Below, in pieces: positions 1 through 64,000 of a DNA stretch of 64,000 bases (position 1 is its first letter; each line of letters begins with the position of its first letter). The position numbers were made by a program, and so were the translations under genes. The DNA comes from an uncultured Granulosicoccaceae bacterium. GTDB lineage: Bacteria; Pseudomonadota; Gammaproteobacteria; Granulosicoccales; Granulosicoccaceae. The notes beneath the pieces were generated by a model. That model saw only the letters and a program-made list of their open reading frames with translations, was not told the DNA's origin and did no database searches. The stretch spans positions 1-64,000 of the forward strand of contig CALLMF010000005.1 of NCBI GenBank assembly GCA_938006335.1. The letters run 5' to 3'.

Positions 1-2
1 TG

Positions 3-152
3 AACCGACGGACCTGGTGCACGACCAAGGACCCGAAGCGGCTTGCTGACCACATGGCGATACTGATCGATGTGTTCTGCGAGTACCTTGCCGAGCGCTG
101 GAAGTGTGGAAAGGGGGTGTGTCCGGTGCGGCCGATCGACACTCACGCATAG
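3..152 (+). CDS. C-terminal tail of an unidentified protein (cut by window edge)
   Basis: One frame stays open from the left edge to a TAG at 150-152, giving about 49 residues that include a helical-looking stretch (MAILIDVFCEYLAERW) and two cysteines. I do not recognise the family. There is no start codon in the window that would make this a complete small gene with a ribosome site, so it is best read as the end of a gene that begins to the left. It could also be chance, because a 150-base open frame is not rare in GC-rich DNA. Confidence 0.3.
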   Translation, partial: NRRTWCTTKDPKRLADHMAILIDVFCEYLAERWKCGKGVCPVRPIDTHA

Positions 153-263
153 TTCGATCGCCATGCGGCAGTGTCCCCAGCGTAGTGGAGCCCTTCTCGC
201 TGATTGCCCTGACGTGGCGTATCTCAGGTAACGTGCGGTTCGCAGTGTCGAGTATGGGATTTG

Positions 264-947
264 ATGGATAAACATGGTTTTGAAACGGTGGATCTGGTCG
301 CCGTGTTGTTTTTCGTGTTCACGTGGTGCGCCTACTTCTGGACCGTCAACGCGTCGCGCTGGCAAACCCGCACCATCACCCATCAGATGGTGCTGTACCG
401 TCAGCAGTGGATGTTGAACATGGTAGGCCGTGAGGTACGCATGGTGGACGCGCTCATTGCCAACAGTCTCCAGCAGGGTGTGGTGTTCTTTGCGTCCACC
501 TCGATTCTCCTCATCGGTGGTTTGACGGCGGGTCTGAGCTCGGCGGACTCGGCGATGCGCGTGTTGAGCGATATTCACTGGTCGAGCACCAACACGCGTA
601 CGGAGTGGGAGTTGAAGGTGGCACTGGTGCTGCTGATATTCATCTATGCCTTTTTCAAGTTCGCGTGGAGCTACCGCTTGTTCAACTACGTGATCATCAT
701 GATTGGTGCTGCACCTCCTGCCGAGGGTGACTCAGCAGCAGGTGAGAAATTCGCCACGAAAGTGGCCAAGCTTCACGCCATTGGCGCCAAGCACTTCACC
801 ATGGGCCTGAGTTCCTACTTCTTTGCCTTGTGCGCGGCGGCGTGGTTCATCAATGCCTACACCTTCATCGCAGCCACGGTGTGGTTGTCGTTGGTGTTGT
901 ACCGACGAACGTTTCAGTCCAATTTCATGAAGATTCTTGTTGATTGA
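264..947 (+). CDS. DUF599-family integral membrane protein
   Basis: The product has 227 residues if the ATG at 264 is used; a TTG directly before it (261) is an alternative. Hydrophobic segments lie near residues 10-28, 70-90, 118-137 and 185-215, which predicts four membrane helices with a charged loop (RWQTRTITHQMVLYRQQWM) after the first. The pattern and length fit the DUF599 family, whose function is unknown. The gene is followed 56 bases later by the glutamine-synthetase-like gene on the same strand, so they may be cotranscribed, but nothing in the sequence ties it to that pathway. Confidence 0.75.
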   Translation: MDKHGFETVDLVAVLFFVFTWCAYFWTVNASRWQTRTITHQMVLYRQQWMLNMVGREVRMVDALIANSLQQGVVFFASTSILLIGGLTAGLSSADSAMRVLSDIHWSSTNTRTEWELKVALVLLIFIYAFFKFAWSYRLFNYVIIMIGAAPPAEGDSAAGEKFATKVAKLHAIGAKHFTMGLSSYFFALCAAAWFINAYTFIAATVWLSLVLYRRTFQSNFMKILVD

Positions 948-1003
948 TCGTCCTCGGCAAGCCTTCATCTGACCTTTTCTGATCGACCTCCCGGAGCGAC
1001 TTC

Positions 1004-2371
1004 ATGCGTGGACATCTGAGCTTTGAGCAACTCCGTGCTGCTGTTGACGATGGCAGCGTTGATACGGTGGCCGCCGTGCTGGTGGACATGCAGGGCCGTC
1101 TCATGGGCAAGCGTTTTCACGCGCGCCACTTCGTGGACTCGGCCTACGAGGAAACGCACTGCTGCAACTACCTGCTCGCTACCGATCTGGAGATGGCGAC
1201 CCCGGACGGTTACGCGTCGTCGAGCTGGGGGCAGGGGTATGGGGACTACATCATGAAGCCGGACCTCAACGCCATCCGGCTCACGCCCTGGGCCAATGGT
1301 GCTGCGATCGTGTTGTGTGACGTGCTGGATCATCACAGTCATGAGCCGGTACCTCACTCGCCACGGCAGATGTTGCAACGCCAGCTCAAGCGACTTGAGG
1401 AGCGTGGTTACCAATGTGCTGCAGCGACCGAGCTCGAGTTCTTTCTGTTCGATGAAAGCTATGTCGAAGCGCGCTCCAAGGCCTATGGCGGCATGACGCC
1501 AGCGAGTCCCTACAACGAGGACTATCACCTGTTTCAGACCGCCAGCGAAGAGCCAGTCATGCGCGCGATACGCAATGAGCTGTTTGCTGCGGGTATCCCG
1601 GTAGAGAACACCAAGGGCGAGGCCGAGGCAGGGCAGGCCGAGCTCAATATCCGTTATGCGGAGATGTCGGTCACCGCGGACATGCACGCCATCGCCAAAC
1701 ACGCGGTGAAGGAGATCGCGATGCGCGAAGGGCGTAGCGTGACCTTTCTGGCCAAGACCGGAGCGAATATCGTCGGCTCTTCCAGCCATGTGCACCTGTC
1801 GCTGCGCGACCAGAACAACACGCCGGTGTTCTTTGACGCCGAGGCGCCGCATGGCATGTCCACGCTGATGCAGCATGCGCTGGCCGGACAACTGGCTCAC
1901 GTGGCTGATATCACGTGTCTGCTTGCGCCATACGTCAATTCCTACAAGCGCTTTGCCCCCGGCACCTTCGCGCCAACGCGCGCCGTCTGGTCGCTGGACA
2001 ACCGCACGGCAGGTTTTCGTATCTGCGGTGCGGATACCGCCGCGGTACGTATCGAGTGTCGCATCGGTGGGGCCGATCTCAATCCCTATCTTGCGTTTTC
2101 AGGTCTTGTAGCAGCATCCATAGCCGGTATGGATGCGGGCCTCGAACCTCCGCCGATGTTCACCGGTGATGCCTACGCGGCCGACGCCGCTTCCAGCATT
2201 CCACGCAACCTCCGAGAAGCCGCCGATTACCTGCACAACTCCAGCATGTTGCGTGAGGCCTTCGGTGATGACGTGGTCGATCACTACGTGCGATGTGCGC
2301 AGGTCGAACAGGAAGACTTTGACCGAGCAGTTACCGACTATGAAATTCGTCGTGGATTCGAGCGCGCCTGA
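1004..2371 (+). CDS. Glutamine-synthetase-family gamma-glutamylamide ligase
   Basis: This 455-residue protein has the glutamine synthetase fold: an N-terminal beta-grasp part (residues 1-100) and a catalytic part with the metal-binding ELEFFLF (E143), the SSHVHLSL segment, and NSYKRF (N312) with its following arginines. In this family a carboxylate of glutamate is activated with ATP and joined to ammonia or an amine. The sequence resembles the PuuA/GlnA3/GlnA4 branch more than housekeeping GlnA, which lies in a different context and carries an adenylylation loop. The next genes encode an aldehyde dehydrogenase and an iron alcohol dehydrogenase, which suggests that the substrate is an amino alcohol such as ethanolamine, oxidised after gamma-glutamylation. 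The substrate assignment is inference; polyamines or isopropylamine-type amines are possible. Confidence 0.85.
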   Translation: MRGHLSFEQLRAAVDDGSVDTVAAVLVDMQGRLMGKRFHARHFVDSAYEETHCCNYLLATDLEMATPDGYASSSWGQGYGDYIMKPDLNAIRLTPWANGAAIVLCDVLDHHSHEPVPHSPRQMLQRQLKRLEERGYQCAAATELEFFLFDESYVEARSKAYGGMTPASPYNEDYHLFQTASEEPVMRAIRNELFAAGIPVENTKGEAEAGQAELNIRYAEMSVTADMHAIAKHAVKEIAMREGRSVTFLAKTGANIVGSSSHVHLSLRDQNNTPVFFDAEAPHGMSTLMQHALAGQLAHVADITCLLAPYVNSYKRFAPGTFAPTRAVWSLDNRTAGFRICGADTAAVRIECRIGGADLNPYLAFSGLVAASIAGMDAGLEPPPMFTGDAYAADAASSIPRNLREAADYLHNSSMLREAFGDDVVDHYVRCAQVEQEDFDRAVTDYEIRRGFERA

Positions 2372-2415
2372 TCTGGCCATCGTGGTCGATTGATCCCACT
2401 GGCAAGAGCCTTTGA

Positions 2416-3813
2416 ATGACTACTCTCACTTGCATCTCCCCTATCGATGGCAACGTGTTCGCCAGTCGCGAGAGCCTGTCGCTGGACGCAGCGAGAGCAC
2501 GCCTTGCATCAGCGCGAGAGGCGCAACAGGCATGGCAGCGCGAGTCGGTGTCACATCGCCGTATGCGGGTGCTGAAGGCCATCGACCGATTGGGAGAGAT
2601 CAATGATGAGCTGGTGCCAGAGCTTGCGTGGCAGATGGGGCGGCCGGTGCGCTACGGCGGTGAGTTTGGCGGCGTCAGGGAACGTAGCGACGCGATGGCT
2701 CGACTGGCCGACGAGGGGCTTGCACCTCTGGTGGTGGAATCATCGGCCGAGTTCGAGCGGCGCATAGAGCGCGAGCCTCAGGGTGTGGTGCTCGTGGTCG
2801 CCCCCTGGAATTACCCTTACATGACAGCGATCAACACGATTGTCCCTGCGTTGATAGCGGGCAATAGCGTCGTGCTGAAGCATGCGACGCAAACCCTCTT
2901 GGTCGGCGAACGCTTGCAACAGGTGTTCGATGAGGCGGGTGTGCCGAGAGGCGTCTTCAGCAACCTGTTTCTGGATCATGAGGTCACCGCAGCGCTGATT
3001 GCCGATCGCAGTTTCGGCTTCGTGAACTTCACAGGTTCAGTCAATGGCGGACGAGCGGTCGAGCGCGCTGCACTGGGTACCTTCACTTCCCTGGGGCTCG
3101 AGCTCGGCGGCAAGGACCCGGCTTACGTCGCTGAGGATGCCGACCTCGACGCAGCGGTAGACACCTTGATAGATGGCGCCATGTTCAACTCCGGGCAGTG
3201 CTGCTGTGGGATAGAGCGCATCTATGTGCACCGTTCTCTGTATACGAGTTTCGTCGACAAGGCGGTGGCGATCATCGAAGGGTATGTGCTTGGCAATCCA
3301 CTCGATCAGGCGACTACCCTCGGCCCCATGGCGCATGCGCGCTTTGCCGCGACAGTGCGGGAACACACTGCCGATGCCTTGGCAAACGGTGCTGCCGGTC
3401 TGATCGATGCTGCACGTTTCGATGACGATGGAGGCGCCTACCTCGCACCTCAGCTACTCGTTGATGTATCCCACGACATGCGCGTGATGCGAGAGGAGAG
3501 TTTTGGTCCTGTCGTGGGCATCATGCCGGTAGACAGCGATGACGAGGCGGTACGTCTGATGAACGACAGTGAGTTCGGTCTGACCGCCTCGCTGTGGACG
3601 GTGGATGCCGAACGCGCAGCACGGATCGGGCGCGACATGCAGACCGGGACGGTGTTCATGAACCGCTGCGACTACCTTGATCCGGAGTTGTGTTGGACCG
3701 GTTGCAAGGACACGGGTCGCGGCACGGGTTTGTCAGTGCTCGGGTATCAATCGGTTACCCGAGCAAAGTCCTATCACCTCAAGAAGCCTACTGCTCCTGC
3801 TGCAGGGCATTGA
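2416..3813 (+). CDS. NAD(P)-dependent aldehyde dehydrogenase
   Basis: The 465-residue protein is a full-length aldehyde dehydrogenase. The nucleotide-binding APWNYPY lies near residue 130, the general base is E229 in LELGG, and the catalytic cysteine is C263 in GQCCCG. It starts 44 bases after the ligase gene on the same strand, so an operon is likely. In the proposed pathway it would oxidise a gamma-glutamylated aldehyde to the acid, for example to gamma-glutamylglycine when the amine was ethanolamine. Its last 26 bases overlap the end of the convergent DUF2059 gene. Enzyme class is certain; the natural substrate is inferred only from neighbours. Confidence 0.93.
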   Translation: MTTLTCISPIDGNVFASRESLSLDAARARLASAREAQQAWQRESVSHRRMRVLKAIDRLGEINDELVPELAWQMGRPVRYGGEFGGVRERSDAMARLADEGLAPLVVESSAEFERRIEREPQGVVLVVAPWNYPYMTAINTIVPALIAGNSVVLKHATQTLLVGERLQQVFDEAGVPRGVFSNLFLDHEVTAALIADRSFGFVNFTGSVNGGRAVERAALGTFTSLGLELGGKDPAYVAEDADLDAAVDTLIDGAMFNSGQCCCGIERIYVHRSLYTSFVDKAVAIIEGYVLGNPLDQATTLGPMAHARFAATVREHTADALANGAAGLIDAARFDDDGGAYLAPQLLVDVSHDMRVMREESFGPVVGIMPVDSDDEAVRLMNDSEFGLTASLWTVDAERAARIGRDMQTGTVFMNRCDYLDPELCWTGCKDTGRGTGLSVLGYQSVTRAKSYHLKKPTAPAAGH

Positions 3814-4300
3814 CCTCGGACTGCACGAACTCGAGCAGCTCCGGCATGGCTTCGCTCATGCGCTGCTGGACCAGCGTGGAGGTGCGCGCCATCAGATCGG
3901 GGCTGGCATCCAGGAAGCGTTGCCCCAATGGTGACTCCATGAATTCAGTCAGCGCGACCATGTCCTCTTCGGTGTAGGTGTCCGCGTACAAGGTCACGTA
4001 CTCCGGCTTCAGTGCGGCATAGCCGATGCGCTCATCGATGAAGCCCATGGTTTTTTCCATCAATGCCTGCAAGTCTTCCGGCGGTGGCGCGTTCGGGCCG
4101 GTAGGCAGCAAGCCTGCGAGCATCTGCGGCATCTGCGCGTACATCTGATTCATCATGGCTTCTACCCGCGTGGCCTCCAGCAGGGCCTCGGCGGCTGCCA
4201 GCTTGTCGTCTTGTGACCATGCGGTTGCCGGCACCGACAATGCGGCGGACATCAGTGTGGCGGCAAGGAGCTTACCGGCCGCAATTACGGGCTGTACCAT
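3788..4300 (-). CDS. DUF2059-like exported protein
   Basis: The 170-residue product begins with a clear Sec signal (MVQPVIAAGKLLAATLMSAA, cleavage near residue 28 after an alanine-rich stretch). The mature part is helical and acidic, with the segment YTEEDMVALTEFMESPLGQR that is typical of DUF2059 proteins. It should be periplasmic; no enzymatic motif is visible and the family has no established role. It lies antisense between the aldehyde and alcohol dehydrogenase genes, overlapping the end of the former by 26 bases and diverging from the latter across about 79 bases. Confidence 0.8.
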   Translation of the reverse strand: MVQPVIAAGKLLAATLMSAALSVPATAWSQDDKLAAAEALLEATRVEAMMNQMYAQMPQMLAGLLPTGPNAPPPEDLQALMEKTMGFIDERIGYAALKPEYVTLYADTYTEEDMVALTEFMESPLGQRFLDASPDLMARTSTLVQQRMSEAMPELLEFVQSEVNALQQEQ

Positions 4301-4379
4301 GAGCGTTCCCTGTAGTCGTGGTTTTTTGTGGGCTACCAGACTAACGCCATCCGTTCTTGACAGCCACCTGATTCAACCC

Positions 4380-5537
4380 ATGACGCTCAACGGCAACTGG
4401 AACTACCCGACCCCCATCCGCTTCGGCGCAGGAAGAATCCGTGAACTTGCCGAGGCTTGCCAGGCCTTGGGCATGCAGCGCCCGCTGCTGGTAACCGACA
4501 AGGGGCTGGCTGGCCTGCCGATCACGGTCTCTGCGGTGGATGCCCTGGTGAGCGCGGGCCTTGCGGATTCGGCACCCGCTGCGGTGTTTGCCGACGTCGA
4601 TCCGAACCCGACTGGTGACAATCTTGATGCTGGACTACGCCACTATCGCGACGGAGGGCACGACGGTGTGGTCGCCTTCGGGGGTGGATCCGGGCTCGAT
4701 CTGGGCAAGGCCATCGCGTTCATGGCGCGACAGACCCGACCGGTGTGGGACTTCGAGGATGTGGGCGATTGGTGGACACGTGCAGATTCCGATGGAATCG
4801 ACCCGATCGTCGCCGTACCAACCACTGCGGGTACCGGCAGCGAAGTGGGGCGAGCCGCGGTGCTCACCAATACCGATACTGCCGAGAAGAAGATCATCTT
4901 CCACCCGAAGATGCTTCCAGGCATCGTCATTGCGGATCCCGAGCTCACCGTGGGCATGCCTGCGGCGATAACCGCTGGCACCGGTATGGATGCCTTCGCG
5001 CATTGTCTCGAAGCCTACTGCTCTCCTCACTATCACCCGATGAGTCAGGGCATTGCGCTCGAGGGTCTGCGCTTGGTCAACGAATACCTACCGCGAGCGT
5101 TTGAACGCGCAGATGACCTCGAAGCGCGCGCCCACATGATGAGTGCGGCAGCCATGGGAGCGACGGCGTTTCAAAAAGGGCTTGGAGCAATTCACGCGCT
5201 GTCACACCCTATCGGTGCTGTGCACCATACCCACCATGGCACGACCAACGCGGTGGTCATGCAGCAGGTGCTGGACTTCAACCGGGACGAGATTGTAAAA
5301 AGCATGGCTGCCGCCTCACGGTACCTCGGTATCGGTAAGGACTTCGATGCGTTTCGTGCGCGCGTTGGAGAACTCAACCGCTTGCTCGGCATTCCTGCAA
5401 GCCTCGGCGCACTCGGTGTCATCGATCCCGACCTCGATGCGCTGACACGATCAGCGCTCGCGGACCCGAGCGTGGGCGGCAATCCAGTAGAGATGACCGC
5501 AGAAAACACCCGGCAGTTGCTGGAGCGCTGTCTCTGA
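4380..5537 (+). CDS. Iron-containing (group III) alcohol dehydrogenase
   Basis: The 385-residue product has the family's NAD-binding GGGSGLDLGK (G101 onward) and PTTAGTGSE motifs. The four expected iron ligands can be placed as D204 and H208 (GMDAFAH), H272 (HALSHP) and H286 (HHTHHG), with the same 14-residue spacing between the last two as in FucO. The ATG at 4380 is chosen because the family N-terminus (NWNYPTPIRFGAG) begins there; an upstream extension in frame looks non-coding. It is on the same strand as the ligase and aldehyde dehydrogenase genes but separated from them by the antisense DUF2059 gene. It would oxidise the hydroxyl group of a gamma-glutamylated amino alcohol. Confidence 0.93.
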   Translation: MTLNGNWNYPTPIRFGAGRIRELAEACQALGMQRPLLVTDKGLAGLPITVSAVDALVSAGLADSAPAAVFADVDPNPTGDNLDAGLRHYRDGGHDGVVAFGGGSGLDLGKAIAFMARQTRPVWDFEDVGDWWTRADSDGIDPIVAVPTTAGTGSEVGRAAVLTNTDTAEKKIIFHPKMLPGIVIADPELTVGMPAAITAGTGMDAFAHCLEAYCSPHYHPMSQGIALEGLRLVNEYLPRAFERADDLEARAHMMSAAAMGATAFQKGLGAIHALSHPIGAVHHTHHGTTNAVVMQQVLDFNRDEIVKSMAAASRYLGIGKDFDAFRARVGELNRLLGIPASLGALGVIDPDLDALTRSALADPSVGGNPVEMTAENTRQLLERCL

Positions 5538-5552
5538 ACGTAGTGTCTCGGC

Positions 5553-7565
5553 TCAGCGAGAGGCCAGCCAGCTATCCACGTCGTTGAGCCACGCGGTAGC
5601 CGATGCATCCGACGGCATGCGCCAGTCGCCACGGGGTGACAAGGCCACCGTGCCGACCTTGGGAGCATCGGCGGTACATGAGCGCTTGAACTGTTGCGTA
5701 AAGAAGCGCTGTAGAAAGACGCGTAGCCATCGCGCCAGGGTTGCATCGTCGTAGCGACCATTGAAGGCCACAGCTGCCAGATCGAGAATGCGCGCCGGCC
5801 GCGCCCCGTGACGGACGTGGTGGTAGAGAAAGAAGTCGTGCAGCTCGTAGGGACCGATCTTCTCCTCGGTGAGTTGCGCAATCTGTCCTGCGGCATCGGC
5901 GGGCAGCAGCTCCGGTGATATCGGCGTGTCCAGAATGTCGAACAGCACCTCGCGCAAGCGATCCTTGTCAGCCCAGTTGGCTGCAGCCTCGTTGGCGACC
6001 CAACGGATGACAAACTGCAGGAGTGTCTTGGGTACGCCGGCGTTGACGTCGTACATGGCGATGTGATCACCCGCATAGGTCGACCATCCCAGCGCCTTTT
6101 CCGACAAGTCGCCGGTGCCGACGACAATGCCGCTGTCGCGGTTGGCAATCGTCATCAGCACGAGGGTTCTGACGCGCGCCTGCACGTTCTCCAGCGTGAC
6201 GTCGCCAAACTCGGGGTGTTCGCGCAGACGCTGCAGCAAGCCGTCCAGCGTGTCGACACCTTCGGTGGCGGCATGGCCAATCGCGGATAGCACGACGCGA
6301 GAGATTTCGTCGATGGACAAGGTGTGCAGTGTCGCTCCGAGCGATTCGGCCAGCACGGTGGCGTTATCCTTGGTTCCGCTACTGGTACCAAAGCCCGGCA
6401 TCGTCAGGCAGACGAGATCAGTGCGCGGTCGCTTGTCGAGGTCCAGCGCAGCCGCAGCGACCAGAGCCGCTGCCGTCGAGTCCAGTCCGCCGGAAACACC
6501 GAGTACCAGTTTCGGTGCGCCGATCGCGCGCATGCGGGTCAACAAGGCGTTGGACTGTATCTCGAACATCTCCCAACAGCGTCGGCTGAGCGTGCTTTCG
6601 TCCTTTGGGAGAAACGGAGTGGGGGTGATCTTGCGCAGGAAGTCGGTGTTTTCCTTCGCCTCGAACGCGCACCATCGCCAGTCATGCTCATCGTGCTGTT
6701 GCGCTGCGCAGTCGCCAAAGGTGGTCGTGGATCTGCGCTCGAAGGCCAGTGCCTCGAGATCGATGTCCTGAAGCACCAGCTGGCGCTCGCGCGCAAAGCG
6801 TCTCGACTCGGCAAGCAGGCTACCGTTCTCGTAGATGAACGCGTCGGCGTCCCAGGTGACATCGGTGGATGACTCGCCGGGTCCCGCCGCCACATAGACG
6901 TAGGCACACTTGCCACGGTCGCTTTGCGCGCTGGCCAGGGTGCGCCGCAGTTCTGCCTTGCCGATGGTGAAGTTCGACGCCGAGAGATTGGCGATGACGG
7001 TGGCGCCAGCAGAACACTGGGCCGAGCTGGGTGGTTGTTGAACCCACAGGTCCTCGCAGATCTCCACACCGACCACCAGTCCACGCAGCGTGCTGTCGAA
7101 CAACAGGTCAAGCCCGAAGGGAACGTTGCTGGCGCCAATCCGTATGATGCTGCCATCGGGAACCTCCACGCCGGGTCGAAACCAGCGGGCTTCCTCGAAT
7201 TCGCGATAGTTCGGCAGATAGGCCTTGGGAACCACGCCGAGGATAGTGCCGCCTTGCATTGCAATGGCGCAGTTGTAGAGCCCGCGAGGCGTTCTCAATG
7301 GTGCACCGACGAGTGCCAGGCAATCCAGGGCTGCCGCCTGCTGCGCCAGCCTGAGAAGCTGCTCCTCGACGACATCGAGCAGTTGTGTGGCAAGTACCAG
7401 ATCGCGCACGGTGTAGGCGCTGAGCCCGAGTTCCGGGAACACCACCACCTGCGCGCCCGCCTCGCTGGCCTCGCGCCACAGGGCGAGGGTGTTTTCCCGG
7501 TTGCGTTCGGGATCCCCCACACGGACGGTGGGCACCGCCGCAGCGATACGAGCAAAGCCTTTCAT
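5553..7565 (-). CDS. nadE: Glutamine-dependent NAD(+) synthetase
   Basis: The 670-residue two-domain enzyme makes NAD from deamido-NAD, ATP and glutamine. The N-terminal nitrilase-type glutaminase carries the catalytic triad E45 (VFPELGLSAY), K114 (VVPKAYLPNY) and C170 (VEICEDLW). The C-terminal synthetase has the ATP-binding loop SGGLDSTAA near residue 357 and KALGWSTYAGD further on. The length matches the long, mycobacterial-type NadE rather than the 275-residue ammonia-dependent form. It converges on the iron alcohol dehydrogenase gene with a 15-base gap and is monocistronic here. Confidence 0.95.
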   Translation of the reverse strand: MKGFARIAAAVPTVRVGDPERNRENTLALWREASEAGAQVVVFPELGLSAYTVRDLVLATQLLDVVEEQLLRLAQQAAALDCLALVGAPLRTPRGLYNCAIAMQGGTILGVVPKAYLPNYREFEEARWFRPGVEVPDGSIIRIGASNVPFGLDLLFDSTLRGLVVGVEICEDLWVQQPPSSAQCSAGATVIANLSASNFTIGKAELRRTLASAQSDRGKCAYVYVAAGPGESSTDVTWDADAFIYENGSLLAESRRFARERQLVLQDIDLEALAFERRSTTTFGDCAAQQHDEHDWRWCAFEAKENTDFLRKITPTPFLPKDESTLSRRCWEMFEIQSNALLTRMRAIGAPKLVLGVSGGLDSTAAALVAAAALDLDKRPRTDLVCLTMPGFGTSSGTKDNATVLAESLGATLHTLSIDEISRVVLSAIGHAATEGVDTLDGLLQRLREHPEFGDVTLENVQARVRTLVLMTIANRDSGIVVGTGDLSEKALGWSTYAGDHIAMYDVNAGVPKTLLQFVIRWVANEAAANWADKDRLREVLFDILDTPISPELLPADAAGQIAQLTEEKIGPYELHDFFLYHHVRHGARPARILDLAAVAFNGRYDDATLARWLRVFLQRFFTQQFKRSCTADAPKVGTVALSPRGDWRMPSDASATAWLNDVDSWLASR

Positions 7566-7643
7566 GAGCGAAGTATACGGACCAAAGGCGCGAGGCCCTG
7601 CACGCGGAGCTTCGGCTCAGCAATGGACAAGTTAACAAAAGGG

Positions 7644-7673
7644 TAACAATTGTGTGCTTTCCGTCACTATAAT
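7644..7673 (+). promoter_or_regulatory. Candidate sigma-70 promoter of the YfaZ-like gene
   Basis: A perfect -10 hexamer TATAAT is at 7668-7673. The best upstream element, TAACAA at 7644-7649 (18-base spacer), is only a partial -35 match. It lies 33 bases before the start of the outer-membrane gene in an AT-rich gap between divergent genes. Confidence 0.4.
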
Positions 7674-7705
7674 GACGTCTTCGACGATTGGCTGACACGT
7701 TCCAG

Positions 7706-8602
7706 ATGACCCTTCGATGCTCCACAGCCTGCATGGCTGCCACGTTCTCCGTTGTTGGCTTGCTGGGAAGCCCCTTGTTGGCTCAGGCCGACGGTTACGA
7801 ATACCCCATCGTCGTCGAGCGCACGTCGCCGGTTCTCGAGGAAGAGCTGCAACTCGGGGAGGGCGCCGACGTGGCCGACACGGTCTCTGTCGCGCCGGCC
7901 GCGGTAGACGCCGACGTGGTGGACGAATCCGTAGCCACTGCTGTGACGCCTTCTGCTGATGCAACAGCCGTGGCCAACGCCAGTGCTCGACAAGAAGAGC
8001 CGCTGCTCACCGGCGGCATGGCGTCTGCCGGTTTTGCCGACACCGGACGCGCGCTTTCTCTCTACGCCAGCGAAAAGGTCTTTCGTGCCGAGTACGAGCA
8101 GGACAGCGAGCTGTTCGATCTTGAGGATGCACGCATCTCGGCCGGTTTCCTGTTCACCGAATTGCGCGACACCATCATCAGCGGTACCTACCTGATGGAT
8201 ACCTTCCCTGGACTGATTCCGCAGGTTGATTTCAAGGTGGGCACGCGCCTGTATCTTGCGTTGCTGGGTATCGAAAATCGCGATGTCGTGGGCGCTGGTC
8301 TGGGCCTGCAGGCGAAGTACTCACTGCCGCTGGATGCCTTTCCGCTGAGCATTGGTGCGTCCTTCTTCTACACGCCCGACATCCTGGCTTTCGGTCAATC
8401 CGATCGCATCATCGACGCCAGCGTGGATGCCGGGCTCGAGCTGCGTGAGAATCTCAGTGCGTTTGTCGGTCTGCGCTTTCTCGAATTTGATACGCGCCCG
8501 GGTACGCGCAAGGTCGAGGACGATGTGCACTTCGGTATCACCTGGCAGCTGGGTGCAAGCGATAGCAGCGCTCGGCGAAACAGCGCGCCGAGCTTCCGAT
8601 AA
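7706..8602 (+). CDS. YfaZ-like outer-membrane beta-barrel protein
   Basis: The 298-residue product has a signal peptide (MTLRCSTACMAATFSVVGLL, cleavage near the LAQA site), then an acidic alanine/valine-rich linker of about 75 residues, then a beta-barrel-like domain with alternating hydrophobic strands from about residue 105 to the C-terminus. The barrel part (ARISAGFLFTEL, KVGTRLYLALLGIENRDV, SIGASFFYTPDI) resembles YfaZ-family proteins, whose role is unknown. The ATG at 7706 is preferred over a TTG at 7688 because it places the positively charged n-region directly before the hydrophobic core. Confidence 0.75.
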   Translation: MTLRCSTACMAATFSVVGLLGSPLLAQADGYEYPIVVERTSPVLEEELQLGEGADVADTVSVAPAAVDADVVDESVATAVTPSADATAVANASARQEEPLLTGGMASAGFADTGRALSLYASEKVFRAEYEQDSELFDLEDARISAGFLFTELRDTIISGTYLMDTFPGLIPQVDFKVGTRLYLALLGIENRDVVGAGLGLQAKYSLPLDAFPLSIGASFFYTPDILAFGQSDRIIDASVDAGLELRENLSAFVGLRFLEFDTRPGTRKVEDDVHFGITWQLGASDSSARRNSAPSFR

Positions 8603-8632
8603 GGCCTGACCGCCGCGTTCTTTACGAGGCCA

Positions 8633-9724
8633 CTAGCGGCCTCGTGCCACCTGTCGCAGCGGTGCCAGATCGAGGTAGCGATTGGCAGACGGTACGCCGC
8701 GGGCTCTGAGTTGGCCGCGGCGCTCGAGCACCACACTCATCGCAGAGAAGGCCTTCTGATAGGTGCCGCGTAGCAATTCGATATTGCCCTCGGTGTCGAA
8801 CAGCCGGGTGGCGTCAAGGCCAATCGTCGTTATTACCGGTGTGGTCGCGAGCGCGTCTGCGATGGCGGTGGCAGCCTGCTGAGGCTCGCGGATGAGTGCA
8901 CGGACTACGCGATCCCACGCGCGAATGACGCGCTTGACCGTCTCCTTGTTGGCCCGCAGCCAGCGCTCTTCACCGATCAGCAGATCAGCTACCAGGCCGG
9001 CTTCTCGGGAGGGGTCCGCCAGACGGATGAGACTGCCACTGGAGGCTGCCGCAGCTTGCTCGATGCGGCTCAATGCAGGCTCTCCGGCGACCAACGCGTC
9101 GATGTCACCAGCAGTGATGGCCGCTAGCGCGTCCGCTTCGCTGAGATAGCTGATATCGACTCGCGCCATACTGAGCCCTCGTTCCTGGAGAGCATGTGCG
9201 AGTAGCACATCGTTTGCACTCGACGAGTCATCAGCCACGATGGCGATCGATGCTCCACGCAGCGCCACTACATCGCGGATTCCGGGTCTTGCAAGAATCG
9301 CATTGGCCTCCAGCGAGTAGGCCAGCACGAGCACGCCGCGCAAGTCCAGGGCGGCGGACGCGTCTTGCAACAGCACCTCGGCACCCGCTGCCAGCAGATC
9401 GATGTTGCCGTCAGCGACTTGCGCGATCGTCTCGTTATCGTAGGGCAGCAGCTCGACGGCGATTTGCTCCTGCTCGAAGTCCCCGCGTTCTGCGGCCCAA
9501 TGCAACAAGGCCAACGCGACGCGATCCTGCACGGCGATGCGCACGGGAGTGTGTTCCTGAGCCTGCGCCGGATGTAGCGTGGCGAGTAACAGGATGGAGA
9601 GAGCCAGCGTCGCGAGCCCCGACGCTGTGAACGGGGAAGCCCCGCGCCGGGATACCGCGCGTCGGCATTTTTTGCGCCCATGCCGGTCAACCGGCGCGGG
9701 AAGGTTTACAGATGTGTCAGGCAT
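8633..9724 (-). CDS. Periplasmic substrate-binding protein, NMT1/TauA-like
   Basis: The product (363 residues from the ATG at 9724) has an arginine-rich leader and a hydrophobic signal segment (ASGLATLALSILLLATLHPA), then a periplasmic binding fold: PVRIAVQDRVALALLHWAAERG, a DIDLLAAGAEVLL-like hinge, and a VVALRGASIAIVADDSS lobe. This matches the NMT1/THI5/SsuA class, which binds small molecules such as taurine, sulfonates or pyrimidine precursors for an ABC importer. No importer permease or ATPase of that type is adjacent, so it is an orphan here; the ABC genes 1 kb away are of the exporter (ABC-2) type. The start is uncertain: ATGs at 9739 and 9766 are also in frame. Confidence 0.8.
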   Translation of the reverse strand: MPDTSVNLPAPVDRHGRKKCRRAVSRRGASPFTASGLATLALSILLLATLHPAQAQEHTPVRIAVQDRVALALLHWAAERGDFEQEQIAVELLPYDNETIAQVADGNIDLLAAGAEVLLQDASAALDLRGVLVLAYSLEANAILARPGIRDVVALRGASIAIVADDSSSANDVLLAHALQERGLSMARVDISYLSEADALAAITAGDIDALVAGEPALSRIEQAAAASSGSLIRLADPSREAGLVADLLIGEERWLRANKETVKRVIRAWDRVVRALIREPQQAATAIADALATTPVITTIGLDATRLFDTEGNIELLRGTYQKAFSAMSVVLERRGQLRARGVPSANRYLDLAPLRQVARGR

Positions 9725-9768
9725 ACCCTCATGTACCATGCCGCAGCTGCTTTCGGACGTGTTCATGT

Positions 9769-10659
9769 ATGGCTGTCAACCCAGATGACAAGAATCTCGC
9801 GCTGTACTGCGATTTTGAAAACATCGCGCTCGGCGTGCGCGACGCCAAGTACCAGAAGTTCAATATCGAACACGTCCTCGAACGCTTGCTCGTCAAGGGC
9901 AGTATCGTGGTCAAGAAAGCCTACTGCGATTGGCAGCGCTACAAGGATTTCAAGGCGCCGATGCACGAGGCATCATTCGAGCTGATCGACATTCCACACG
10001 TACGACAGTCTGGCAAGAATTCGGCGGACATTCGCATGGTGGTCGACGCGCTCGATCTTTGTTACACGAAATCACACGTCGACACCTTTGTGATAATCAG
10101 TGGAGACTCCGACTTTTCGCCCCTGGTCAGCAAGCTGCGGGAAAACGCCAAGACCGTCATCGGCGTTGGTGTCAAGAATTCCACCTCGGACCTGTTGATC
10201 AAGAACTGCGACGAATTCATCTACTACGACGATCTGGTCCGTGAGCTGGAAAAGAAGCCGTCCCGAAAAAGTGGCAAGAAGCGCTCGGGCTCCAAGCGCG
10301 CGAAGCGCTCTGCACCAAACCCCGTCGAAGAGTCAACCGAGTCTTCGGCGGCGAAAACACCAGTTGAGTCCGCAATCGGTTCGGTCGACTTCGACGATAG
10401 CTCCGATGCTGACGAGCTCGCTCAGGAGGGTATGGAGCTGGTGGTCGAGACTGCGCGAGCGCTGGCTGCCGAGCGCGACAAGGTGTGGGGCTCGATGATC
10501 AAGCAGACACTCAAACGTCGTCGCCCGGGCTTCAACGAGAGCTATTACGGGTTCGACTCGTTCGGTGCCTTGCTGGAGGAGGCTGCGAGCCAGGGCTTGC
10601 TGAAGATCGACTCGGATGACCGTTCGGGTGGCTATATCGTGCGTGAGGTCGCCGATTGA
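9769..10659 (+). CDS. NYN-domain nuclease with C-terminal LOTUS-like domain
   Basis: This 296-residue protein begins with a NYN/LabA-like PIN-fold domain (residues 8-165). Its conserved acidic residues are visible: D15 (YCDFEN), D87 (NSADIRM), and D113 and D115 (SGDSDFSPL); in this fold they bind the metal used for RNA cleavage. A lysine/serine-rich linker follows (about 170-205), then an acidic stretch and a C-terminal domain (about 225-296, WGSMIKQTLKRRRPGFNESY and GLLKID) that resembles the OST-HTH/LOTUS RNA-binding fold often paired with NYN. The ATG at 9769 is chosen because conservation starts at once. Its stop overlaps the TTG start of the ABC ATPase gene, which implies translational coupling. 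Confidence 0.85.
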   Translation: MAVNPDDKNLALYCDFENIALGVRDAKYQKFNIEHVLERLLVKGSIVVKKAYCDWQRYKDFKAPMHEASFELIDIPHVRQSGKNSADIRMVVDALDLCYTKSHVDTFVIISGDSDFSPLVSKLRENAKTVIGVGVKNSTSDLLIKNCDEFIYYDDLVRELEKKPSRKSGKKRSGSKRAKRSAPNPVEESTESSAAKTPVESAIGSVDFDDSSDADELAQEGMELVVETARALAAERDKVWGSMIKQTLKRRRPGFNESYYGFDSFGALLEEAASQGLLKIDSDDRSGGYIVREVAD

Positions 10660-11588
10660 GCCCGGTCATCGACTTTGACGAGGTTGCCAAACGATTTGGC
10701 CGCTTGCCAGTATTGAACGGCTTGTGTCTGCAGGTGCAGGCGGGTGAGGTGTTCGGCTTTCTCGGCCGCAACGGCGCGGGCAAGTCCACCGCCATACGGT
10801 GTCTGATGGGCATCACGACGGCCGATTCCGGTGAAGTACGCTTGTTTGGCGAAACCGTGTCTCCACGAGCGGTTGCCCTGCGGCGACGGGTGGGCTACGT
10901 CGCTCAGGAGCAGCACATGTACCCGTGGATGTCGCCGCGCACGCTGGGGCGGTTTGTGCGCGGTTTCTACCCTACCTGGAATGAGGCACGCTGGCGCGAG
11001 CTGATCACGCGGTTCGATCTGCCGATCAAGCGGCGACTGGGCACCTTCTCCGGCGGCATGAAAGCGAAACTTGCGTTGGCGGTTGCCTTGTCGACGCGTC
11101 CGGAGCTGTTGGTACTGGATGAGCCTACGGCAGGAATGGACCCCGTCGCGCGGCGTGAGTTTCTGGATCTGGTGCGCGGTGAAACCGAGCGCGAGGGAGT
11201 GACCACGTTTTTTTCAACGCATCTCATCGATGAGATCGAGGCAGTGGCGGATCGTATTGCCATCGTCGAAGGGGGGCGTTCGATCTACGAAGGTGCTCTT
11301 GCGCCGCTTGCGTCGCGTACGGTGGGCTACTCCATTGCGGTCGAAGATGACGTGCCTGGCTCGTTGCCTGGCCCCTTTGCCGCCGAACGACTTCGCCTGC
11401 TGGACGAAGGGGTACGTGGTGGTCGACGGCATCTTGTGATGATGCTGGCCGAGGAAGAAATGCCGGGCCCGACGGGCGCAAGCTACAGCCCGGTGCTCAA
11501 TCCCGGCTGGCGTCCCGAACGCTTGTCGCTTGAAGACGTGTTTGTCGCGCTGGTCAGTCGTCATATCGGAGCTTCGGACGCTCGCTGA
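10656..11588 (+). CDS. ABC transporter ATP-binding protein (ABC-2/exporter type)
   Basis: The 310-residue protein is a canonical ABC ATPase with Walker A at residues 37-45 (GRNGAGKST), a signature FSGGM at 131-135, and Walker B ending in LDEP (D155, E156). The last 90 residues form an extra domain after a typical ABC-2 ATPase. The start is TTG at 10656, inside the last codons of the NYN gene (TTGA overlap). The next gene begins one base after the stop, so ATPase and permeases are one transcript. The similarity is to CcmA/NodI/YtrB-like drug or lipid exporters; the cargo cannot be told. Confidence 0.92.
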   Translation: MSPVIDFDEVAKRFGRLPVLNGLCLQVQAGEVFGFLGRNGAGKSTAIRCLMGITTADSGEVRLFGETVSPRAVALRRRVGYVAQEQHMYPWMSPRTLGRFVRGFYPTWNEARWRELITRFDLPIKRRLGTFSGGMKAKLALAVALSTRPELLVLDEPTAGMDPVARREFLDLVRGETEREGVTTFFSTHLIDEIEAVADRIAIVEGGRSIYEGALAPLASRTVGYSIAVEDDVPGSLPGPFAAERLRLLDEGVRGGRRHLVMMLAEEEMPGPTGASYSPVLNPGWRPERLSLEDVFVALVSRHIGASDAR

Positions 11589-11589
11589 C

Positions 11590-13512
11590 ATGGCAACCAG
11601 GGCACTGTTGGGCAAGGACCTTCGAGAGCACGGCTTGGCGGCTCTGGGTCTGCTGCTCGGTGGTTTTGCACTGGTCGCGCTTGCCATCGCGCAGAATCGC
11701 GCGGCTGCGTTTTCAATGAGCCCCTTCGAGGTGGTGCGATTTGCGCTGATCACCTTCGTGCCCTTGATTGTGCTGACCGTTGGCAATCGTCTGGTCGTGC
11801 GTGAGTACCTGTCAGGGACCCGACAGTTCGTGGAGGCCTTGCCGGTCGGCACGTCCCTGCCACTCACCATCAAGTATCTGTTGGGTGCCGGCTTCCTGAT
11901 ACTGCTCGGTGTGTTGTTGATCGCCTTGTGCACGCTTGGCTCCAGCGCGGCAGATGATGTCACGGCACCCTGGTTGGCCTTGTTGCTGGCAAAGACGGTC
12001 GTGATACTGCTGCTTTATTGGAGCATCGTTTTCTGCTTCAGCTTGTGTGGCCATCTGCGCATCATGCTGTACCTGAGCGTGCTGGGTATCGCCGCCCTGA
12101 TTGCCTGGTCGCCGGGCATCGACTCATCGAGATTTGCTCCCTTCAATCTCATGGATCGTGATCTGTTCGTGTTCGAGCGGGATGTGGTGCCGGTCGCTGA
12201 CATGTTGTGGACGCTGGTCATTGCCGCTGCCTTTACGGCCGGTGGCTTCCTGATTGCCCGGCTCGGCAATGGCGCGGTGGTCGAGCGACTCGCCAAGCCG
12301 ATGAGCCGGCGCGACTTCGTCGTACTCGGTGTATTGGCGGCAGCTGGTCTGACCCTGGGTGGGCTCATCGCAGAGGATCAGTCGCGGGATCCCATTCGCT
12401 TTGGCACCAATACGGTGTTGCGAAACATCGACCCTGCCATAGAGATGTACTACGCCGCGGAAGCCTATCGCGGCCGCAGCGAGGCTTTCATGTTGCTGGT
12501 CAAGGAGGCTGAGGCTCCGTTGCAAACGGTGTTGGGCATCGAGTCATTGCCGGTCGTGCGACTGGCCTTGCGTCCGGGGCGCGAGCCGCACGATATCGAC
12601 TACGGTACGCTCGATGGCGTGTATGTCGCGGCCAACTGGATGGAGCACGATAGCTACGACGACGCGGTGCTGGTGGCGGTCGTGTTGCACGGCTTGCTCA
12701 GTGCGCGCACCGGTGGTCGTGCACCCTTTGAGCCGCATCACTGGGTGCTGGACGGCTTTACTCGATGGTGGGCAGAGACGCTTGGAGATCCGGCGCGGCT
12801 GCGCAACTCGCATCGAGATGAGCTGCTTGCGCGTGCGGCCTTCGTGGCCGCACGACTCGATGAAGATGCTGATCTGGTCAGCACCTGGCAGCTTGTCGCA
12901 GATCGCTTTGGGTATCCCTCGGCCGAAGCGCTTGCGTTCTCGGCGATGCATTATCTGTCCGAGTCGGCTGGTAGCAATGCGGTGCTTGCCGTCGGGCGCG
13001 CGTTCCTGTCGGAACCCGTCGGCGCATCGATACTTGCCAGTGCCGCGGACCGGCGACGGCCCTCCTGGCAACGATTCACTGATGCGACGGGTATCAGTCG
13101 CGATGACTTCCTGCGCGGCTGGGCACAGTCGCTTGCCAACGCGACACGTGAGCCTGGCGTGGCGAGCAAGCTTGCCGCGGTACCGCCCATCGAGGCGGTG
13201 ATTGATGTCGCTGACGATGCCGTGCCTACCATCATCGCGGGCTACCGGGCGACTCACGGCAGCACAAGCTTGTCCGACGCTTACGCGGATACCCGCTGCA
13301 TTCTGCGTCATGGTCCCTTGTCTGCGTTTGATTACGAGTTCGATGTCGACGACGAAGACGAACTCGAGGCGCCTTGTGCCCTGGACGAGCAGGCGCATAC
13401 GCTTCGTGGCCGGTACGCATCAGGTGACCGGGTATACGTCGCGCTTGAAATGGAAAGTCCGGCGTTTCACCAGCCCTTGAGGCTGGACTCGCGTCGTTTG
13501 AACATTCCCTGA
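11590..13512 (+). CDS. ABC-2-like permease fused to a degenerate peptidase-like domain
   Basis: The 640-residue protein starts at the ATG at 11590. The first 260 residues hold about six or seven hydrophobic helices arranged as in ABC-2 permeases. From about residue 275 a large soluble region follows, with the layout of a gluzincin (peptidase MA-like) domain, but the zinc site is lost: where the sister protein has HETVH this one reads AVVLH (residues 363-367), and the third ligand position is D388 (LDGFTRW). The fusion and length match the next gene, so the two are ancient paralogues that probably form a heterodimeric membrane unit with the ATPase. Whether this half keeps a binding role is unknown. 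Confidence 0.75.
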   Translation: MATRALLGKDLREHGLAALGLLLGGFALVALAIAQNRAAAFSMSPFEVVRFALITFVPLIVLTVGNRLVVREYLSGTRQFVEALPVGTSLPLTIKYLLGAGFLILLGVLLIALCTLGSSAADDVTAPWLALLLAKTVVILLLYWSIVFCFSLCGHLRIMLYLSVLGIAALIAWSPGIDSSRFAPFNLMDRDLFVFERDVVPVADMLWTLVIAAAFTAGGFLIARLGNGAVVERLAKPMSRRDFVVLGVLAAAGLTLGGLIAEDQSRDPIRFGTNTVLRNIDPAIEMYYAAEAYRGRSEAFMLLVKEAEAPLQTVLGIESLPVVRLALRPGREPHDIDYGTLDGVYVAANWMEHDSYDDAVLVAVVLHGLLSARTGGRAPFEPHHWVLDGFTRWWAETLGDPARLRNSHRDELLARAAFVAARLDEDADLVSTWQLVADRFGYPSAEALAFSAMHYLSESAGSNAVLAVGRAFLSEPVGASILASAADRRRPSWQRFTDATGISRDDFLRGWAQSLANATREPGVASKLAAVPPIEAVIDVADDAVPTIIAGYRATHGSTSLSDAYADTRCILRHGPLSAFDYEFDVDDEDELEAPCALDEQAHTLRGRYASGDRVYVALEMESPAFHQPLRLDSRRLNIP

Positions 13513-13523
13513 AGGCGCTCCTG

Positions 13524-15449
13524 ATGATCTCATTGATCTGGAAGGAACTACGCCAGCTATTGCCGATCGCCTGGCTGTGGTTCGCCATCATCCTGATTGG
13601 ATACGCATCACGGTTCATCGGAAAACGTATCGATGAGGAAACCTTTGGCTCCTGGTTCGAAAACCTGCTCGCCGTAGGCAGTGACCCGATGATTGCAGCA
13701 GTGGCTGCTGTGGTGGGTCTGGTGACGGCATGGGCGTTGTTTCCGCGCGAGGTCGATGACTCCACGATTGATTTCCTGCGCGCCTTGCCGGTGTCGCGAG
13801 TATCGGTGTTCGTCGCCAAGTACATCGCGGCGGTTGTGTTGATCGCCATACTCACGGTGCTGTCTTATGGCATTGATGCCGTGGTGCTTGCCTGGAATCC
13901 CGAGTCGATCGGCGGGCGTTTCTATGGCCAGGCTTTCGCCACGATGCTATGGCGCGACATCGTGTTCTCCGCCATCATCGTCGCGCACGGGGTACTGATC
14001 TCATGGTTTCGGGTGCTTGGCCTGGTGGTGTACGCCTTGTATTTGCTGGGTGTTGCCTGGTTGGAGAGTCAGGCGGGCGGGGCGGGTGTCTTCAGTGTGC
14101 TCAGCATCCTGTCCAATGAATTTGATGGGTCGCGGCTGGTGGTCGACTTGCGTGCAATCGTCATTCACGTACTGGTTGCGTTCTTCGTGCTGCTCATCGC
14201 CTACTTCCTGTGGAGTCGGACGCCATCGATGCGTGCCGGCGGAAAGCGTCGTTCGGTCAGCGCAAAGATCGCGCGAGGGCTCATGTCACTTGCCGCCTTC
14301 GTGGCGGTGGGTCTCGCTCTGTTGCAGATCACGGCCACCGAGAACGGCGGTCTCATCGATGACTCCCTGGAGGTGGCTACCACCGCTCACTACCGCTTTG
14401 CCTTCCATCCGTCAGATACGCCTACCGTCGAGTACGTGCTCGGCCATGCCGATGATGACTTCCAACGTCTCGCGGATTTGCTGGGCACCGATGAGCTACC
14501 GCGCGTGCGCGTCAACCTTGCCGCGGCGAGCGAACATGCGGCTGGGCTTGCGACCTGGAAGACCATTCGCATGGACCTCGATACTTTCGAGGCTGATGTG
14601 TCACAGCGTCGCGTGCTCAGTCACGAGACCGTGCATGTCATGCAATCGGTGTTGTCGAATCGCGCCTTGGCAAGACATTATGCTGCCACACGGTTCTTCG
14701 TCGAGGGCATGGCCCAGTACCTATCGTTCATCGTGGTGCCGGAAGTCGAGCGACGCGCCTCCAATCGCGCGATTGCGGCGGTCGCCTGGAAGCGTCAGGA
14801 CATCCGCTTCGAAGACCTGAGCGACGCCGAGTTTGCGTCCCGTTTTGATCCAGACTTGTATTACAGTCTGGGCGACTTGTGGACAGAGAGTTTCGTGTCG
14901 GTGTGTGGAGAAGCAGCCATCGGTGATTTTCTTCGTGCCGCTGGCAGAGACGATGTGCCGCGCAACCTTGTGGGGCCTGTGTTCTGGAGGGATACGCTCG
15001 GCACGATCGGTTGCGAGCTTGAGGAAGTCAACGAACGTTTTCGTACCGACATGCTCGCCTTGTATGAGTCGACCGACCGCTCCCGCTTTCCCCGCTTTGA
15101 CGGCGTTGAGGTCACGAGGCTCGATGACGGACGTGTGCAAGTGGTCAGTGAACTCATGGGCCCAGAAGATGGTGCGGGTGATACCTTGCCACTCGACGTC
15201 AACCAGCTGCCGGCGCGATTCACCATTCGCGTAGGGGGTCTGGCAAGTCTTGTCGCTACCGTGGATCCGGTGTTTAGAGGCCGAGTCGAGCGGGAAGGCG
15301 ATGATGTGCGCGTGGTGTACGAACTCCCTGCTCGGGCCGTGCCGCGTACGCGTTTCGAATACCAGCTTGGGTTTGCGCCCTACGCCGACTCGCGGGTCTG
15401 GTACGACACCCGCAGAACCGGAAGTGCATCTCGACCGGCAAGCGAGTAG
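13524..15449 (+). CDS. ABC-2-like permease fused to a gluzincin metallopeptidase domain
   Basis: The 641-residue protein has a hydrophobic N-terminal half (residues 10-260) with about six or seven membrane segments, including the ABC-2-like signature PREVDDSTIDFLRALPVSR. From about residue 270 a soluble domain follows with an intact zinc-protease motif HETVH (H367, E368, H371) and a plausible third ligand, E394, in FVEGMAQY, 23 residues later as in gluzincins. A beta-rich region closes the protein. The topology suggests that the peptidase faces the periplasm. It is the last gene of the NYN-ATPase-permease operon (11-base gap to the previous gene). Proteolytic activity is predicted, not shown. 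Confidence 0.8.
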   Translation: MISLIWKELRQLLPIAWLWFAIILIGYASRFIGKRIDEETFGSWFENLLAVGSDPMIAAVAAVVGLVTAWALFPREVDDSTIDFLRALPVSRVSVFVAKYIAAVVLIAILTVLSYGIDAVVLAWNPESIGGRFYGQAFATMLWRDIVFSAIIVAHGVLISWFRVLGLVVYALYLLGVAWLESQAGGAGVFSVLSILSNEFDGSRLVVDLRAIVIHVLVAFFVLLIAYFLWSRTPSMRAGGKRRSVSAKIARGLMSLAAFVAVGLALLQITATENGGLIDDSLEVATTAHYRFAFHPSDTPTVEYVLGHADDDFQRLADLLGTDELPRVRVNLAAASEHAAGLATWKTIRMDLDTFEADVSQRRVLSHETVHVMQSVLSNRALARHYAATRFFVEGMAQYLSFIVVPEVERRASNRAIAAVAWKRQDIRFEDLSDAEFASRFDPDLYYSLGDLWTESFVSVCGEAAIGDFLRAAGRDDVPRNLVGPVFWRDTLGTIGCELEEVNERFRTDMLALYESTDRSRFPRFDGVEVTRLDDGRVQVVSELMGPEDGAGDTLPLDVNQLPARFTIRVGGLASLVATVDPVFRGRVEREGDDVRVVYELPARAVPRTRFEYQLGFAPYADSRVWYDTRRTGSASRPASE

Positions 15450-15496
15450 ACACAGGTACACGCTATAGTGGCGCGGCAGTTTCAGCCGACCTGTCA

Positions 15497-17296
15497 ATGA
15501 TGACGTTCGACCAACTTGCCATAGTCAGCATTCTCGCTGTCACGATGGTCCTGTTCGTTTGGAACCGTTTGCGCTACGACGTCGTCGCCGGGATTGCGCT
15601 CATGGCTTCGGTGTATTCGGGGTTGATTCCCTTTGACGACGCGTTCGAGGGATTTGCGCATCCGGCCGTGATTACCGTTGCCGCGGTACTGGTCATCAGC
15701 CAGACCCTGCAGACCTCGGGTGTGGTGGAGCTGTTTCTCGGCGTGTTGTCTCGAGCGCGCGGTAGTCTCTCGCGGCAATTGGCTGCCAACTGCGGCATCA
15801 CGTTGATGTTGTCGGCCTTTATGAACAACATCGGTGCGCTGGCTCTGATGCTGCCGATTACCTTGCGTGACGCTGCCAAGGCGGGGCGTTCTCCCTCGCT
15901 GCTGTTGATGCCGCTGTCGTTTGCGAGCTTGTTGGGTGGGCTGGTGACAGCCATTGGAACACCACCCAACATCGTTATCGCGACCTTCAGACAAGAGCGC
16001 GAAGGCGAGGCTTTCAAGCTGTTTGATTTTCTGCCGGTTGGCCTGGGTGTGGCGCTGGCGGGCTTTGTGTTTCTGGTGGTCGCGTCGCGCTGGTTTCTGC
16101 GCCCGAGCGCGGATGCCTCGTCGCAAGACCACGCACTATCGGATGTCGATTCAGGTCGGTTCAAGCTGGCTCGCTACCTGACCGAGGTGCGCGTCGCAGA
16201 GACGTCTGCACTGGTTGGCGATTCGGTCGTCGATCTCGAGGCGATGTGTGAGAACGACGTCAGCGTCATGGCCATCCTGCGACGCGACCGTCGACGTCTC
16301 GCGCCGTCGTCGCTGGAAGTGCTGCAAGCGGGTGATGTGCTGATCCTTGAAGGTGAAAGCGAGGCCTTGCAGCCGCTTTTCATCGACCCGACGTTGCTCG
16401 AGACCGGTGCCGAGAACGTGGACCCGGGTTCCTTGAGCTCGCCCGATGTGCGTGTGCTCGAGGCGGTCGTCATGCCGAATTCGGTACTCGAAGGCGAGTC
16501 GGCTCGCGGGGTAGGGCTGCATCGCCGCTTCGGCGTCAACCTCCTCGGCGTTGCTCGCGATGGGGCCGCGTCACGTGCGCGCTTGAAGCTGGTGCGATTT
16601 CGAGTCGGCGACGTTCTGCTCCTGCAGGGTGACACTGCGGCTCTCGAGCAGGCCTGTCAGAGCCTCGGTTGTCTTGCGATCAAGGATCGGGGGCTTGGAA
16701 TCGCCCGTCGTCGCGGGGCTCTGCTTGTGCCGGGTGTGTTTGCTGCGGGTATTGCCGCGGCTGGATTCGGGCTGGTGCCGATCCACATCGCCTTCACCAC
16801 CGTGGTGGGTGTGCTGGTGTTGGCGCGCATGATTTCGCTGCGCGATGCCTACCGCAGTATCGAGTGGCCGGTTATCGTGCTGCTCGGGTTTCTGATTCCG
16901 GTGGGCAAGGCGTTACAGACCACAGGCGCGACCGACCTGATTGCCAACGGCATCCTTGGCGTGTCCGATCAGCTCCCGGTGTGGTCGCTACTGGCGTTGA
17001 TCATGGCAACATCGATGCTGTTGTCGGACCTCGTCCACAACACGCCGACGGCCGTGTTGATGGCGCCCATTGCCTATGCCCTGGCGGTGGGTCTTGGCCT
17101 GTCATCGGACGCCTTTCTCATGGCGGTGGCCGTGGGCGCGGCGTCACCCTACCTGACGCCCATCGGGCATCAGTCCAATACCCTGGTCATGGGGCCGGGG
17201 GGCTACCGGTTCGGGGACTACTGGCGGCTTGGCCTGCCGCTGAACCTCGTGATCCTGTCGGTCGGCGTGCCGCTCATCGCGGCGATCTGGCTGTAG
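15497..17296 (+). CDS. SLC13/CitMHS-type anion permease with two TrkA-C domains
   Basis: The 599-residue transporter has two blocks of membrane helices (residues 5-200 and 400-599) separated by two cytosolic TrkA-C/RCK-C domains (about 215-395; ILRRDRRRLAPSSLEVLQAG and VARDGAASRARLKLVRFRVG are the cores). The helix-hairpin motifs TAIGTPPNIVI and DLVHNTPTAVLM are the paired substrate and sodium sites typical of SLC13 carriers. Likely substrates are sulfate, di- or tricarboxylates or silicate-like anions; the sequence does not decide. It lies 47 bases after the ABC-peptidase operon and may be read from it or from its own promoter. Confidence 0.9.
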   Translation: MMTFDQLAIVSILAVTMVLFVWNRLRYDVVAGIALMASVYSGLIPFDDAFEGFAHPAVITVAAVLVISQTLQTSGVVELFLGVLSRARGSLSRQLAANCGITLMLSAFMNNIGALALMLPITLRDAAKAGRSPSLLLMPLSFASLLGGLVTAIGTPPNIVIATFRQEREGEAFKLFDFLPVGLGVALAGFVFLVVASRWFLRPSADASSQDHALSDVDSGRFKLARYLTEVRVAETSALVGDSVVDLEAMCENDVSVMAILRRDRRRLAPSSLEVLQAGDVLILEGESEALQPLFIDPTLLETGAENVDPGSLSSPDVRVLEAVVMPNSVLEGESARGVGLHRRFGVNLLGVARDGAASRARLKLVRFRVGDVLLLQGDTAALEQACQSLGCLAIKDRGLGIARRRGALLVPGVFAAGIAAAGFGLVPIHIAFTTVVGVLVLARMISLRDAYRSIEWPVIVLLGFLIPVGKALQTTGATDLIANGILGVSDQLPVWSLLALIMATSMLLSDLVHNTPTAVLMAPIAYALAVGLGLSSDAFLMAVAVGAASPYLTPIGHQSNTLVMGPGGYRFGDYWRLGLPLNLVILSVGVPLIAAIWL

Positions 17297-17521
17297 TGGG
17301 TGAGTGGGGTTTGCGCTGACGCACACCGACCGAGCGCAAATATATGTCAGAATTTCACATAACCTGTGACCAGTAGGGTGTCATTGGCGGAGTGTTGAGC
17401 CAGACGGCGGGTCCCTCTCGCGTGCCGTGAAGTTTGAGACGCGCAATCCCGAAGGAATGCAGTACACTTTCGGGTTACCTATCGCGGGCTGTGCCCGCAC
17501 AACGTTGTGGACTCCCCTCTC

Positions 17522-17782
17522 ATGGTCACGATTCGCCTGTCGCGCGGCGGCGCGAAGAAACAGCCGTTCTATCACATCGTCGCTACGGATAGCCGTGCGC
17601 GAAGGGATGGCAAATACATCGAACGTCTGGGTTACTTCAACCCCGTTGCTCGCGGCGCTGCCGCTCCCGTTGAGCTCAATCTCGAGCGACTGGATTACTG
17701 GGTGGGCGTAGGTGCCCAGATGAGCGATCGCGTCACCAAGATCGTCAAGGGTCATCGAAAGGCGCAAGCCGAAGCAGCCTGA
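17522..17782 (+). CDS. rpsP: 30S ribosomal protein S16
   Basis: The 86-residue protein starts with the family signature [20 protein letters not shown] and continues with [21 protein letters not shown], so the identity is clear. It binds 16S rRNA in early 30S assembly. It opens the conserved rpsP-rimM-trmD-rplS operon; the ATG at 17522 is the family start. The roughly 225 bases upstream separate it from the SLC13 gene and should hold the operon promoter. Confidence 0.98.
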
Positions 17783-17879
17783 TTGCAGCAGCGCCGCTGT
17801 ACCCCGGTAAGGTCAGGGGCGCGGTTCGAATGACTGATGCTGGTGCGTGGTTCAGGTATCGACTGATGGGCCCGGTCTG

Positions 17880-18422
17880 ATGACAGAGCAGGCTTCCGAC
17901 TGGATACCACTCGGTCGCATCACCGGCCACTACGGTGTCAAGGGTTGGGTCAAGGTGCATTCCGACACCCAACCGCGTGACAATATCGTGGCGTACGACG
18001 AGTGGGTGCTCATGCCGGCCCGCAGTACAACGGACGGCCAGCGCTACAAGGTGCTGGATGGACGGGAGCAGGGCAAGACGATCGTGGCGCGGCTCGAGGG
18101 CATCGAGGATCGCGACGCGGCGGATCGCCTCATTGGCCAGAGTATCGTCGTCAAGCGCTCGGAGCTGCCGGCTCTCGACGCAGATGAGTTCTACTGGACT
18201 GATCTGGTCGGTATGGAGACGGTGACATCGGACGGCACGCGGATCGGCAAGGTGGTGCGACTGTTCGAGACCGGGGCCAACGATGTACTGGTCGTCAGTG
18301 ACGAGCGCAAGGGCAGCAAACCCGGTGCCGAGGTGCTCGTGCCTTGGGTCCAGCCCGACGTCGTGACGGAGGTGGATGTCAACGCTCGACGGATCACGGT
18401 GGATTGGGATCCGGATTTCTGA
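17880..18422 (+). CDS. rimM: Ribosome maturation factor RimM
   Basis: The 180-residue protein has the RimM N-terminal beta-barrel (IPLGRITGHYGVKGWVKV, residues 9-26) and the C-terminal PRC-barrel (DEFYWTDLVGMETVTSDG, about 104-121, ending VEVDVNARRITVDWD). It assists maturation of the 30S head domain with S19. The ATG at 17880 fits the family start; a GTG at 17847 would add eleven residues. It lies between rpsP and trmD as in most proteobacteria. Confidence 0.97.
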   Translation: MTEQASDWIPLGRITGHYGVKGWVKVHSDTQPRDNIVAYDEWVLMPARSTTDGQRYKVLDGREQGKTIVARLEGIEDRDAADRLIGQSIVVKRSELPALDADEFYWTDLVGMETVTSDGTRIGKVVRLFETGANDVLVVSDERKGSKPGAEVLVPWVQPDVVTEVDVNARRITVDWDPDF

Positions 18423-18498
18423 CGGCATGGCCGAACGGGATGACCGGCTTGTCAGGTGCCGACAGGATGGCTGGTTTGAACGCAGGGCATGATGAGTC

Positions 18499-19236
18499 AT
18501 GGTGAGTGAGGGGGAGGAGCCGGTGCGCCACTTCGGTGTCGTGACGCTGTTTCCCGAGTTGGTGAGTACAGCGCTCGGCTCAGGGGTCGTAGCGCGCGGT
18601 TTCAAAGAAGGGCTGTTGCAGCTCGACCTCGAAAATCCGAGGGAACACGCAACAGACCGGCACCGCACCGTGGACGACCGCCCCTTTGGTGGCGGGCCGG
18701 GTATGGTGATGTCGCCGGGGCCAACGGTCGCGGCGGTACGAACGCTCAAGGAGCGTCTCGCCGGTCGGTCCGGGGAGCCGGTAACAGTGGTGTACGTCAG
18801 CCCGCAAGGGCGGCGTTTCGATCAGGCGCTCGCAAGGCGCTGGTCACAGCAAGGCCCGCTGGTGTTTCTGGCAGGCCGGTATGAGGGCATTGACGAGCGC
18901 ATCATGGATGCGGTCGTTGATGAAGAAGTGTCACTCGGGGATTTTGTGCTGAGTGGGGGTGAGATCGCGGCGATCGCCATGATCGATGCGGTGTCACGTT
19001 TGGTTCCGGGGGTGCTCGGGCACGCCGATTCGGCCAGCGAGGATTCGTTTGGCGCGTCGGGCATGCTTGATCATCCTCACTACACGAGACCTGAGGATTT
19101 CGAAGGGTGTCGAGTACCGGAAGTACTGTTGTCGGGCGACCACGCGCGTATCGCGCGATGGCGTGCGCAACAAGCGCAGGAAAGAACACAGGCGCGTCGG
19201 CCAGACCTGATTGCAGGGCCTGACGACGCGTGTTGA
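18499..19236 (+). CDS. trmD: tRNA (guanine-37-N1)-methyltransferase
   Basis: The 245-residue enzyme methylates G37 next to the anticodon using S-adenosylmethionine. Family motifs include VVTLFPELV near the N-terminus, [12 protein letters not shown], the trefoil-knot SAM site [12 protein letters not shown] and [11 protein letters not shown], and a C-terminal [11 protein letters not shown]. It has an N-terminal extension of about ten residues compared with the usual start; the ATG at 18499 is the only good one nearby. Third gene of the ribosomal operon. Confidence 0.97.
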
Positions 19237-19301
19237 TTTCAGACAGCGGCCCTGGGCACCAGCCCGGGGTCAACATTCAAGTAGAACGGAACGACACGAC
19301 C

Positions 19302-19646
19302 ATGAGCAGGATCATCGACGAAATCAACGCCGAGCAGATGCAACGCGACATTCCGGCATTCGCACCGGGCGACAGCGTGGTCGTTCAAGTGCGGGTCAAG
19401 GAAGGCAACCGCGAGCGTCTTCAGGCCTTCGAGGGTGTGGTCATCGCGAAGCGCAACCGTGGTCTGAATTCGGCCTTCACGGTTCGCAAGATTTCTCATG
19501 GCGAGGGCGTCGAGCGTGTCTTCCAGACGTACAGCCCGCTGGTTGCGAGCATTGAGGTCAAGCGCCGCGGCGATGTGCGTCGTGCCAAGCTCTACTACCT
19601 GCGCGGCCTTACCGGCCGAGCGGCACGTATCAAGGAAAAGCTCTGA
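19302..19646 (+). CDS. rplS: 50S ribosomal protein L19
   Basis: The 114-residue protein has the L19 core [20 protein letters not shown] and ends [17 protein letters not shown]. It sits at the interface of the ribosomal subunits. The ATG at 19302 gives the standard N-terminus ([13 protein letters not shown]). Last gene of the rpsP operon; about 200 bases with possible inverted repeats follow before htpG. Confidence 0.98.
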
Positions 19647-19739
19647 TACGCTGCTGGCTGTCGAGCGAGGCTTGGCCCACGCCCGACAGCTGACAAGCGT
19701 CGGGCTGCACGTGCGCAGTCGCCGTTCGACACGGCCCCT

Positions 19740-19763
19740 CTTGAACCTCTGCGAGCAGGCCAT
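19740..19763 (+). promoter_or_regulatory. Candidate heat-shock (sigma-32) promoter of htpG
   Basis: CCCCTCTTGAA ending at 19745 resembles the sigma-32 -35 element, and GGCCAT at 19758-19763 resembles its CCCCAT -10 element. The 12-base spacer is slightly short. It lies 88 bases before the htpG start, the expected heat-shock gene. Confidence 0.4.
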
Positions 19764-19851
19764 AGGTCTGCCCTGCGCGCGTGCTGCCGCCAGGAACTTT
19801 CCGCGTGCTGCGCGCATGCCCATCTCCAGAATCAAACCCAGGTAGACCGCG

Positions 19852-21846
19852 ATGAGCGACGAGCAGGACACCACCGGTCAGTCGGCTGACCCCTCCGCGA
19901 CCCACGCCCCGAGCAGTGGCGGCGAGCGCATGACCTTCCAGGCGGAAGTCAATCAGCTGCTGCAGCTGATGATCCACTCGCTGTATTCCAACCCCGAGAT
20001 CTTTCTGCGCGAGCTGATTTCCAACGGATCCGACGCACTGGACAAGCTGCGCTTCGAGGCGGTCTCCAACGACAATCTACTGGCCGACGATACCGAGCTG
20101 CGTATTGTCGTCGAAGCCGATGAAGCGGCCGGCACGGTCACGGTCCGTGACAACGGCATCGGCATGAACCGCGACGACGTCATCGCGAACATCGGCACCA
20201 TCGCAAAGTCCGGTACCAAGCAGTTTCTCGAGTCCCTCACCGGTGATCAGAAGACCGATGCCAAGCTCATCGGTCAGTTCGGTGTCGGTTTCTATTCCGC
20301 CTTTGTCGTCGCGGATCGCGTCACCCTGACCACGCGCAAGGCCAGCGACCCTGCAGCCAGCGGTGTGGTGTGGGAGTCCGATGCCGAAGGCGGCTACACG
20401 CTTTCCGAGCAGAGCGTGGATGCACGCGGCACCGAAGTGGTGTTGCACCTGAAGGAAGACATGAAGGAGTTCGCCGGCACCTGGCGCCTCAAGAGCATCA
20501 TCAAGAAGTATTCGGACCACATCACCTTCCCGATCATGATGTGGTCGGAGCCCACCCCGCCGCCGCCCGCTGAAGACGGCGAGGAAGAACAGGCGGCCGA
20601 AGCGCCGGTACTCGAACAGGTCAACGCGGCGTCGGCGCTGTGGACGCGGCCCAAGTCATCGATCAGCGATGAGGAGTACACCGAATTCTACAAGCAGGTG
20701 TGCCAGGACTACGAAGACCCGTTGGTCTGGGCACACAATCGCGTTGAAGGTACTCAGGAATACACCTCGTTGCTGTATGTGCCTAAAAAGGCCCCGTTTG
20801 ATCTCTTCGATGCCAACCGGGATGCTCGCGGTATCAAGCTGTTCGTGCAGCGTGTGTTCATCATGGACGAGGCTGAAAAGCTCATGCCTCGCTATCTGCG
20901 CTTTGTGCGTGGCCTGGTCGACAGCAACGACTTGCCATTGAACGTCTCGCGCGAAATCCTTCAGAACAATCGCATCATCGAGACCATCCGCAGCGCGTCG
21001 GTCAAGCGCGTACTCGGCATGCTCGAGAAGCTCGCTGAAAAGCAGCCGGATGACTACAAGGCATTCTGGACCGAGTTTGGTGCCTGTCTGAAGGAAGCGC
21101 CTGGTGAGGACTTTGCCAACCGCGAGCAAGTCGCCAAGCTTTACCGATTCGATTCCACGCATACCGACAAGGAAGGTGAGTGGGTGTCGCTGGACGAGTA
21201 CATCGCCCGCATGAAGCCGGGGCAGGACAAGATCTTCTACATCACGGCAGACAGCTATCGCGCTGCTGCCAACAGTCCTCACCTCGAGGTCTTCCGCGAC
21301 AAGGGCATCGAAGTGCTGTTGATGCACGATCGCGTCGACGAGTGGGGCATGTCCTACCTCAGCGAATACGAAGGCAAATCCTTTGTGTCGGTCGCCAAGG
21401 GCGATCTCGACCTCGATGCCATCGAAGGTGACGAAAGCGACAAGGAGGCGCGCGAAGAGCGCGAGGCGAAGGTCAAGGAGGCTGGGCCGCTGATCGAGCG
21501 CATGAGTGAAGTGCTCAAGGAAGACACCAGCGAAGTGCGCGCGTCGACCCGCCTTACCTTGTCACCCGCTTGTGTGGTGCTGGGCGAGCAGGACATGGCC
21601 ATGCACATGCAACAGCTGATGAAGCAGGCAGGTCACGAAATGCCATCCAGCAAGCCCGCGCTCGAGATCAACCCCTCGCACCCGATTCTCGAGTTGCTCG
21701 ACAAGGAGCAGGACGAGGACCGCTTTGCGGATTGGTCTCGTTTGCTGCTCGACCAGGCACTGCTCGCCGAGGGCGGGCAGCTCGAAGACGGGGCCGGCTT
21801 TGTCAAGCGCATGAACGAGATGTTCGTGGCCCTGCATGCGGGATGA
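19852..21846 (+). CDS. htpG: Hsp90 chaperone HtpG
   Basis: The 664-residue protein is a bacterial Hsp90. The GHKL ATPase motifs are visible: [28 protein letters not shown] and [11 protein letters not shown]. The middle domain ([17 protein letters not shown]) and C-terminal dimerisation region follow in order. Compared with the E. coli protein of about 624 residues it has an N-terminal extension of about 25 polar residues and an acidic proline-rich insert ([16 protein letters not shown]) in the linker to the middle domain. It is monocistronic, probably under heat-shock control. Confidence 0.98.
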
Positions 21847-21983
21847 TTTCTCTCTAGTGCTATGTCCAGTCGCGGGACGATTTCCCTCTGGCCGTTGGCG
21901 GCGCGGCGGTCAAGCGCTAGACTTGCACCCCGCGCCCGCGCCTCACGCCCGGTCCTTCGTTTCAATTACTCTCGTCCGATTCA

Positions 21984-22607
21984 ATGAAACTCTCTGGTCT
22001 GCCGCAACCGCTTGTCGCGGCCGCTCTGCTTGTCGGCTCGATTCTGGGGGGCAGCAATGCGCTCGCCCAGGGTGCGGGTGATCCCGCCGCCGGGGAAAAG
22101 AAGGCATATACCTGTCTGGGTTGCCACGGTATCCAGCACTACGTGAACGTGTATCCCAGTTATCACGTACCGCTGATTGCGGGACAGAATGCGGCCTATC
22201 TGACCGCAGCCCTGCAGGCCTATCAGTCCGGCGAACGCCAACACCAGACCATGCAGGCCAATGCCGATCTGCTCAGCGATCAGGACATCGCAGACATTAC
22301 CTCATGGCTCGAGTCCGTCGGCGGCGAAGCGGGAACCGACCAGAAGGGTGAGGCGCCTGACGCGGCGACGACCTGCGTGGCCTGTCACGGCCCGACGGGC
22401 TTGTCTGCCGCTCCGCAATGGCCCGCCCTCGCCGGGCAGTACAAGAGCTACATCGAGCAATCGTTGAAGTCCTACCAGACGGGCGAGCGCAACAACGCGA
22501 TCATGATGGGCATCGCGGCCACGCTGTCGGACGACGACATTCGCGATCTCGCCGAGTACTACTCGGCGCAGCAGGGGCCGCTCGTTACCGCCCCGATCAA
22601 CAACTGA
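21984..22607 (+). CDS. Cytochrome c4, dihaem
   Basis: The 207-residue exported protein has a signal peptide (about 28 residues, ending NALAQ) and two haem-c sites, CLGCH (C44-H48) and CVACH (C131-H135), in two similar domains. Methionines MQAN (M90) and MMGIA are candidate distal ligands. This is the layout of cytochrome c4, a periplasmic electron donor to terminal oxidases. It converges on the ycgL gene with a ten-base gap. Confidence 0.92.
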   Translation: MKLSGLPQPLVAAALLVGSILGGSNALAQGAGDPAAGEKKAYTCLGCHGIQHYVNVYPSYHVPLIAGQNAAYLTAALQAYQSGERQHQTMQANADLLSDQDIADITSWLESVGGEAGTDQKGEAPDAATTCVACHGPTGLSAAPQWPALAGQYKSYIEQSLKSYQTGERNNAIMMGIAATLSDDDIRDLAEYYSAQQGPLVTAPINN

Positions 22608-22617
22608 GCACGCTGAT

Positions 22618-22896
22618 TCAGGTTTTCGGCAGACTGTCCAATGCGGCACGAACCAGCTCGGGTTCGATGTCGCGGGGCATCTGCACGTGAAATCCCCGGG
22701 ATTCAAGGTTCTCGAGCACGACAGCCGGGTCTTCCTGGCTCAGTGTGGTGGTCGGGGTCAGATCGATAGTCATCGCCAGCTCGGCGTCACCCAGTTGACG
22801 TCTCACGGGGTCAGGCAAGTCAGGCAGGCCTTCCTCGTCGCGCAACCAGACGTACAGTCCTTCGCGCACGTTGCTTCGGTATATCCAGCACTGCAT
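22618..22896 (-). CDS. YcgL-family protein
   Basis: The 92-residue protein starts MQCWIYRSNVREGLYVWL, the usual YcgL N-terminus, and carries the conserved LPDPVRRQLGDAELAMTIDL core. YcgL proteins are small, soluble and of unsettled function; a link to RNase D has been reported in other species. It is divergent from hslR with only 16 bases between the two starts. Confidence 0.88.
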   Translation of the reverse strand: MQCWIYRSNVREGLYVWLRDEEGLPDLPDPVRRQLGDAELAMTIDLTPTTTLSQEDPAVVLENLESRGFHVQMPRDIEPELVRAALDSLPKT

Positions 22897-22912
22897 TTCT
22901 GTGGCTCTTGTC

Positions 22913-23335
22913 ATGGGTGAGCAGACGCCTATCGTACGGGTTCGTATCGACAAGTGGTTGTGGGCAGCCCGTCTCTACAAGACACGTAGCGTTGCTGCCA
23001 ACTCGATCACGCGCAATCGGGTGCGCATCGGCGGCCAGCGCATCAAACCGTCGCGGATCGTTCAGGTCGGTGATCAGGTCACCGTTGAAAAGGGACCGTA
23101 TACCTTCGAGCTCACCGTGCTCGTCACGGGTGACAAGCGGCAAGGGGCGGCGCAAGCAGCGCTGCTGTACGAAGAGGCCGAGCACAGTGTCAAGGCGCGT
23201 GAGGAGATTCGCGCACGGCGCCGGGCAGATCGGGAAGCGCGTCTCGGTATTGCAGGCGATGGCCGCCCAAGCAAGCGGCAACGTCGAGAGATCATGCGTC
23301 TCCAACAAAGTCAGCCCACGGGGATGGAGGATTGA
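22913..23335 (+). CDS. hslR: Heat-shock protein 15, S4 RNA-binding protein
   Basis: The 140-residue basic protein carries an S4 domain at its start (VRIDKWLWAARLYKTRSVA, residues 9-27; RIGGQRIKPSRIVQVGDQV) and a highly charged arginine-rich tail. Hsp15 binds stalled 50S subunits that still carry peptidyl-tRNA. The ATG at 22913 follows an in-frame GTG at 22901; the family N-terminus favours the ATG. It is divergent from ycgL and upstream of pcnB. Confidence 0.92.
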   Translation: MGEQTPIVRVRIDKWLWAARLYKTRSVAANSITRNRVRIGGQRIKPSRIVQVGDQVTVEKGPYTFELTVLVTGDKRQGAAQAALLYEEAEHSVKAREEIRARRRADREARLGIAGDGRPSKRQRREIMRLQQSQPTGMED

Positions 23336-23402
23336 ACTCGCGCGTCGTGTTCTCTCGCTACCACCCGGGTCGCTGCTGCACGCAACATTCACGGAGAATC
23401 AG

Positions 23403-24881
23403 GTGCTGAAAAGACTGAGTGGAATGTCCCGCTCTGCCATCAATCGAACGCGTTCGATGTTGACCGGTGACAAAGCCTCTGGCCCTGTCGTGGATCACGT
23501 CATGCCGGAACCACAAGTCGTGGCTGCCGATGCCCATCCGGTCACTCGAAAGCTGATCGGGCGCAATGCGCTCAAGGTGCTCGACCGGCTGCACGAGAAC
23601 GGACATCGGGCGTGTCTTGTCGGTGGCGGGGTACGTGATGCGCTTGTCGGCCTGAGACCCAAGGACTTCGACGTTGCAACCGACGCCAGTCCCGAGCAGG
23701 TCAAGGCACTGTTTCGCAACTCCCGCATCATCGGTCGACGCTTTCGACTGGTGCACGTGGTGTACGGCCGTGAGATCATCGAGGTGGCCACGTTCCGAGC
23801 GGCGCATGACGCAGGCGCGGGCGGTGAGGTGGCGGCGTCCGGAAGAATCGTTCGCGACAACGTGTACGGCACTATCGAGGAAGACGCCGTGCGGCGTGAC
23901 TTCTCGGTCAACGGTTTGTACTGGGATGTCGCTGACGGATCCGTTGTCGACTATGTGGGTGGGTTGGACGATATCGACGCGGGGGTGTTTCGTCTCATCG
24001 GAGACCCGCTGACGCGTTGCGAGGAAGATCCGGTACGCGTGCTGCGCGCCGTTCGCCTCGCTGCAAAGCTCGGCTTCTCGATCGAACAGAACACATTGAA
24101 AGCCATGCGGCAGGTGTCCCCGGAGCTTGGCAAGACCGCTCCTGCGCGCCTGTTCGACGAAGTACTCAAGTTGTTCCAGGGCGGCTATGCCGAGAAGAGT
24201 TTTGACGCGGTGCGCGAGCACGACCTGCTACAGCACTTGTTTCCGGCCTTGCACCGTCGCCTTGGGCGTCTTGACGAGGCGGCGCGCAACGACCTCGAGT
24301 CCATGCTGCGGGCAGCACTCGCCAACACCGATCGTCGTGTGAGTCAGCGCAAACCGATCACGCCGGCGTATCTGCTGGCGTTCATGCTATGGCCCGAGGT
24401 AGAAGAGGAGGCACTGCGAAGCGTCACGGCAGGCGAGCCGGTACACGACGCATTGGCAGCGGCGGCCGAGCGTGCGCTGTCGGAACAGATCGGCGCGACG
24501 TCCATACCCAAGCGATTTTCTGGCCCCATGAAGGAGATCTGGCACATGCAGCCCCGTCTGGAACGTGATCGAGGCGCTCGCGCAATCAGCTTGATGGAAG
24601 ACCGTCGCTTTCGTGCTGCCTACGATTTCCTGTGCTTGCGCGCCACGATCGACCCACTCTTGAAGCCGGTGGCGAAGTGGTGGACCGAGGTTCAGACGAT
24701 AGAAGACGAAGACGCGCGTCTGGACAGCGCGGCCCAGCGCCCGACGTGCGCGCATGTCTGGGGCGAGCTCCCCGGCGGTGGCAAGAAAAAGCGCCGCGGC
24801 GGATCGCGACGACGCAAGCGGGGTCCACGTGCTGGCGGTGGTCCGGTGAGCAGTTCTGGCGCTGACAGTTCAGGGCAATGA
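23403..24881 (+). CDS. pcnB: Poly(A) polymerase I
   Basis: The 492-residue class II nucleotidyltransferase adds poly(A) tails that mark RNA for decay. The catalytic region is CLVGGGVRDALVG with DFDVATDA, followed by the RRFRLVHV and DFSVNGLYWD motifs. The C-terminal tail is strongly basic (KKKRRGGSRRRKRGPRAGGG), as in E. coli PcnB. The start is assigned to GTG at 23403 because a GGAG lies eight bases upstream; an ATG at 23424 is possible. The stop overlaps the folK start (ATGA). Confidence 0.95.
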   Translation: MLKRLSGMSRSAINRTRSMLTGDKASGPVVDHVMPEPQVVAADAHPVTRKLIGRNALKVLDRLHENGHRACLVGGGVRDALVGLRPKDFDVATDASPEQVKALFRNSRIIGRRFRLVHVVYGREIIEVATFRAAHDAGAGGEVAASGRIVRDNVYGTIEEDAVRRDFSVNGLYWDVADGSVVDYVGGLDDIDAGVFRLIGDPLTRCEEDPVRVLRAVRLAAKLGFSIEQNTLKAMRQVSPELGKTAPARLFDEVLKLFQGGYAEKSFDAVREHDLLQHLFPALHRRLGRLDEAARNDLESMLRAALANTDRRVSQRKPITPAYLLAFMLWPEVEEEALRSVTAGEPVHDALAAAAERALSEQIGATSIPKRFSGPMKEIWHMQPRLERDRGARAISLMEDRRFRAAYDFLCLRATIDPLLKPVAKWWTEVQTIEDEDARLDSAAQRPTCAHVWGELPGGGKKKRRGGSRRRKRGPRAGGGPVSSSGADSSGQ

Positions 24882-25381
24882 CTGCGCCGACGTTGCCTGT
24901 CACTGAGGTATTCGTCGCACTCGGCAGTAACCTCGGCGATGGCCATGCCCATTGCGATGCCGCGATCGAGGCGCTCAGGGGCGTGTGCGCTGAGGGCACA
25001 GAGCTGCGCGAGTCCTCGCGTATCTTGACGCAGGCCGTCGTTCCCGAAGAGCGCGCCGATGAACGGCAGCCCGACTATCTCAATGCCGTGGTGCAACTGC
25101 ATACCTGCCTCGAGCCGCTCGAACTTCTTGATGTGCTGCAGGATATCGAACGACAGCGCGGCCGGCAGCGCGAGGGTGTGCCACGCTGGAGTGCGAGACC
25201 ACTGGACCTTGATCTGTTGTTGTACGGCGACCTGTGCCTGGAATCGCCACGACTGACGGTGCCGCATCCACTGATGACCGAGCGCGCCTTTGTATTGCAA
25301 CCCCTGGCAGAGCTCGCACCTCATCGGGTTCTACCGCATACCGGGCGACGTGTTGTCGACACTCTGGAGGCCTTGCCATGA
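24878..25381 (+). CDS. folK: HPPK, folate biosynthesis pyrophosphokinase
   Basis: The 167-residue enzyme transfers pyrophosphate from ATP to 6-hydroxymethyl-dihydropterin. The signatures VFVALGSNLGD, PDYLNAVVQL, and RWSARPLDLDLLLYG with PHPLMTERAFVLQPL are all present. Translation is coupled at both ends: ATGA overlaps with pcnB before and the deoxynucleoside kinase after. The pcnB-folK order is common in Gammaproteobacteria. Confidence 0.97.
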   Translation: MTAPTLPVTEVFVALGSNLGDGHAHCDAAIEALRGVCAEGTELRESSRILTQAVVPEERADERQPDYLNAVVQLHTCLEPLELLDVLQDIERQRGRQREGVPRWSARPLDLDLLLYGDLCLESPRLTVPHPLMTERAFVLQPLAELAPHRVLPHTGRRVVDTLEALP

Positions 25382-26037
25382 AGCCGTTCTACCTTGCCAT
25401 CGAGGGACCGATCGGTGTGGGCAAATCCAGCCTTGCCGAACAATTATCCGAACGCATGGGTGCGGACCGGCTGCGTGACACAGAAGCGGTGAACCCCTGG
25501 CTCGAGGCCTTTTATCGCGAACCTGCGGTAAACGCGCTACACACGCAGTTGCATTTTCTGGTGTCACGCATCGAAACGCTTGAGCGCCTCGCGCCGGCAC
25601 GTGAGGACAGCGATACGCGTCGCGGCAAGCGCCCGCTGGTCGCTGACTTCATGATCGAAAAGGACCCCTTGTTTGCCGAGCTGGTGCTCGACGAGCGCGA
25701 GTGGCTGCTCTATCGCGCGCTGTATGAGCGCCTGGTCGCTCCGCTCGGACAGACCTGCTTGCAGCCGGATCTGGTGATCTATCTGCAGGCGTCGGTCGAG
25801 CACTTGATTCAGCGCGTCGAGAAGCGTGGCATCGAGTATGAGCAGCGTATTGATAGTGCGTATCTCGAGGGCTTGTCGCGCCTGTACGAGCGCTTCTTTC
25901 ACGATCATGTGGCCACCCCCTTGCTGATCGTCAATACCGACAAGGTCGACCTGTCAACGGACGTGCTCGCCGTCGAGCGTCTGATGGACCGCATTGCATC
26001 ACTCGAAGGTGGGCGGCACTTCTTCAACCCTTCGTGA
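25378..26037 (+). CDS. Deoxynucleoside kinase family protein
   Basis: The 219-residue P-loop kinase starts MKPFYLAIEGPIGVGKSSLA, with the P-loop at residues 10-17, and carries the DR-containing LID-like segment and VIYLQASVEHLIQRVEKRG that mark the dCK/dGK family. It phosphorylates deoxyadenosine, deoxyguanosine or deoxycytidine in salvage. The ATG overlaps the folK stop, giving a pcnB-folK-kinase operon; panB/panC, which follow folK in some Gammaproteobacteria, are absent. Confidence 0.92.
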   Translation: MKPFYLAIEGPIGVGKSSLAEQLSERMGADRLRDTEAVNPWLEAFYREPAVNALHTQLHFLVSRIETLERLAPAREDSDTRRGKRPLVADFMIEKDPLFAELVLDEREWLLYRALYERLVAPLGQTCLQPDLVIYLQASVEHLIQRVEKRGIEYEQRIDSAYLEGLSRLYERFFHDHVATPLLIVNTDKVDLSTDVLAVERLMDRIASLEGGRHFFNPS

Positions 26038-26144
26038 GCCAGGCGACGGCGTCCATCCGACAGCACTTGTAGTTTCATGAGCCCGGCCGGTCGCCAATGC
26101 TCTGACTTTATGGCACTCTTGGGTAATTACCGGGAGCCCATTCG

Positions 26145-26849
26145 ATGAACGAACTGCAGCGGTTGCGCATCGCTTTGCTCGAAGATAGTGCTGAGCAATC
26201 GGCGCGCGTTACCGGCTGGATCGACGCCCATGGATATCCGTGTGACGCGTTTGATTCGGCCGAAGCGTTTCAGCGTGCCTTCAAGAAGACCAGCTACGAC
26301 GTGGTCATACTGGACTGGACGCTCGAGACCGGCAGCTCCGGGATCGAGGTACTGCACTGGCTGCGCAGTACCATCACCAGCGATGTGCCTGTCATTTTCG
26401 TGACCTCACGCCAGTCGGAGCAGGACATCGTCACGGCGTTGCAGGCCGGCGCGGACGACTACCTGGCAAAGCCGGTTCGTCAGCAAGAGCTCCTGGCACG
26501 GCTGTATGCGCTCGCGCGGCGTGCCCAGCCTGATGTCGATCTGCTGGAGTGTCCTCCCTATGTGTTCGATACGCAGGCCCGTACCGTGCACTTCGGCGAG
26601 GAGTCGATCAAGCTGACCGAAAAGGAATACGAGCTCGCGCTGTTCCTGTTCCGTAACCGCGGTCGTGTCCTGTCACGCCAGCATCTGTTGACCTCGGTCT
26701 GGGGAACCAGCGCCGAGCTCAACACCCGTACCGTGGATACCCACGCCAGCCGTCTGCGCAAGAAGCTCCGCCTGCTCGAGTCCGGACGCTGGAAGCTGAC
26801 ATCGATCTATCAGCACGGATACCGCCTCGAAGAGCGGGGGCGAGCCTGA
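26145..26849 (+). CDS. OmpR-family response regulator
   Basis: The 234-residue protein has a receiver domain (residues 7-120) with acidic pocket E13/D14, phosphoacceptor D57 (VILDWTLE), T87 and K109 (LAKP). A winged-helix DNA-binding domain (about 138-230) ends in the typical RTVDTHASRLRKKLR and YQHGYRLEE. The gene precedes the CHASE2 sensor kinase by 54 bases, so the two probably form one two-component system. Confidence 0.95.
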   Translation: MNELQRLRIALLEDSAEQSARVTGWIDAHGYPCDAFDSAEAFQRAFKKTSYDVVILDWTLETGSSGIEVLHWLRSTITSDVPVIFVTSRQSEQDIVTALQAGADDYLAKPVRQQELLARLYALARRAQPDVDLLECPPYVFDTQARTVHFGEESIKLTEKEYELALFLFRNRGRVLSRQHLLTSVWGTSAELNTRTVDTHASRLRKKLRLLESGRWKLTSIYQHGYRLEERGRA

Positions 26850-26903
26850 CGGATACTCGGCGCCGGAAGCATCTGACGCCGGTTCACCGAACGTACGGCT
26901 CCC

Positions 26904-29603
26904 GTGTACGACTCCATCAAGGCTGACCCCGAACTGCGACGAGGTGCTCGTCGTATCACGCTCGGTTGGCTTGGCTCGTTTCTGCTCATCTTGCTGGCGT
27001 TTGTCGTCCTGCTGGACTGGAGCGGAGCCACTACTCGACTCGATCGCCTGGTGCACGACAGCTGGGTGCGCTGGCATCAGCGCGATGCGCCCGAAGAGAT
27101 CGTCATCGCGGCCATTGACCCTGCCAGTCTCGACGTCATTGGTCGCTGGCCCTGGCAACGCGAAACGCAAACCAAGATATTCGACGTGCTGGCGCGGCTC
27201 GGTGCGCGTGCAGTGGTCGTGGATATTCTCTACACCGAGGAGTCCCGTGACCCGGACGTGGACCGGCGTCTGGCGCATTTGCTCGGCCAGGTTCCGGTCA
27301 GCATCCTTCCGGTGCTGCTCGAAGGCGGGGTAGGTCGGTCGTCCAATGACACGCTGCCGATTCCTGTGCTTGCACGCGCCGCATCGGATATCGGGCATGT
27401 CGTGCTACCGATCGATAGCGACGGTATTGTCAGGCGTATCCAACTGAAGGCAGGGTTTCGGCGGCCGCATTGGTCGTCGCTGTCGCTGGCCGCTCATCAG
27501 GCCCTGAATCCTGATTTCACGGATGCTGATATCCCCGGGGAGCGCCTCGAGCTGAGCGATCCACCTGAAGACGTCTGGACAGGTGATCACGAGGCGCTCA
27601 TCCCGTTCTACGGCCCGGCAGGCAGCTTCACTCAGGTGCCTGTCGTTGATCTGCTGCAAGGTCGTGTACCCCGTTCGGTCATCGATGGTCGCATCGTGTT
27701 GATTGGTTTGACATCGACAGGCCTCGGTGATGTCGTGCCAACACCGGTATCCGCTCAGGACCGCCCGCTGCCAGGGATCGAGGTGCATGCCAATGTGCTG
27801 GCTGCCCTTGACGTCGATGGGCTGGTCACGGTGGCACCTTCCTGGACCGGTCTACTCGTTGCCGCGTGTTTCCTGCCACTGCTCCTGCTGTTGTATTCCC
27901 GCTCGCCACCGCAGTGGAGTCTGTTCCTTGCGCTCGGTGGATCCTTGCTGCCGGTCATCGTCAGCTTGACCCTGTATTCCCAGCAGCAACTGTGGTTCGC
28001 GCCGATTTCGGTGAGCATCGGCATCATCTCCAGTTATCTCGCCTGGAGCCGTCATCGGCTCGCCTACGTCAATCGCTTTCTCGAGCGCGAACGCGCCTTG
28101 CTCGCGCCACACATGCCCGAGCGCGACGATCTGGATCTGCAGGCGCTGATCGGATTCTTCGAGACCGCAGTCCGGCACTTGCCGATCGATGGCTGGCGAT
28201 TCACCGTCGATGGCAAACATTATTCCGGTGGTCAGAGTATTCCCAATGCGCCGGCCGATCTTGTCGGCAATCGCTGGCGTTTTCGTCGCGGAATTCACTC
28301 GCGCCGTTACAACACGCCCGGTCGCCTCGAGATCAGCATCCAGCTGCGCGACGAGGACCAGGCGAACCCCGTCAAGCGATACATCGACTCGCTCGGGCGA
28401 GTTCGTTCGCGCGAACGTCGTATGGCATTAGGTGGCTCGATCGAAAAGCTGCAGCGCAACGCACAAACGCTCTCGTCCGAGCTGCAGTGGTTGCGGGGCG
28501 TGAAGATCTTCAGCGAAACCATCATGTCCGGTAGCCCGATGGGGTTTGCGGTGTGGAACCCGGCCGGCGAGATGATTCGTGGCAATGCACTGATAGAACG
28601 CTTCATTCCGGTCAAGAGTCCGCGGGTCGCGCTGGTGGACTTCATTCGGGTGATCGAGCCCGAGACCGAGGACTACGCGTTGCGTCAACGGGTGGACGGC
28701 CTGATCCTGAGGGGCGAAGGGTGGCAGCTTGCCTACGAGGCCGGTGAGCAGGAACTCGTCATCGTGTTGAGTGCCATCGGCGACCGCCTGGCGGATCGAT
28801 TGATCTGCGCCAGCGTGTTGGACGTCACTGCAGTGCGCAGCGCAGAACGCGCGCGCGCAGAGTTGGTGGACTACCTGTCGCACGATTTGCGCTCGCCGTT
28901 GATCTCCGCGCTGTATGACATCGAGGCTGAAAAACCGATCGGACAGCTCGAGTCGGCAGAGTTACCGGGACCTGCTGCTACCCAGGCCAATCCCGAGGAC
29001 GGACTCGACTCGGACGTTGTCCGTCGCAGAATCGTATCGAACATCCGTCGCAGCCTGAGCATGATGGATGACCTGCTCCATGTGGCGCGTGCCGATAGTC
29101 TCGACGGCAGCGGCTTCACCGAAGTGCTGTTCAATGCGGTCGTCGATAACGCACTTGATCAGATGCTGCCACAGGCCACGGGTCGTGACATCGGATTCAA
29201 GCTCGACACCACCGACGATGAGCTCTGGTTGATGGGCGATGCCGGCTCACTCGAGCGAGCGGTGTGCAACATCATCGGGAACGCCATCAAGTACTCCCCT
29301 GAAGGCAGCTCCGTTCGCGTGTCCTTGCGCGGTGATCCCGAAACTCAGTGTGGAGTGCTGACGATCAGCGACGACGGCGTCGGTATCGACCCCGCAGAGT
29401 TGAAGCATCTGTTCGTGCGGTTTCGTCGCGATGCGCGTGTGGTCGGCAAGTTCAAGGGGATCGGGCTGGGACTGGCCCTGGTCAGCCGGGTCGTCAGGCA
29501 GCATGGCGGCGAGGTAGAGGCCTTCAGTCCTGGCAAAGGGACGGATATCGTCATGCAGCTGCCCCTCGCTGACCTCGACAACGACGTTGTGTCCGAGCAA
29601 TAG
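26904..29603 (+). CDS. CHASE2-domain sensor histidine kinase
   Basis: The 899-residue kinase begins at GTG 26904. After a first membrane helix (about 24-44) comes a large extracytoplasmic CHASE2 domain (about 45-310), then three closely spaced membrane helices (about 310-385), a linker with a PAS-like segment (about 535-640), a HisKA motif with the phosphorylated histidine H660 (YLSHDLRSPL), and an HATPase with N, G1 and G2 boxes (NIIGNAIKYS, DDGVGID, GIGLGLAL). The stimulus sensed is unknown. It forms a pair with the preceding response regulator, and its stop is two bases from that of the convergent rpiA. Confidence 0.93.
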   Translation: MYDSIKADPELRRGARRITLGWLGSFLLILLAFVVLLDWSGATTRLDRLVHDSWVRWHQRDAPEEIVIAAIDPASLDVIGRWPWQRETQTKIFDVLARLGARAVVVDILYTEESRDPDVDRRLAHLLGQVPVSILPVLLEGGVGRSSNDTLPIPVLARAASDIGHVVLPIDSDGIVRRIQLKAGFRRPHWSSLSLAAHQALNPDFTDADIPGERLELSDPPEDVWTGDHEALIPFYGPAGSFTQVPVVDLLQGRVPRSVIDGRIVLIGLTSTGLGDVVPTPVSAQDRPLPGIEVHANVLAALDVDGLVTVAPSWTGLLVAACFLPLLLLLYSRSPPQWSLFLALGGSLLPVIVSLTLYSQQQLWFAPISVSIGIISSYLAWSRHRLAYVNRFLERERALLAPHMPERDDLDLQALIGFFETAVRHLPIDGWRFTVDGKHYSGGQSIPNAPADLVGNRWRFRRGIHSRRYNTPGRLEISIQLRDEDQANPVKRYIDSLGRVRSRERRMALGGSIEKLQRNAQTLSSELQWLRGVKIFSETIMSGSPMGFAVWNPAGEMIRGNALIERFIPVKSPRVALVDFIRVIEPETEDYALRQRVDGLILRGEGWQLAYEAGEQELVIVLSAIGDRLADRLICASVLDVTAVRSAERARAELVDYLSHDLRSPLISALYDIEAEKPIGQLESAELPGPAATQANPEDGLDSDVVRRRIVSNIRRSLSMMDDLLHVARADSLDGSGFTEVLFNAVVDNALDQMLPQATGRDIGFKLDTTDDELWLMGDAGSLERAVCNIIGNAIKYSPEGSSVRVSLRGDPETQCGVLTISDDGVGIDPAELKHLFVRFRRDARVVGKFKGIGLGLALVSRVVRQHGGEVEAFSPGKGTDIVMQLPLADLDNDVVSEQ

Positions 29604-29604
29604 G

Positions 29605-30318
29605 TCACCGCGATAGCATCGATACCTGGGCGGGTAGTACGGTGTCCGCCCCACCCGACGCCTTGCCGACGATCAGCTTGTCTGCCCCGCGTGTGGCAAA
29701 CAGCCCGCATGTCACCACGCCCGGTATCGCGTTCAGCTGCGTCTCCAGCGCCAGGGGGTCATCGATCCGGAACTCATGGCAATCAAGGATGATGTTGCCA
29801 TTGTCGGTGGTCACGCCCTCTCGATATTCAGGGTCCGCGCCGAGGCGGACGATCTCCCGCGCGACATGACTGCGCGCCATGGGAATCACCTCGATCGGTA
29901 GCGGGAATTCACCGAGACGTTGCACACGCTTCGACTCATCGACGATGCAGACGAACTGGCGACTTGCCGCGGCGATGATCTTCTCGCGCGTGAGTGCCGC
30001 GCCGCCACCCTTGATCAGCCGCAGGCCGGCATCGGATTCATCAGCTCCGTCGATATAGAGATCGAGCGGTCCTGCCATGTTCAGATCGAGCACCTCGATA
30101 CCCGCGGCGTCCATGTGCTGTTCGGATCCGCGCGAGGCGGCTACGGCACCGTCGACCAGTCCCGGTTTTTCAGCCAGCAGCGCGATCAGCACATTGACCG
30201 TCGATCCGGAGCCGATACCGACCGCCATGCGCGGCTCAATGTCGGCGAGCGCTGCCTCGGCCGCAGCGCGCTTCCCTGCCGGCGCCTGACTCAATACGTG
30301 GGCAAGATCGACAGACAT
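29605..30318 (-). CDS. rpiA: Ribose-5-phosphate isomerase A
   Basis: The 237-residue enzyme interconverts ribose-5-phosphate and ribulose-5-phosphate in the pentose phosphate pathway. Motifs are [37 protein letters not shown] and the catalytic region with FVCIVDESK. The start at 30318 (MSVDLAHV) gives the expected length; an ATG at 30366 would add 16 residues and reach the ilvA start. Divergent from ilvA with about 50 bases between. Confidence 0.96.
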
Positions 30319-30369
30319 GACTTGGGTGGTCCGGGTAGAGAAGGCGGTGTTTGACGTTATGCTCATGGG

Positions 30370-31935
30370 ATGAGCACACTGCTGGAAGGTTACATCAGAC
30401 GCATTCTCTCGGCGCGCGTCTACGATGTTGCAAAGGAAACCCGATTGCACGACGCACCTGGCTTGTCTGCGAGGATCGGCAACCGTGTGCTGCTCAAGCG
30501 CGAGGACGAACAGAGCATCTTCTCGTTCAAGTGTCGCGGCGCCTTCAACCGCATTCACAATCTCGTCAAGGCGCGCGCTGCTGAAGGCAATGGCAATGAC
30601 GGCGGCAACGCGCAGCCTATTGCAGGCGTTATCGCCGCGTCAGCTGGCAACCATGCGCAAGGTGTTGCTCTTGCAGCAGGAAAACTCGACCTGAAGGCGA
30701 TCATCGTGATGCCACGAACCACGCCGCCGATCAAGGTCGACGCGGTACGTGCACTGGGCGCCGAGGCCGTCCTGTTCGGGGATGATTTTGACTCCGCGCT
30801 CAAGGAGGCGCTGCGTCTGGCTGACGAGCGTGGGCTCGAGTTCATCCACCCCTTTGATGCCGAAGATACCATCGCAGGCCAGGGCACCGTGGCGGTCGAG
30901 ATATGTCGCCAGCACCCGGGTGAGCTCGATGCCGTGTTCGTGCCTGTCGGCGGCGGCGGCCTGGCTGCCGGTGTCAGTGCCTACATGCGCTATCTGCGCC
31001 CGGAGGTTCGTACCATAGGCGTGGAACCCGTGGACGCTGCCAGCATGCACGCAGCACTCGCAGCCGACGAACGCGTGGTGCTCGACGAGGTGGGCCTCTT
31101 TGCGGATGGCGTGGCCGTGCGACAAGTCGGTGCCGCCACCTTCGAGCTCTGCCGTGAATGCCTCGATCACGTGGTGTTGGTGACCGTGGACGAGATGTCC
31201 GCAGCCATCAAGGACATCTTCACGGAGACCCGCACGCTGGTGGAGCCTGCAGGCGCACTGGCGCTTGCCGGGTTGAAACGTCACGTGCGTGATACCGGTG
31301 AGGCTGGCAAGACCTATATTGCAGTCAGCTCCGGCGCCAACATCAATTTCGACCGGCTGCGCCATGTGGCCGAACGCGCTGAAATCGGAGAATCGCGTGA
31401 AGCCTTGCTCGCTGCAACCATTGCCGAGGAGCCAGGCAGCTTCAGGCGTTTTTGCGAGGCGCTTGGGCGGCGGAGCATCACCGAGTTCAACTATCGCTAC
31501 CACGACGAGAAGAGGGCGGTGGTGTTTGCCGGTGTCGAGATCGAGGGCGGTAACGAAGAACGCGAGCAGTTGGTGGGATCTCTTGCGGATGCTGGCTATC
31601 CGATCGAGGATCTCACTGACAACGACACCGCCAAGCTGCATGTGCGACACATGATCGGCGGACGTGCCAGCCTCGAGAACGAGCGCTTGTTCCGTTTTCG
31701 CTTTCCGGAGCGCCCGGGTGCCCTGCTGGGCTTTCTCACCCGTATCGGTGAGCGTTACAGCATTACCTTGTTTCACTACCGCAACCACGGTGCGGCCTAT
31801 GGTCGGGTGCTGGTCGGGATTGACACGCAAGGTGTCAAGGGCGTATCGGACATCCTCGGTGAGTTGTCGAGTGAGCCCGGTTTCCACTGCGAAGAAGAGT
31901 CTTCCAACGAGGCCTACCGCCTGTTTCTGGCTTGA
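30370..31935 (+). CDS. ilvA: Threonine dehydratase, biosynthetic
   Basis: The 521-residue PLP enzyme makes 2-oxobutanoate from threonine, the first step of isoleucine synthesis. The PLP lysine is K54 in FSFKCRGAF; the phosphate-binding [11 protein letters not shown] and [11 protein letters not shown] motifs follow. Residues about 340-521 form two ACT-like regulatory domains, which in IlvA bind isoleucine and valine, so this is the allosteric form and not the catabolic TdcB. Compared with E. coli IlvA it has a short glycine/asparagine insert near residues 74-82. Confidence 0.96.
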
Positions 31936-31955
31936 GAAGCTCGTCCCCAAACGAA

Positions 31956-31983
31956 AAGCGGCTGCGATCAATCGCAGCCGCTT
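31956..31983 (-). terminator. Rho-independent terminator of the BON gene
   Basis: Perfect 13-base inverted repeat (arms 31956-31968 and 31971-31983, two-base loop). Read on the minus strand it is followed by TTTTCGTTT, a usable uridine tract. On the plus strand the tract is missing, so termination of ilvA would be weaker. Confidence 0.75.
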
Positions 31984-32004
31984 ACCGCGTGCTCGTGGTC
32001 TGAG

Positions 32005-32274
32005 TTACGAGTTGTTGCTATCGATGCTGTTGATCACCCGGTCAATGCCCGGAGCGTTCAAGGCAGCGCGCTCGGCGGCCAGCGCGTCTGTCTTTTCGGA
32101 GTAGCCAAAGAGGGTGGCCGTATCGCCATCGACGACGACGCCGATCTGGCCGGAACCCGAGATCGCGGATTGCACGTCCTGGTAGACGTTGCCGCTGGAG
32201 ACGGCCGTGGCGGGGGCGGTAAAGGCAGTAGCAGAAACGAGAGCGAGAGCAGCGGCGATGTTGAGAGCTTTCAT
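32005..32274 (-). CDS. Small exported BON-domain protein
   Basis: The 89-residue protein has a signal peptide (MKALNIAAALALVSATAFTA, cleavage near ATA) and a single BON fold: YQDVQSAISG, GQIGVVVDGDTATLFGYSEK and AALNAPGIDRVINSI. BON domains bind phospholipid membranes, and similar small proteins (OsmY-like) act in the periplasm under envelope stress. It is alone between the ilvA terminator and a gap of about 130 bases that carries its promoter. Confidence 0.82.
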   Translation of the reverse strand: MKALNIAAALALVSATAFTAPATAVSSGNVYQDVQSAISGSGQIGVVVDGDTATLFGYSEKTDALAAERAALNAPGIDRVINSIDSNNS

Positions 32275-32405
32275 GAGAGTGGGTTCCTTGGGTGTGTAGA
32301 TGAGAGTTGAGGCGTACTGAATTGACTGATTCGAAACTCGCGTTGGTGCGTTGTTTCGATGGGTTCAGTATCGACTTGACTCTTGTCCGCGGCCTTTGCG
32401 CAGAC

Positions 32406-32984
32406 TTACAACGGTGTAAGCCACCCGTTCTCGGTCACCACCCCATCCAGTGGCACGTCCCATGGCATCGGCTGCAAGTGATCGACACGCTGAAACTCGT
32501 GAGCGATACCAATGAGCCTGGGCCGTTGCTCGGCATCTGCAAAATACCGATCGTAGAAGCCTCCACCCATGCCCAGTCGATGCCCTGCTGAATCGAAGGC
32601 CACCAGCGGAACGAGCACGATATCAAAAACCGGTCTGACGTCGGTATCCAGGGTTGCTACCGGTTCCTCGATACCGAAGCGATTGCGAACAAACGGCGTA
32701 CGATCATCTATTGCGACGAACTGCATGGATGCACCCGTCACTACAGGAACGTAGGTCGTGCTGCCGGTCAGGCGGGCTTGCCTCAAGACATCGTCAACCG
32801 GTACTTCGCCGTTGATGGCTACATAAGCCGCAACATGCCGGGCACCTGCCACATGCTCGGAAAGATGGGCGCACACCGCAATTGATACTTTATCCAGACT
32901 TGTATTATCAAGTGCTGCGCGTTGCGTCTTGATGCGCTGGCGAAGCGCGGCCCGCCAGGCATCGTCTTGAATGCCGTCAGTCAT
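32406..32984 (-). CDS. fau: 5-formyltetrahydrofolate cyclo-ligase
   Basis: The 192-residue enzyme converts 5-formyl-THF to 5,10-methenyl-THF with ATP. The basic N-terminal region RQRIKTQRAAL, DIVLVPLVAFDSAGHRLGMG and GGFYDR (substrate and ATP loop) are conserved. It lies downstream of 6S RNA and zapA on the same strand, the arrangement known from E. coli as zapA-ssrS-fau(ygfA). Confidence 0.95.
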   Translation of the reverse strand: MTDGIQDDAWRAALRQRIKTQRAALDNTSLDKVSIAVCAHLSEHVAGARHVAAYVAINGEVPVDDVLRQARLTGSTTYVPVVTGASMQFVAIDDRTPFVRNRFGIEEPVATLDTDVRPVFDIVLVPLVAFDSAGHRLGMGGGFYDRYFADAEQRPRLIGIAHEFQRVDHLQPMPWDVPLDGVVTENGWLTPL

Positions 32985-33007
32985 GCGTGCAGGCGCGTTG
33001 GTAAAAG

Positions 33008-33196
33008 TGTATCAACCGCAAGTGCCGTCTTCAGCGTGCTACCTTGAACCAATCGGTTCAAGTGGGAGCAACTGGAACCACATCAGGCTTTCCGCCGTGG
33101 CGGACGTGCACAACAGCAGTTACCAGACCGCTCCCGGGTTTCGAAATTAGGCTCAAGGGATATACCCGACAGAATCACGAACACCGCAGAAGATAC
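33008..33196 (-). ncRNA. ssrS: 6S RNA, regulator of RNA polymerase
   Basis: The gap between zapA and fau on the minus strand has the features of 6S RNA. Near its 3' part is the conserved hairpin CTTGAACC-GATT-GGTTCAAGG (about 33045-33063), as in the E. coli 3' region, and the 5' part has the CTTGAGCCTAATTT segment that corresponds to CTGAGCCGATATTT. The two flanks can pair into the long interrupted rod with a central bubble that mimics an open promoter and sequesters sigma-70 holoenzyme. Synteny (zapA-6S-fau) is diagnostic. End points are estimates, good to about ten bases. Confidence 0.88.
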
Positions 33197-33235
33197 GTCA
33201 ATGACCTTAGCACGCTCATTCGTCGTGGCTGCGCG

Positions 33236-33655
33236 TCAATCCTCATTCTTCACACTGTTTTCAGAGGCGGTTGCGTCCACGTCTGCAACGCCTTGTTCCA
33301 GGGCGCCCGCAAGTCGTTGATTCATGGCTTCGATGCGGTTGAGAATGCGAGGGTCATCGCCATTGTTTGCGCGCGACTTCAACAAGGCATCTGCTGTGTT
33401 GATGGCGGTCACGATTGCAATCTTCTCGATGCTGGAGGTGTTGTTGCGCGATCGCAGATCCCGCATCGACTGATCGATGTAGGCAGCCGCTTGTTTGAGC
33501 GCGTCCTCCTCACCCGGTCGGCACGCGATCGTGACTTCCTTGTCGAGAATGCGCAGTTTTGCCAGGCGCGGCTCTGGCGGTTTATCGGCCGCTGACGCGC
33601 TGGCGCTGCCCGAAGAGCCGGCCTTGCTGGTGTGGTTTGCCTCGCGTCGTGTCAT
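33236..33655 (-). CDS. zapA: Cell division protein ZapA
   Basis: The 139-residue protein has a ZapA core (RLAKLRILDKEVTIACRPGE, AAAYIDQSMRDLRSRN and EKIAIVTAINTADALLK), preceded by a 28-residue polar extension and followed by a helical tail. ZapA cross-links FtsZ filaments at midcell. Its start overlaps the stop of the coiled-coil gene upstream by four bases. Confidence 0.93.
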   Translation of the reverse strand: MTRREANHTSKAGSSGSASASAADKPPEPRLAKLRILDKEVTIACRPGEEDALKQAAAYIDQSMRDLRSRNNTSSIEKIAIVTAINTADALLKSRANNGDDPRILNRIEAMNQRLAGALEQGVADVDATASENSVKNED

Positions 33656-33873
33656 TGTCCTGCCTCAAGCGACTTCAAGCGTACGATCATCTGTTCGACC
33701 TTGTTGCGGGCCGTCTCGTTCTTCTCGATCAGGCGCGAGCGTTCGTCGATCAGCGCAAGCTGTTGATCGCGTAGCAGCGCATTCTCCGCGCGCAGGTCAT
33801 CGCAGGTCGCCAGCAGCGACGTCAGGCGATTTTCGAGGGATTCGAGTTGTTGCTCCAGCGGGGATGTACTCAT
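33652..33873 (-). CDS. TIGR02449-type, ZapB-like coiled-coil protein
   Basis: The 73-residue product is almost entirely coiled coil (LEQQLESLENRLTSLLATCD, LRAENALLRDQQLAL) with a heptad pattern and no enzyme motif. It resembles the TIGR02449 family found next to zapA. ATGA overlap with zapA indicates coupling and hints at a divisome role; that role is inference. Confidence 0.82.
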   Translation of the reverse strand: MSTSPLEQQLESLENRLTSLLATCDDLRAENALLRDQQLALIDERSRLIEKNETARNKVEQMIVRLKSLEAGQ

Positions 33874-33998
33874 GCAGAACCGGCATCGGCGAGCGCAATG
33901 TGCGCATCGGCACGACTGTATACTCGACCTGGTCCGGTGCAGGCAAGGCACAACGCGATTCGCTGCCACCGGATTCCCTTCCAGCCGGCCCTATTTTG

Positions 33999-34745
33999 AT
34001 GAGTCGACAATCAGACGACAAGCTACCGGAGGTCAATGCATCCGGCATCGCCCCCAGCGCGGATGCGGGTCCTGACTTGACGTCCGGTGCGGGCGCTGCA
34101 ATCGATCCTGAGCGCGTCGGGCGCGCCCTCGAGTCCATCGGGATTCCCTTGTCGCGTTCCGAGGCTCACGGGCTCGCGTGCGGCCTGCTGTGCGCGGAGA
34201 CGACGGCAGCGGCCAAATCGCGCTGGTTTACCGAGCTCATCGATGCAGCGGAGCTGGACGCGGGGGCTGTGGCGGCTCATGGGGAATCGATCCGTGTGAT
34301 AGACGCATGGTTTGTCGCGACCCAGGAGCAACTTGACGCGCCCGATGTGGTCTTTTCGCCGGTCTTGCCACCCGACGATGCTCCGTTTGGCATGCGCATC
34401 GACGCGCTTGGCGATTTCTGTGCGGGGTTCACCTACGGCGTCGGTATCGGGGTGTCCAGCCGCGGCAACCGCGCGTTGCCGGACGATTCCCGCGAGCTCC
34501 TCGCGGACTTTCAGGCGATCGACGGTGTGGAGCGTGGCACACGCGACGATGCCGGCAGCGGGTCAGACGGCGCGGCAGACAACGAAGCCGATTACGCCGA
34601 GCTCGTCGAGTACGTCCGTGTCGGGGTGCTGGTGATCCTTGAAGAACTCAAGCCGGTGGATCGGGTGGCAGCTGGCAAAGAACGGGCTACGTCCGACACC
34701 CCTGGCGCGACCAGCGGCTCCACTGATTTTTCTCGATTGCACTGA
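33999..34745 (+). CDS. ygfB: UPF0149 family protein (YgfB-like)
   Basis: The 248-residue protein carries the family pattern PLSRSEAHGLACGLLCAET, then WFVATQEQL, FCAGFTYGVGIG and VEYVRVGVLVILEEL, as in YgfB. It has a longer N-terminus (about 35 residues) and an acidic low-complexity insert (GSGSDGAADNEA) compared with E. coli. YgfB proteins are soluble; a role in controlling beta-lactamase expression is reported in Pseudomonas. The gene is divergent from zapA's operon and ends in a TGATG overlap with pepP. Confidence 0.9.
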   Translation: MSRQSDDKLPEVNASGIAPSADAGPDLTSGAGAAIDPERVGRALESIGIPLSRSEAHGLACGLLCAETTAAAKSRWFTELIDAAELDAGAVAAHGESIRVIDAWFVATQEQLDAPDVVFSPVLPPDDAPFGMRIDALGDFCAGFTYGVGIGVSSRGNRALPDDSRELLADFQAIDGVERGTRDDAGSGSDGAADNEADYAELVEYVRVGVLVILEELKPVDRVAAGKERATSDTPGATSGSTDFSRLH

Positions 34746-36079
34746 TGCGTCCGATTACCAAGACACTGGCTGCGGAGCTCAAGCGCCGCCGACGCGCATT
34801 GATGCGCCTGATGGGCGAGAACTCCATCGCACTGATACCGGCGGCCAACGAGGCCGTGCGCAGTCGGGATACCGAGTACAAGTATCGCCAGGACAGCAAC
34901 TTCACGTACCTGAGTGGATTCAGTGAGCCCGATGCCTTGTTGGTGCTGATACCCAATCGGCGCGCGGGTCAGTACCTGATGTTCTGTCGCGAGCGTGATG
35001 CGGAGAAGGAAATCTGGCACGGGCGTCGAATCGGTGTGGATCGCGCGCCCGACATCCTCGGTGCCGATGATGCCTTCCCGATCACGGATCTTGACGACAT
35101 CCTGCCGGGGCTGTTGGAGGGGCGTAGCGCGGTCTATCACACCCTTGGCAAGAATCAGGCGTTTGACGCTCAGGTGCTGCATTGGCTCGGAGAGTCACGT
35201 TCGGCACGGCGTCAGAAGGGTCTCGACCCCGATGCCTTCATTTCACTTGATTATCACTTGCATGAAATGCGGGTGCACAAGAGCCGCGCCGAACTTGCGG
35301 TGTTGCGGCGGGCCGCAAAGATCTCTGCGGCGGGGCATTGTGCGGCGATGCGTGCGGCCCGACCCGGGCGTCGCGAGTACGAGCTGGAAGCAGAGCTGAT
35401 CGCCGAGTACACGCGTAGCGGCGCCGAGCACGCATTCCTGCCGATCGTCGGCGGAGGTGCCAACGGCTGCATCCTGCACTACACCGAAAACGAATCCGAG
35501 CTTGCGGACGGGGAGTTGGTGCTGATTGACTCCGGTGCGGAATACCAGGGTTACTGTGGCGACATCACGCGCACCTTCCCGGTTAACGGGCGGTTTACCG
35601 ACGCGCAGCGCGATGTATATGAAATCGTGCTCGAGGCCAATCTTGCCGCCATTGACGCCACACGCGTCGGCGAACACTGGAACGCGGCCCACGAAGCGGC
35701 CTTGAAAGTGCTGGTACGTGGGCTCAAATCGCTTGGCATTCTCAAGGGCTCGGTGCCATCGCTGATCAAGGAAGAGGCCTACAAGCCCTACTACATGCAC
35801 CGCACCGGCCATTGGCTGGGCATGGATGTGCACGATGTGGGTGAGTACAAGGTCGGTGATCAGTGGCGCGAGCTTGGCGCTGGAATGGTCACGACGGTGG
35901 AGCCGGGCTTGTATTTGGGCTCGCAGCGAGCGATCCCAAAACGCTATCGACAGATGGGGATCCGCATCGAGGACAACGTCGTCGTGACTGCGGAAGGGCC
36001 GGAGGTCACCACCGGTGATGTGCCGAAAACGGTTTTGGACATCGAAGCGTTCATGAGCGCCAACAAAGGCGCCGCGTGA
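34745..36079 (+). CDS. pepP: Xaa-Pro aminopeptidase (proline aminopeptidase P)
   Basis: The 444-residue cytosolic enzyme removes the N-terminal residue from peptides with proline second. The pita-bread metal ligands are visible: D in LIDSGAEYQGYCGDITRTFP (two aspartates), H in HRTGHWLGMDVHD, E in TVEPGLYLG and E in RIEDNVVV. The N-terminal AMP_N domain covers residues 1-165. Its start overlaps ygfB's stop by one base, and ubiH follows after 65 bases. Confidence 0.97.
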   Translation: MRPITKTLAAELKRRRRALMRLMGENSIALIPAANEAVRSRDTEYKYRQDSNFTYLSGFSEPDALLVLIPNRRAGQYLMFCRERDAEKEIWHGRRIGVDRAPDILGADDAFPITDLDDILPGLLEGRSAVYHTLGKNQAFDAQVLHWLGESRSARRQKGLDPDAFISLDYHLHEMRVHKSRAELAVLRRAAKISAAGHCAAMRAARPGRREYELEAELIAEYTRSGAEHAFLPIVGGGANGCILHYTENESELADGELVLIDSGAEYQGYCGDITRTFPVNGRFTDAQRDVYEIVLEANLAAIDATRVGEHWNAAHEAALKVLVRGLKSLGILKGSVPSLIKEEAYKPYYMHRTGHWLGMDVHDVGEYKVGDQWRELGAGMVTTVEPGLYLGSQRAIPKRYRQMGIRIEDNVVVTAEGPEVTTGDVPKTVLDIEAFMSANKGAA

Positions 36080-36144
36080 CGACCGATGAGGCATCGAATC
36101 ACGGCAGTGCATGACGCTGCGGATATCCCGCCCGGTGCCTTGTC

Positions 36145-37335
36145 GTGGTAAGCGTTGATATCGCCGTGGTCGGTGATGGGCTGGTTGGCCGGCCGCTGGC
36201 CGCCGCCTTGTCGGCGAGCGGTCATGCGGTGGCGCTGATCGACAAGCTGCCGGATGCACGAACTGACGCGTTGCCCAGGCATGATCTTGATCAGCGTTGC
36301 ACGGCGCTCTCCGCGGGCACGGTCGAGTGGTTGCAGGCCCAGCGCCTATGGGATGCTCATGCGGCGTCTGCGTCTCCCATAAACGATGTGCACGTGTCGC
36401 AATGTGGTCATTTCGGCGCGACGCGTATCGCAGCTCGCGATGTCGGGCGTACCACGCTTGGCGTCACGATCGAAAATCGCTGTTTTTTGCAGTCCTTGCG
36501 CAAGGTGCTGGACGGCACGGATATACAGCAGCTGCGCTCGCGCGTGGTCTCCGGCATCGAAGCACGGACCGACGGTCTTGAGGTGTCTCTGACGGCGGCT
36601 GATACCGGGCAAGCAGCGGATTGCGTGCACGCCAGGCTGTTGATCATCGCCGATGGGGCGCATTCATCGACCGCTGCACTGCTCGGCATCGACTCAACGA
36701 TGACTGATCACAAGCAATGGGCCACGCTGACCACTGTCCGTACCGATGCCGATCACCACGGTGTTGCCCGCGAGCGATTTACCGCTTCAGGCCCGTTGGC
36801 GTTGTTGCCGCGACCAGGTTCCGTGCTGTCGGTGGTGGCCTGCCACGATGAGGCTCAAGCGCAGCTTGTGGATACCTTTGATGATCAACAGTTTGTCGAC
36901 TGGATGGCAGAGCGCATGCCGTCGCGCAGCGGGCGGCCGGTTGCGCTTGGGCCACGGACGCTCATCCCCTTGCGCCGGGTAGTGGCCAATAGCCAGCAAC
37001 AGGGTCGATGCGTGCTGATCGGCAATGCGGCTCGCTTGGTGCATCCGGTGGCGGGGCAGGGCTACAACCTCGCTGTGCGCGATGTGGCCAGTCTGGTCGC
37101 GTCGCTCGCAGGGAGCGTGGACCCGGGTGAGACATCGGCATTGGCTGCGTGGCTGGCCAGCCGTGCAAAGGATCATCATCGCAGCGTGACATTGACCGAT
37201 ACACTGGCGCGGGTATTCCGTGGCCGTGCATCCTTGCCAGGGCATCTGCGTGCGGGTGGTTTGATCGCACTCGACATGGTCGACCCGTTGCGACGCCGCT
37301 TTGCACACGCCACCACCCGGGGCCCCTTGCTCTGA
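36145..37335 (+). CDS. ubiH: FAD-dependent ubiquinone-biosynthesis hydroxylase
   Basis: The 396-residue flavoprotein has the FAD-binding start VVGDGLVGRPLAAAL, the middle ILIIADGAHSS-type DG motif and the late GNAARLVHPVAGQGYN motif of UbiH/UbiF/UbiI monooxygenases. It hydroxylates the aromatic ring of a ubiquinone precursor at the inner membrane. Location downstream of pepP matches the E. coli ygfB-pepP-ubiH order, which favours UbiH over its paralogues. Start is GTG at 36145 with no strong ribosome site visible. Confidence 0.88.
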   Translation: MVSVDIAVVGDGLVGRPLAAALSASGHAVALIDKLPDARTDALPRHDLDQRCTALSAGTVEWLQAQRLWDAHAASASPINDVHVSQCGHFGATRIAARDVGRTTLGVTIENRCFLQSLRKVLDGTDIQQLRSRVVSGIEARTDGLEVSLTAADTGQAADCVHARLLIIADGAHSSTAALLGIDSTMTDHKQWATLTTVRTDADHHGVARERFTASGPLALLPRPGSVLSVVACHDEAQAQLVDTFDDQQFVDWMAERMPSRSGRPVALGPRTLIPLRRVVANSQQQGRCVLIGNAARLVHPVAGQGYNLAVRDVASLVASLAGSVDPGETSALAAWLASRAKDHHRSVTLTDTLARVFRGRASLPGHLRAGGLIALDMVDPLRRRFAHATTRGPLL

Positions 37336-37382
37336 GCGAGTCCTCACAGCCCCGGACTCGCAGCCTCGGTGTACGGGAACTG

Positions 37383-39152
37383 TTGCGTCGGCTTTATGCA
37401 ACGGCTCTGGGCGAGCGGTTGGTGTTCTTCATGCTTGCCGCCTTGATTGGTGTGGTTGTCGGTGTGGCGACCATCGGACTGATCGAACTCATCCGCTTCG
37501 TGCAGACCGTGGGTTACGGCGAGGGGTCGGAAACTCATTACGCCGAGATCATCTCGCGAGCTCCGGCCTGGAAAGTGATCCTGGTACCGACGCTCGGTGG
37601 TCTGGTTGTTGGTCTGTTGATGCAGTTGTTGCCCGAGAAGCGATATCACGGTATCGCTGATGTGATGGAAGCGTGTGCACTGAACAGTGCGCGCATGCCC
37701 GCACGTTCCGGTATCGCGGCAGCGCTTGCCGCTGGTGTCTCGCTGGGTGTCGGTGCGCCCCTGGGTCGAGAAGGGCCGGCCGTGCACATCGGTGCCTCGA
37801 TCAGTGCCTGGCTGGCGGAGCGTTTGCGGCTCGATCACCGTCAATCACTGGCGCTGCTGGGCTGCGGCGCATCTGCCGCAGTCGCCGCGTCGTTCAACGC
37901 GCCGGTGGCCGCTGTTATCTTCGCGCTGGAAGTCATTGTCGGTTACTTCACTCTGCGCGTATTCGCTCCAGTGGTGATCGCGGCGATGCTTGCCATGGTC
38001 GTGCGCGAGTATTTCATCGGTAGCGAGGCCTTGTTTCCGATTCCGGAAAACGGTATCGCGACGCTATGGGAATTGGCGGTGCTGGCGATACTCGGCGTGC
38101 TGGGAGCCGGGCTTGCCAAATCGATCATCATGCTGGTGCCGCGTGTCGAGCAGCTGTGGACGCGCATGCACGTACCCGGTTGGCTACGTCCGGCATGCGC
38201 GGGGCTCGTGATTGGCATCCTTGCGATCCAGGTGCCCATGATCATGTCGGTAGGGTTCGAGGCGACGCTTGCGGCGCTCTCTGGAAGTCTGGGTCCTGGC
38301 GTACTCGCGCTCCTGCTTGCGGTCAAGCTGTTCGCTGTGGTGCTCGCTCTGGGGTCCGGGTTCGCCGGCGGTGTCTTTGGCCCCGCGATCTATCTCGGCG
38401 CGATGCTCGGTGGTGTGTGGTGGTACACGCTGGTGATGCTCGGTAGCGTCTTCGGTTGGCCGATGACCGAGGTACTCGCCGGGCAGAGTCTGTATGCCGT
38501 CGTTGGCATGGCGGCGGTCTCATCGGCCTTGCTTGGCGCGCCGATCTCGACGATTCTCATCGTGTTCGAACTCACACGTGAGTACGGGGTGACGCTCGGT
38601 GTCATGACCGCGGCAGCAGTGGCCAGTACCGTCATGCAATTCGGGCAGCACGGTTCCTACTTTCGGTGGCAGCTGGCACGACGCAACGTGGATATTCGGC
38701 GGGGTCGGGATATCAGTCTGTTATCCCGAGAGCCCTGCGAAAACCTCGTCAGTCAGATGTATGCGCAGGCGGATGTCACGCTGACCGTCGGTGAGCTCGA
38801 GGCGCGCATGGGCAGCGAGCGACGGCGTGTCGCCGTATTTGTTGACGAACAACAGAGATTGCTCGGCAGCGTGAACCTGTCAGGCCTGATCGCGCATGCC
38901 ATCGAGCACGGGATGGACAGTCCGGCGGTGGCAGCTGCGATCGGCGACGACTACGCCATCTATCCGTCGACCGACATCCTATCGGCCGTGCAGACGATGG
39001 CCGAGCAACAGCTCGAGTTCATTCCGGTGACGCAAAAGTCGACGCAAGACTCGCGTGGGTCTGTGGCCGGTGTGGTGTTCAAGAGCGATCTGTTGGGTGC
39101 GCACTACGATGTGATCAAGCGCGCGCGTGAGCACGAGTTCGGTATTACCTGA
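37383..39152 (+). CDS. CLC-family chloride channel/antiporter with C-terminal CBS domains
   Basis: The 589-residue protein has about ten membrane helices and the three CLC signatures: GVGAPLGREGPAVHIGA with the gating glutamate, GSGFAGGVFGPAIYLGA, and LLGAPISTILIVFELT. The cytosolic tail (about 450-589) contains two CBS domains that usually bind adenine nucleotides. The gate glutamate suggests a proton-coupled antiporter. There is no ATG near the start; TTG at 37383 with a GGGA upstream is the most likely, and the frame is open further into ubiH. Confidence 0.88.
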   Translation: MRRLYATALGERLVFFMLAALIGVVVGVATIGLIELIRFVQTVGYGEGSETHYAEIISRAPAWKVILVPTLGGLVVGLLMQLLPEKRYHGIADVMEACALNSARMPARSGIAAALAAGVSLGVGAPLGREGPAVHIGASISAWLAERLRLDHRQSLALLGCGASAAVAASFNAPVAAVIFALEVIVGYFTLRVFAPVVIAAMLAMVVREYFIGSEALFPIPENGIATLWELAVLAILGVLGAGLAKSIIMLVPRVEQLWTRMHVPGWLRPACAGLVIGILAIQVPMIMSVGFEATLAALSGSLGPGVLALLLAVKLFAVVLALGSGFAGGVFGPAIYLGAMLGGVWWYTLVMLGSVFGWPMTEVLAGQSLYAVVGMAAVSSALLGAPISTILIVFELTREYGVTLGVMTAAAVASTVMQFGQHGSYFRWQLARRNVDIRRGRDISLLSREPCENLVSQMYAQADVTLTVGELEARMGSERRRVAVFVDEQQRLLGSVNLSGLIAHAIEHGMDSPAVAAAIGDDYAIYPSTDILSAVQTMAEQQLEFIPVTQKSTQDSRGSVAGVVFKSDLLGAHYDVIKRAREHEFGIT

Positions 39153-39214
39153 AGTCTCTGCCCGGCACTGCCTTCGGTTGTACCTGTCGGCAGGTGGCGG
39201 GGTAGAATCACGGC

Positions 39215-40537
39215 ATGAGCACCAAAGGTCTTGAGCCCGGATTCGACACCCTCGCGCTGCACGCAGGACAGGCGCCCGACAGTCAGACCGGCGCGCGCGC
39301 AACGCCCATCTATCAGAGCACCAGTTTCGTGTTCGATGATGGTGATCAGGCGTCGTCGCTGTTTGATGTTGCGCGCACCGGACATGTGTATTCGCGTATC
39401 TCCAATCCCACCGTGGGTGTGCTCGAAGAGCGTGTGGCAGCGCTGGAAGGCGGAGTCGGGGCCGTGTGCGCGGCCAGTGGCATGGCGGCCATTCATATGG
39501 CGCTCGCAACCCTGACCAGCACCGGTAGCCACATCGTGGCATCGCGTTCGCTCTATGGCGGTACGCATAACCTGCTCTCCTATACGCTGCCGCGTTTCGG
39601 GGTCGAGAGCACGTTTGTGGATCCCAGAGATCCCGATGCGTTTGCCGCGGCCATCCAACCGAACACGCGCGTGGTCTTTGCCGAAATCGTCGCGAATCCG
39701 CGATGCGAAGTCCTCGATGTTCAACGCGTCGCTGACGTGGCCCACGCCGCGGGTGTGCCCTTGATACTCGATGCCACGCTCACGACACCCTGGTTGATGC
39801 GACCGTTCGACTATGGCGCTGATATCACGGTGCATAGCCTCACCAAATTCATGGGCGGTCACGGCATCGCCATCGGTGGTGCGGTCATCGACAGCGGCCG
39901 TTTCGACTGGGCGGCTTCAGGGCGATTTCCCGAGCTGGCTGAACCTTATGCCGGTTTTCATGGCATGAACTTCGTTGAAGAGTTCGGGCCCGCGGCTTTC
40001 GTGATGCGTGCGCGCAAGGAAGGCTTGCGAGACTTTGGCGCAAGCCTGTCGCCGCATAATGCCTTCCACTTGCTGCAGGGTCTCGAGACCCTCGGCATGC
40101 GCATGCAGCGGCATATCGAGAACACTCATCGTATCGTCGACTTTCTCGTTGAAGACGACAGTGTTGCGGTGGTTCATCATCCCCATGTTGCCACCCACCC
40201 TGACCATGAGCTTGCCCGGCAACTGTTGCCGCGCGGAACCAGTGCGGTATTGAGCTTTGAGTTGTCTGGAGGGCGTGCGGCGGGTGCGGCCTGTATCGAT
40301 GCCCTGCAGTTGTTCTCGCATCTTGCCAACGTAGGCGATGCCAAGTCGCTGGTGATTCATCCGGCCAGCACCACGCACTCGCGCATGGATGATACGGCGT
40401 TGCTCGAGGCTGGAATATCCCCCGGGCTCATTCGTCTGTCTGTCGGGCTGGAAGATCCTGACGATCTGATCGCCGATCTCAAGCAGGCGTTGAAACGGGC
40501 TGCGCGCATCGCCAACACGGCTGTGGCATCAGCATGA
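39215..40537 (+). CDS. MetY-like O-acetylhomoserine sulfhydrylase
   Basis: The 440-residue PLP enzyme belongs to the Cys/Met metabolism family. The start GFDTLALHAGQAPD, the Y/R motif VYSRISNPT, and the PLP lysine K211 in SLTKFMGGHG match MetY (O-acetylhomoserine sulfhydrylase), of usual length about 430. It would form homocysteine from O-acetylhomoserine and sulfide. Methionine gamma-lyase or cystathionine enzymes are related alternatives. An ATGA overlap links it to the alpha/beta-hydrolase gene. Confidence 0.88.
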   Translation: MSTKGLEPGFDTLALHAGQAPDSQTGARATPIYQSTSFVFDDGDQASSLFDVARTGHVYSRISNPTVGVLEERVAALEGGVGAVCAASGMAAIHMALATLTSTGSHIVASRSLYGGTHNLLSYTLPRFGVESTFVDPRDPDAFAAAIQPNTRVVFAEIVANPRCEVLDVQRVADVAHAAGVPLILDATLTTPWLMRPFDYGADITVHSLTKFMGGHGIAIGGAVIDSGRFDWAASGRFPELAEPYAGFHGMNFVEEFGPAAFVMRARKEGLRDFGASLSPHNAFHLLQGLETLGMRMQRHIENTHRIVDFLVEDDSVAVVHHPHVATHPDHELARQLLPRGTSAVLSFELSGGRAAGAACIDALQLFSHLANVGDAKSLVIHPASTTHSRMDDTALLEAGISPGLIRLSVGLEDPDDLIADLKQALKRAARIANTAVASA

Positions 40538-41376
40538 GTGCGGGCGTGGAGATCGCACTCGACGGGCACAAGGTGTTCGTTGGAAGAGGCGGAGCCGCCT
40601 GGGGTGGTGGGCAACGCCCTCGTGTTGTACTGATGCATGGCGCCGGCATGGACCACACCATCTGGGTGCTGTTGGGGCGCTGGCTGGCGCGGCACGGCTA
40701 TGACGTGATGATCCCGGACTTGCCGGGTCACGGCAGATCCGGCGGCGATGCGCTGACCTCGATCGAGGCCATGAGCGACTGGCTGCCCCGACTGCTGGAG
40801 GCCTTGCAGCAACATGCCCCGACCGATGGGCAGCCCTTGGGTGATGGGCCGATATCGCTGATCGGGCACAGCATGGGAGCCCTGATCGCCGCGGACACCA
40901 GTCAGCGCGTCGATGCAGCGCGCGTGGTGTTGTTGGGCGTGGGTTATCCGATGCAAGTGGGCCCGCCGCTACTCGCTGCAGCCGAGGCCAACGACCCGCT
41001 CGCCGCCGACATGATCACAGCCTACGGGCATGCCTACGCATCGCGCCTCGGGCATAACCCCTTACCCGGTATCTCGGTGGCCAATATGGCCCGCGTGCTG
41101 CTGCTGCGAGCCAGACCCGGCGTGTTGCACACGGATCTCAATGCATGCAACGAGTACCGAGGTATCGACGATGGTTTTGCCGCGCGTCTGCCCGAGACCT
41201 GTGCGGTTCACATCATTGCGGGTAGTCAGGACCGGATGACGCCCGCCAAGGCCTGCAAGCAACTCGCCGAGACGCTGGCTGCGAGGTCTGTGCAGTGGCT
41301 GCCCGATAGCGGCCACATGATGATGAGCGAGTTCCCGGAGCAAACCCTGCAGGCCGTGCGTAACGCCTTGCAGTAG
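40534..41376 (+). CDS. Alpha/beta hydrolase
   Basis: The 280-residue protein has the HG oxyanion motif (LMHGAGMDH), the nucleophile elbow GHSMG (S113), and the remaining triad residues D233 (SQDRMTP) and H261 (DSGHMMM). The substrate is unknown. Its coupling to the MetY-like gene could suggest an acyl-homoserine-like or ester substrate, but small alpha/beta hydrolases occur in many contexts and this is a weak inference. It converges on adk with about 30 bases between. Confidence 0.88.
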   Translation: MSAGVEIALDGHKVFVGRGGAAWGGGQRPRVVLMHGAGMDHTIWVLLGRWLARHGYDVMIPDLPGHGRSGGDALTSIEAMSDWLPRLLEALQQHAPTDGQPLGDGPISLIGHSMGALIAADTSQRVDAARVVLLGVGYPMQVGPPLLAAAEANDPLAADMITAYGHAYASRLGHNPLPGISVANMARVLLLRARPGVLHTDLNACNEYRGIDDGFAARLPETCAVHIIAGSQDRMTPAKACKQLAETLAARSVQWLPDSGHMMMSEFPEQTLQAVRNALQ

Positions 41377-41407
41377 AGCGCGTATCGAGGCGCTCGCAGC
41401 GATCGCG

Positions 41408-42112
<705 letters not shown>

Positions 42113-42304
42113 CTAATTAGAGCGAGGCATGCACGCTTCGCGATGGATGTGCCACCACTATTGAGCACTGGTGCCACTGTGCGGCCGCGCCACGGTGCCA
42201 ATCGCCTCGCAATCCCCCCGGCCAGCGAAATAGGCGTGGTAGGCGCGCCAAGGTGCAGTCTGTGGACCGACCACCAGGGCCGTTGCAACGGCATAATCCT
42301 CCGG

Positions 42305-42883
42305 ATGACCATCGAAGCACTGCGCGAAGACCTCGTGCTTGAGGCCCAGCTACTGGGGCATCCGTTCACCTTCAACACGACCTGGGGGCTGTTCTCGCCG
42401 AAGGCGGTGGACGAGGGGACACGCTTGTTACTCGAGAAGCTCGAGATCCACGAGGACGATATTGCCCTGGATCTCGGCTGTGGCTACGGACCGCTGGGTC
42501 TTGCGATCGCCAAGGCGGCACCTCGCGGTCGGGTCCACATGCTGGATCGAGATTTCGTGGCCATAGACTACGCACAGGGCAATGCGCGGCGAAATGGCAT
42601 CGACAACGCCGAGATCTACCTCAGCAACGGATTTTCTGCGGTGCCGGAGGATCTGGCGCTCGATCTCGTGGTGTCGAACCTGCCAGCCAAGGTCGGCAAC
42701 GAGATGTTCCGCCTGATGTTCCATGACGCGCATCTGCGCATGAAGCCTGGCGCGCGCATTGTTGTCGTGACCGTCAACGGCCTGCGCGACTTCGTCAAGA
42801 AGAGCTTCCGTCAGACCTTCGGCAACTCGAACAAGGTCAAGCAGGGACGAACCCACACGGTCACGTCGGCCATCAAGGAGTAG
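42305..42883 (+). CDS. RsmC-like class I SAM-dependent methyltransferase
   Basis: The 192-residue protein has the MTS-type domain: FNTTWGLFSPKAVDEGTRLL, SAM motif I LDLGCGYGPLGLAIAK, and motif IV SNLPAK, where RsmC-type rRNA G-methyltransferases have NPPF. It is the size of the catalytic half alone. The target is likely RNA, but the altered motif IV makes the base uncertain. Its end overlaps the convergent trhO gene by 11 bases. Confidence 0.85.
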   Translation: MTIEALREDLVLEAQLLGHPFTFNTTWGLFSPKAVDEGTRLLLEKLEIHEDDIALDLGCGYGPLGLAIAKAAPRGRVHMLDRDFVAIDYAQGNARRNGIDNAEIYLSNGFSAVPEDLALDLVVSNLPAKVGNEMFRLMFHDAHLRMKPGARIVVVTVNGLRDFVKKSFRQTFGNSNKVKQGRTHTVTSAIKE

Positions 42884-43748
42884 CCCCTGGTCCCTCGCTT
42901 TCGTCACAGGTACAACTCGTCCCCTCCGGAACCGCGTGATGACAGCGTGTGCACAAGGTCTTGCCGCCGGGGCTGAGTTGCTGGTCTACCGTCACCCTGT
43001 CGTCGAACACGAAACAGTCGCCCTGCCAATGCGCGCTGCCCTCGGACGCTATCCAGTTCAGGATGCCGCCCTCGATCTGGCGGACGTCCTTGAAGCCCTG
43101 CTGTTTCAGCCAGGGTGCGGCCTTCTCGCAACGTATGCCTCCGGTACAGAAGGTGACCAGTCGATCGTCATGGGTCAGCCGCCCGTTGGCAACGGCTGCG
43201 TTGACCGCGGTCCTGAAGTCCCGGAAATTGTCGATATCCAGCGACAGGGCGTCTGTGAATCCGCCAGCGGCGATCTCGTAGGTATTGCGCGTGTCGAGCA
43301 GGACCGGTGGATCGTCACTCTCGAGTTCGGCGCGCAGCGCGGCGGGTGCGACGTGAGGTGCGGCATCGGCAAGTGACGCGACCTTGAGCTCACCACCGTC
43401 GAAGGCGATGATTTCTCGGCGTACACGCACTTTCAGCTTCGAGAAGGGCAGTGTGTCAGACAGGCTTTCCTTGAGCCAGAGCCCGCTGAGTTCGGCACGC
43501 TTGTCCAGGCAGGCTCGCGCCGCATCGGTTGCCTCTCGGCTACCGGCGAGTGCCACGTTGATGCCTTCTTCTGCCAGCAACAGCGTGCCCATCACGCCCG
43601 TGTTGCCGAGCTCCTGCTCGAGGTCTGCCTGTAACAGGGACGGATGCTCCAGGTGCACAAAGCGATAGCCGGACAGATTGATGATTGCGGCAGGTCGAAC
43701 CGCCAGGGAATCAGGTGACAAATATTCGTCGTGTTTGGCTGCTGGCAT
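42873..43748 (-). CDS. trhO: tRNA uridine(34) hydroxylase / rhodanese TrhO
   Basis: The 291-residue protein has an N-terminal acylphosphatase-like part (GTLLLAEEGINVALAG), a rhodanese domain with C201 in the CTGGIRC active loop, and a C-terminal cysteine-rich tail (CTRCHHAVPEGTSCTC) that may bind metal. TrhO (YceA) forms 5-hydroxyuridine at position 34 of several tRNAs. It is divergent from slt with about 90 bases between. Confidence 0.93.
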   Translation of the reverse strand: MPAAKHDEYLSPDSLAVRPAAIINLSGYRFVHLEHPSLLQADLEQELGNTGVMGTLLLAEEGINVALAGSREATDAARACLDKRAELSGLWLKESLSDTLPFSKLKVRVRREIIAFDGGELKVASLADAAPHVAPAALRAELESDDPPVLLDTRNTYEIAAGGFTDALSLDIDNFRDFRTAVNAAVANGRLTHDDRLVTFCTGGIRCEKAAPWLKQQGFKDVRQIEGGILNWIASEGSAHWQGDCFVFDDRVTVDQQLSPGGKTLCTRCHHAVPEGTSCTCDESEGPGATP

Positions 43749-43839
43749 CTTTCTCTACGTGTACTACCCTTCGTCAGGCGACAAGTCTATGCCGTATCGT
43801 GAGCTCGAACTCACGGACGGTTTCGGGGTGGGAATGTTA

Positions 43840-45873
43840 ATGGCGAATTCAATCGTGCGACGGCGCGACGGGGGGGTATGCGAGTACCTTTTCACTGGTG
43901 CGGCAGCCCTGCTGTTGGGGGCCTTGGCCAACACCTCGATTGCCGCGCCGGCGTCGGCCCAGCAAGAGGCGCTTGATGAGCACCGTGAGCGTTTCATCGC
44001 GGCACGCGCGTCGCTTACTGCCGGACACAGGGAGCCCTTTCGTGCGGCCATACCGGGGCTGGCTGACTACGCGCTGCACGATTGGTTGATCTTTGAGGAG
44101 CTGGCTGATCGCTGGGGTATGGAGACGCCCGGCCCGGGCACACTCGCCATTCTGGCGGATTTCAAGGAGCGCACGCCCGACCCGGCGCTGGTGCGTCGAC
44201 TTGCCCGCACCCTGCAGCAGTCTTTGGCGCGCGGAGACGAGTGGGCCCGGTACCTCGCCATCGAAAAATCCGAGTACGGCGTGGAGATGCCGTGCACCAC
44301 ACTGCGTGCCCGTGCCGAGACCGGGCAGCTTGAACGCCTTGATGACGCCGCCATCGCACTCTGGATCAAGCCTGGCAAGCGCGATGCGATGTGTCGCGAT
44401 GTGCTCGCTGCGCTCGTAGACAGGGACACGCCTCCGATCGCGGCGATGTGGGAGCGTGTCTACGCCGCGATGGATGCCAACGATTACTCGGCGGCAAAAG
44501 AAGTACTGCGCTGGTTGGGTACCGCTGATCGCAACGCGGTGAACGGCTGGATTGATGCGGTCGATGCGCCTGGCGAGTATCTCCAGGGGGATGCCCTGTC
44601 GACTGACACGCCGTTCAATCGTCGCGCCATCGCTGATCTTGTGCTGCGCTGGTCCCGAGACGACACGGTTGCGGCGGTCGACTGGTGGCGGGAGAACAGT
44701 GCTCGATTCGGGTTCTACGCCGATCGCTACTACGACACCCACCGTGCGCTGGTCATGCGAGCGGCCCTCAGGCGCATGCCCGAGGCGGGCGAGTGGCTCG
44801 GGGAGTTCAAGGCGCGCGCGGACGATCTCGAAATCATGGAGTGGCGTGTACGTGCTGCGCTCACCAAGGGGGACTGGCTCGACGTGATGCGCTACCTCTA
44901 CCGCCTGCCCGAAGAAGAGCGCAAGGAGGACCACTGGGCGTATTGGGAGGCGCGCGCGCTGGAGGTGGCCGGTCACATCGGCCCCGCGACGACCATCTAC
45001 CAGGAGCTGGCTGGTCTGCAGTCGTGGCATGGCTTTCTGTCTGCTGATCGTCTGGGCCAGGACTACGTGCTGTACGACGAGCCGATCGAACCTGACGCCG
45101 GTGTTCTTGCGGCCTTGTTCGCGAACCCGCTGGCACAGCGCGCACGAGAATTCTTTGCGGTCGGCATGCCGAGTGAGGGGCGCCGCGTGTGGACTGCCGT
45201 ACTCGCGAAGGCCTCCAAGCCGGAGCTGACGGCGGCTGCCGTGCTCGCCAAGCAGTGGGGCATGGAAGATCGTGCGATCTTTACCGCCGGCAGGGCCGAG
45301 CAGCGGCGCGCCCTGAGTTACCGCTTCCCGGTGCTGTATCGCAGCGAAGTTGCCACAGCCGCTGCCGAGCACCAGATCGAGCCGGCATGGATCTTCGGCA
45401 TCATGCGGCGCGAGAGCGCATTCATACCCGACGTCGTCTCCAGCGCGAGAGCGGTAGGACTGATGCAGCTCTTGCCACGCACCGCCGACTACGTCGCCGA
45501 GCTGCAGAAAAAGCCTGATTGGGGCGGCGACCTCACGCGCCCTGACGTCAACATCGACTTCGGCACGTTCTATATCGGGTACGTGCAGGACAAGTTCGAC
45601 GGGCATCGTGCGCTCGCCACGGCCAGCTACAACGCCGGACCCACCCGCGTCAAGAGCTGGCTGCCTGAGCAGGACATGGAAGCGGACCGCTGGATCGACA
45701 CCATCCCGTTTACGGAAACGCGCCGCTACGTCCGCGCCGTGCTCGCCTACGCCGCCATCTACGAGCACCAGCTCACCGGCGTCGTCACCCCGATCACCCA
45801 ACGCCTGCCCACCGTCCCCGCCAAGGAACCCACCGTAGGCTCCGCCCTGGGGTCGGACCAAGGCAAGTCCTGA
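43840..45873 (+). CDS. slt: Soluble lytic murein transglycosylase
   Basis: The 677-residue periplasmic enzyme has a signal peptide (residues about 14-42, ending ASAQQ), a long superhelical alpha-rich U/L domain, and a C-terminal lysozyme-like SLT domain with catalytic E525 (IMRRESAF), ARAVGLMQLLPRTA and ATASYNAGP. It cleaves peptidoglycan to 1,6-anhydro-muropeptides. ATG 43840 is preferred because a GGGTGGGA lies six bases upstream; ATGs at 43789 and 43834 are in frame. Confidence 0.94.
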   Translation: MANSIVRRRDGGVCEYLFTGAAALLLGALANTSIAAPASAQQEALDEHRERFIAARASLTAGHREPFRAAIPGLADYALHDWLIFEELADRWGMETPGPGTLAILADFKERTPDPALVRRLARTLQQSLARGDEWARYLAIEKSEYGVEMPCTTLRARAETGQLERLDDAAIALWIKPGKRDAMCRDVLAALVDRDTPPIAAMWERVYAAMDANDYSAAKEVLRWLGTADRNAVNGWIDAVDAPGEYLQGDALSTDTPFNRRAIADLVLRWSRDDTVAAVDWWRENSARFGFYADRYYDTHRALVMRAALRRMPEAGEWLGEFKARADDLEIMEWRVRAALTKGDWLDVMRYLYRLPEEERKEDHWAYWEARALEVAGHIGPATTIYQELAGLQSWHGFLSADRLGQDYVLYDEPIEPDAGVLAALFANPLAQRAREFFAVGMPSEGRRVWTAVLAKASKPELTAAAVLAKQWGMEDRAIFTAGRAEQRRALSYRFPVLYRSEVATAAAEHQIEPAWIFGIMRRESAFIPDVVSSARAVGLMQLLPRTADYVAELQKKPDWGGDLTRPDVNIDFGTFYIGYVQDKFDGHRALATASYNAGPTRVKSWLPEQDMEADRWIDTIPFTETRRYVRAVLAYAAIYEHQLTGVVTPITQRLPTVPAKEPTVGSALGSDQGKS

Positions 45874-45983
45874 ATAACATAAGGGTTTTCGCCCTCAGGA
45901 GACTCGATGAGGCCCTTAAATGGCCATAAATGCGCCGTTTTTACCTCGTATACTGGCCCACCGTCTGCCGAGTAGCCTGCCTA

Positions 45984-46295
45984 GTGTCAGTCGCTGAAAC
46001 GATCAACGACATCCTCGTGGATGCGTTGCAGCCCGTGCATCTCGATGTCATCGACGAAAGCCACCGGCACAATGTGCCGGCCGATGGCGAGAGTCACTTC
46101 AAGTTGCTCATCGTGAGCCCGAGCTTCGACGGTCAGTCCCTGGTGCAGCGCCATCGATCCGTTAACCGATTATTGGCACAGCAGCTGGCAGGTCCGGTTC
46201 ACGCGCTCGGCCTGCATGCGTACACCGAAGCCGAGTGGCTTGCACGCGGAGAATCGGTGCCCAAGTCGCCACCTTGCCGGTCTTCACAGGATTGA
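45984..46295 (+). CDS. BolA-family protein
   Basis: The 103-residue protein carries the BolA fold with SHFKLLIVSPSFDGQSLVQRH, VNRLLAQQL and the conserved HALGLHAYT. BolA proteins pair with monothiol glutaredoxins in iron-sulfur transfer or act as stress regulators. The GTG at 45984 gives the family start (VAETINDIL); no ATG lies between a distant ATG at 45930 and the domain, so the start is uncertain. Confidence 0.85.
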   Translation: MSVAETINDILVDALQPVHLDVIDESHRHNVPADGESHFKLLIVSPSFDGQSLVQRHRSVNRLLAQQLAGPVHALGLHAYTEAEWLARGESVPKSPPCRSSQD

Positions 46296-46491
46296 CAGGT
46301 GTGTGCGCGACCTGCGACATCGCCCGTTGCGTTCACACCACACAGCGGACCGCCCGTTGTGCCTATCCCGAGTGCCGCATTGCAGCACCGGGTGGTGTGG
46401 GGTAAAGGTATTTGCGTATTCCCTGAGCTCTCCTAGACTACGGTTCGCAGCGCCCATCTGGTCGCGGCATGTGTGGATACCCAACAGGTTG

Positions 46492-46520
46492 TTGCAAATT
46501 CCCCACATTCTGACTACAGT
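46492..46520 (+). promoter_or_regulatory. Sigma-70 promoter of the porin gene
   Basis: TTGCAA at 46492-46497 and TACAGT at 46515-46520 are separated by exactly 17 bases. They lie 78 bases before the porin ATG, with an AT-rich leader containing GCAGAGGA. The remainder of the gap 46296-46598 shows no gene. Confidence 0.55.
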
Positions 46521-46598
46521 TGTGGCGCGGAAGCAAACGCCCAACCGCAGTACCAGTTGTTTACAAATAAAATTACGCAGAGCAGAGGATCTAACTCC

Positions 46599-47621
46599 AT
46601 GAAATTCACCAAGACAGTGACAGCTGTTGCGGTCGCGGGTCTGTTCGCAGTCCCGATGGCGGCTTCGGCTGAAACAACGCTTTCTGGCGTCGTACAAATC
46701 AAGTTCCAAGGCTTCGACGATGACGATATCGACGATGACTCGGGCGACCTGTCCCTACAATCCGGTGACGTACGTGCCGCGATCAACACCCAGCACGCTC
46801 TTGGCGGTGGCCTCACCGGCTACGGCAACCTGCAGATGAACATCGACAACCTGACGGGCCAGGGCGGCCTGAACCAGGACGTTCAGTTGGGTGACGAGAT
46901 TCCGGAAGACGATCCAGAATTTGACCCGGATAACCCCTTCAGCCGTGATCCGGTCAACCTGAACTCTGCGGCTACCGTCGCGGCCGACAACGTTTACGTC
47001 GGCGTCAAGGGTGGTTTCGGTGACATTCGGTTGGGTGAGATCCCGCTCGCTGTCGAGTACGGTCAGGTGGCTAACGACATCCACGATGTCGGCTCAACTG
47101 TCGTTGACGGCATCAGCTACGTCGGTACCTTCGGCCCGGCTGGCATCATCGCAAACTACTCACTCGAGCCGAACAGCGACATGCTCGGTATCGGTGCGAA
47201 GTTCTCTGCTTTCGGCGCCTCTATCGGTGTCGGTTACGAGCAGCGCAACATCGGTGACGATTCGGCCGACAATGTCGCGGCTGGTGCGTCCTTCGGTATC
47301 GCTGGCTTCTCTGTTGCTGCCCAGTACTGGAACAAGGGCGGTGTAGGCGCCCAGGAAGACGAGGAAAACCTTGCGGTCAAGGTCGGCTACTCCATCAGTG
47401 GTGTCGCTCTCGGCCTGACTTACTCGTTGCTCAACAACGCAGGCCGCATTGAGGACAACGAGGAAAGCATCATCCGCATTGATGCCTCTTACGGCTTTGG
47501 TGGTGGTTTCGACATCAGCACGCGCATCAACTTCATTGACCGTGCGGGCAACGAAGATGATGAGCTTGACTTCGACAACAGCCGCACCGACTACCGCATC
47601 CAGATCAGCAAGAGCTTCTAA
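46599..47621 (+). CDS. Gram-negative porin
   Basis: The 340-residue protein has a signal peptide (MKFTKTVTAVAVAGLFAVPM, cleavage at ASA) and the general-porin pattern TLSGVVQIKFQGF, acidic loops, GVKGGFGDIRLGEIPLAVE and a C-terminal strand ending in phenylalanine (RIQISKSF), the outer-membrane assembly signal. Aspartate-rich loops (DDDDIDDDSGD) may favour cations. It follows a clear promoter and is monocistronic, so it is probably highly expressed. Confidence 0.93.
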   Translation: MKFTKTVTAVAVAGLFAVPMAASAETTLSGVVQIKFQGFDDDDIDDDSGDLSLQSGDVRAAINTQHALGGGLTGYGNLQMNIDNLTGQGGLNQDVQLGDEIPEDDPEFDPDNPFSRDPVNLNSAATVAADNVYVGVKGGFGDIRLGEIPLAVEYGQVANDIHDVGSTVVDGISYVGTFGPAGIIANYSLEPNSDMLGIGAKFSAFGASIGVGYEQRNIGDDSADNVAAGASFGIAGFSVAAQYWNKGGVGAQEDEENLAVKVGYSISGVALGLTYSLLNNAGRIEDNEESIIRIDASYGFGGGFDISTRINFIDRAGNEDDELDFDNSRTDYRIQISKSF

Positions 47622-47947
47622 GGATCGGCTAGTCTCATGCCTGGCCTGAACGGTCGGGCATGTCAAGTCAGCGGGGGGCCCCTTTGGGGTCTCCCGTACC
47701 CTGTGGTGAAAAATCAGTTTCTGGACCTGAGGCGGGTCCAGACGTAACTCGCGCACAGACATCCCGAGCGCTGGGTGTGCCTGGTCGGGTGTGTGCATTC
47801 AGCGACGTATGACAAGCTCGCCGTAGCCGCTGCTACCAAGGCGACGATGGTTCTGCAGGCGCGTCTTCGGTCAGCGCCCGGACCTCACTCGTCGTCGAAG
47901 GGGTGTGTGCTGAACCCCCTCGCTCTCAAAAGGCTCTTCTGACCTGA
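47622..47947 (+). other. Gap between porin and minE without a gene
   Basis: No convincing coding frame is visible in these 326 bases. A GC-rich nested inverted repeat near 47672-47694 (GGGGG, CCCC-TTT-GGGG, CTCCC) may terminate the porin transcript but has no uridine tract. A second hairpin at 47720-47742 is described separately. Confidence 0.5.
47720..47742 (-). terminator. Possible terminator downstream of minE
   Basis: An inverted repeat TCTGGACC/GGTCCAGA (arms 47720-47727 and 47735-47742) is followed on the minus strand by AAACTGATTTTT. It lies about 200 bases after minE on that strand, so it could end the min transcript; distance and the interrupted tract keep this tentative. Confidence 0.4.
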
Positions 47948-48277
47948 CTAGCGGCCGCTCAACGCAGCACGTCGCTCCGCAGCACGTTTGCGCGCAGCAG
48001 CTGATGGCGTGATGTTGCCCGCATTTTCCTCCGGCAAGGTAATGTTGAGTTCGAGCACATCACAGGCATCCTGCTGCTCGACGTTGACGGACACACTGTC
48101 GTCACCGACATCAACGTATTTCTTGATCACGTCGAGGATGTCCTTGCGCAGCATTGGCAGAAAATCCGGACCGCTGCGATCCGAACGTTCGTGAGCGATC
48201 AGCACCTGCAGGCGGTCCTTCGCGACCTTGGCAGACGCGTCCTCGTTGCGGCTTCTGAAAAATCGGAAAATTCCCAT
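47948..48277 (-). CDS. minE: Cell division topological specificity factor MinE
   Basis: The 109-residue protein begins with the membrane-targeting MGIFRFFRSR and the MinD-contact region AKDRLQVLIAHERSDRSGP, then the dimeric beta domain (ILDVIKKYVDVGDDSVSVNV). It is about 20 residues longer than E. coli MinE, with a basic tail (RKRAAERRAALSGR). It drives MinCD oscillation. It follows minD by six bases. Confidence 0.97.
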   Translation of the reverse strand: MGIFRFFRSRNEDASAKVAKDRLQVLIAHERSDRSGPDFLPMLRKDILDVIKKYVDVGDDSVSVNVEQQDACDVLELNITLPEENAGNITPSAAARKRAAERRAALSGR

Positions 48278-48283
48278 GGCGGG

Positions 48284-49093
48284 TTACCCGAAGATCCGCT
48301 TCAGGATGCCCTTTTTCTGGACTTCCATGAAGCGGTGAGGTTTAGCCTCGCCCAGTAGGCGATCAATGGCGTCGGAATAGGCTTGGCCGGCCTCGCTCTC
48401 GTCGTCCAGGATAACGGGCTTGCCAGCATTCGATGATTCCAGAACCGAAGGGGACTCAGGGATGATGCCGAGGAGCGGAATGGCCAGGAGATCGACGATG
48501 TCATCTACCGACAGCATTTGCCCGTCCTTGACGCGCGCCGGGTTGTAGCGCGTGATCAGCAGGTGTTCCTTGACCGGGTCTTCGTTCATCTTCGATCGCT
48601 TGGACTCACTTTGCAGGATGCCCAGGATTCGATCGGAATCACGCACCGAAGAGACTTCGGGGTTGGTGGTCACGATGGCCTCGTCAGCGAAGTAGAGCGC
48701 CATCTTTGCGCCTTTTTCGATGCCCGCCGGCGAATCGCAGATGATGTAGTCGAATTCGGCCTTCTTCAGCTTGTGCATGACCCGGGCAATGCCCTCTATG
48801 GTCAACGCGTCCTTGTCGCGCGTTTGCGACGCCGGAAGAATGTAGAGATTTTCCAGACGCTTGTCCTTGATCAGCGTCTGGTGAAGGCTCGACTCCTGGT
48901 TGACCAGGTTGACGAGGTCGTAGACGACCCGCCGCTCGCAGCCCATGATCAGATCGAGGTTGCGCAGGCCGACGTCAAAATCGATAACGACAGTCTTGAA
49001 GCCGCGCCGTGCAAGGCCTGTGGCAATAGACGCGCTGGTCGTGGTCTTGCCAACGCCTCCTTTGCCCGATGTCACTACAATGGTCTTGGTCAA
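48284..49093 (-). CDS. minD: Septum-site-determining ATPase MinD
   Basis: The 269-residue ParA-type ATPase has the deviant Walker A KGGVGKTT (residues 10-17), switch regions DFDVGLRNLDL and CDSPAGIEKGA, and the C-terminal amphipathic membrane-binding helix (KKGILKRIFG). With MinC it blocks septa at the poles. Middle gene of minCDE, 60 bases after minC. Confidence 0.98.
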   Translation of the reverse strand: MTKTIVVTSGKGGVGKTTTSASIATGLARRGFKTVVIDFDVGLRNLDLIMGCERRVVYDLVNLVNQESSLHQTLIKDKRLENLYILPASQTRDKDALTIEGIARVMHKLKKAEFDYIICDSPAGIEKGAKMALYFADEAIVTTNPEVSSVRDSDRILGILQSESKRSKMNEDPVKEHLLITRYNPARVKDGQMLSVDDIVDLLAIPLLGIIPESPSVLESSNAGKPVILDDESEAGQAYSDAIDRLLGEAKPHRFMEVQKKGILKRIFG

Positions 49094-49153
49094 GCTCTCA
49101 CTCCCGATCGTAAGTTGTACCGCCGCGCCAACTGCTCGCGGCGGAAGGTCCGA

Positions 49154-49921
49154 CTACAGCGGCCCTATGTTGAGCCGTTCATCCTCCAGATACACCTTGG
49201 CGGCCTTGCCGCGCAGCTCCTCTGGAATGGTCTCAAGCTGTCTGTAGATGCCAGCGACCGATACGAGTTCTGCCTCAAGCGACTGGCAGAAGATGTTGGT
49301 GTTCGTGTCGCCTGAAACGCCGCAGAGGGCCTTGCCCCGCAGCGGCCCGTAGACGTGAATATTGTTGTCCGCAACGACCTCGGCGCCGGCGCCCACCTGC
49401 CCGATGATAATCAGGTCGGTGTCGCGCGCATAGATCTGTTGGCCTGATCGAACAGGCCGGTCGATGATCAGCGGCTTCCTGGCTATGTATTCGACCTCGC
49501 GCTCGGTGACAAGGGGCTCTGCGGATGCGGGTGTCTCTGCTGCTGCGCCGTCGGCTTTCGCCGGGGTTGATTCCGACTTGGCCGCGCCGGAAATCCGACG
49601 TGCGCTACTCTCGATCAATGGTAACTCGATGGTCTGCGCGAGCGGTGAAGTTTTGTCATGTGTTGCAGCGACGATAGGTACGAGTTTGTGGCGGCGAATA
49701 CAGGCGACCAGCGCTGCCGGGTCGAGCTTGTCGGCAGCTTCTTCGTCGCCATCGAGCGGTGAGAGGTCGACCACGACCGGGGTGTTGGAGAAAAATCCCG
49801 GCGCCTGCAGCACCTTGTCGGCGAGGCTGGCATCGATGATGTCGACATCGGCAACGCCCACCTTGAGCGACATGAAGGTGTACATCCCCCCCTTCAATTC
49901 GACTCGGTTGTCGCTTGGCAC
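49154..49921 (-). CDS. minC: Septum-site-determining protein MinC
   Basis: The 255-residue FtsZ inhibitor has an N-terminal domain (VELKGGMYTFMSLKV at the start) and a C-terminal beta-helix that binds MinD (RSGQQIYARDTDLIIIG, ADNNIHVYGPLRGKALCGV). The central linker is alanine-rich. Start is GTG at 49921, required to include the conserved ELKG strand; an ATG at 49885 would cut into it. First gene of minCDE. Confidence 0.95.
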   Translation of the reverse strand: MPSDNRVELKGGMYTFMSLKVGVADVDIIDASLADKVLQAPGFFSNTPVVVDLSPLDGDEEAADKLDPAALVACIRRHKLVPIVAATHDKTSPLAQTIELPLIESSARRISGAAKSESTPAKADGAAAETPASAEPLVTEREVEYIARKPLIIDRPVRSGQQIYARDTDLIIIGQVGAGAEVVADNNIHVYGPLRGKALCGVSGDTNTNIFCQSLEAELVSVAGIYRQLETIPEELRGKAAKVYLEDERLNIGPL

Positions 49922-50173
49922 GTGTTGTAGTGGCTCGAAGTCAGGTCGGCAACGGCAGCAGCAATGGCGGTTGCCGCTGGACTACAGGCATGGAGAACCT
50001 TCCCCAGCTGCTTGTAGCATGCAGTTTAAATGAAAGGAGGCAATGAGTGAGGTGTCGTCCGGCACGTATCCTGTGCGGTGTCGGCCGAGGAGGAGGCAAC
50101 TGATGATTTTTACGGTTGTTTCTGGCACACTTTTTCATCGGACGACCGGCGCCGGTCAGCGGCAAGAGGAGTC

Positions 50174-51250
50174 GTGCGCAAGATCATTCATGTCGACATG
50201 GATGCGTTCTACGCATCGGTCGAGCAGCGCGACAACCCGGCCTTGCGTGGACAAGCGGTCATTGTCGGGGGGCGTCCCGACAGTCGCGGCGTGGTGGCGG
50301 CCTGCAGTTACGAGGCCCGAGCGTTTGGTATCCACTCGGCAATGCCAAGTGCGGAGGCCGCCCGGCGTTGTCCGCAGGCGATCTTTGTAAAACCGCGGTT
50401 CGAGGTCTACAAGCGCGTCTCGGCACACGTGCACGAGGTGTTCCGCGAGTTTACCGAGATCATCGAGCCCCTGTCGCTCGATGAAGCCTATCTGGATGTC
50501 AGCAATAGCGATCTTTTCGAAGGATCTGCAGTGCGCATGGCACGCGAGATTCGGGCGGAGATTCGAACGCGTACCGCGCTGGTAGCCTCTGCCGGTGTTT
50601 CGTACAACAAGTTTCTCGCCAAGCTCGCGTCGGACCATGACAAGCCGGACGGGCTCTATTGTGTCCTGCCGGAGCAGGGCGAGGCGTATGTGGCGAGTCT
50701 GCCCGTCGGCCGCTTCCACGGCGTTGGGCGCGTGACCGAAGCGCGCATGCACGCGCTGGGAATCGACACCGGAGCTGATTTGCGCGCACTGTCGCTCGCA
50801 GAGCTCGAGTCCGAGTTCGGCAAGAGCGCGCTCTGGTATTTCAACATCGCGCGTGGCATCGACGAGCGACCGGTGCGCGTGTCCCGAACGCGCAAGTCGA
50901 TGGGGGGTGAACGGACGTTCAGCCGCGATCTGACAGATCCGGCCCGCATGATGGACGTCCTCGGCGAACTCGCCAGCGACGTGTTCCAGGATCTGGGGCA
51001 GCGCGAGCTGTTGGCCCGCACGGTTACCGTCAAGGTGCGTTTTTCAGACTTTGAAACACTCACTCGAGCGCACTCGGAGCGCTCTCAACCGGTCAACGCG
51101 GCGATCATCAGGCGGGCGTTACCGGTGTTGCTCGAGCGGGCGCTTGCGCAGCGGCCGGGACCGCGGGTTCGTCTGTTGGGGATTTCGTTCAGCGGCCTGG
51201 CGCACCGGGGCGATGATCGGCCACGGCAGCTGGAACTCGACGACCTATGA
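50174..51250 (+). CDS. dinB: DNA polymerase IV
   Basis: The 358-residue Y-family translesion polymerase has HVDMDAFYASVE (D8) at the start, the catalytic D103/E104 in SLDEAYLD, and the helix-hairpin-helix GRFHGVGRVTEARM region, then the little-finger domain. GTG 50174 is preceded by AGAGGAG, a strong ribosome site. No convincing LexA box is visible in the 250-base gap shared with divergent minC. Its stop overlaps the convergent GGDEF/EAL gene by six bases. Confidence 0.96.
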   Translation: MRKIIHVDMDAFYASVEQRDNPALRGQAVIVGGRPDSRGVVAACSYEARAFGIHSAMPSAEAARRCPQAIFVKPRFEVYKRVSAHVHEVFREFTEIIEPLSLDEAYLDVSNSDLFEGSAVRMAREIRAEIRTRTALVASAGVSYNKFLAKLASDHDKPDGLYCVLPEQGEAYVASLPVGRFHGVGRVTEARMHALGIDTGADLRALSLAELESEFGKSALWYFNIARGIDERPVRVSRTRKSMGGERTFSRDLTDPARMMDVLGELASDVFQDLGQRELLARTVTVKVRFSDFETLTRAHSERSQPVNAAIIRRALPVLLERALAQRPGPRVRLLGISFSGLAHRGDDRPRQLELDDL

Positions 51251-53176
51251 CGCGAGCATCAAGTCCGGAAAGGTGGTTGCCCGCATCGGACGGCACAGGA
51301 AGTAGCCCTGTACGCGGTCGCAGCCAAGCGCTGCCACCGTGTCGCACTGTTCCTGCGTCTCGATACCTTCTGCGACCACATCGGCTCCGATGCTGCGGGC
51401 GATATCGACTACGGCGTGGACGATGTCCTGGCTGTTGGCGTTGGTGGTGATGTCGGTGATGAACGCACGGTCGATCTTGACTTCGCTGATCGGAAAGTCG
51501 CGCAGTTCGAGCAAGGATGAATAGCCGACGCCGAAATCGTCTATCGCGATCTTGGCGCCGAGACCGGTCAACTCGTTGAGAATGCCAGTCAGGCTGGATG
51601 CGTCGTCGAAAAGGGCGGTTTCCGTGATTTCCAGGCACAGGTTGTCCGGGTTGAATCCGGTGCGCTCGAACATGTCCGCAATGTCGCCCACGATGCGTCG
51701 GGTATCGAATTGCTTTCGAGAGAGATTGACCGAGAGTGTGGTCGGCGAGCCACCAAACTGCGCCAGTCGCTGGTAGTCGGCGACAGCACGATCGAGCACC
51801 CAGGCGCCGATGTGGGAAATGATCCCGGTCTGCTCGGCAATCGGGATGAAATCAGCGGGCGAAACGTTGCCGAACTCGGTGCTGTTCCAGCGCAGAAGCG
51901 CCTCCATGCCGCAGGTTCGCTGGGTGCGCAAGTCTACCTGCGGTTGATACTGCAGCGACAGCTCGTCGTTGTCGATGGCACGCTGCAAACCGATTTCAAG
52001 CTGGTGGTCTCGTTTGGCCTTCTGCTGGCGCGTGGAGTTGTAGACCACAAGCTTGTTGTTGCCGAGACGCTTGGCGTGCGCACACGCGCTGTCGGCGGCG
52101 GTCAGCAGGGCGGAGACGGTGTTGCCGTGTTCCGGCGCATATGCAATGCCGACGCTGGCGCGCACAGGTACGGTCATGGAATTGACCTTGAGGCCTCCGC
52201 GTAGCAGTCCAAGCATCTCGTGTACGCGGCGCTCGATGTCATCCTGAGCGCCGGCAAACTCGAGAAGTACGGCAAACTCATCGCCTGCGGTGCGTGCGAT
52301 CAGGGCTGTCTCCGGCATGGCGTGCTGAAGGCAGATTGCGGTCTGCTTGAGGAGCTCGTCGCCTGCCGTGCGCCCATAGGTATCGTTGATCTGGCGAAAG
52401 CTCTTCAGATCAACGATAAGCAGTGCGAGGCGATTGTCGGTGCGCGCGCAACGCTGTGCGAGAACGCTGACGAGGTGCGTGCGGGTCGGGAGTGCGGTCA
52501 GTGGGTCGTAGCGGCTAGCGCTACCGGACGTTGATTGGTTGGGGTACACCGCTATCGCCGTGCCTCCGTCCTCGGTCTGGCGCTCTTTGACGAGCAAGGA
52601 GCTGCGTCCGTAGCTCGCGAGTTCGAAGGCGAGGGTGGCATCTGGATTCTGCTTGTCGCGAGCACGGTTGCGGGCGCGCTCGATCGCGAGGTTGTCAGGA
52701 GACAAGTTCGCGTAGACGTCAAAGCTGGTGCTGTGCAGCAGCTCGTCGTCGGACACCTCCATGGGAAAGAGCGCAAGCAGCTTGCGGTTAGCTGCTGTCA
52801 AGCGTCCCTTGGTATCGAACAGGGCGATCGCGTCGGGCAATGACTCGAGGATGGCTGAGTTTGGTGTGTTGCGGCCACGACGCCGCCACAGTGCAAGCAC
52901 ACCGATGCCGAGACCTGCAAGGCATGCGCCGGCCGCGATCTCACTGCCGGCAAGCTGATACCAATCGAGCAGCAGGGTGCCCGCAGAGGACATGAACTCG
53001 CCCGTGGCATCCGCAAAGCTATGGGTCACCGCTGGCGGTGCGTCCGGGACGCTCAGGCCGCCCGCGAGCAGCTGAGTCGGCGCGCTGTCCGCAACCGCTC
53101 GCTGACTTGGCGCTAGCGCAAGGCCCGCAGCAGCAGTCGTGTGCGCTATCAACAGTGTTTGGGTGGAGAATTGCAA
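51245..53176 (-). CDS. Membrane GGDEF/EAL cyclic-di-GMP protein
   Basis: The 643-residue protein has an N-terminal hydrophobic leader, an extracytoplasmic stretch of about 50 residues, a membrane helix (about 78-95, ending in RRRGRN), a PAS-like segment (about 105-210), a GGDEF domain whose active loop reads TAGDEF, and an EAL domain with MEALLRW, ITETALFDD, IDDFGVGYSSL and VAEGIET. The phosphodiesterase residues appear complete. An alanine in the first loop position is seen in some active cyclases, so dual activity cannot be excluded. Confidence 0.93.
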   Translation of the reverse strand: MQFSTQTLLIAHTTAAAGLALAPSQRAVADSAPTQLLAGGLSVPDAPPAVTHSFADATGEFMSSAGTLLLDWYQLAGSEIAAGACLAGLGIGVLALWRRRGRNTPNSAILESLPDAIALFDTKGRLTAANRKLLALFPMEVSDDELLHSTSFDVYANLSPDNLAIERARNRARDKQNPDATLAFELASYGRSSLLVKERQTEDGGTAIAVYPNQSTSGSASRYDPLTALPTRTHLVSVLAQRCARTDNRLALLIVDLKSFRQINDTYGRTAGDELLKQTAICLQHAMPETALIARTAGDEFAVLLEFAGAQDDIERRVHEMLGLLRGGLKVNSMTVPVRASVGIAYAPEHGNTVSALLTAADSACAHAKRLGNNKLVVYNSTRQQKAKRDHQLEIGLQRAIDNDELSLQYQPQVDLRTQRTCGMEALLRWNSTEFGNVSPADFIPIAEQTGIISHIGAWVLDRAVADYQRLAQFGGSPTTLSVNLSRKQFDTRRIVGDIADMFERTGFNPDNLCLEITETALFDDASSLTGILNELTGLGAKIAIDDFGVGYSSLLELRDFPISEVKIDRAFITDITTNANSQDIVHAVVDIARSIGADVVAEGIETQEQCDTVAALGCDRVQGYFLCRPMRATTFPDLMLAS

Positions 53177-53412
53177 CTCTGGTCCCGTCGTCTCGACGTG
53201 CGGCAGAACGCCGGCGTCGGAAGGCGATGCGAAGCACCGGAAGACCTAAGGGAAGTTAGCAGATAGATTCACTAACTGTGCAAAAAATCTGGCTTTTTTT
53301 CTCCCCGAAAAGCCTGTTCAGTACAGGGGTGGGGGACGATGCATTTCGGCGGCCCGGAGTGTAGTTGTCAATCGAAAAAATGCGAACAACACGGCTGTGC
53401 GACTAGCCAAAA

Positions 53413-53449
53413 GTACCGGAGAGCCAACAGTGTCCTGGCTCTCCGGTAC
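53413..53449 (-). terminator. Rho-independent terminator of the parvulin gene
   Basis: A perfect 14-base inverted repeat (arms 53413-53426 and 53436-53449, nine-base loop) begins seven bases after the parvulin stop on the minus strand and is followed there by TTTTGG. The rest of the gap 53177-53455 holds only T/A-rich DNA upstream of the GGDEF/EAL gene. Confidence 0.7.
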
Positions 53450-53455
53450 GACGCA

Positions 53456-53734
53456 CTAGCTACGTTCGGTGACTTGTACTGCGTGATAGCCGAACTGTGT
53501 CTTGATCGGACCTTGTACGGCACCCACCTCGCCTTCGAAACACGCGGTTTCGAACTCCGGAACCATCTGGCCCTTGCCAAAGGTGCCGAGGTTGCCGCCG
53601 TCGCGACTTGAGGGGCACGAGGAGTTGGACTTGGCGACATCCGCGAAGTCCGCACCGGCCTTGATCTCATCGATCAGGGTCTGGCAGCGAGTTTCGTCGT
53701 CGACGAGAATGTGGCGGGCAGTGGCTTGGCTCAT
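53456..53734 (-). CDS. PpiC-type peptidyl-prolyl isomerase (parvulin)
   Basis: The 92-residue single-domain parvulin has ARHILVDDE at the start, the active-site region CPSSRDGGNLGTFGKGQMVP and the closing TQFGYHAVQV. Without a signal peptide it should be cytosolic, as PpiC is in E. coli. The ATG at 53734 fits the family start. A hypothetical gene lies about 80 bases upstream on the same strand. Confidence 0.94.
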   Translation of the reverse strand: MSQATARHILVDDETRCQTLIDEIKAGADFADVAKSNSSCPSSRDGGNLGTFGKGQMVPEFETACFEGEVGAVQGPIKTQFGYHAVQVTERS

Positions 53735-53816
53735 GGTTGATGTTTTCCTGCTTGGGTTGGTGTTGGAGGCAATTCGGGGTGTGTCGCGCCGATTGATGAA
53801 CCCGGCGCGAGCGGGC

Positions 53817-54119
53817 TCAGGAAGATCGCTTGGGCTTCCAGATACCAAAGGATTCTTGTTGTGGAGGCGCCGCTGGCGGTGCTGCTTGCTGGCGGCGCTG
53901 GTTGTCGACATCTTCTGCCACGTGCTTCATGAAGGCGCCGAGCTGGTCCAGCACCTCCGTCTTCTGCTCTGACGGCATGTCCTGCTGCCCGAGCAGAAAG
54001 CCAACCACGGCGCAAAGATACTGCGCATGGACGCTTGGGTCCGTCGCCGACGGGTCGTGCTTCTGCACGACTTCCTGCAGGTCGCCGACAAGTGTGGCGG
54101 ACAGTTTGAGTTCACTCAT
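53817..54119 (-). CDS. Conserved-looking small soluble protein, family not recognised
   Basis: The 100-residue product is mostly helical, with a proline/glutamine-rich tail (RRQQAAPPAAPPQQESFGIW). Segments such as AQYLCAVVGFLLGQQDM and EVLDQLGAFMKHVAEDVDNQ look like a small helical bundle. There is no signal, membrane helix or catalytic motif. ATG 54119 is the only good start. Transcription with the following parvulin gene is plausible from spacing. Confidence 0.65.
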   Translation of the reverse strand: MSELKLSATLVGDLQEVVQKHDPSATDPSVHAQYLCAVVGFLLGQQDMPSEQKTEVLDQLGAFMKHVAEDVDNQRRQQAAPPAAPPQQESFGIWKPKRSS

Positions 54120-54251
54120 TGGTGGTAGGGGCGGTCAGTTTCTGAAGTGGTGAATCCGGCGCCATGAGCCTGCCCGTGACGAAACAAGCGGCACGTAACC
54201 GACTGCAAAGACGCTTGCGGAGCGCCTAGGGTAAGGTCTTCGCCGCGTGGT

Positions 54252-56558
54252 ATGTTACGCCGTTACGAGCGGCCTGTAGACCGATTTCCGATGCCTAACG
54301 GTGATGAGTCGGCGCTTGAGCAACTGTTTGAGCTCGAGCTGCTGAAAGGTATTGACGATGAGTGCCGCGCCGCGGTTCGCAAACAGGTAGAGATTCGTAG
54401 GCTGAGCCCGAGTGAAACGTTGTTCGAGGTCGGCGAGGTCTCCGACGCCCTGTTCGTCGTTCTCGCCGGAGAGCTCGAGCTGCAGCTGCCGTCAGAACAC
54501 TCCGATGAGTGCTTCCACATGGGCTTGCGCTCGGTCGGCCAGACGCTTGGGGACTTTGCGTTCATCAACCGTTCACGCTACCTCGTCCGTGCCGTTGCCT
54601 ACGGTGAGGCGGTGGTCGCGCGGTTGAGTGCCGCGGCTTTCGAACTGATCGGAGATTCCGACCAGGACGCTCGCGTCCAGATCTATGTCACGGCTGCCGA
54701 TCTGGTGCGCCGCGTGATCCTCGCCCATATGTTCAACCGCTTGTTCGACACCTTGAGTGTCGAGCAGATGCAGCAGTTGCTCGAGGCGTCCACGCTCGGT
54801 TATTGCCGAGGTGGGGACGTCCTGTTCGAACCGGGTTCACCGTCTGATGGTGTGCATTTCGTGGTGTCCGGGCGCTTTGTCACCGAACAGATGGATGAGG
54901 ACGGCGTCGCCCGGCAGATCAGCGAGTTTCGGGGCCCGTCCATCGTTGGCGAAATCGGTGCGCTTGCGGATTCCCCAAGGCTCGTGCGTCTGGTGGCGGT
55001 GCGCGCCTCGGTCCATGCGCACTTGCCGCGCGACGCATTCCGCTCCATCGTGCTGGGTGATGCGGCGCTGGTGACCAGCCTTGCACGGCATACCTTGCAC
55101 AGCTTCGAGAAGCGCGTCACCGTGCAGGAGCCCGTGCAGGTGCGCGGGCAATCCCGCACCGTCGCCTTCCTCTCATTGCAGGACGATTTCCCGACCCATG
55201 CCCTGGCCGACGGACTGCGCGGGGTCATCGGCAACACGACCTCGCTCAAATTTCTGGATGCGGCGCGCTTCGATGCGGACTTTGGCGTGGACGCCGCGGC
55301 TTCAACCGGGTTTGATGGTTTGCTGGACCACTCGATTGCCCGCTGGCTCGATGAGATGGAGCGGCAGCACGAGTTACTCATCTACGCGGGCGAATCGACC
55401 AGAACTCCATGGACAGAGCGTATTGTCAATCGAGCCGACCGGATCGTCTGGCTCGCCCGCAGCGACACCGACCCTGCCAGGGCGCGGCAAGCGCTTGAGT
55501 TGCTGCAGCAGATCTTTGACGATCAGCGTCATGTGCCCCGTCCCGAGCTGGTGTTGTTGCATCCGCCAGGACACGTTCAGCCGACGGGCACATCGCGCTG
55601 GCTTGACCTCACCGGCGTGTCACGTGTTCACCATGTGCGAGAGGGCGATGATGAGCATATTGCAGCGCTTGCACGCCGGCTCACCGGAGGCGAGCGGGGT
55701 CTGGTGTTGTCATCGGGAGGGGCGAGGGGATACGCCCACCTCGGTACCCATCGATTCTTCGAGGAGCGTGGTATCTCCATCGACCACGTCGGCGGGACGA
55801 GCATGGGGGCCCTGTTGGGAGCGGCCATTGCGATGGGACACGATCACGAGCACGTGAGTGTGTTGTCCGAGCAGTTCGCGCGTCGCAGCGCGCTGTTCGA
55901 TTACACCTTGCCGCTGGTGTCCGTATTGCGCTCTCGTCGCCTTACGGATTTCTGCAAGCATGTGTGCGGCGAGATCCATATCGAGGACTTGTGGACACCG
56001 TTTTTTGCCGTGTCGTCAAACCTCGGCGACGGTTGTGTCGTGGTGCATGACCGCGGTCCGCTCTGGAAGGCCGTACGCAGCAGTATCTCCCTGCCCGGAT
56101 TGTTCTCCCCGGTGCCCAACGACGACGGGCGCCTGTTGGTCGACGGCGCGGTGCTCAATGGCTTTCCGGTGGATATCATGCGTGAGCGTCTTGGCGGTCT
56201 CGGCACGCTTGTCGGTATTGATGTGAGTCGTGTTCCCGAGCCGTTGCATCGGTTCACGTTCGGTACGGAGCTGTCGGGGTGGCGCGTATTGTTCTCGTGG
56301 ATATCACCGCTGCATCATCGCATCGCTGCACCGCGCTTGATCGCGACCTTGCTGCGCTCGACAGACATCAAGGATGTCGAAAGAAAGCAGCAGCAACGAG
56401 ACGCTGTGGACATCCTGGTGGAGCCCGATGTCAGTGAGTGGGACTTGCTTGATTTCAAGGACTTCCGCGACATCAGTGATGTCGGGTATGCGGCCACGGA
56501 GCGCGTGTTGGACGCTGTTCCTGACCTGCTGGCCGAGTTGCCGGCTCGGCAGGTCTAG
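54252..56558 (+). CDS. Patatin-like phospholipase with two cyclic-nucleotide-binding domains
   Basis: The 768-residue protein resembles the NTE-type layout: two cNMP-binding domains (about residues 20-150 and 160-285; PSDGVHFVVSGRF), a region of about 200 residues, then a patatin hydrolase. The oxyanion hole GGARGYAH, nucleophile S517 in GTSMG and D631 in LVDGAV form the catalytic Ser-Asp dyad. It probably hydrolyses lysophospholipids at the membrane under nucleotide or ligand control. An ATG at 54291 is an alternative start with equally weak upstream signals. The stop codon lies in a perfect hairpin shared with the next gene. Confidence 0.92.
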   Translation: MLRRYERPVDRFPMPNGDESALEQLFELELLKGIDDECRAAVRKQVEIRRLSPSETLFEVGEVSDALFVVLAGELELQLPSEHSDECFHMGLRSVGQTLGDFAFINRSRYLVRAVAYGEAVVARLSAAAFELIGDSDQDARVQIYVTAADLVRRVILAHMFNRLFDTLSVEQMQQLLEASTLGYCRGGDVLFEPGSPSDGVHFVVSGRFVTEQMDEDGVARQISEFRGPSIVGEIGALADSPRLVRLVAVRASVHAHLPRDAFRSIVLGDAALVTSLARHTLHSFEKRVTVQEPVQVRGQSRTVAFLSLQDDFPTHALADGLRGVIGNTTSLKFLDAARFDADFGVDAAASTGFDGLLDHSIARWLDEMERQHELLIYAGESTRTPWTERIVNRADRIVWLARSDTDPARARQALELLQQIFDDQRHVPRPELVLLHPPGHVQPTGTSRWLDLTGVSRVHHVREGDDEHIAALARRLTGGERGLVLSSGGARGYAHLGTHRFFEERGISIDHVGGTSMGALLGAAIAMGHDHEHVSVLSEQFARRSALFDYTLPLVSVLRSRRLTDFCKHVCGEIHIEDLWTPFFAVSSNLGDGCVVVHDRGPLWKAVRSSISLPGLFSPVPNDDGRLLVDGAVLNGFPVDIMRERLGGLGTLVGIDVSRVPEPLHRFTFGTELSGWRVLFSWISPLHHRIAAPRLIATLLRSTDIKDVERKQQQRDAVDILVEPDVSEWDLLDFKDFRDISDVGYAATERVLDAVPDLLAELPARQV

Positions 56559-56604
56559 TGGTCTGTCTACCTGATAGTGACGTCATCAGGTAGACAGACC
56601 ACTA
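56556..56604. terminator. Perfect 20-base inverted repeat between convergent genes
   Basis: Arms 56556-56575 and 56585-56604 are exactly complementary with a nine-base loop. The left arm begins with the patatin gene's TAG and the right arm with the TAG of the small minus-strand gene, so each stop opens the hairpin. No uridine tract follows on either strand, so it may act as an mRNA-end barrier or a terminator that needs help. Confidence 0.7.
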
Positions 56605-56829
56605 AAGGCTGGTGACCAATCGGCCGCGGCGGTCAAGTCCTGCTTCCGCTTCGGTCGCGACACTGTTTTTCTGTGCGCCGCGGGCCACGTACAAGCCAGG
56701 TTCGCTGGTCATGCGGCGTTGCCCGCAGCGCGGGCAACTATGCCAACAGGTGGTTGCCTTTCGCTCACTTTCGCAGTAGTCCGTAGACATGGAGATACTG
56801 CAAGTGCGGCACTGAATTGAATCGCTCAA
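56602..56829 (-). CDS. Small cysteine-rich putative zinc-ribbon protein
   Basis: An open frame of 75 residues begins at TTG 56829 (an ATG at 56790 is internal) and ends exactly at the shared hairpin. It holds six cysteines, including CRTC and CPRCG, with further C and H residues between (CWHSC), suggestive of a zinc ribbon. The charged tail has no known motif. Convergence with the patatin gene, and the fact that its stop mirrors the other gene's stop in the hairpin, support that it is real. Family unknown; it may also be spurious. Confidence 0.45.
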   Translation of the reverse strand: MSDSIQCRTCSISMSTDYCESERKATTCWHSCPRCGQRRMTSEPGLYVARGAQKNSVATEAEAGLDRRGRLVTSL

Positions 56830-56885
56830 GAACCCGGGCTCCGTGGTCTCGGTGGGCGAACTTTGCCGTTAACGTGCGTGCGGTG

Positions 56886-57587
56886 TCAACCACATTTCGA
56901 ATCACCACAATTCATGCACGTCTGGCATCCGTCGCGCAGCACCACGGCCTTGTGATGACACTTGCTGCAGGTGGTCGCTGTGGCCATCCAGGCTTCGGTG
57001 CCGTCGGCGGGCGCGCCGCTGCTGTTGCTGGCCTCTGGTGCACTTTCTGCTGCCATTTCAGCCTTTTTTGCGTCGATCAGCGCTTGCTGGTGTTCATCCG
57101 GTTGCTTGCTTTCGATCATGCCGATGGACATCAGGTGGCTCTCGATGACGTCGCCAATCTCGGCGATGATGGAAGGCACGTACCGGCCCTTGCTCCAGTA
57201 GCCACCACGCGGATCGAACACCGAGTGCAGCTCGTCAACCAGGAAGGTGATGTCTCCGCCTTTCCTGAATACTGCAGACATGATCAAGGTTAGTGCAACA
57301 ATCCACTGATAATGCTCGAGATTCTTCGAGTTGATGAACACTTCGAACGGACGTCGATGTTCGTGCTCGGTGCCTTCGTTGAGCACGATATCGTTGATGG
57401 TGATGTACATGGCATGCGCCGATACATGCTCGGGTGTCTTGAGCTTGTAGGTCGAGCCGACCAGGCGCTGCGGACGCTCGAGCGTCTCGTGCATCTGGAT
57501 GACATCTGCCGTCTTGGGTTGAGCAGGGCTCTCGTCGGGCTTCTTGACGCTGTAGCCGACGATCTTGCTGGGGATCTTGACGTTCAT
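56886..57587 (-). CDS. nrdJb: Class II ribonucleotide reductase, C-terminal subunit NrdJb
   Basis: The 233-residue protein contains the last part of adenosylcobalamin-dependent NrdJ: MNVKIPSKIVGYSV at the start, GTEHEHRRPFEVFINSKN, RKGGDITFLVDELHSVFDP, and a C-terminal cysteine-rich tail with CSKCHHK and CQTCMNCG. The tail cysteines resemble those that re-reduce the active site. It matches the separate NrdJb chain of Pseudomonas. It follows nrdJa by 68 bases on the same strand. Confidence 0.9.
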   Translation of the reverse strand: MNVKIPSKIVGYSVKKPDESPAQPKTADVIQMHETLERPQRLVGSTYKLKTPEHVSAHAMYITINDIVLNEGTEHEHRRPFEVFINSKNLEHYQWIVALTLIMSAVFRKGGDITFLVDELHSVFDPRGGYWSKGRYVPSIIAEIGDVIESHLMSIGMIESKQPDEHQQALIDAKKAEMAAESAPEASNSSGAPADGTEAWMATATTCSKCHHKAVVLRDGCQTCMNCGDSKCG

Positions 57588-57655
57588 GCGGGATACTCCG
57601 TGATTCTTGAATGCCGGTGCGAGACCCTCCATGGCCGCGCCCGTGTTGTCGGTGG

Positions 57656-59839
57656 TCAGAACTTGCCGTAGTAGCCTTCTTTGAGCGCGTCGTAGAGGTT
57701 GGCGGCGGTGTGTGTTTCTCCGTCGTATTCCACCTCTTCATTGCCACGCACGCTCACTACGCTGCCGTCTTCAAGCGTGAAGGTGTACTCGGTGTCCTCG
57801 AGGTCCTGTTCCTTGACCAGGACGCCCTGGAAGTTCTCCGGGTTGAACCGGAACGTGGTGCAGCCCTTCAGGCCTTGCTCGTGTGCAAACAAGTAGATGT
57901 CCTTGAAGTCGTCAAACGGGAAGTCCGTCGGGACGTTCGCGGTCTTCGAGATAGAGGAGTCGATCCATTTTTGTGATGCGGCCTGGACAGCGACGTGATC
58001 AACCGGGCGGATATCGTCAGCGGAGATGAAGCACTCCGGCAGTTGTGCGTCCGGATCATCCGAGAAGGGCATGGCCTTCTCGTTGATGAGCTTCTGATAG
58101 GCGAGCAGCTCGAAGCTGAAGACGTCCACTTTTTCCTTGGTCTTCTTGCCTTCACGAATCACGTTACGCGCGTAGTGGTGCGCAAAGCTCGGCTCGATAC
58201 CATTGCTGGCGTTGTTGCCAAGAGACAGCGCGATGGTGCCCGTCGGTGCAATGGAGCTGTGGTGGGTAAAACGACAGCCTGATACCGAGAGTTTTTCGAC
58301 CAGTTCCGGCTCGACCTCTGCAACGCGTTGCATGTAGCGGCTGTACCTGGCATGCAGTACACGACCGGCGACGGTATCGCCGACCGTGTAGCCGTCTTCC
58401 TTCATTTCCGGGCGCAGTCGCAGCATGGCGCCGGTGACCGTGAAGGTCTCGTCCATGATGGGTGCCGGTCCTTTCTCCTCGGCGAGTTCAAGGCCGGTCT
58501 TCCAGCCGGTGATGGCCAGTTCGCGGGTCACCGTTTCCGTGAACTCGAGCGAGGCTTCGCTACCGTACTTCATGCCAAGCAGAGTCAGTGTCGAACCAAG
58601 CCCGAGGTAGCCCATGCCGTGGCGGCGCTTGCGGCGAATTTCGCGGCGTTGCTGTTCGAGCGGCAGACCGTTGATCTCGACCACGTTGTCGAGCATGCGC
58701 GTGAAGACGGCGACGGTCTCGCGGTAGCGCTCCCAGTCAAAGCGTGCCTTGTCGGTGAACGGATCCACCACGAAGCGGGTCAGGTTGACCGAGCCCAGCA
58801 GGCAGGCACCATACGGCGGCAATGGCTGCTCACCGCAGGGGTTGGTTGCACGAATGGTCTCGTCGAACCAGTTGTTGTTCATCTCGTTGACCTTGTCGAT
58901 CAGTATGAAGCCGGGCTCTGCAAAGTCATAGGTCGAGGCCATGATCAGATCCCACAGGCGTCGTGCCGGCAGGGTCTTGTAGATGCGACAGGCCACCAGG
59001 CCTTCGTCGTCCATCACGACATTGCTGTGTGACGGCCAATCACGCCACACGACCCGGTCAGGATCATCGAGCGACAAGGCATCGTCTTCGTCAAGCTCAC
59101 GCTGACGGATCGGGAAGGCCAACTGCCACTGCTCGTCAGCCTTTACAGCCTGAATGAAATCCTCGGTAATCAGCAGCGACAGATTGAACTGGCGCAGGCG
59201 CCCGTCTTCTCGCTTTGCCTTGATGAACTCGAGCACATCGGGATGGCGGACATCGAAGGTGCCCATCTGGGCGCCACGCCGGCCACCCGCAGAAGACACG
59301 GTGAAACACATCTTGTCGAAGATGTCCATGAACGACAGCGGGCCCGAGGTGTAAGCGCCAGCGCCGGACACATAGGCACCGCGTGGGCGCAGGGTCGAGA
59401 AGTCGTAGCCGATGCCGCAGCCTGCCTTGAGGGTGAGCCCGGCCTCGTGCACCTTGCCGAGGATGTCGTCCATCGAGTCCGAGATGGTGCCCGACACGGT
59501 GCAGTTGATTGTTGAGGTGGCAGGCTTGTGGTCCAGCGCACCCGCGTTGGATGTGATGCGACCGGCCGGTACCGCGCCCTGCTCGAGAGCCCAGACGAAG
59601 CGATCGTACCAATAGGCCCTGAGTTCCTCGTTCTGCTCGACGTCGGCGAGGGCTCGTGCCACTCGTTTGAACGTGTCTTCGATGGTCAGGTCGACGTTGT
59701 CGCCGTCCTTGGTCTTCAGCCGATATTTCTTGTCCCAGATGTCGAGTGAGGTTTCCTGCAACGGAATCGCTGTCGCGGCGACCGAGCGATCAGTCTTGCG
59801 GGCAGCGTGGTCTGGATCGAGTACGTCGGCGTGGCTCAT
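57656..59839 (-). CDS. nrdJa: Class II (B12-dependent) ribonucleotide reductase, catalytic subunit NrdJa
   Basis: The 727-residue subunit reduces ribonucleotides with adenosylcobalamin. The active-site loop NPCGEQPLPPYG (C335 and E337) and STINCTVSGTISDS with its redox cysteine are present, along with AGCGIGYDFSTLR. It ends with TYEFTL-like beta strands without the NrdJb C-terminal region, so the enzyme is split in two chains, as in P. aeruginosa. The leader carries a candidate NrdR box. The organism can make deoxynucleotides with or without oxygen, provided cobalamin. Confidence 0.95.
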   Translation of the reverse strand: MSHADVLDPDHAARKTDRSVAATAIPLQETSLDIWDKKYRLKTKDGDNVDLTIEDTFKRVARALADVEQNEELRAYWYDRFVWALEQGAVPAGRITSNAGALDHKPATSTINCTVSGTISDSMDDILGKVHEAGLTLKAGCGIGYDFSTLRPRGAYVSGAGAYTSGPLSFMDIFDKMCFTVSSAGGRRGAQMGTFDVRHPDVLEFIKAKREDGRLRQFNLSLLITEDFIQAVKADEQWQLAFPIRQRELDEDDALSLDDPDRVVWRDWPSHSNVVMDDEGLVACRIYKTLPARRLWDLIMASTYDFAEPGFILIDKVNEMNNNWFDETIRATNPCGEQPLPPYGACLLGSVNLTRFVVDPFTDKARFDWERYRETVAVFTRMLDNVVEINGLPLEQQRREIRRKRRHGMGYLGLGSTLTLLGMKYGSEASLEFTETVTRELAITGWKTGLELAEEKGPAPIMDETFTVTGAMLRLRPEMKEDGYTVGDTVAGRVLHARYSRYMQRVAEVEPELVEKLSVSGCRFTHHSSIAPTGTIALSLGNNASNGIEPSFAHHYARNVIREGKKTKEKVDVFSFELLAYQKLINEKAMPFSDDPDAQLPECFISADDIRPVDHVAVQAASQKWIDSSISKTANVPTDFPFDDFKDIYLFAHEQGLKGCTTFRFNPENFQGVLVKEQDLEDTEYTFTLEDGSVVSVRGNEEVEYDGETHTAANLYDALKEGYYGKF

Positions 59840-60321
59840 GGACAGGTCTAGTCTCCTCGGTGAATGCTTTGCCCGGATGAGAGTGGCGGCTCTGCTGCGT
59901 CAGCCAGACACATGAGAGTCCGGCTGCAACAGGGCGGCGAACGTCTCCCGGTGCGGCCGCGAAGCTTAACTCCACAAAGATCCGTGGGCAACGAAAACCA
60001 CCACATCTAGCTATTAATTTACATCTGTCACACTACATGTAGTGGTTGGGGCCGCCGAGTCAAGTTGCAAATTCCACAGATGTTGCTGCGTAAAGTCTTT
60101 GCAAGCCCCGGATATTTCTCGAATAATTTTCGTGGCGTCGTTCACGGAGTTGTCGTGAACTGGCGCACGTTCCCGGCGCTATCCGACGTCGTCGTGAGTG
60201 GTCGTGCACAAGACGTTTCGATCAGGCTGGATAAGCGCAGATGACGTGGTTAACGTGCCCCCTTCACCGCCACAACCGGTGCACAACAAGATCGGACCCG
60301 AGTCCGGCAGGAGTGAACGAC
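59840..60321. other. Regulatory gap between nrdJa and the DUF3391 gene
   Basis: This 480-base divergent gap has no supported gene. Its left half is the nrdJa leader, GC-rich and with small inverted repeats; the middle (about 60000-60050) is AT-rich with the NrdR-like palindrome; the right half contains AT-rich stretches (TATTTCTCGAATAATTTTCG) that could be the promoter of the DUF3391 gene. AGGAG at 60309-60313 precedes the DUF3391 ATG. Confidence 0.6.
60030..60045. promoter_or_regulatory. Candidate NrdR box in the nrdJ promoter region
   Basis: The perfect 14-base palindrome CACTACATGTAGTG at 60031-60044, extended to ACACTACATGTAGTGG, is close to the NrdR consensus (acaCwAtATaTwGtgt). NrdR represses ribonucleotide reductase genes through ATP-cone binding. 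A second box, usual at one to three helical turns, was looked for and is not convincing. Confidence 0.55.
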
Positions 60322-60633
60322 ATGTTACGCAAGGAACACGCACGTACCGCCCCCCGTCGCAAGCAGCGACCGGTCGAATGCATTTCGACCCGCATAGTCA
60401 ACGAAGGCCGCTGGATGAGCCGCAACCAGCTCGAAGTCGGCATGTATGTGGCCGAGCTCGACCGCCCCTGGTCAGAAACACGATTCATGTTCCAGGGCTT
60501 TCGCATCGATTCGGCAGAGGTGCTCGAGGCGGTCCAGGACTCATGTCAGTACGCCCGGGTCGAATTCGAGAAAGTCGCTCGCGTGTCTTCGAATTCCACC
60601 AGACGTCTGGTGGGTGCCACGCGCGGCAGTTGA
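60322..60633 (+). CDS. Stand-alone DUF3391 protein
   Basis: The 103-residue product has an arginine-rich start and a DUF3391 domain at about 34-90 (QLEVGMYVAELDRPWSETRF, FQGFRIDSAEVLEAVQDSCQ). DUF3391 normally forms the N-terminal domain of HD-GYP phosphodiesterases, but no HD-GYP part is present here: the frame ends after STRRLVGATRGS. ATG 60322 with AGGAG nine bases upstream is a strong start. It may be a truncated or a regulatory form; its own role is unknown. Confidence 0.85.
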   Translation: MLRKEHARTAPRRKQRPVECISTRIVNEGRWMSRNQLEVGMYVAELDRPWSETRFMFQGFRIDSAEVLEAVQDSCQYARVEFEKVARVSSNSTRRLVGATRGS

Positions 60634-60812
60634 ACGCTGTCCCACGACAAAACGCGGACTGAAACGGCCTGCAGCGCATAGATATGAGGGTTCTTTTACC
60701 GAATCCGGCCCTCATCACCAATGTGTCATGCAACTGGTTGATTCATCGCATATCTGATCTTTGGCGGGTGCTACCATCCGCCCCTTTCGAACCCTAACTG
60801 CGTCGACTATCG

Positions 60813-62723
60813 ATGAAAAACTGGCAATCCATAGCCCTCTGCACGGTCCTTGCGACCACGCTTGTCGCGTGTTCGTCCGATGACGATGGTGATTCCGCTG
60901 CGGATCCCGTATCTGTCGCGGATGGCAACACCGCCGGAGACGACGGTGCAGACACCGGAGTAGCGTCCACCGATACCGGCGGCACAGCCGGTGACGAAAC
61001 GACCGGCGGCGACGCGGGCGCGACCGACGGTGACGCCACCACGGGCGGCACCACCGCGACCACTGGCGACGACGACAGTGCCCCCGACGACAGCGCCTCT
61101 GACGACGGCGCGACCGACGGCGATACGGCCACCGGTGGCGACACCACGACCACCGGCGGCGATGATGGCGCTGCTGACGACGGCGCGACCGGTGGCGATA
61201 CCGACGGCGATACCGGTGGAACGACCACAGGCGCAAGCGACACGGGTGGCGGTGACACGGGTGGCGGTGACACGGGTGCCAACGAAGCGGTTGATGTTCC
61301 CGTCTCGATGGTCGGTTCCACTCCGCGACCGGCGACCGACCCCTTCGGCTACACGCTCGAATTCGATGACGAGGTCTCCGACGGCGTGCCCACCCAGCCG
61401 AAGAACCTGCGTGCCGACCTCGTCTCCAGCAACTGGGCGGAGTTCAGCTGGGCACCGTCCAATGACGACCAGGGTGTCACCAGTTACCTGATCGAGCGCA
61501 GTGACGGTGTCAGCTACACGCTGACGTCGGAACTCGAGCCGGGCCTATCGCTGGACGGTGGTACCTACGATGAGTTCCGCAACTACTGGCTGAACACCTA
61601 CTTCATGGACTGCAACCCCACGCGCTTCACGTTTGTGCCGGGCAGCCAGAAGGACCTCGATGCTCCATGGAACTGCGCGAACACGCGTCCGATGGAAGGC
61701 GCGACGTACTCATATACCGTCACTGCCTTTGACGCAGACGGCAACGCATCAGCGGCCTCTGATCCGCTCGACATCACCTTCGGTGGTGGCGACGATGCCG
61801 TACCGTCGCGGGTGTCCGATTTCATCGATGGCTTTGACGTGGTCTGGAACGACGAATTCGAAGGCGACTCGCTCGACTCCGAACGTTGGCAGACCGAGCT
61901 CGTGTTCGGCGACGACGTATTCATCAACGGCGAGCAGCAGTATTTCGTGCCGGTGCTCGAAGGGACTGGCGTAAGTCACGATCCGTTCGAACTCACGGAC
62001 CAAGGCACGCTGAAGATCAACGCGATTCGCACCCCGGATAATGATCGAGCAGCCTTGCCTGACAGCTGTCTGGAAACCGACCCCATCCTAGCCAACATGG
62101 CGGATCGTGATCGCTGCGAATTTCTGTCCGGTGCCTTGTCGACACACGATCGCATGCAGTTTGTGTACGGCTACACCGAGGCGCGACTCCGTGCCAGTGA
62201 TGTGTCCGGTGCCTTGTCGAGCTTCTACCTGTATCACCGCTATGCCGGTGAGAACAATGTTGAAGCGGGTACGTTTTATCAGCACGGCCCCGAGATCGAC
62301 ATCCTCGAGTACCTGGGCGAGAACCCCTTCGGCGACGAGGATGCCTTCCAGGTCCACCACTTCATTGACGTCAATACCGGCATGATTCGCTCATCGCCGA
62401 CCAACAATCACGCCAAGGAAGACGGTGGTATCTACGGTGGCGAGTTCCATACCTTCAGCGCCTTGTGGGAGCCCAACCTCGTGATCTGGTATATCGATGG
62501 TGTCGAGGTGCGACGTATCGACGGCCCGATGGTGTCTCAGCAACCGATGAACATCATCAACTACCTGGTCACGGGTTCTGGCTGGGCGCCCGAGCCGGAC
62601 AACGACAATCCGCCGATCAGCCTGGAAGTCGATTACATCCGTGTCTATCAGCGTGATCAGTTCAAGGCGTCGATGTCCTGCGGCATTCCAGGTAGCGGTA
62701 CAGCATGCCCCGCCGTTCAGTAG
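60813..62723 (+). CDS. Secreted GH16 glycoside hydrolase lipoprotein
   Basis: The 636-residue protein has a lipoprotein signal (ALCTVLATTLVAC, lipid-modified C20), a disordered acidic Thr/Gly/Asp linker of about 130 residues, a fibronectin-III-like domain (about 190-320), and a GH16 catalytic domain (about 345-620). The catalytic pattern is E494, D496 and E499 in GPEIDILEYLG, with W-containing DEFEGDSLDSERW at the start. It would cleave beta-1,3/1,4-glucans such as laminarin, or related galactans, outside the cell. A strong terminator follows. Confidence 0.93.
   Translation: MKNWQSIALCTVLATTLVACSSDDDGDSAADPVSVADGNTAGDDGADTGVASTDTGGTAGDETTGGDAGATDGDATTGGTTATTGDDDSAPDDSASDDGATDGDTATGGDTTTTGGDDGAADDGATGGDTDGDTGGTTTGASDTGGGDTGGGDTGANEAVDVPVSMVGSTPRPATDPFGYTLEFDDEVSDGVPTQPKNLRADLVSSNWAEFSWAPSNDDQGVTSYLIERSDGVSYTLTSELEPGLSLDGGTYDEFRNYWLNTYFMDCNPTRFTFVPGSQKDLDAPWNCANTRPMEGATYSYTVTAFDADGNASAASDPLDITFGGGDDAVPSRVSDFIDGFDVVWNDEFEGDSLDSERWQTELVFGDDVFINGEQQYFVPVLEGTGVSHDPFELTDQGTLKINAIRTPDNDRAALPDSCLETDPILANMADRDRCEFLSGALSTHDRMQFVYGYTEARLRASDVSGALSSFYLYHRYAGENNVEAGTFYQHGPEIDILEYLGENPFGDEDAFQVHHFIDVNTGMIRSSPTNNHAKEDGGIYGGEFHTFSALWEPNLVIWYIDGVEVRRIDGPMVSQQPMNIINYLVTGSGWAPEPDNDNPPISLEVDYIRVYQRDQFKASMSCGIPGSGTACPAVQ
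61239..61280 (+). repeat. Tandem 15-base repeat in the GH16 linker
   Basis: The unit GACACGGGTGGCGGT occurs twice in full (61239-61253, 61254-61268) and once as a partial copy to 61280, encoding a DTGGG repeat. It ends a longer low-complexity Asp/Thr/Gly region from about 60890. Confidence 0.8.
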
Positions 62724-62742
62724 GCTGGCAGTGATCGGACGT

Positions 62743-62771
62743 GTTGACCCTGCGGGCTCCGCAGGGTCAAC
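62743..62771 (+). repeat. Perfect hairpin downstream of the GH16 gene
   Basis: A 13-base inverted repeat (arms 62743-62755 and 62759-62771, three-base loop) lies 19 bases after the GH16 stop and just before the terminator. It may protect the mRNA end. Confidence 0.65.
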
Positions 62772-62782
62772 CGCACGTAAAG

Positions 62783-62812
62783 AGCCCGGACTTGACGTCC
62801 GGGCTTTTTTTT
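62783..62812 (+). terminator. Rho-independent terminator of the GH16 gene
   Basis: A perfect nine-base stem (arms 62783-62791 and 62797-62805, five-base loop) is followed by eight thymines to 62812. It lies between the convergent GH16 and mgtE genes, and is a textbook terminator for the former. Confidence 0.92.
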
Positions 62813-62820
62813 GACCGCCC

Positions 62821-64000
62821 TTACAGTAACCAGGTCGCCAGGCCCAGAAACGTCACCAGGCCGACAACGTCCGTCACCGTGGTAAGCGCCACGCCACCGG
62901 CCAGCGCAGGGTCAATGCCGAAACGCTTCATCAGCAGCGGCAGTACCAGACCGGCATAGGCGGCCGTGAACAGATTCACGATCAAGGCAACACCCAGTAT
63001 CAGACCGATGGTGGCTTCGCCGAACCAGAACCACACCAGCAGCGACACGATGCCTGCCCACAACAGCCCGTTGAGGAGTCCGATCGCCAACTCGCGCAAC
63101 AACAGATCCCGTGCGTTGTCGCGCGTAATCTGTCCCAGCGCCTGACTACGAATCACCAGTGTCAGGGTCTGACTGCCGGCAATTCCGCCCATGCTGGGTA
63201 CGACGCTCATCAGCACGGCGAGCAACACCACACGTTCCAGGGTCGCGTCGAACTGCGAGATGACCCACGATGCGAGCAGGGCGGTCAGCAGGTTCACACC
63301 CAGCCACACCGCACGTTTACGAGTGCTCTTGAGTATCGGCGCGAAGGTGTCGGCTTCCGGGTTGAGCCCGGCCATGCTCATTACCGACTGTTCTGCTTCC
63401 TCCCGAATGACGTCGACCACATCGTCGATGGTGACGCGGCCGATCAGTCGACCGTTGTCGTCGACGACGGGTGCGGACACCAGATCGTAGTCCTCGAAGC
63501 TGCGCGCAACATCGCTGGCTGGCATCAGTGCATCGAAGGGATCGAGTTCGTTCTTGATCGTCTCGCTCACCAGCGCGTCCCCCTGGCTGGTCAGCAGACG
63601 TCGCAGCGGTAGCTCGCCGCGGTAATGTCCGTAGCGATCGGTGACCCAGAGCCGATCGGTGTGGCGGGGCATCTCGCCACGAAGGCGCAGGTAACGCAAG
63701 ACCGTGTCGAGTGTGACGTCGCCGCGAACCGTAATGGTGTCAAGATTCATCAATCCGCCAGCGCTGTCCTCGGGATAGGACATGACCTGCTCAAGCCGTG
63801 CGCGATCCGCGCGACCCATGGCGGACAAGAGGTCTGTGGTCAGGCGGTCGGGCAGTGACTGAACGAAGTCAGCGAGATCGTCGGTGTCCAGCTGTTCGGT
63901 TGCCGCGCGCAGGGCATCGAGATCCATGTCGGCGACCAGCGATTCACGGACCTCATCGCCGACCTCCATCAGGACTTCGCCTTCGATGTCGGATTCCACC
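62821..64000 (-). CDS. mgtE: Magnesium transporter MgtE (N-terminus beyond window)
   Basis: The frame runs without a break to the right edge, so the N-terminus is cut. Visible in order are part of the N domain (LADFVQSLPDRLTTDLL), two CBS domains (about residues 85-200; LPLRRLLTSQGDALV and DDNGRLIGRVTIDDVVDVI), and the five-helix membrane part with the Mg2+ pore motif (VPSMGGIAGSQTL and GLVLPLLMKRFGIDPALAGG). MgtE is a CBS-gated Mg2+ channel. It is convergent with the GH16 gene across a terminator. Confidence 0.95.
   Translation of the reverse strand, partial: VESDIEGEVLMEVGDEVRESLVADMDLDALRAATEQLDTDDLADFVQSLPDRLTTDLLSAMGRADRARLEQVMSYPEDSAGGLMNLDTITVRGDVTLDTVLRYLRLRGEMPRHTDRLWVTDRYGHYRGELPLRRLLTSQGDALVSETIKNELDPFDALMPASDVARSFEDYDLVSAPVVDDNGRLIGRVTIDDVVDVIREEAEQSVMSMAGLNPEADTFAPILKSTRKRAVWLGVNLLTALLASWVISQFDATLERVVLLAVLMSVVPSMGGIAGSQTLTLVIRSQALGQITRDNARDLLLRELAIGLLNGLLWAGIVSLLVWFWFGEATIGLILGVALIVNLFTAAYAGLVLPLLMKRFGIDPALAGGVALTTVTDVVGLVTFLGLATWLL

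Follow-up and report, generated by a model that had tools for sequence, protein, structure and literature searches.

The question raised by this locus is whether four tightly packed genes of an uncultured Granulosicoccaceae bacterium, encoding a NYN nuclease, an ABC ATPase and two proteins (P1 and P2) that each join a permease half to a peptidase-like domain, constitute one system, and what the genes that do belong together may accomplish. The window, that is, the whole stretch of 64,000 nucleotides analysed here, is located on contig C5 of a draft genome of 3.8 Mb.

Gene arrangement and conservation of the ABC-P1-P2 unit

All four reading frames are open at the coordinates given in Table 1. 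As the preliminary description had stated, they are joined by overlaps or by gaps of at most 11 bases: the NYN and ABC genes share a TTGA overlap, the TTG start of the latter lying within the stop of the former, followed by a 1-bp gap between ABC and P1 and an 11-bp gap between P1 and P2. A GAGG-like ribosome site is found about 7 nt upstream of the TTG start, inside the end of the NYN gene, and cotranscription across this first junction may well be real in the source species.

Table 1. Positions of the genes discussed, in the window unless a locus of a relative is named
Feature	Position	Strand	Description
c12-c7-c5 block	1004-5537		glutamine synthetase-like, aldehyde dehydrogenase and iron-dependent alcohol dehydrogenase genes
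SsuA/NMT1-like gene	8633-9769	-	substrate-binding protein
NYN gene	9769..10659	+	NYN (LK-nuclease/DUF88) RNase with C-terminal OST-HTH-like domain; outside the conserved unit
ABC ATPase gene	10656..11588	+	exporter ATPase; TTG start overlapping NYN stop
P1 gene	11590..13512	+	ABC-2 permease half with degenerate gluzincin-like (pseudopeptidase) domain
P2 gene	13524..15449	+	ABC-2 permease half with gluzincin-like metallopeptidase domain, intact HExxH-x22-E
G047 fusion gene	L221:3023-7531	-	1200-aa ABC-2-like/Peptidase_M1 fusion
DUF6151 gene of G023	L041:10867-11484	+	between NYN and the trio, on the opposite strand
c20 gene	L060:11090-11749	-	
c20 gene	L063:5449-6069	+	Pfam Rhomboid match
c20 gene	L064:4692-5387	-	

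The search for P2 covered 57 relatives, the 48 genomes of the whole order and a class sample of 274 genomes. More widely, a profile-derived pattern scan of 84,980 species with one genome per species, which detects only relatives with near-identical catalytic stretches, gave 31 loci, and a scan of genome contigs with the single sequence gave no match. Of the Granulosicoccaceae genomes sampled, 32/48, or about two thirds, carry P2, and the one MAG outside them to do so (L126) bears no label more precise than gammaproteobacterium. Class-wide profile matches outside the family were set aside, as they are confined to about 50-125 residues within the ABC-2 half; the two long ORFs checked, in G043 and G188, encode ABC-2 permeases that end in another kind of C-terminal region, GldG-like as judged by eye. 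A search of plasmids for the family returned partial ABC-2 matches only.

Regarding the neighbourhoods, 31 extended loci of relatives were read besides the window, and the ABC ATPase and P1 genes stand immediately 5' of P2 in every locus with enough contig (29/29). P1 and P2 usually overlap by 4 bp across the Granulosicoccaceae loci, and the gammaproteobacterial MAG carries the complete trio with both junctions overlapping. Since relatives with as little as about 31% protein identity still show this order, the arrangement goes beyond chance. The best explanation is that the functional unit is a three-gene operon, ABC-P1-P2, and that the four genes are not one conserved system. No substrate gene and no accessory gene (outer-membrane or adaptor) is conserved beside the trio, which counts against reading it as an exporter.

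Other neighbours were also observed. The SsuA/NMT1-like gene and the NYN gene stand head to head, the first ATG of the former being 2 bp away from the start codon of the latter, and the arrangement in the sister species G017 (L035) is similar; permease or ATPase genes of the SsuA/NMT1 type were not seen directly adjoining the former gene in the window. The c12-c7-c5 block is directly upstream of ABC-P1-P2 in several relatives and is parted from it in the window by NadE and other genes, and members of the DUF6151 cluster adjoin the trio in three loci lacking NYN (L039, L046 and L047). Among the trio genomes, those of the most divergent clade (G002, G021 and G025) have a gene of the c20 family directly upstream of the trio; its copy in L063 matches Pfam Rhomboid (1e-16) and is a second, lineage-specific protease neighbour.

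Membrane halves and peptidase-like domains of P1 and P2

The ATPase matches ABC_tran (E=4e-29), and its best NCBIfam match, below the model cut-off, is the ATPase of PmtA-type phenol-soluble-modulin (PSM) exporters. The membrane half of P2 matches ABC2_membrane_4 (E=1e-7); the corresponding match of P1 is sub-threshold in the window protein, with 16 of its 29 relatives matching the same model and with a predicted membrane-half fold that matches NosY and PmtCD in Foldseek. Both features of an ABC-2 exporter, the ABC ATPase and the ABC-2 membrane domain, are thus found here, for P1 through its relatives and its fold, and the likeness to the NosDFY and PmtABCD exporters extends from this fold to the sub-cut-off PmtA match of the ATPase. 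NosY and the Pmt permeases are not known to be fused to a peptidase domain, whereas both permeases of the trio bear a peptidase-like domain behind the seventh helix.

P1 and P2 are paralogues over their full length, as seen by profile-profile comparison (hhalign, E 6e-18), each having seven hydrophobic segments. In both, the strongest positive charge is found in the loop before segment 7, which, following the positive-inside rule, should leave the C-terminal half of each protein in the periplasm; judged from these sequence features, the C-terminal domains are probably periplasmic.

AlphaFold models built from 32 (P2) and 29 (P1) relatives were of fair to good quality, reaching a mean pLDDT of 82 and 84, respectively, with a pTM of about 0.6. 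The predicted C-terminal folds of both match M1/M61 gluzincins in Foldseek, the best matches of P2 being M1 aminopeptidases (E 6e-5), with TM-scores that are low (0.2-0.3) because the two-domain models were searched whole. In P2, His367, Glu368, His371 and Glu394 are invariant in 32/32 sequences, forming HExxH-x22-EG with a fixed 22-residue spacer and Gly395 after Glu394. Tyr447, equally invariant across these 32 sequences, whose identity goes as low as 31%, is a candidate for the catalytic tyrosine. P2 therefore presents the broad gluzincin features of clan MA(E), namely HExxH with a downstream Glu and the M1/M61 fold matches, while P1 keeps the fold matches and has lost the motif: HExxH is absent from its active site in all relatives (0/29), the one HExxH of L058 being incidental and away from that site. 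Nevertheless, His367, Glu381, His384, Trp385, Asp388 and Gly389 of P1 are invariant in the 29 relatives, and residue conservation without HExxH is, on the alignments, the pattern of a conserved pseudoenzyme. The earlier view of two permease-peptidase fusions holds, then, in that both folds match M1/M61, but P1 lacks the active-site motif and only P2 looks catalytic.

Despite sharing the predicted fold and, in P2, HExxH followed by a conserved EG with the M1/M61 metallopeptidases, these domains differ from them by their anchoring in an ABC-2 permease. Membership of M1 was rejected for both proteins due to the motif spacing (x22 instead of x18 in P2, with no motif at the active site of P1), the missing GxMEN exopeptidase motif (0/32 P2 and 0/29 P1 sequences) and the lack of a Peptidase_M1 (PF01433) match in any aligned P1 or P2 sequence. 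A sequence-profile search of the PDB with P2 gave no match, and no Pfam or NCBIfam peptidase model scored above its cut-off for P2, the latter counting against the exporter-peptidase reading.

The main rival to that reading is a machine that transports nothing, in which ATP-driven motion of the ABC-2 core would turn the periplasmic peptidase on or off, much as FtsEX controls periplasmic hydrolases. Such mechanotransmission would suit the lack of a linked substrate gene and the extracytoplasmic domain borne by both permeases, active in one and degenerate in the other, like a regulated enzyme and its regulator. However, it is ABC-2 exporters (NosY and PmtCD) that the membrane halves match, and not the type VII permeases of FtsX/MacB, and this explanation appears unlikely, although it deserves to be kept in mind. 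Less probable still is a loss of proteolysis from the peptidase-like domains, whose sole role would then be binding or chaperoning in the periplasm. The absence of the catalytic motif from P1 and the failure of any peptidase family model to pass for P2 would agree with such a loss, but, were there no metal catalysis, the invariance of His367, Glu368, His371, Glu394 and Tyr447 of P2 would be difficult to account for.

The NYN nuclease and its relation to the trio

The NYN protein of the window matches Pfam NYN with E=8e-36, and its OST-HTH/LOTUS tail falls below the cut-off there (E=0.012) and is matched in 16 of 21 orthologues at E<=0.1 (best 6e-6), so that the first description as a NYN nuclease with a LOTUS-like tail is refined, the tail drawing its support from the orthologues. 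Asp15, Asp87, Asp113 and Asp115 are invariant in the 21 orthologues, and the nearest solved structure is 2qip (VPA0982; profile match 4e-14). PADLOC returned only weak matches for the nuclease and none for P1 or P2. Bacterial LK-nuclease/OST-HTH proteins were described in 2010 as stand-alone RNases without conserved neighbourhoods or conserved links to other RNA-processing systems (PMC2848206). The protein studied here shares with this group the apparent domain order, the invariant acidic residues, the closest structure, the wide but scattered bacterial distribution and the lack of conserved neighbours, differing only by the start/stop overlap with the ABC operon in two species. It is a stand-alone NYN/OST-HTH (LK-nuclease) RNase, independent of the trio.

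The neighbourhoods point in the same direction. NYN is near the trio in seven of the 32 P2 loci and not nearby in the other 25. It overlaps the ABC gene in two, the window and G017, with TTGA in both; it lies 139-171 bp upstream in G018, G024 and G011, and 810-850 bp upstream in G023 and G013. A close orthologue anywhere in the genome was found in eight P2-bearing genomes and was not found in the remaining trio genomes, some of which are incomplete drafts. Incomplete MAGs are frequent among these genomes, which makes any single absence of NYN soft and leaves the total pattern firm. In G006, the gene is on a separate contig beside c5 and c7, genes that are upstream of the trio in other genomes, and about 37 further gammaproteobacteria of the class sample without P2 carry close orthologues, with nuclease domains roughly 60-84% identical. 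No neighbours are shared beyond closely related pairs among the 16 NYN regions read. On the P2 tree, NYN proximity is limited to one 14-member clade, with three label changes sufficing to explain it, and the overlap with ABC is limited to one pair (support 100/100).

The preliminary description had offered an exporting unit with RNA-level control as one reading, with chance adjacency of the nuclease gene as another, and had proposed a neighbourhood search for co-occurrence of the NYN gene. That search finds the fusions and the ATPase widely without NYN, the very outcome that the description had named as refuting a common unit, and membership of the nuclease in the unit is not supported. Adjacency without a functional link is the better reading, refined here from chance to synteny inherited within one clade of the genus, which we prefer to a four-gene unit. 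A single functional system NYN-ABC-P1-P2, where the RNase would control the exporter or substrate mRNA through translational coupling, could draw on the overlap in two species with the ribosome site inside the NYN end and on the same-strand position within 850 bp in five more relatives of one clade, but was rejected as very improbable on the neighbourhood evidence: the trio loci without NYN nearby, its location elsewhere in G006, its presence without any P2 match in G064 and in the other sampled gammaproteobacteria, and the opposite-strand DUF6151 gene interposed in G023. A local functional tie between NYN and ABC in the window and G017 is still conceivable. A start/stop overlap, however striking in a single genome, can thus be an accident of lineage, the link dissolving once relatives are compared.

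Proposed mechanism and related systems

Taken as a whole, the observations are best explained by ABC-P1-P2 being an ABC-2 exporter whose membrane heterodimer pairs a peptidase with a pseudopeptidase and by NYN being an independent RNase, a reading that we hold to be fairly probable. The idea of an exporter with an attached protease is thereby supported, and refined to a peptidase with a degenerate paralogue, both probably periplasmic; the best reading is that the exporter is restricted to a lineage.

Gene order, conservation, the state of the catalytic motif, the paralogy, the predicted folds and the decoupling of NYN are what the analysis shows directly. From these features, we infer zinc binding, topology, P1/P2 pairing, the direction of transport and a peptide substrate, as follows. 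Two copies of the ATPase and a P1/P2 membrane heterodimer would form an ABC-2 (type V fold) exporter, in which one more transmembrane helix, the seventh, behind the six of the ABC-2 part would put the gluzincin-like domain of both permeases in the periplasm. The P2 domain would be an intact zinc metallopeptidase, and that of P1 a conserved non-catalytic partner, probably binding or positioning the substrate or activating P2. A peptide or small protein would most likely be driven across the inner membrane, with P2 trimming or degrading the emerging chain. The peptide substrate is the weakest link of this scheme, being deduced only from the presence of a peptidase and from the distant likeness of the ATPase to PSM exporters. 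Meanwhile, the NYN/OST-HTH RNase gene would have come to abut the operon in one lineage via inherited synteny, and in the two sister species it would now share with the operon, besides the start/stop overlap, probably a transcript.

Peptidase-carrying ABC exporters of the C39 type (PCATs) are already known. No C39 match was found in the trio proteins, and the N-terminal C39 cysteine peptidase of the PCATs is replaced here by a C-terminal metallopeptidase-like domain. A single-chain analogue is the fusion encoded in G047, where an ABC ATPase gene is likewise directly upstream of an ABC-2-like/gluzincin fusion. However, G047 has one long protein with a recognisable M1 domain (Pfam 3e-14), in contrast to the two short paralogues of the trio, one of them degenerate, with a peptidase domain missed by the Pfam M1 models. 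The long M1 ORFs of G148 and G092 are M1-M28-PDZ proteins and not transporters. No description of ABC-2/M1 fusions or of ABC-P1-P2 was found in the literature, which was covered in part. The trio is set apart from the known peptidase-bearing ABC exporters by its pair of short paralogues, of which one is degenerate, and by a peptidase domain that the Pfam and NCBIfam peptidase models miss at their cut-offs.

It is possible, and we put it forward tentatively, that ABC-P1-P2 represents an undescribed class of heterodimeric ABC-2 machine, with an active metallopeptidase on the periplasmic side of one membrane half and its pseudoenzyme twin on the other; a physical coupling of transport to proteolysis, perhaps gated by ATP, would follow. 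If the exporter reading is right, the trio would be a compact natural design, an ABC exporter carrying its own periplasmic protease in one catalytic and one degenerate copy, and would offer a testable model for the coupling of transport with proteolysis.
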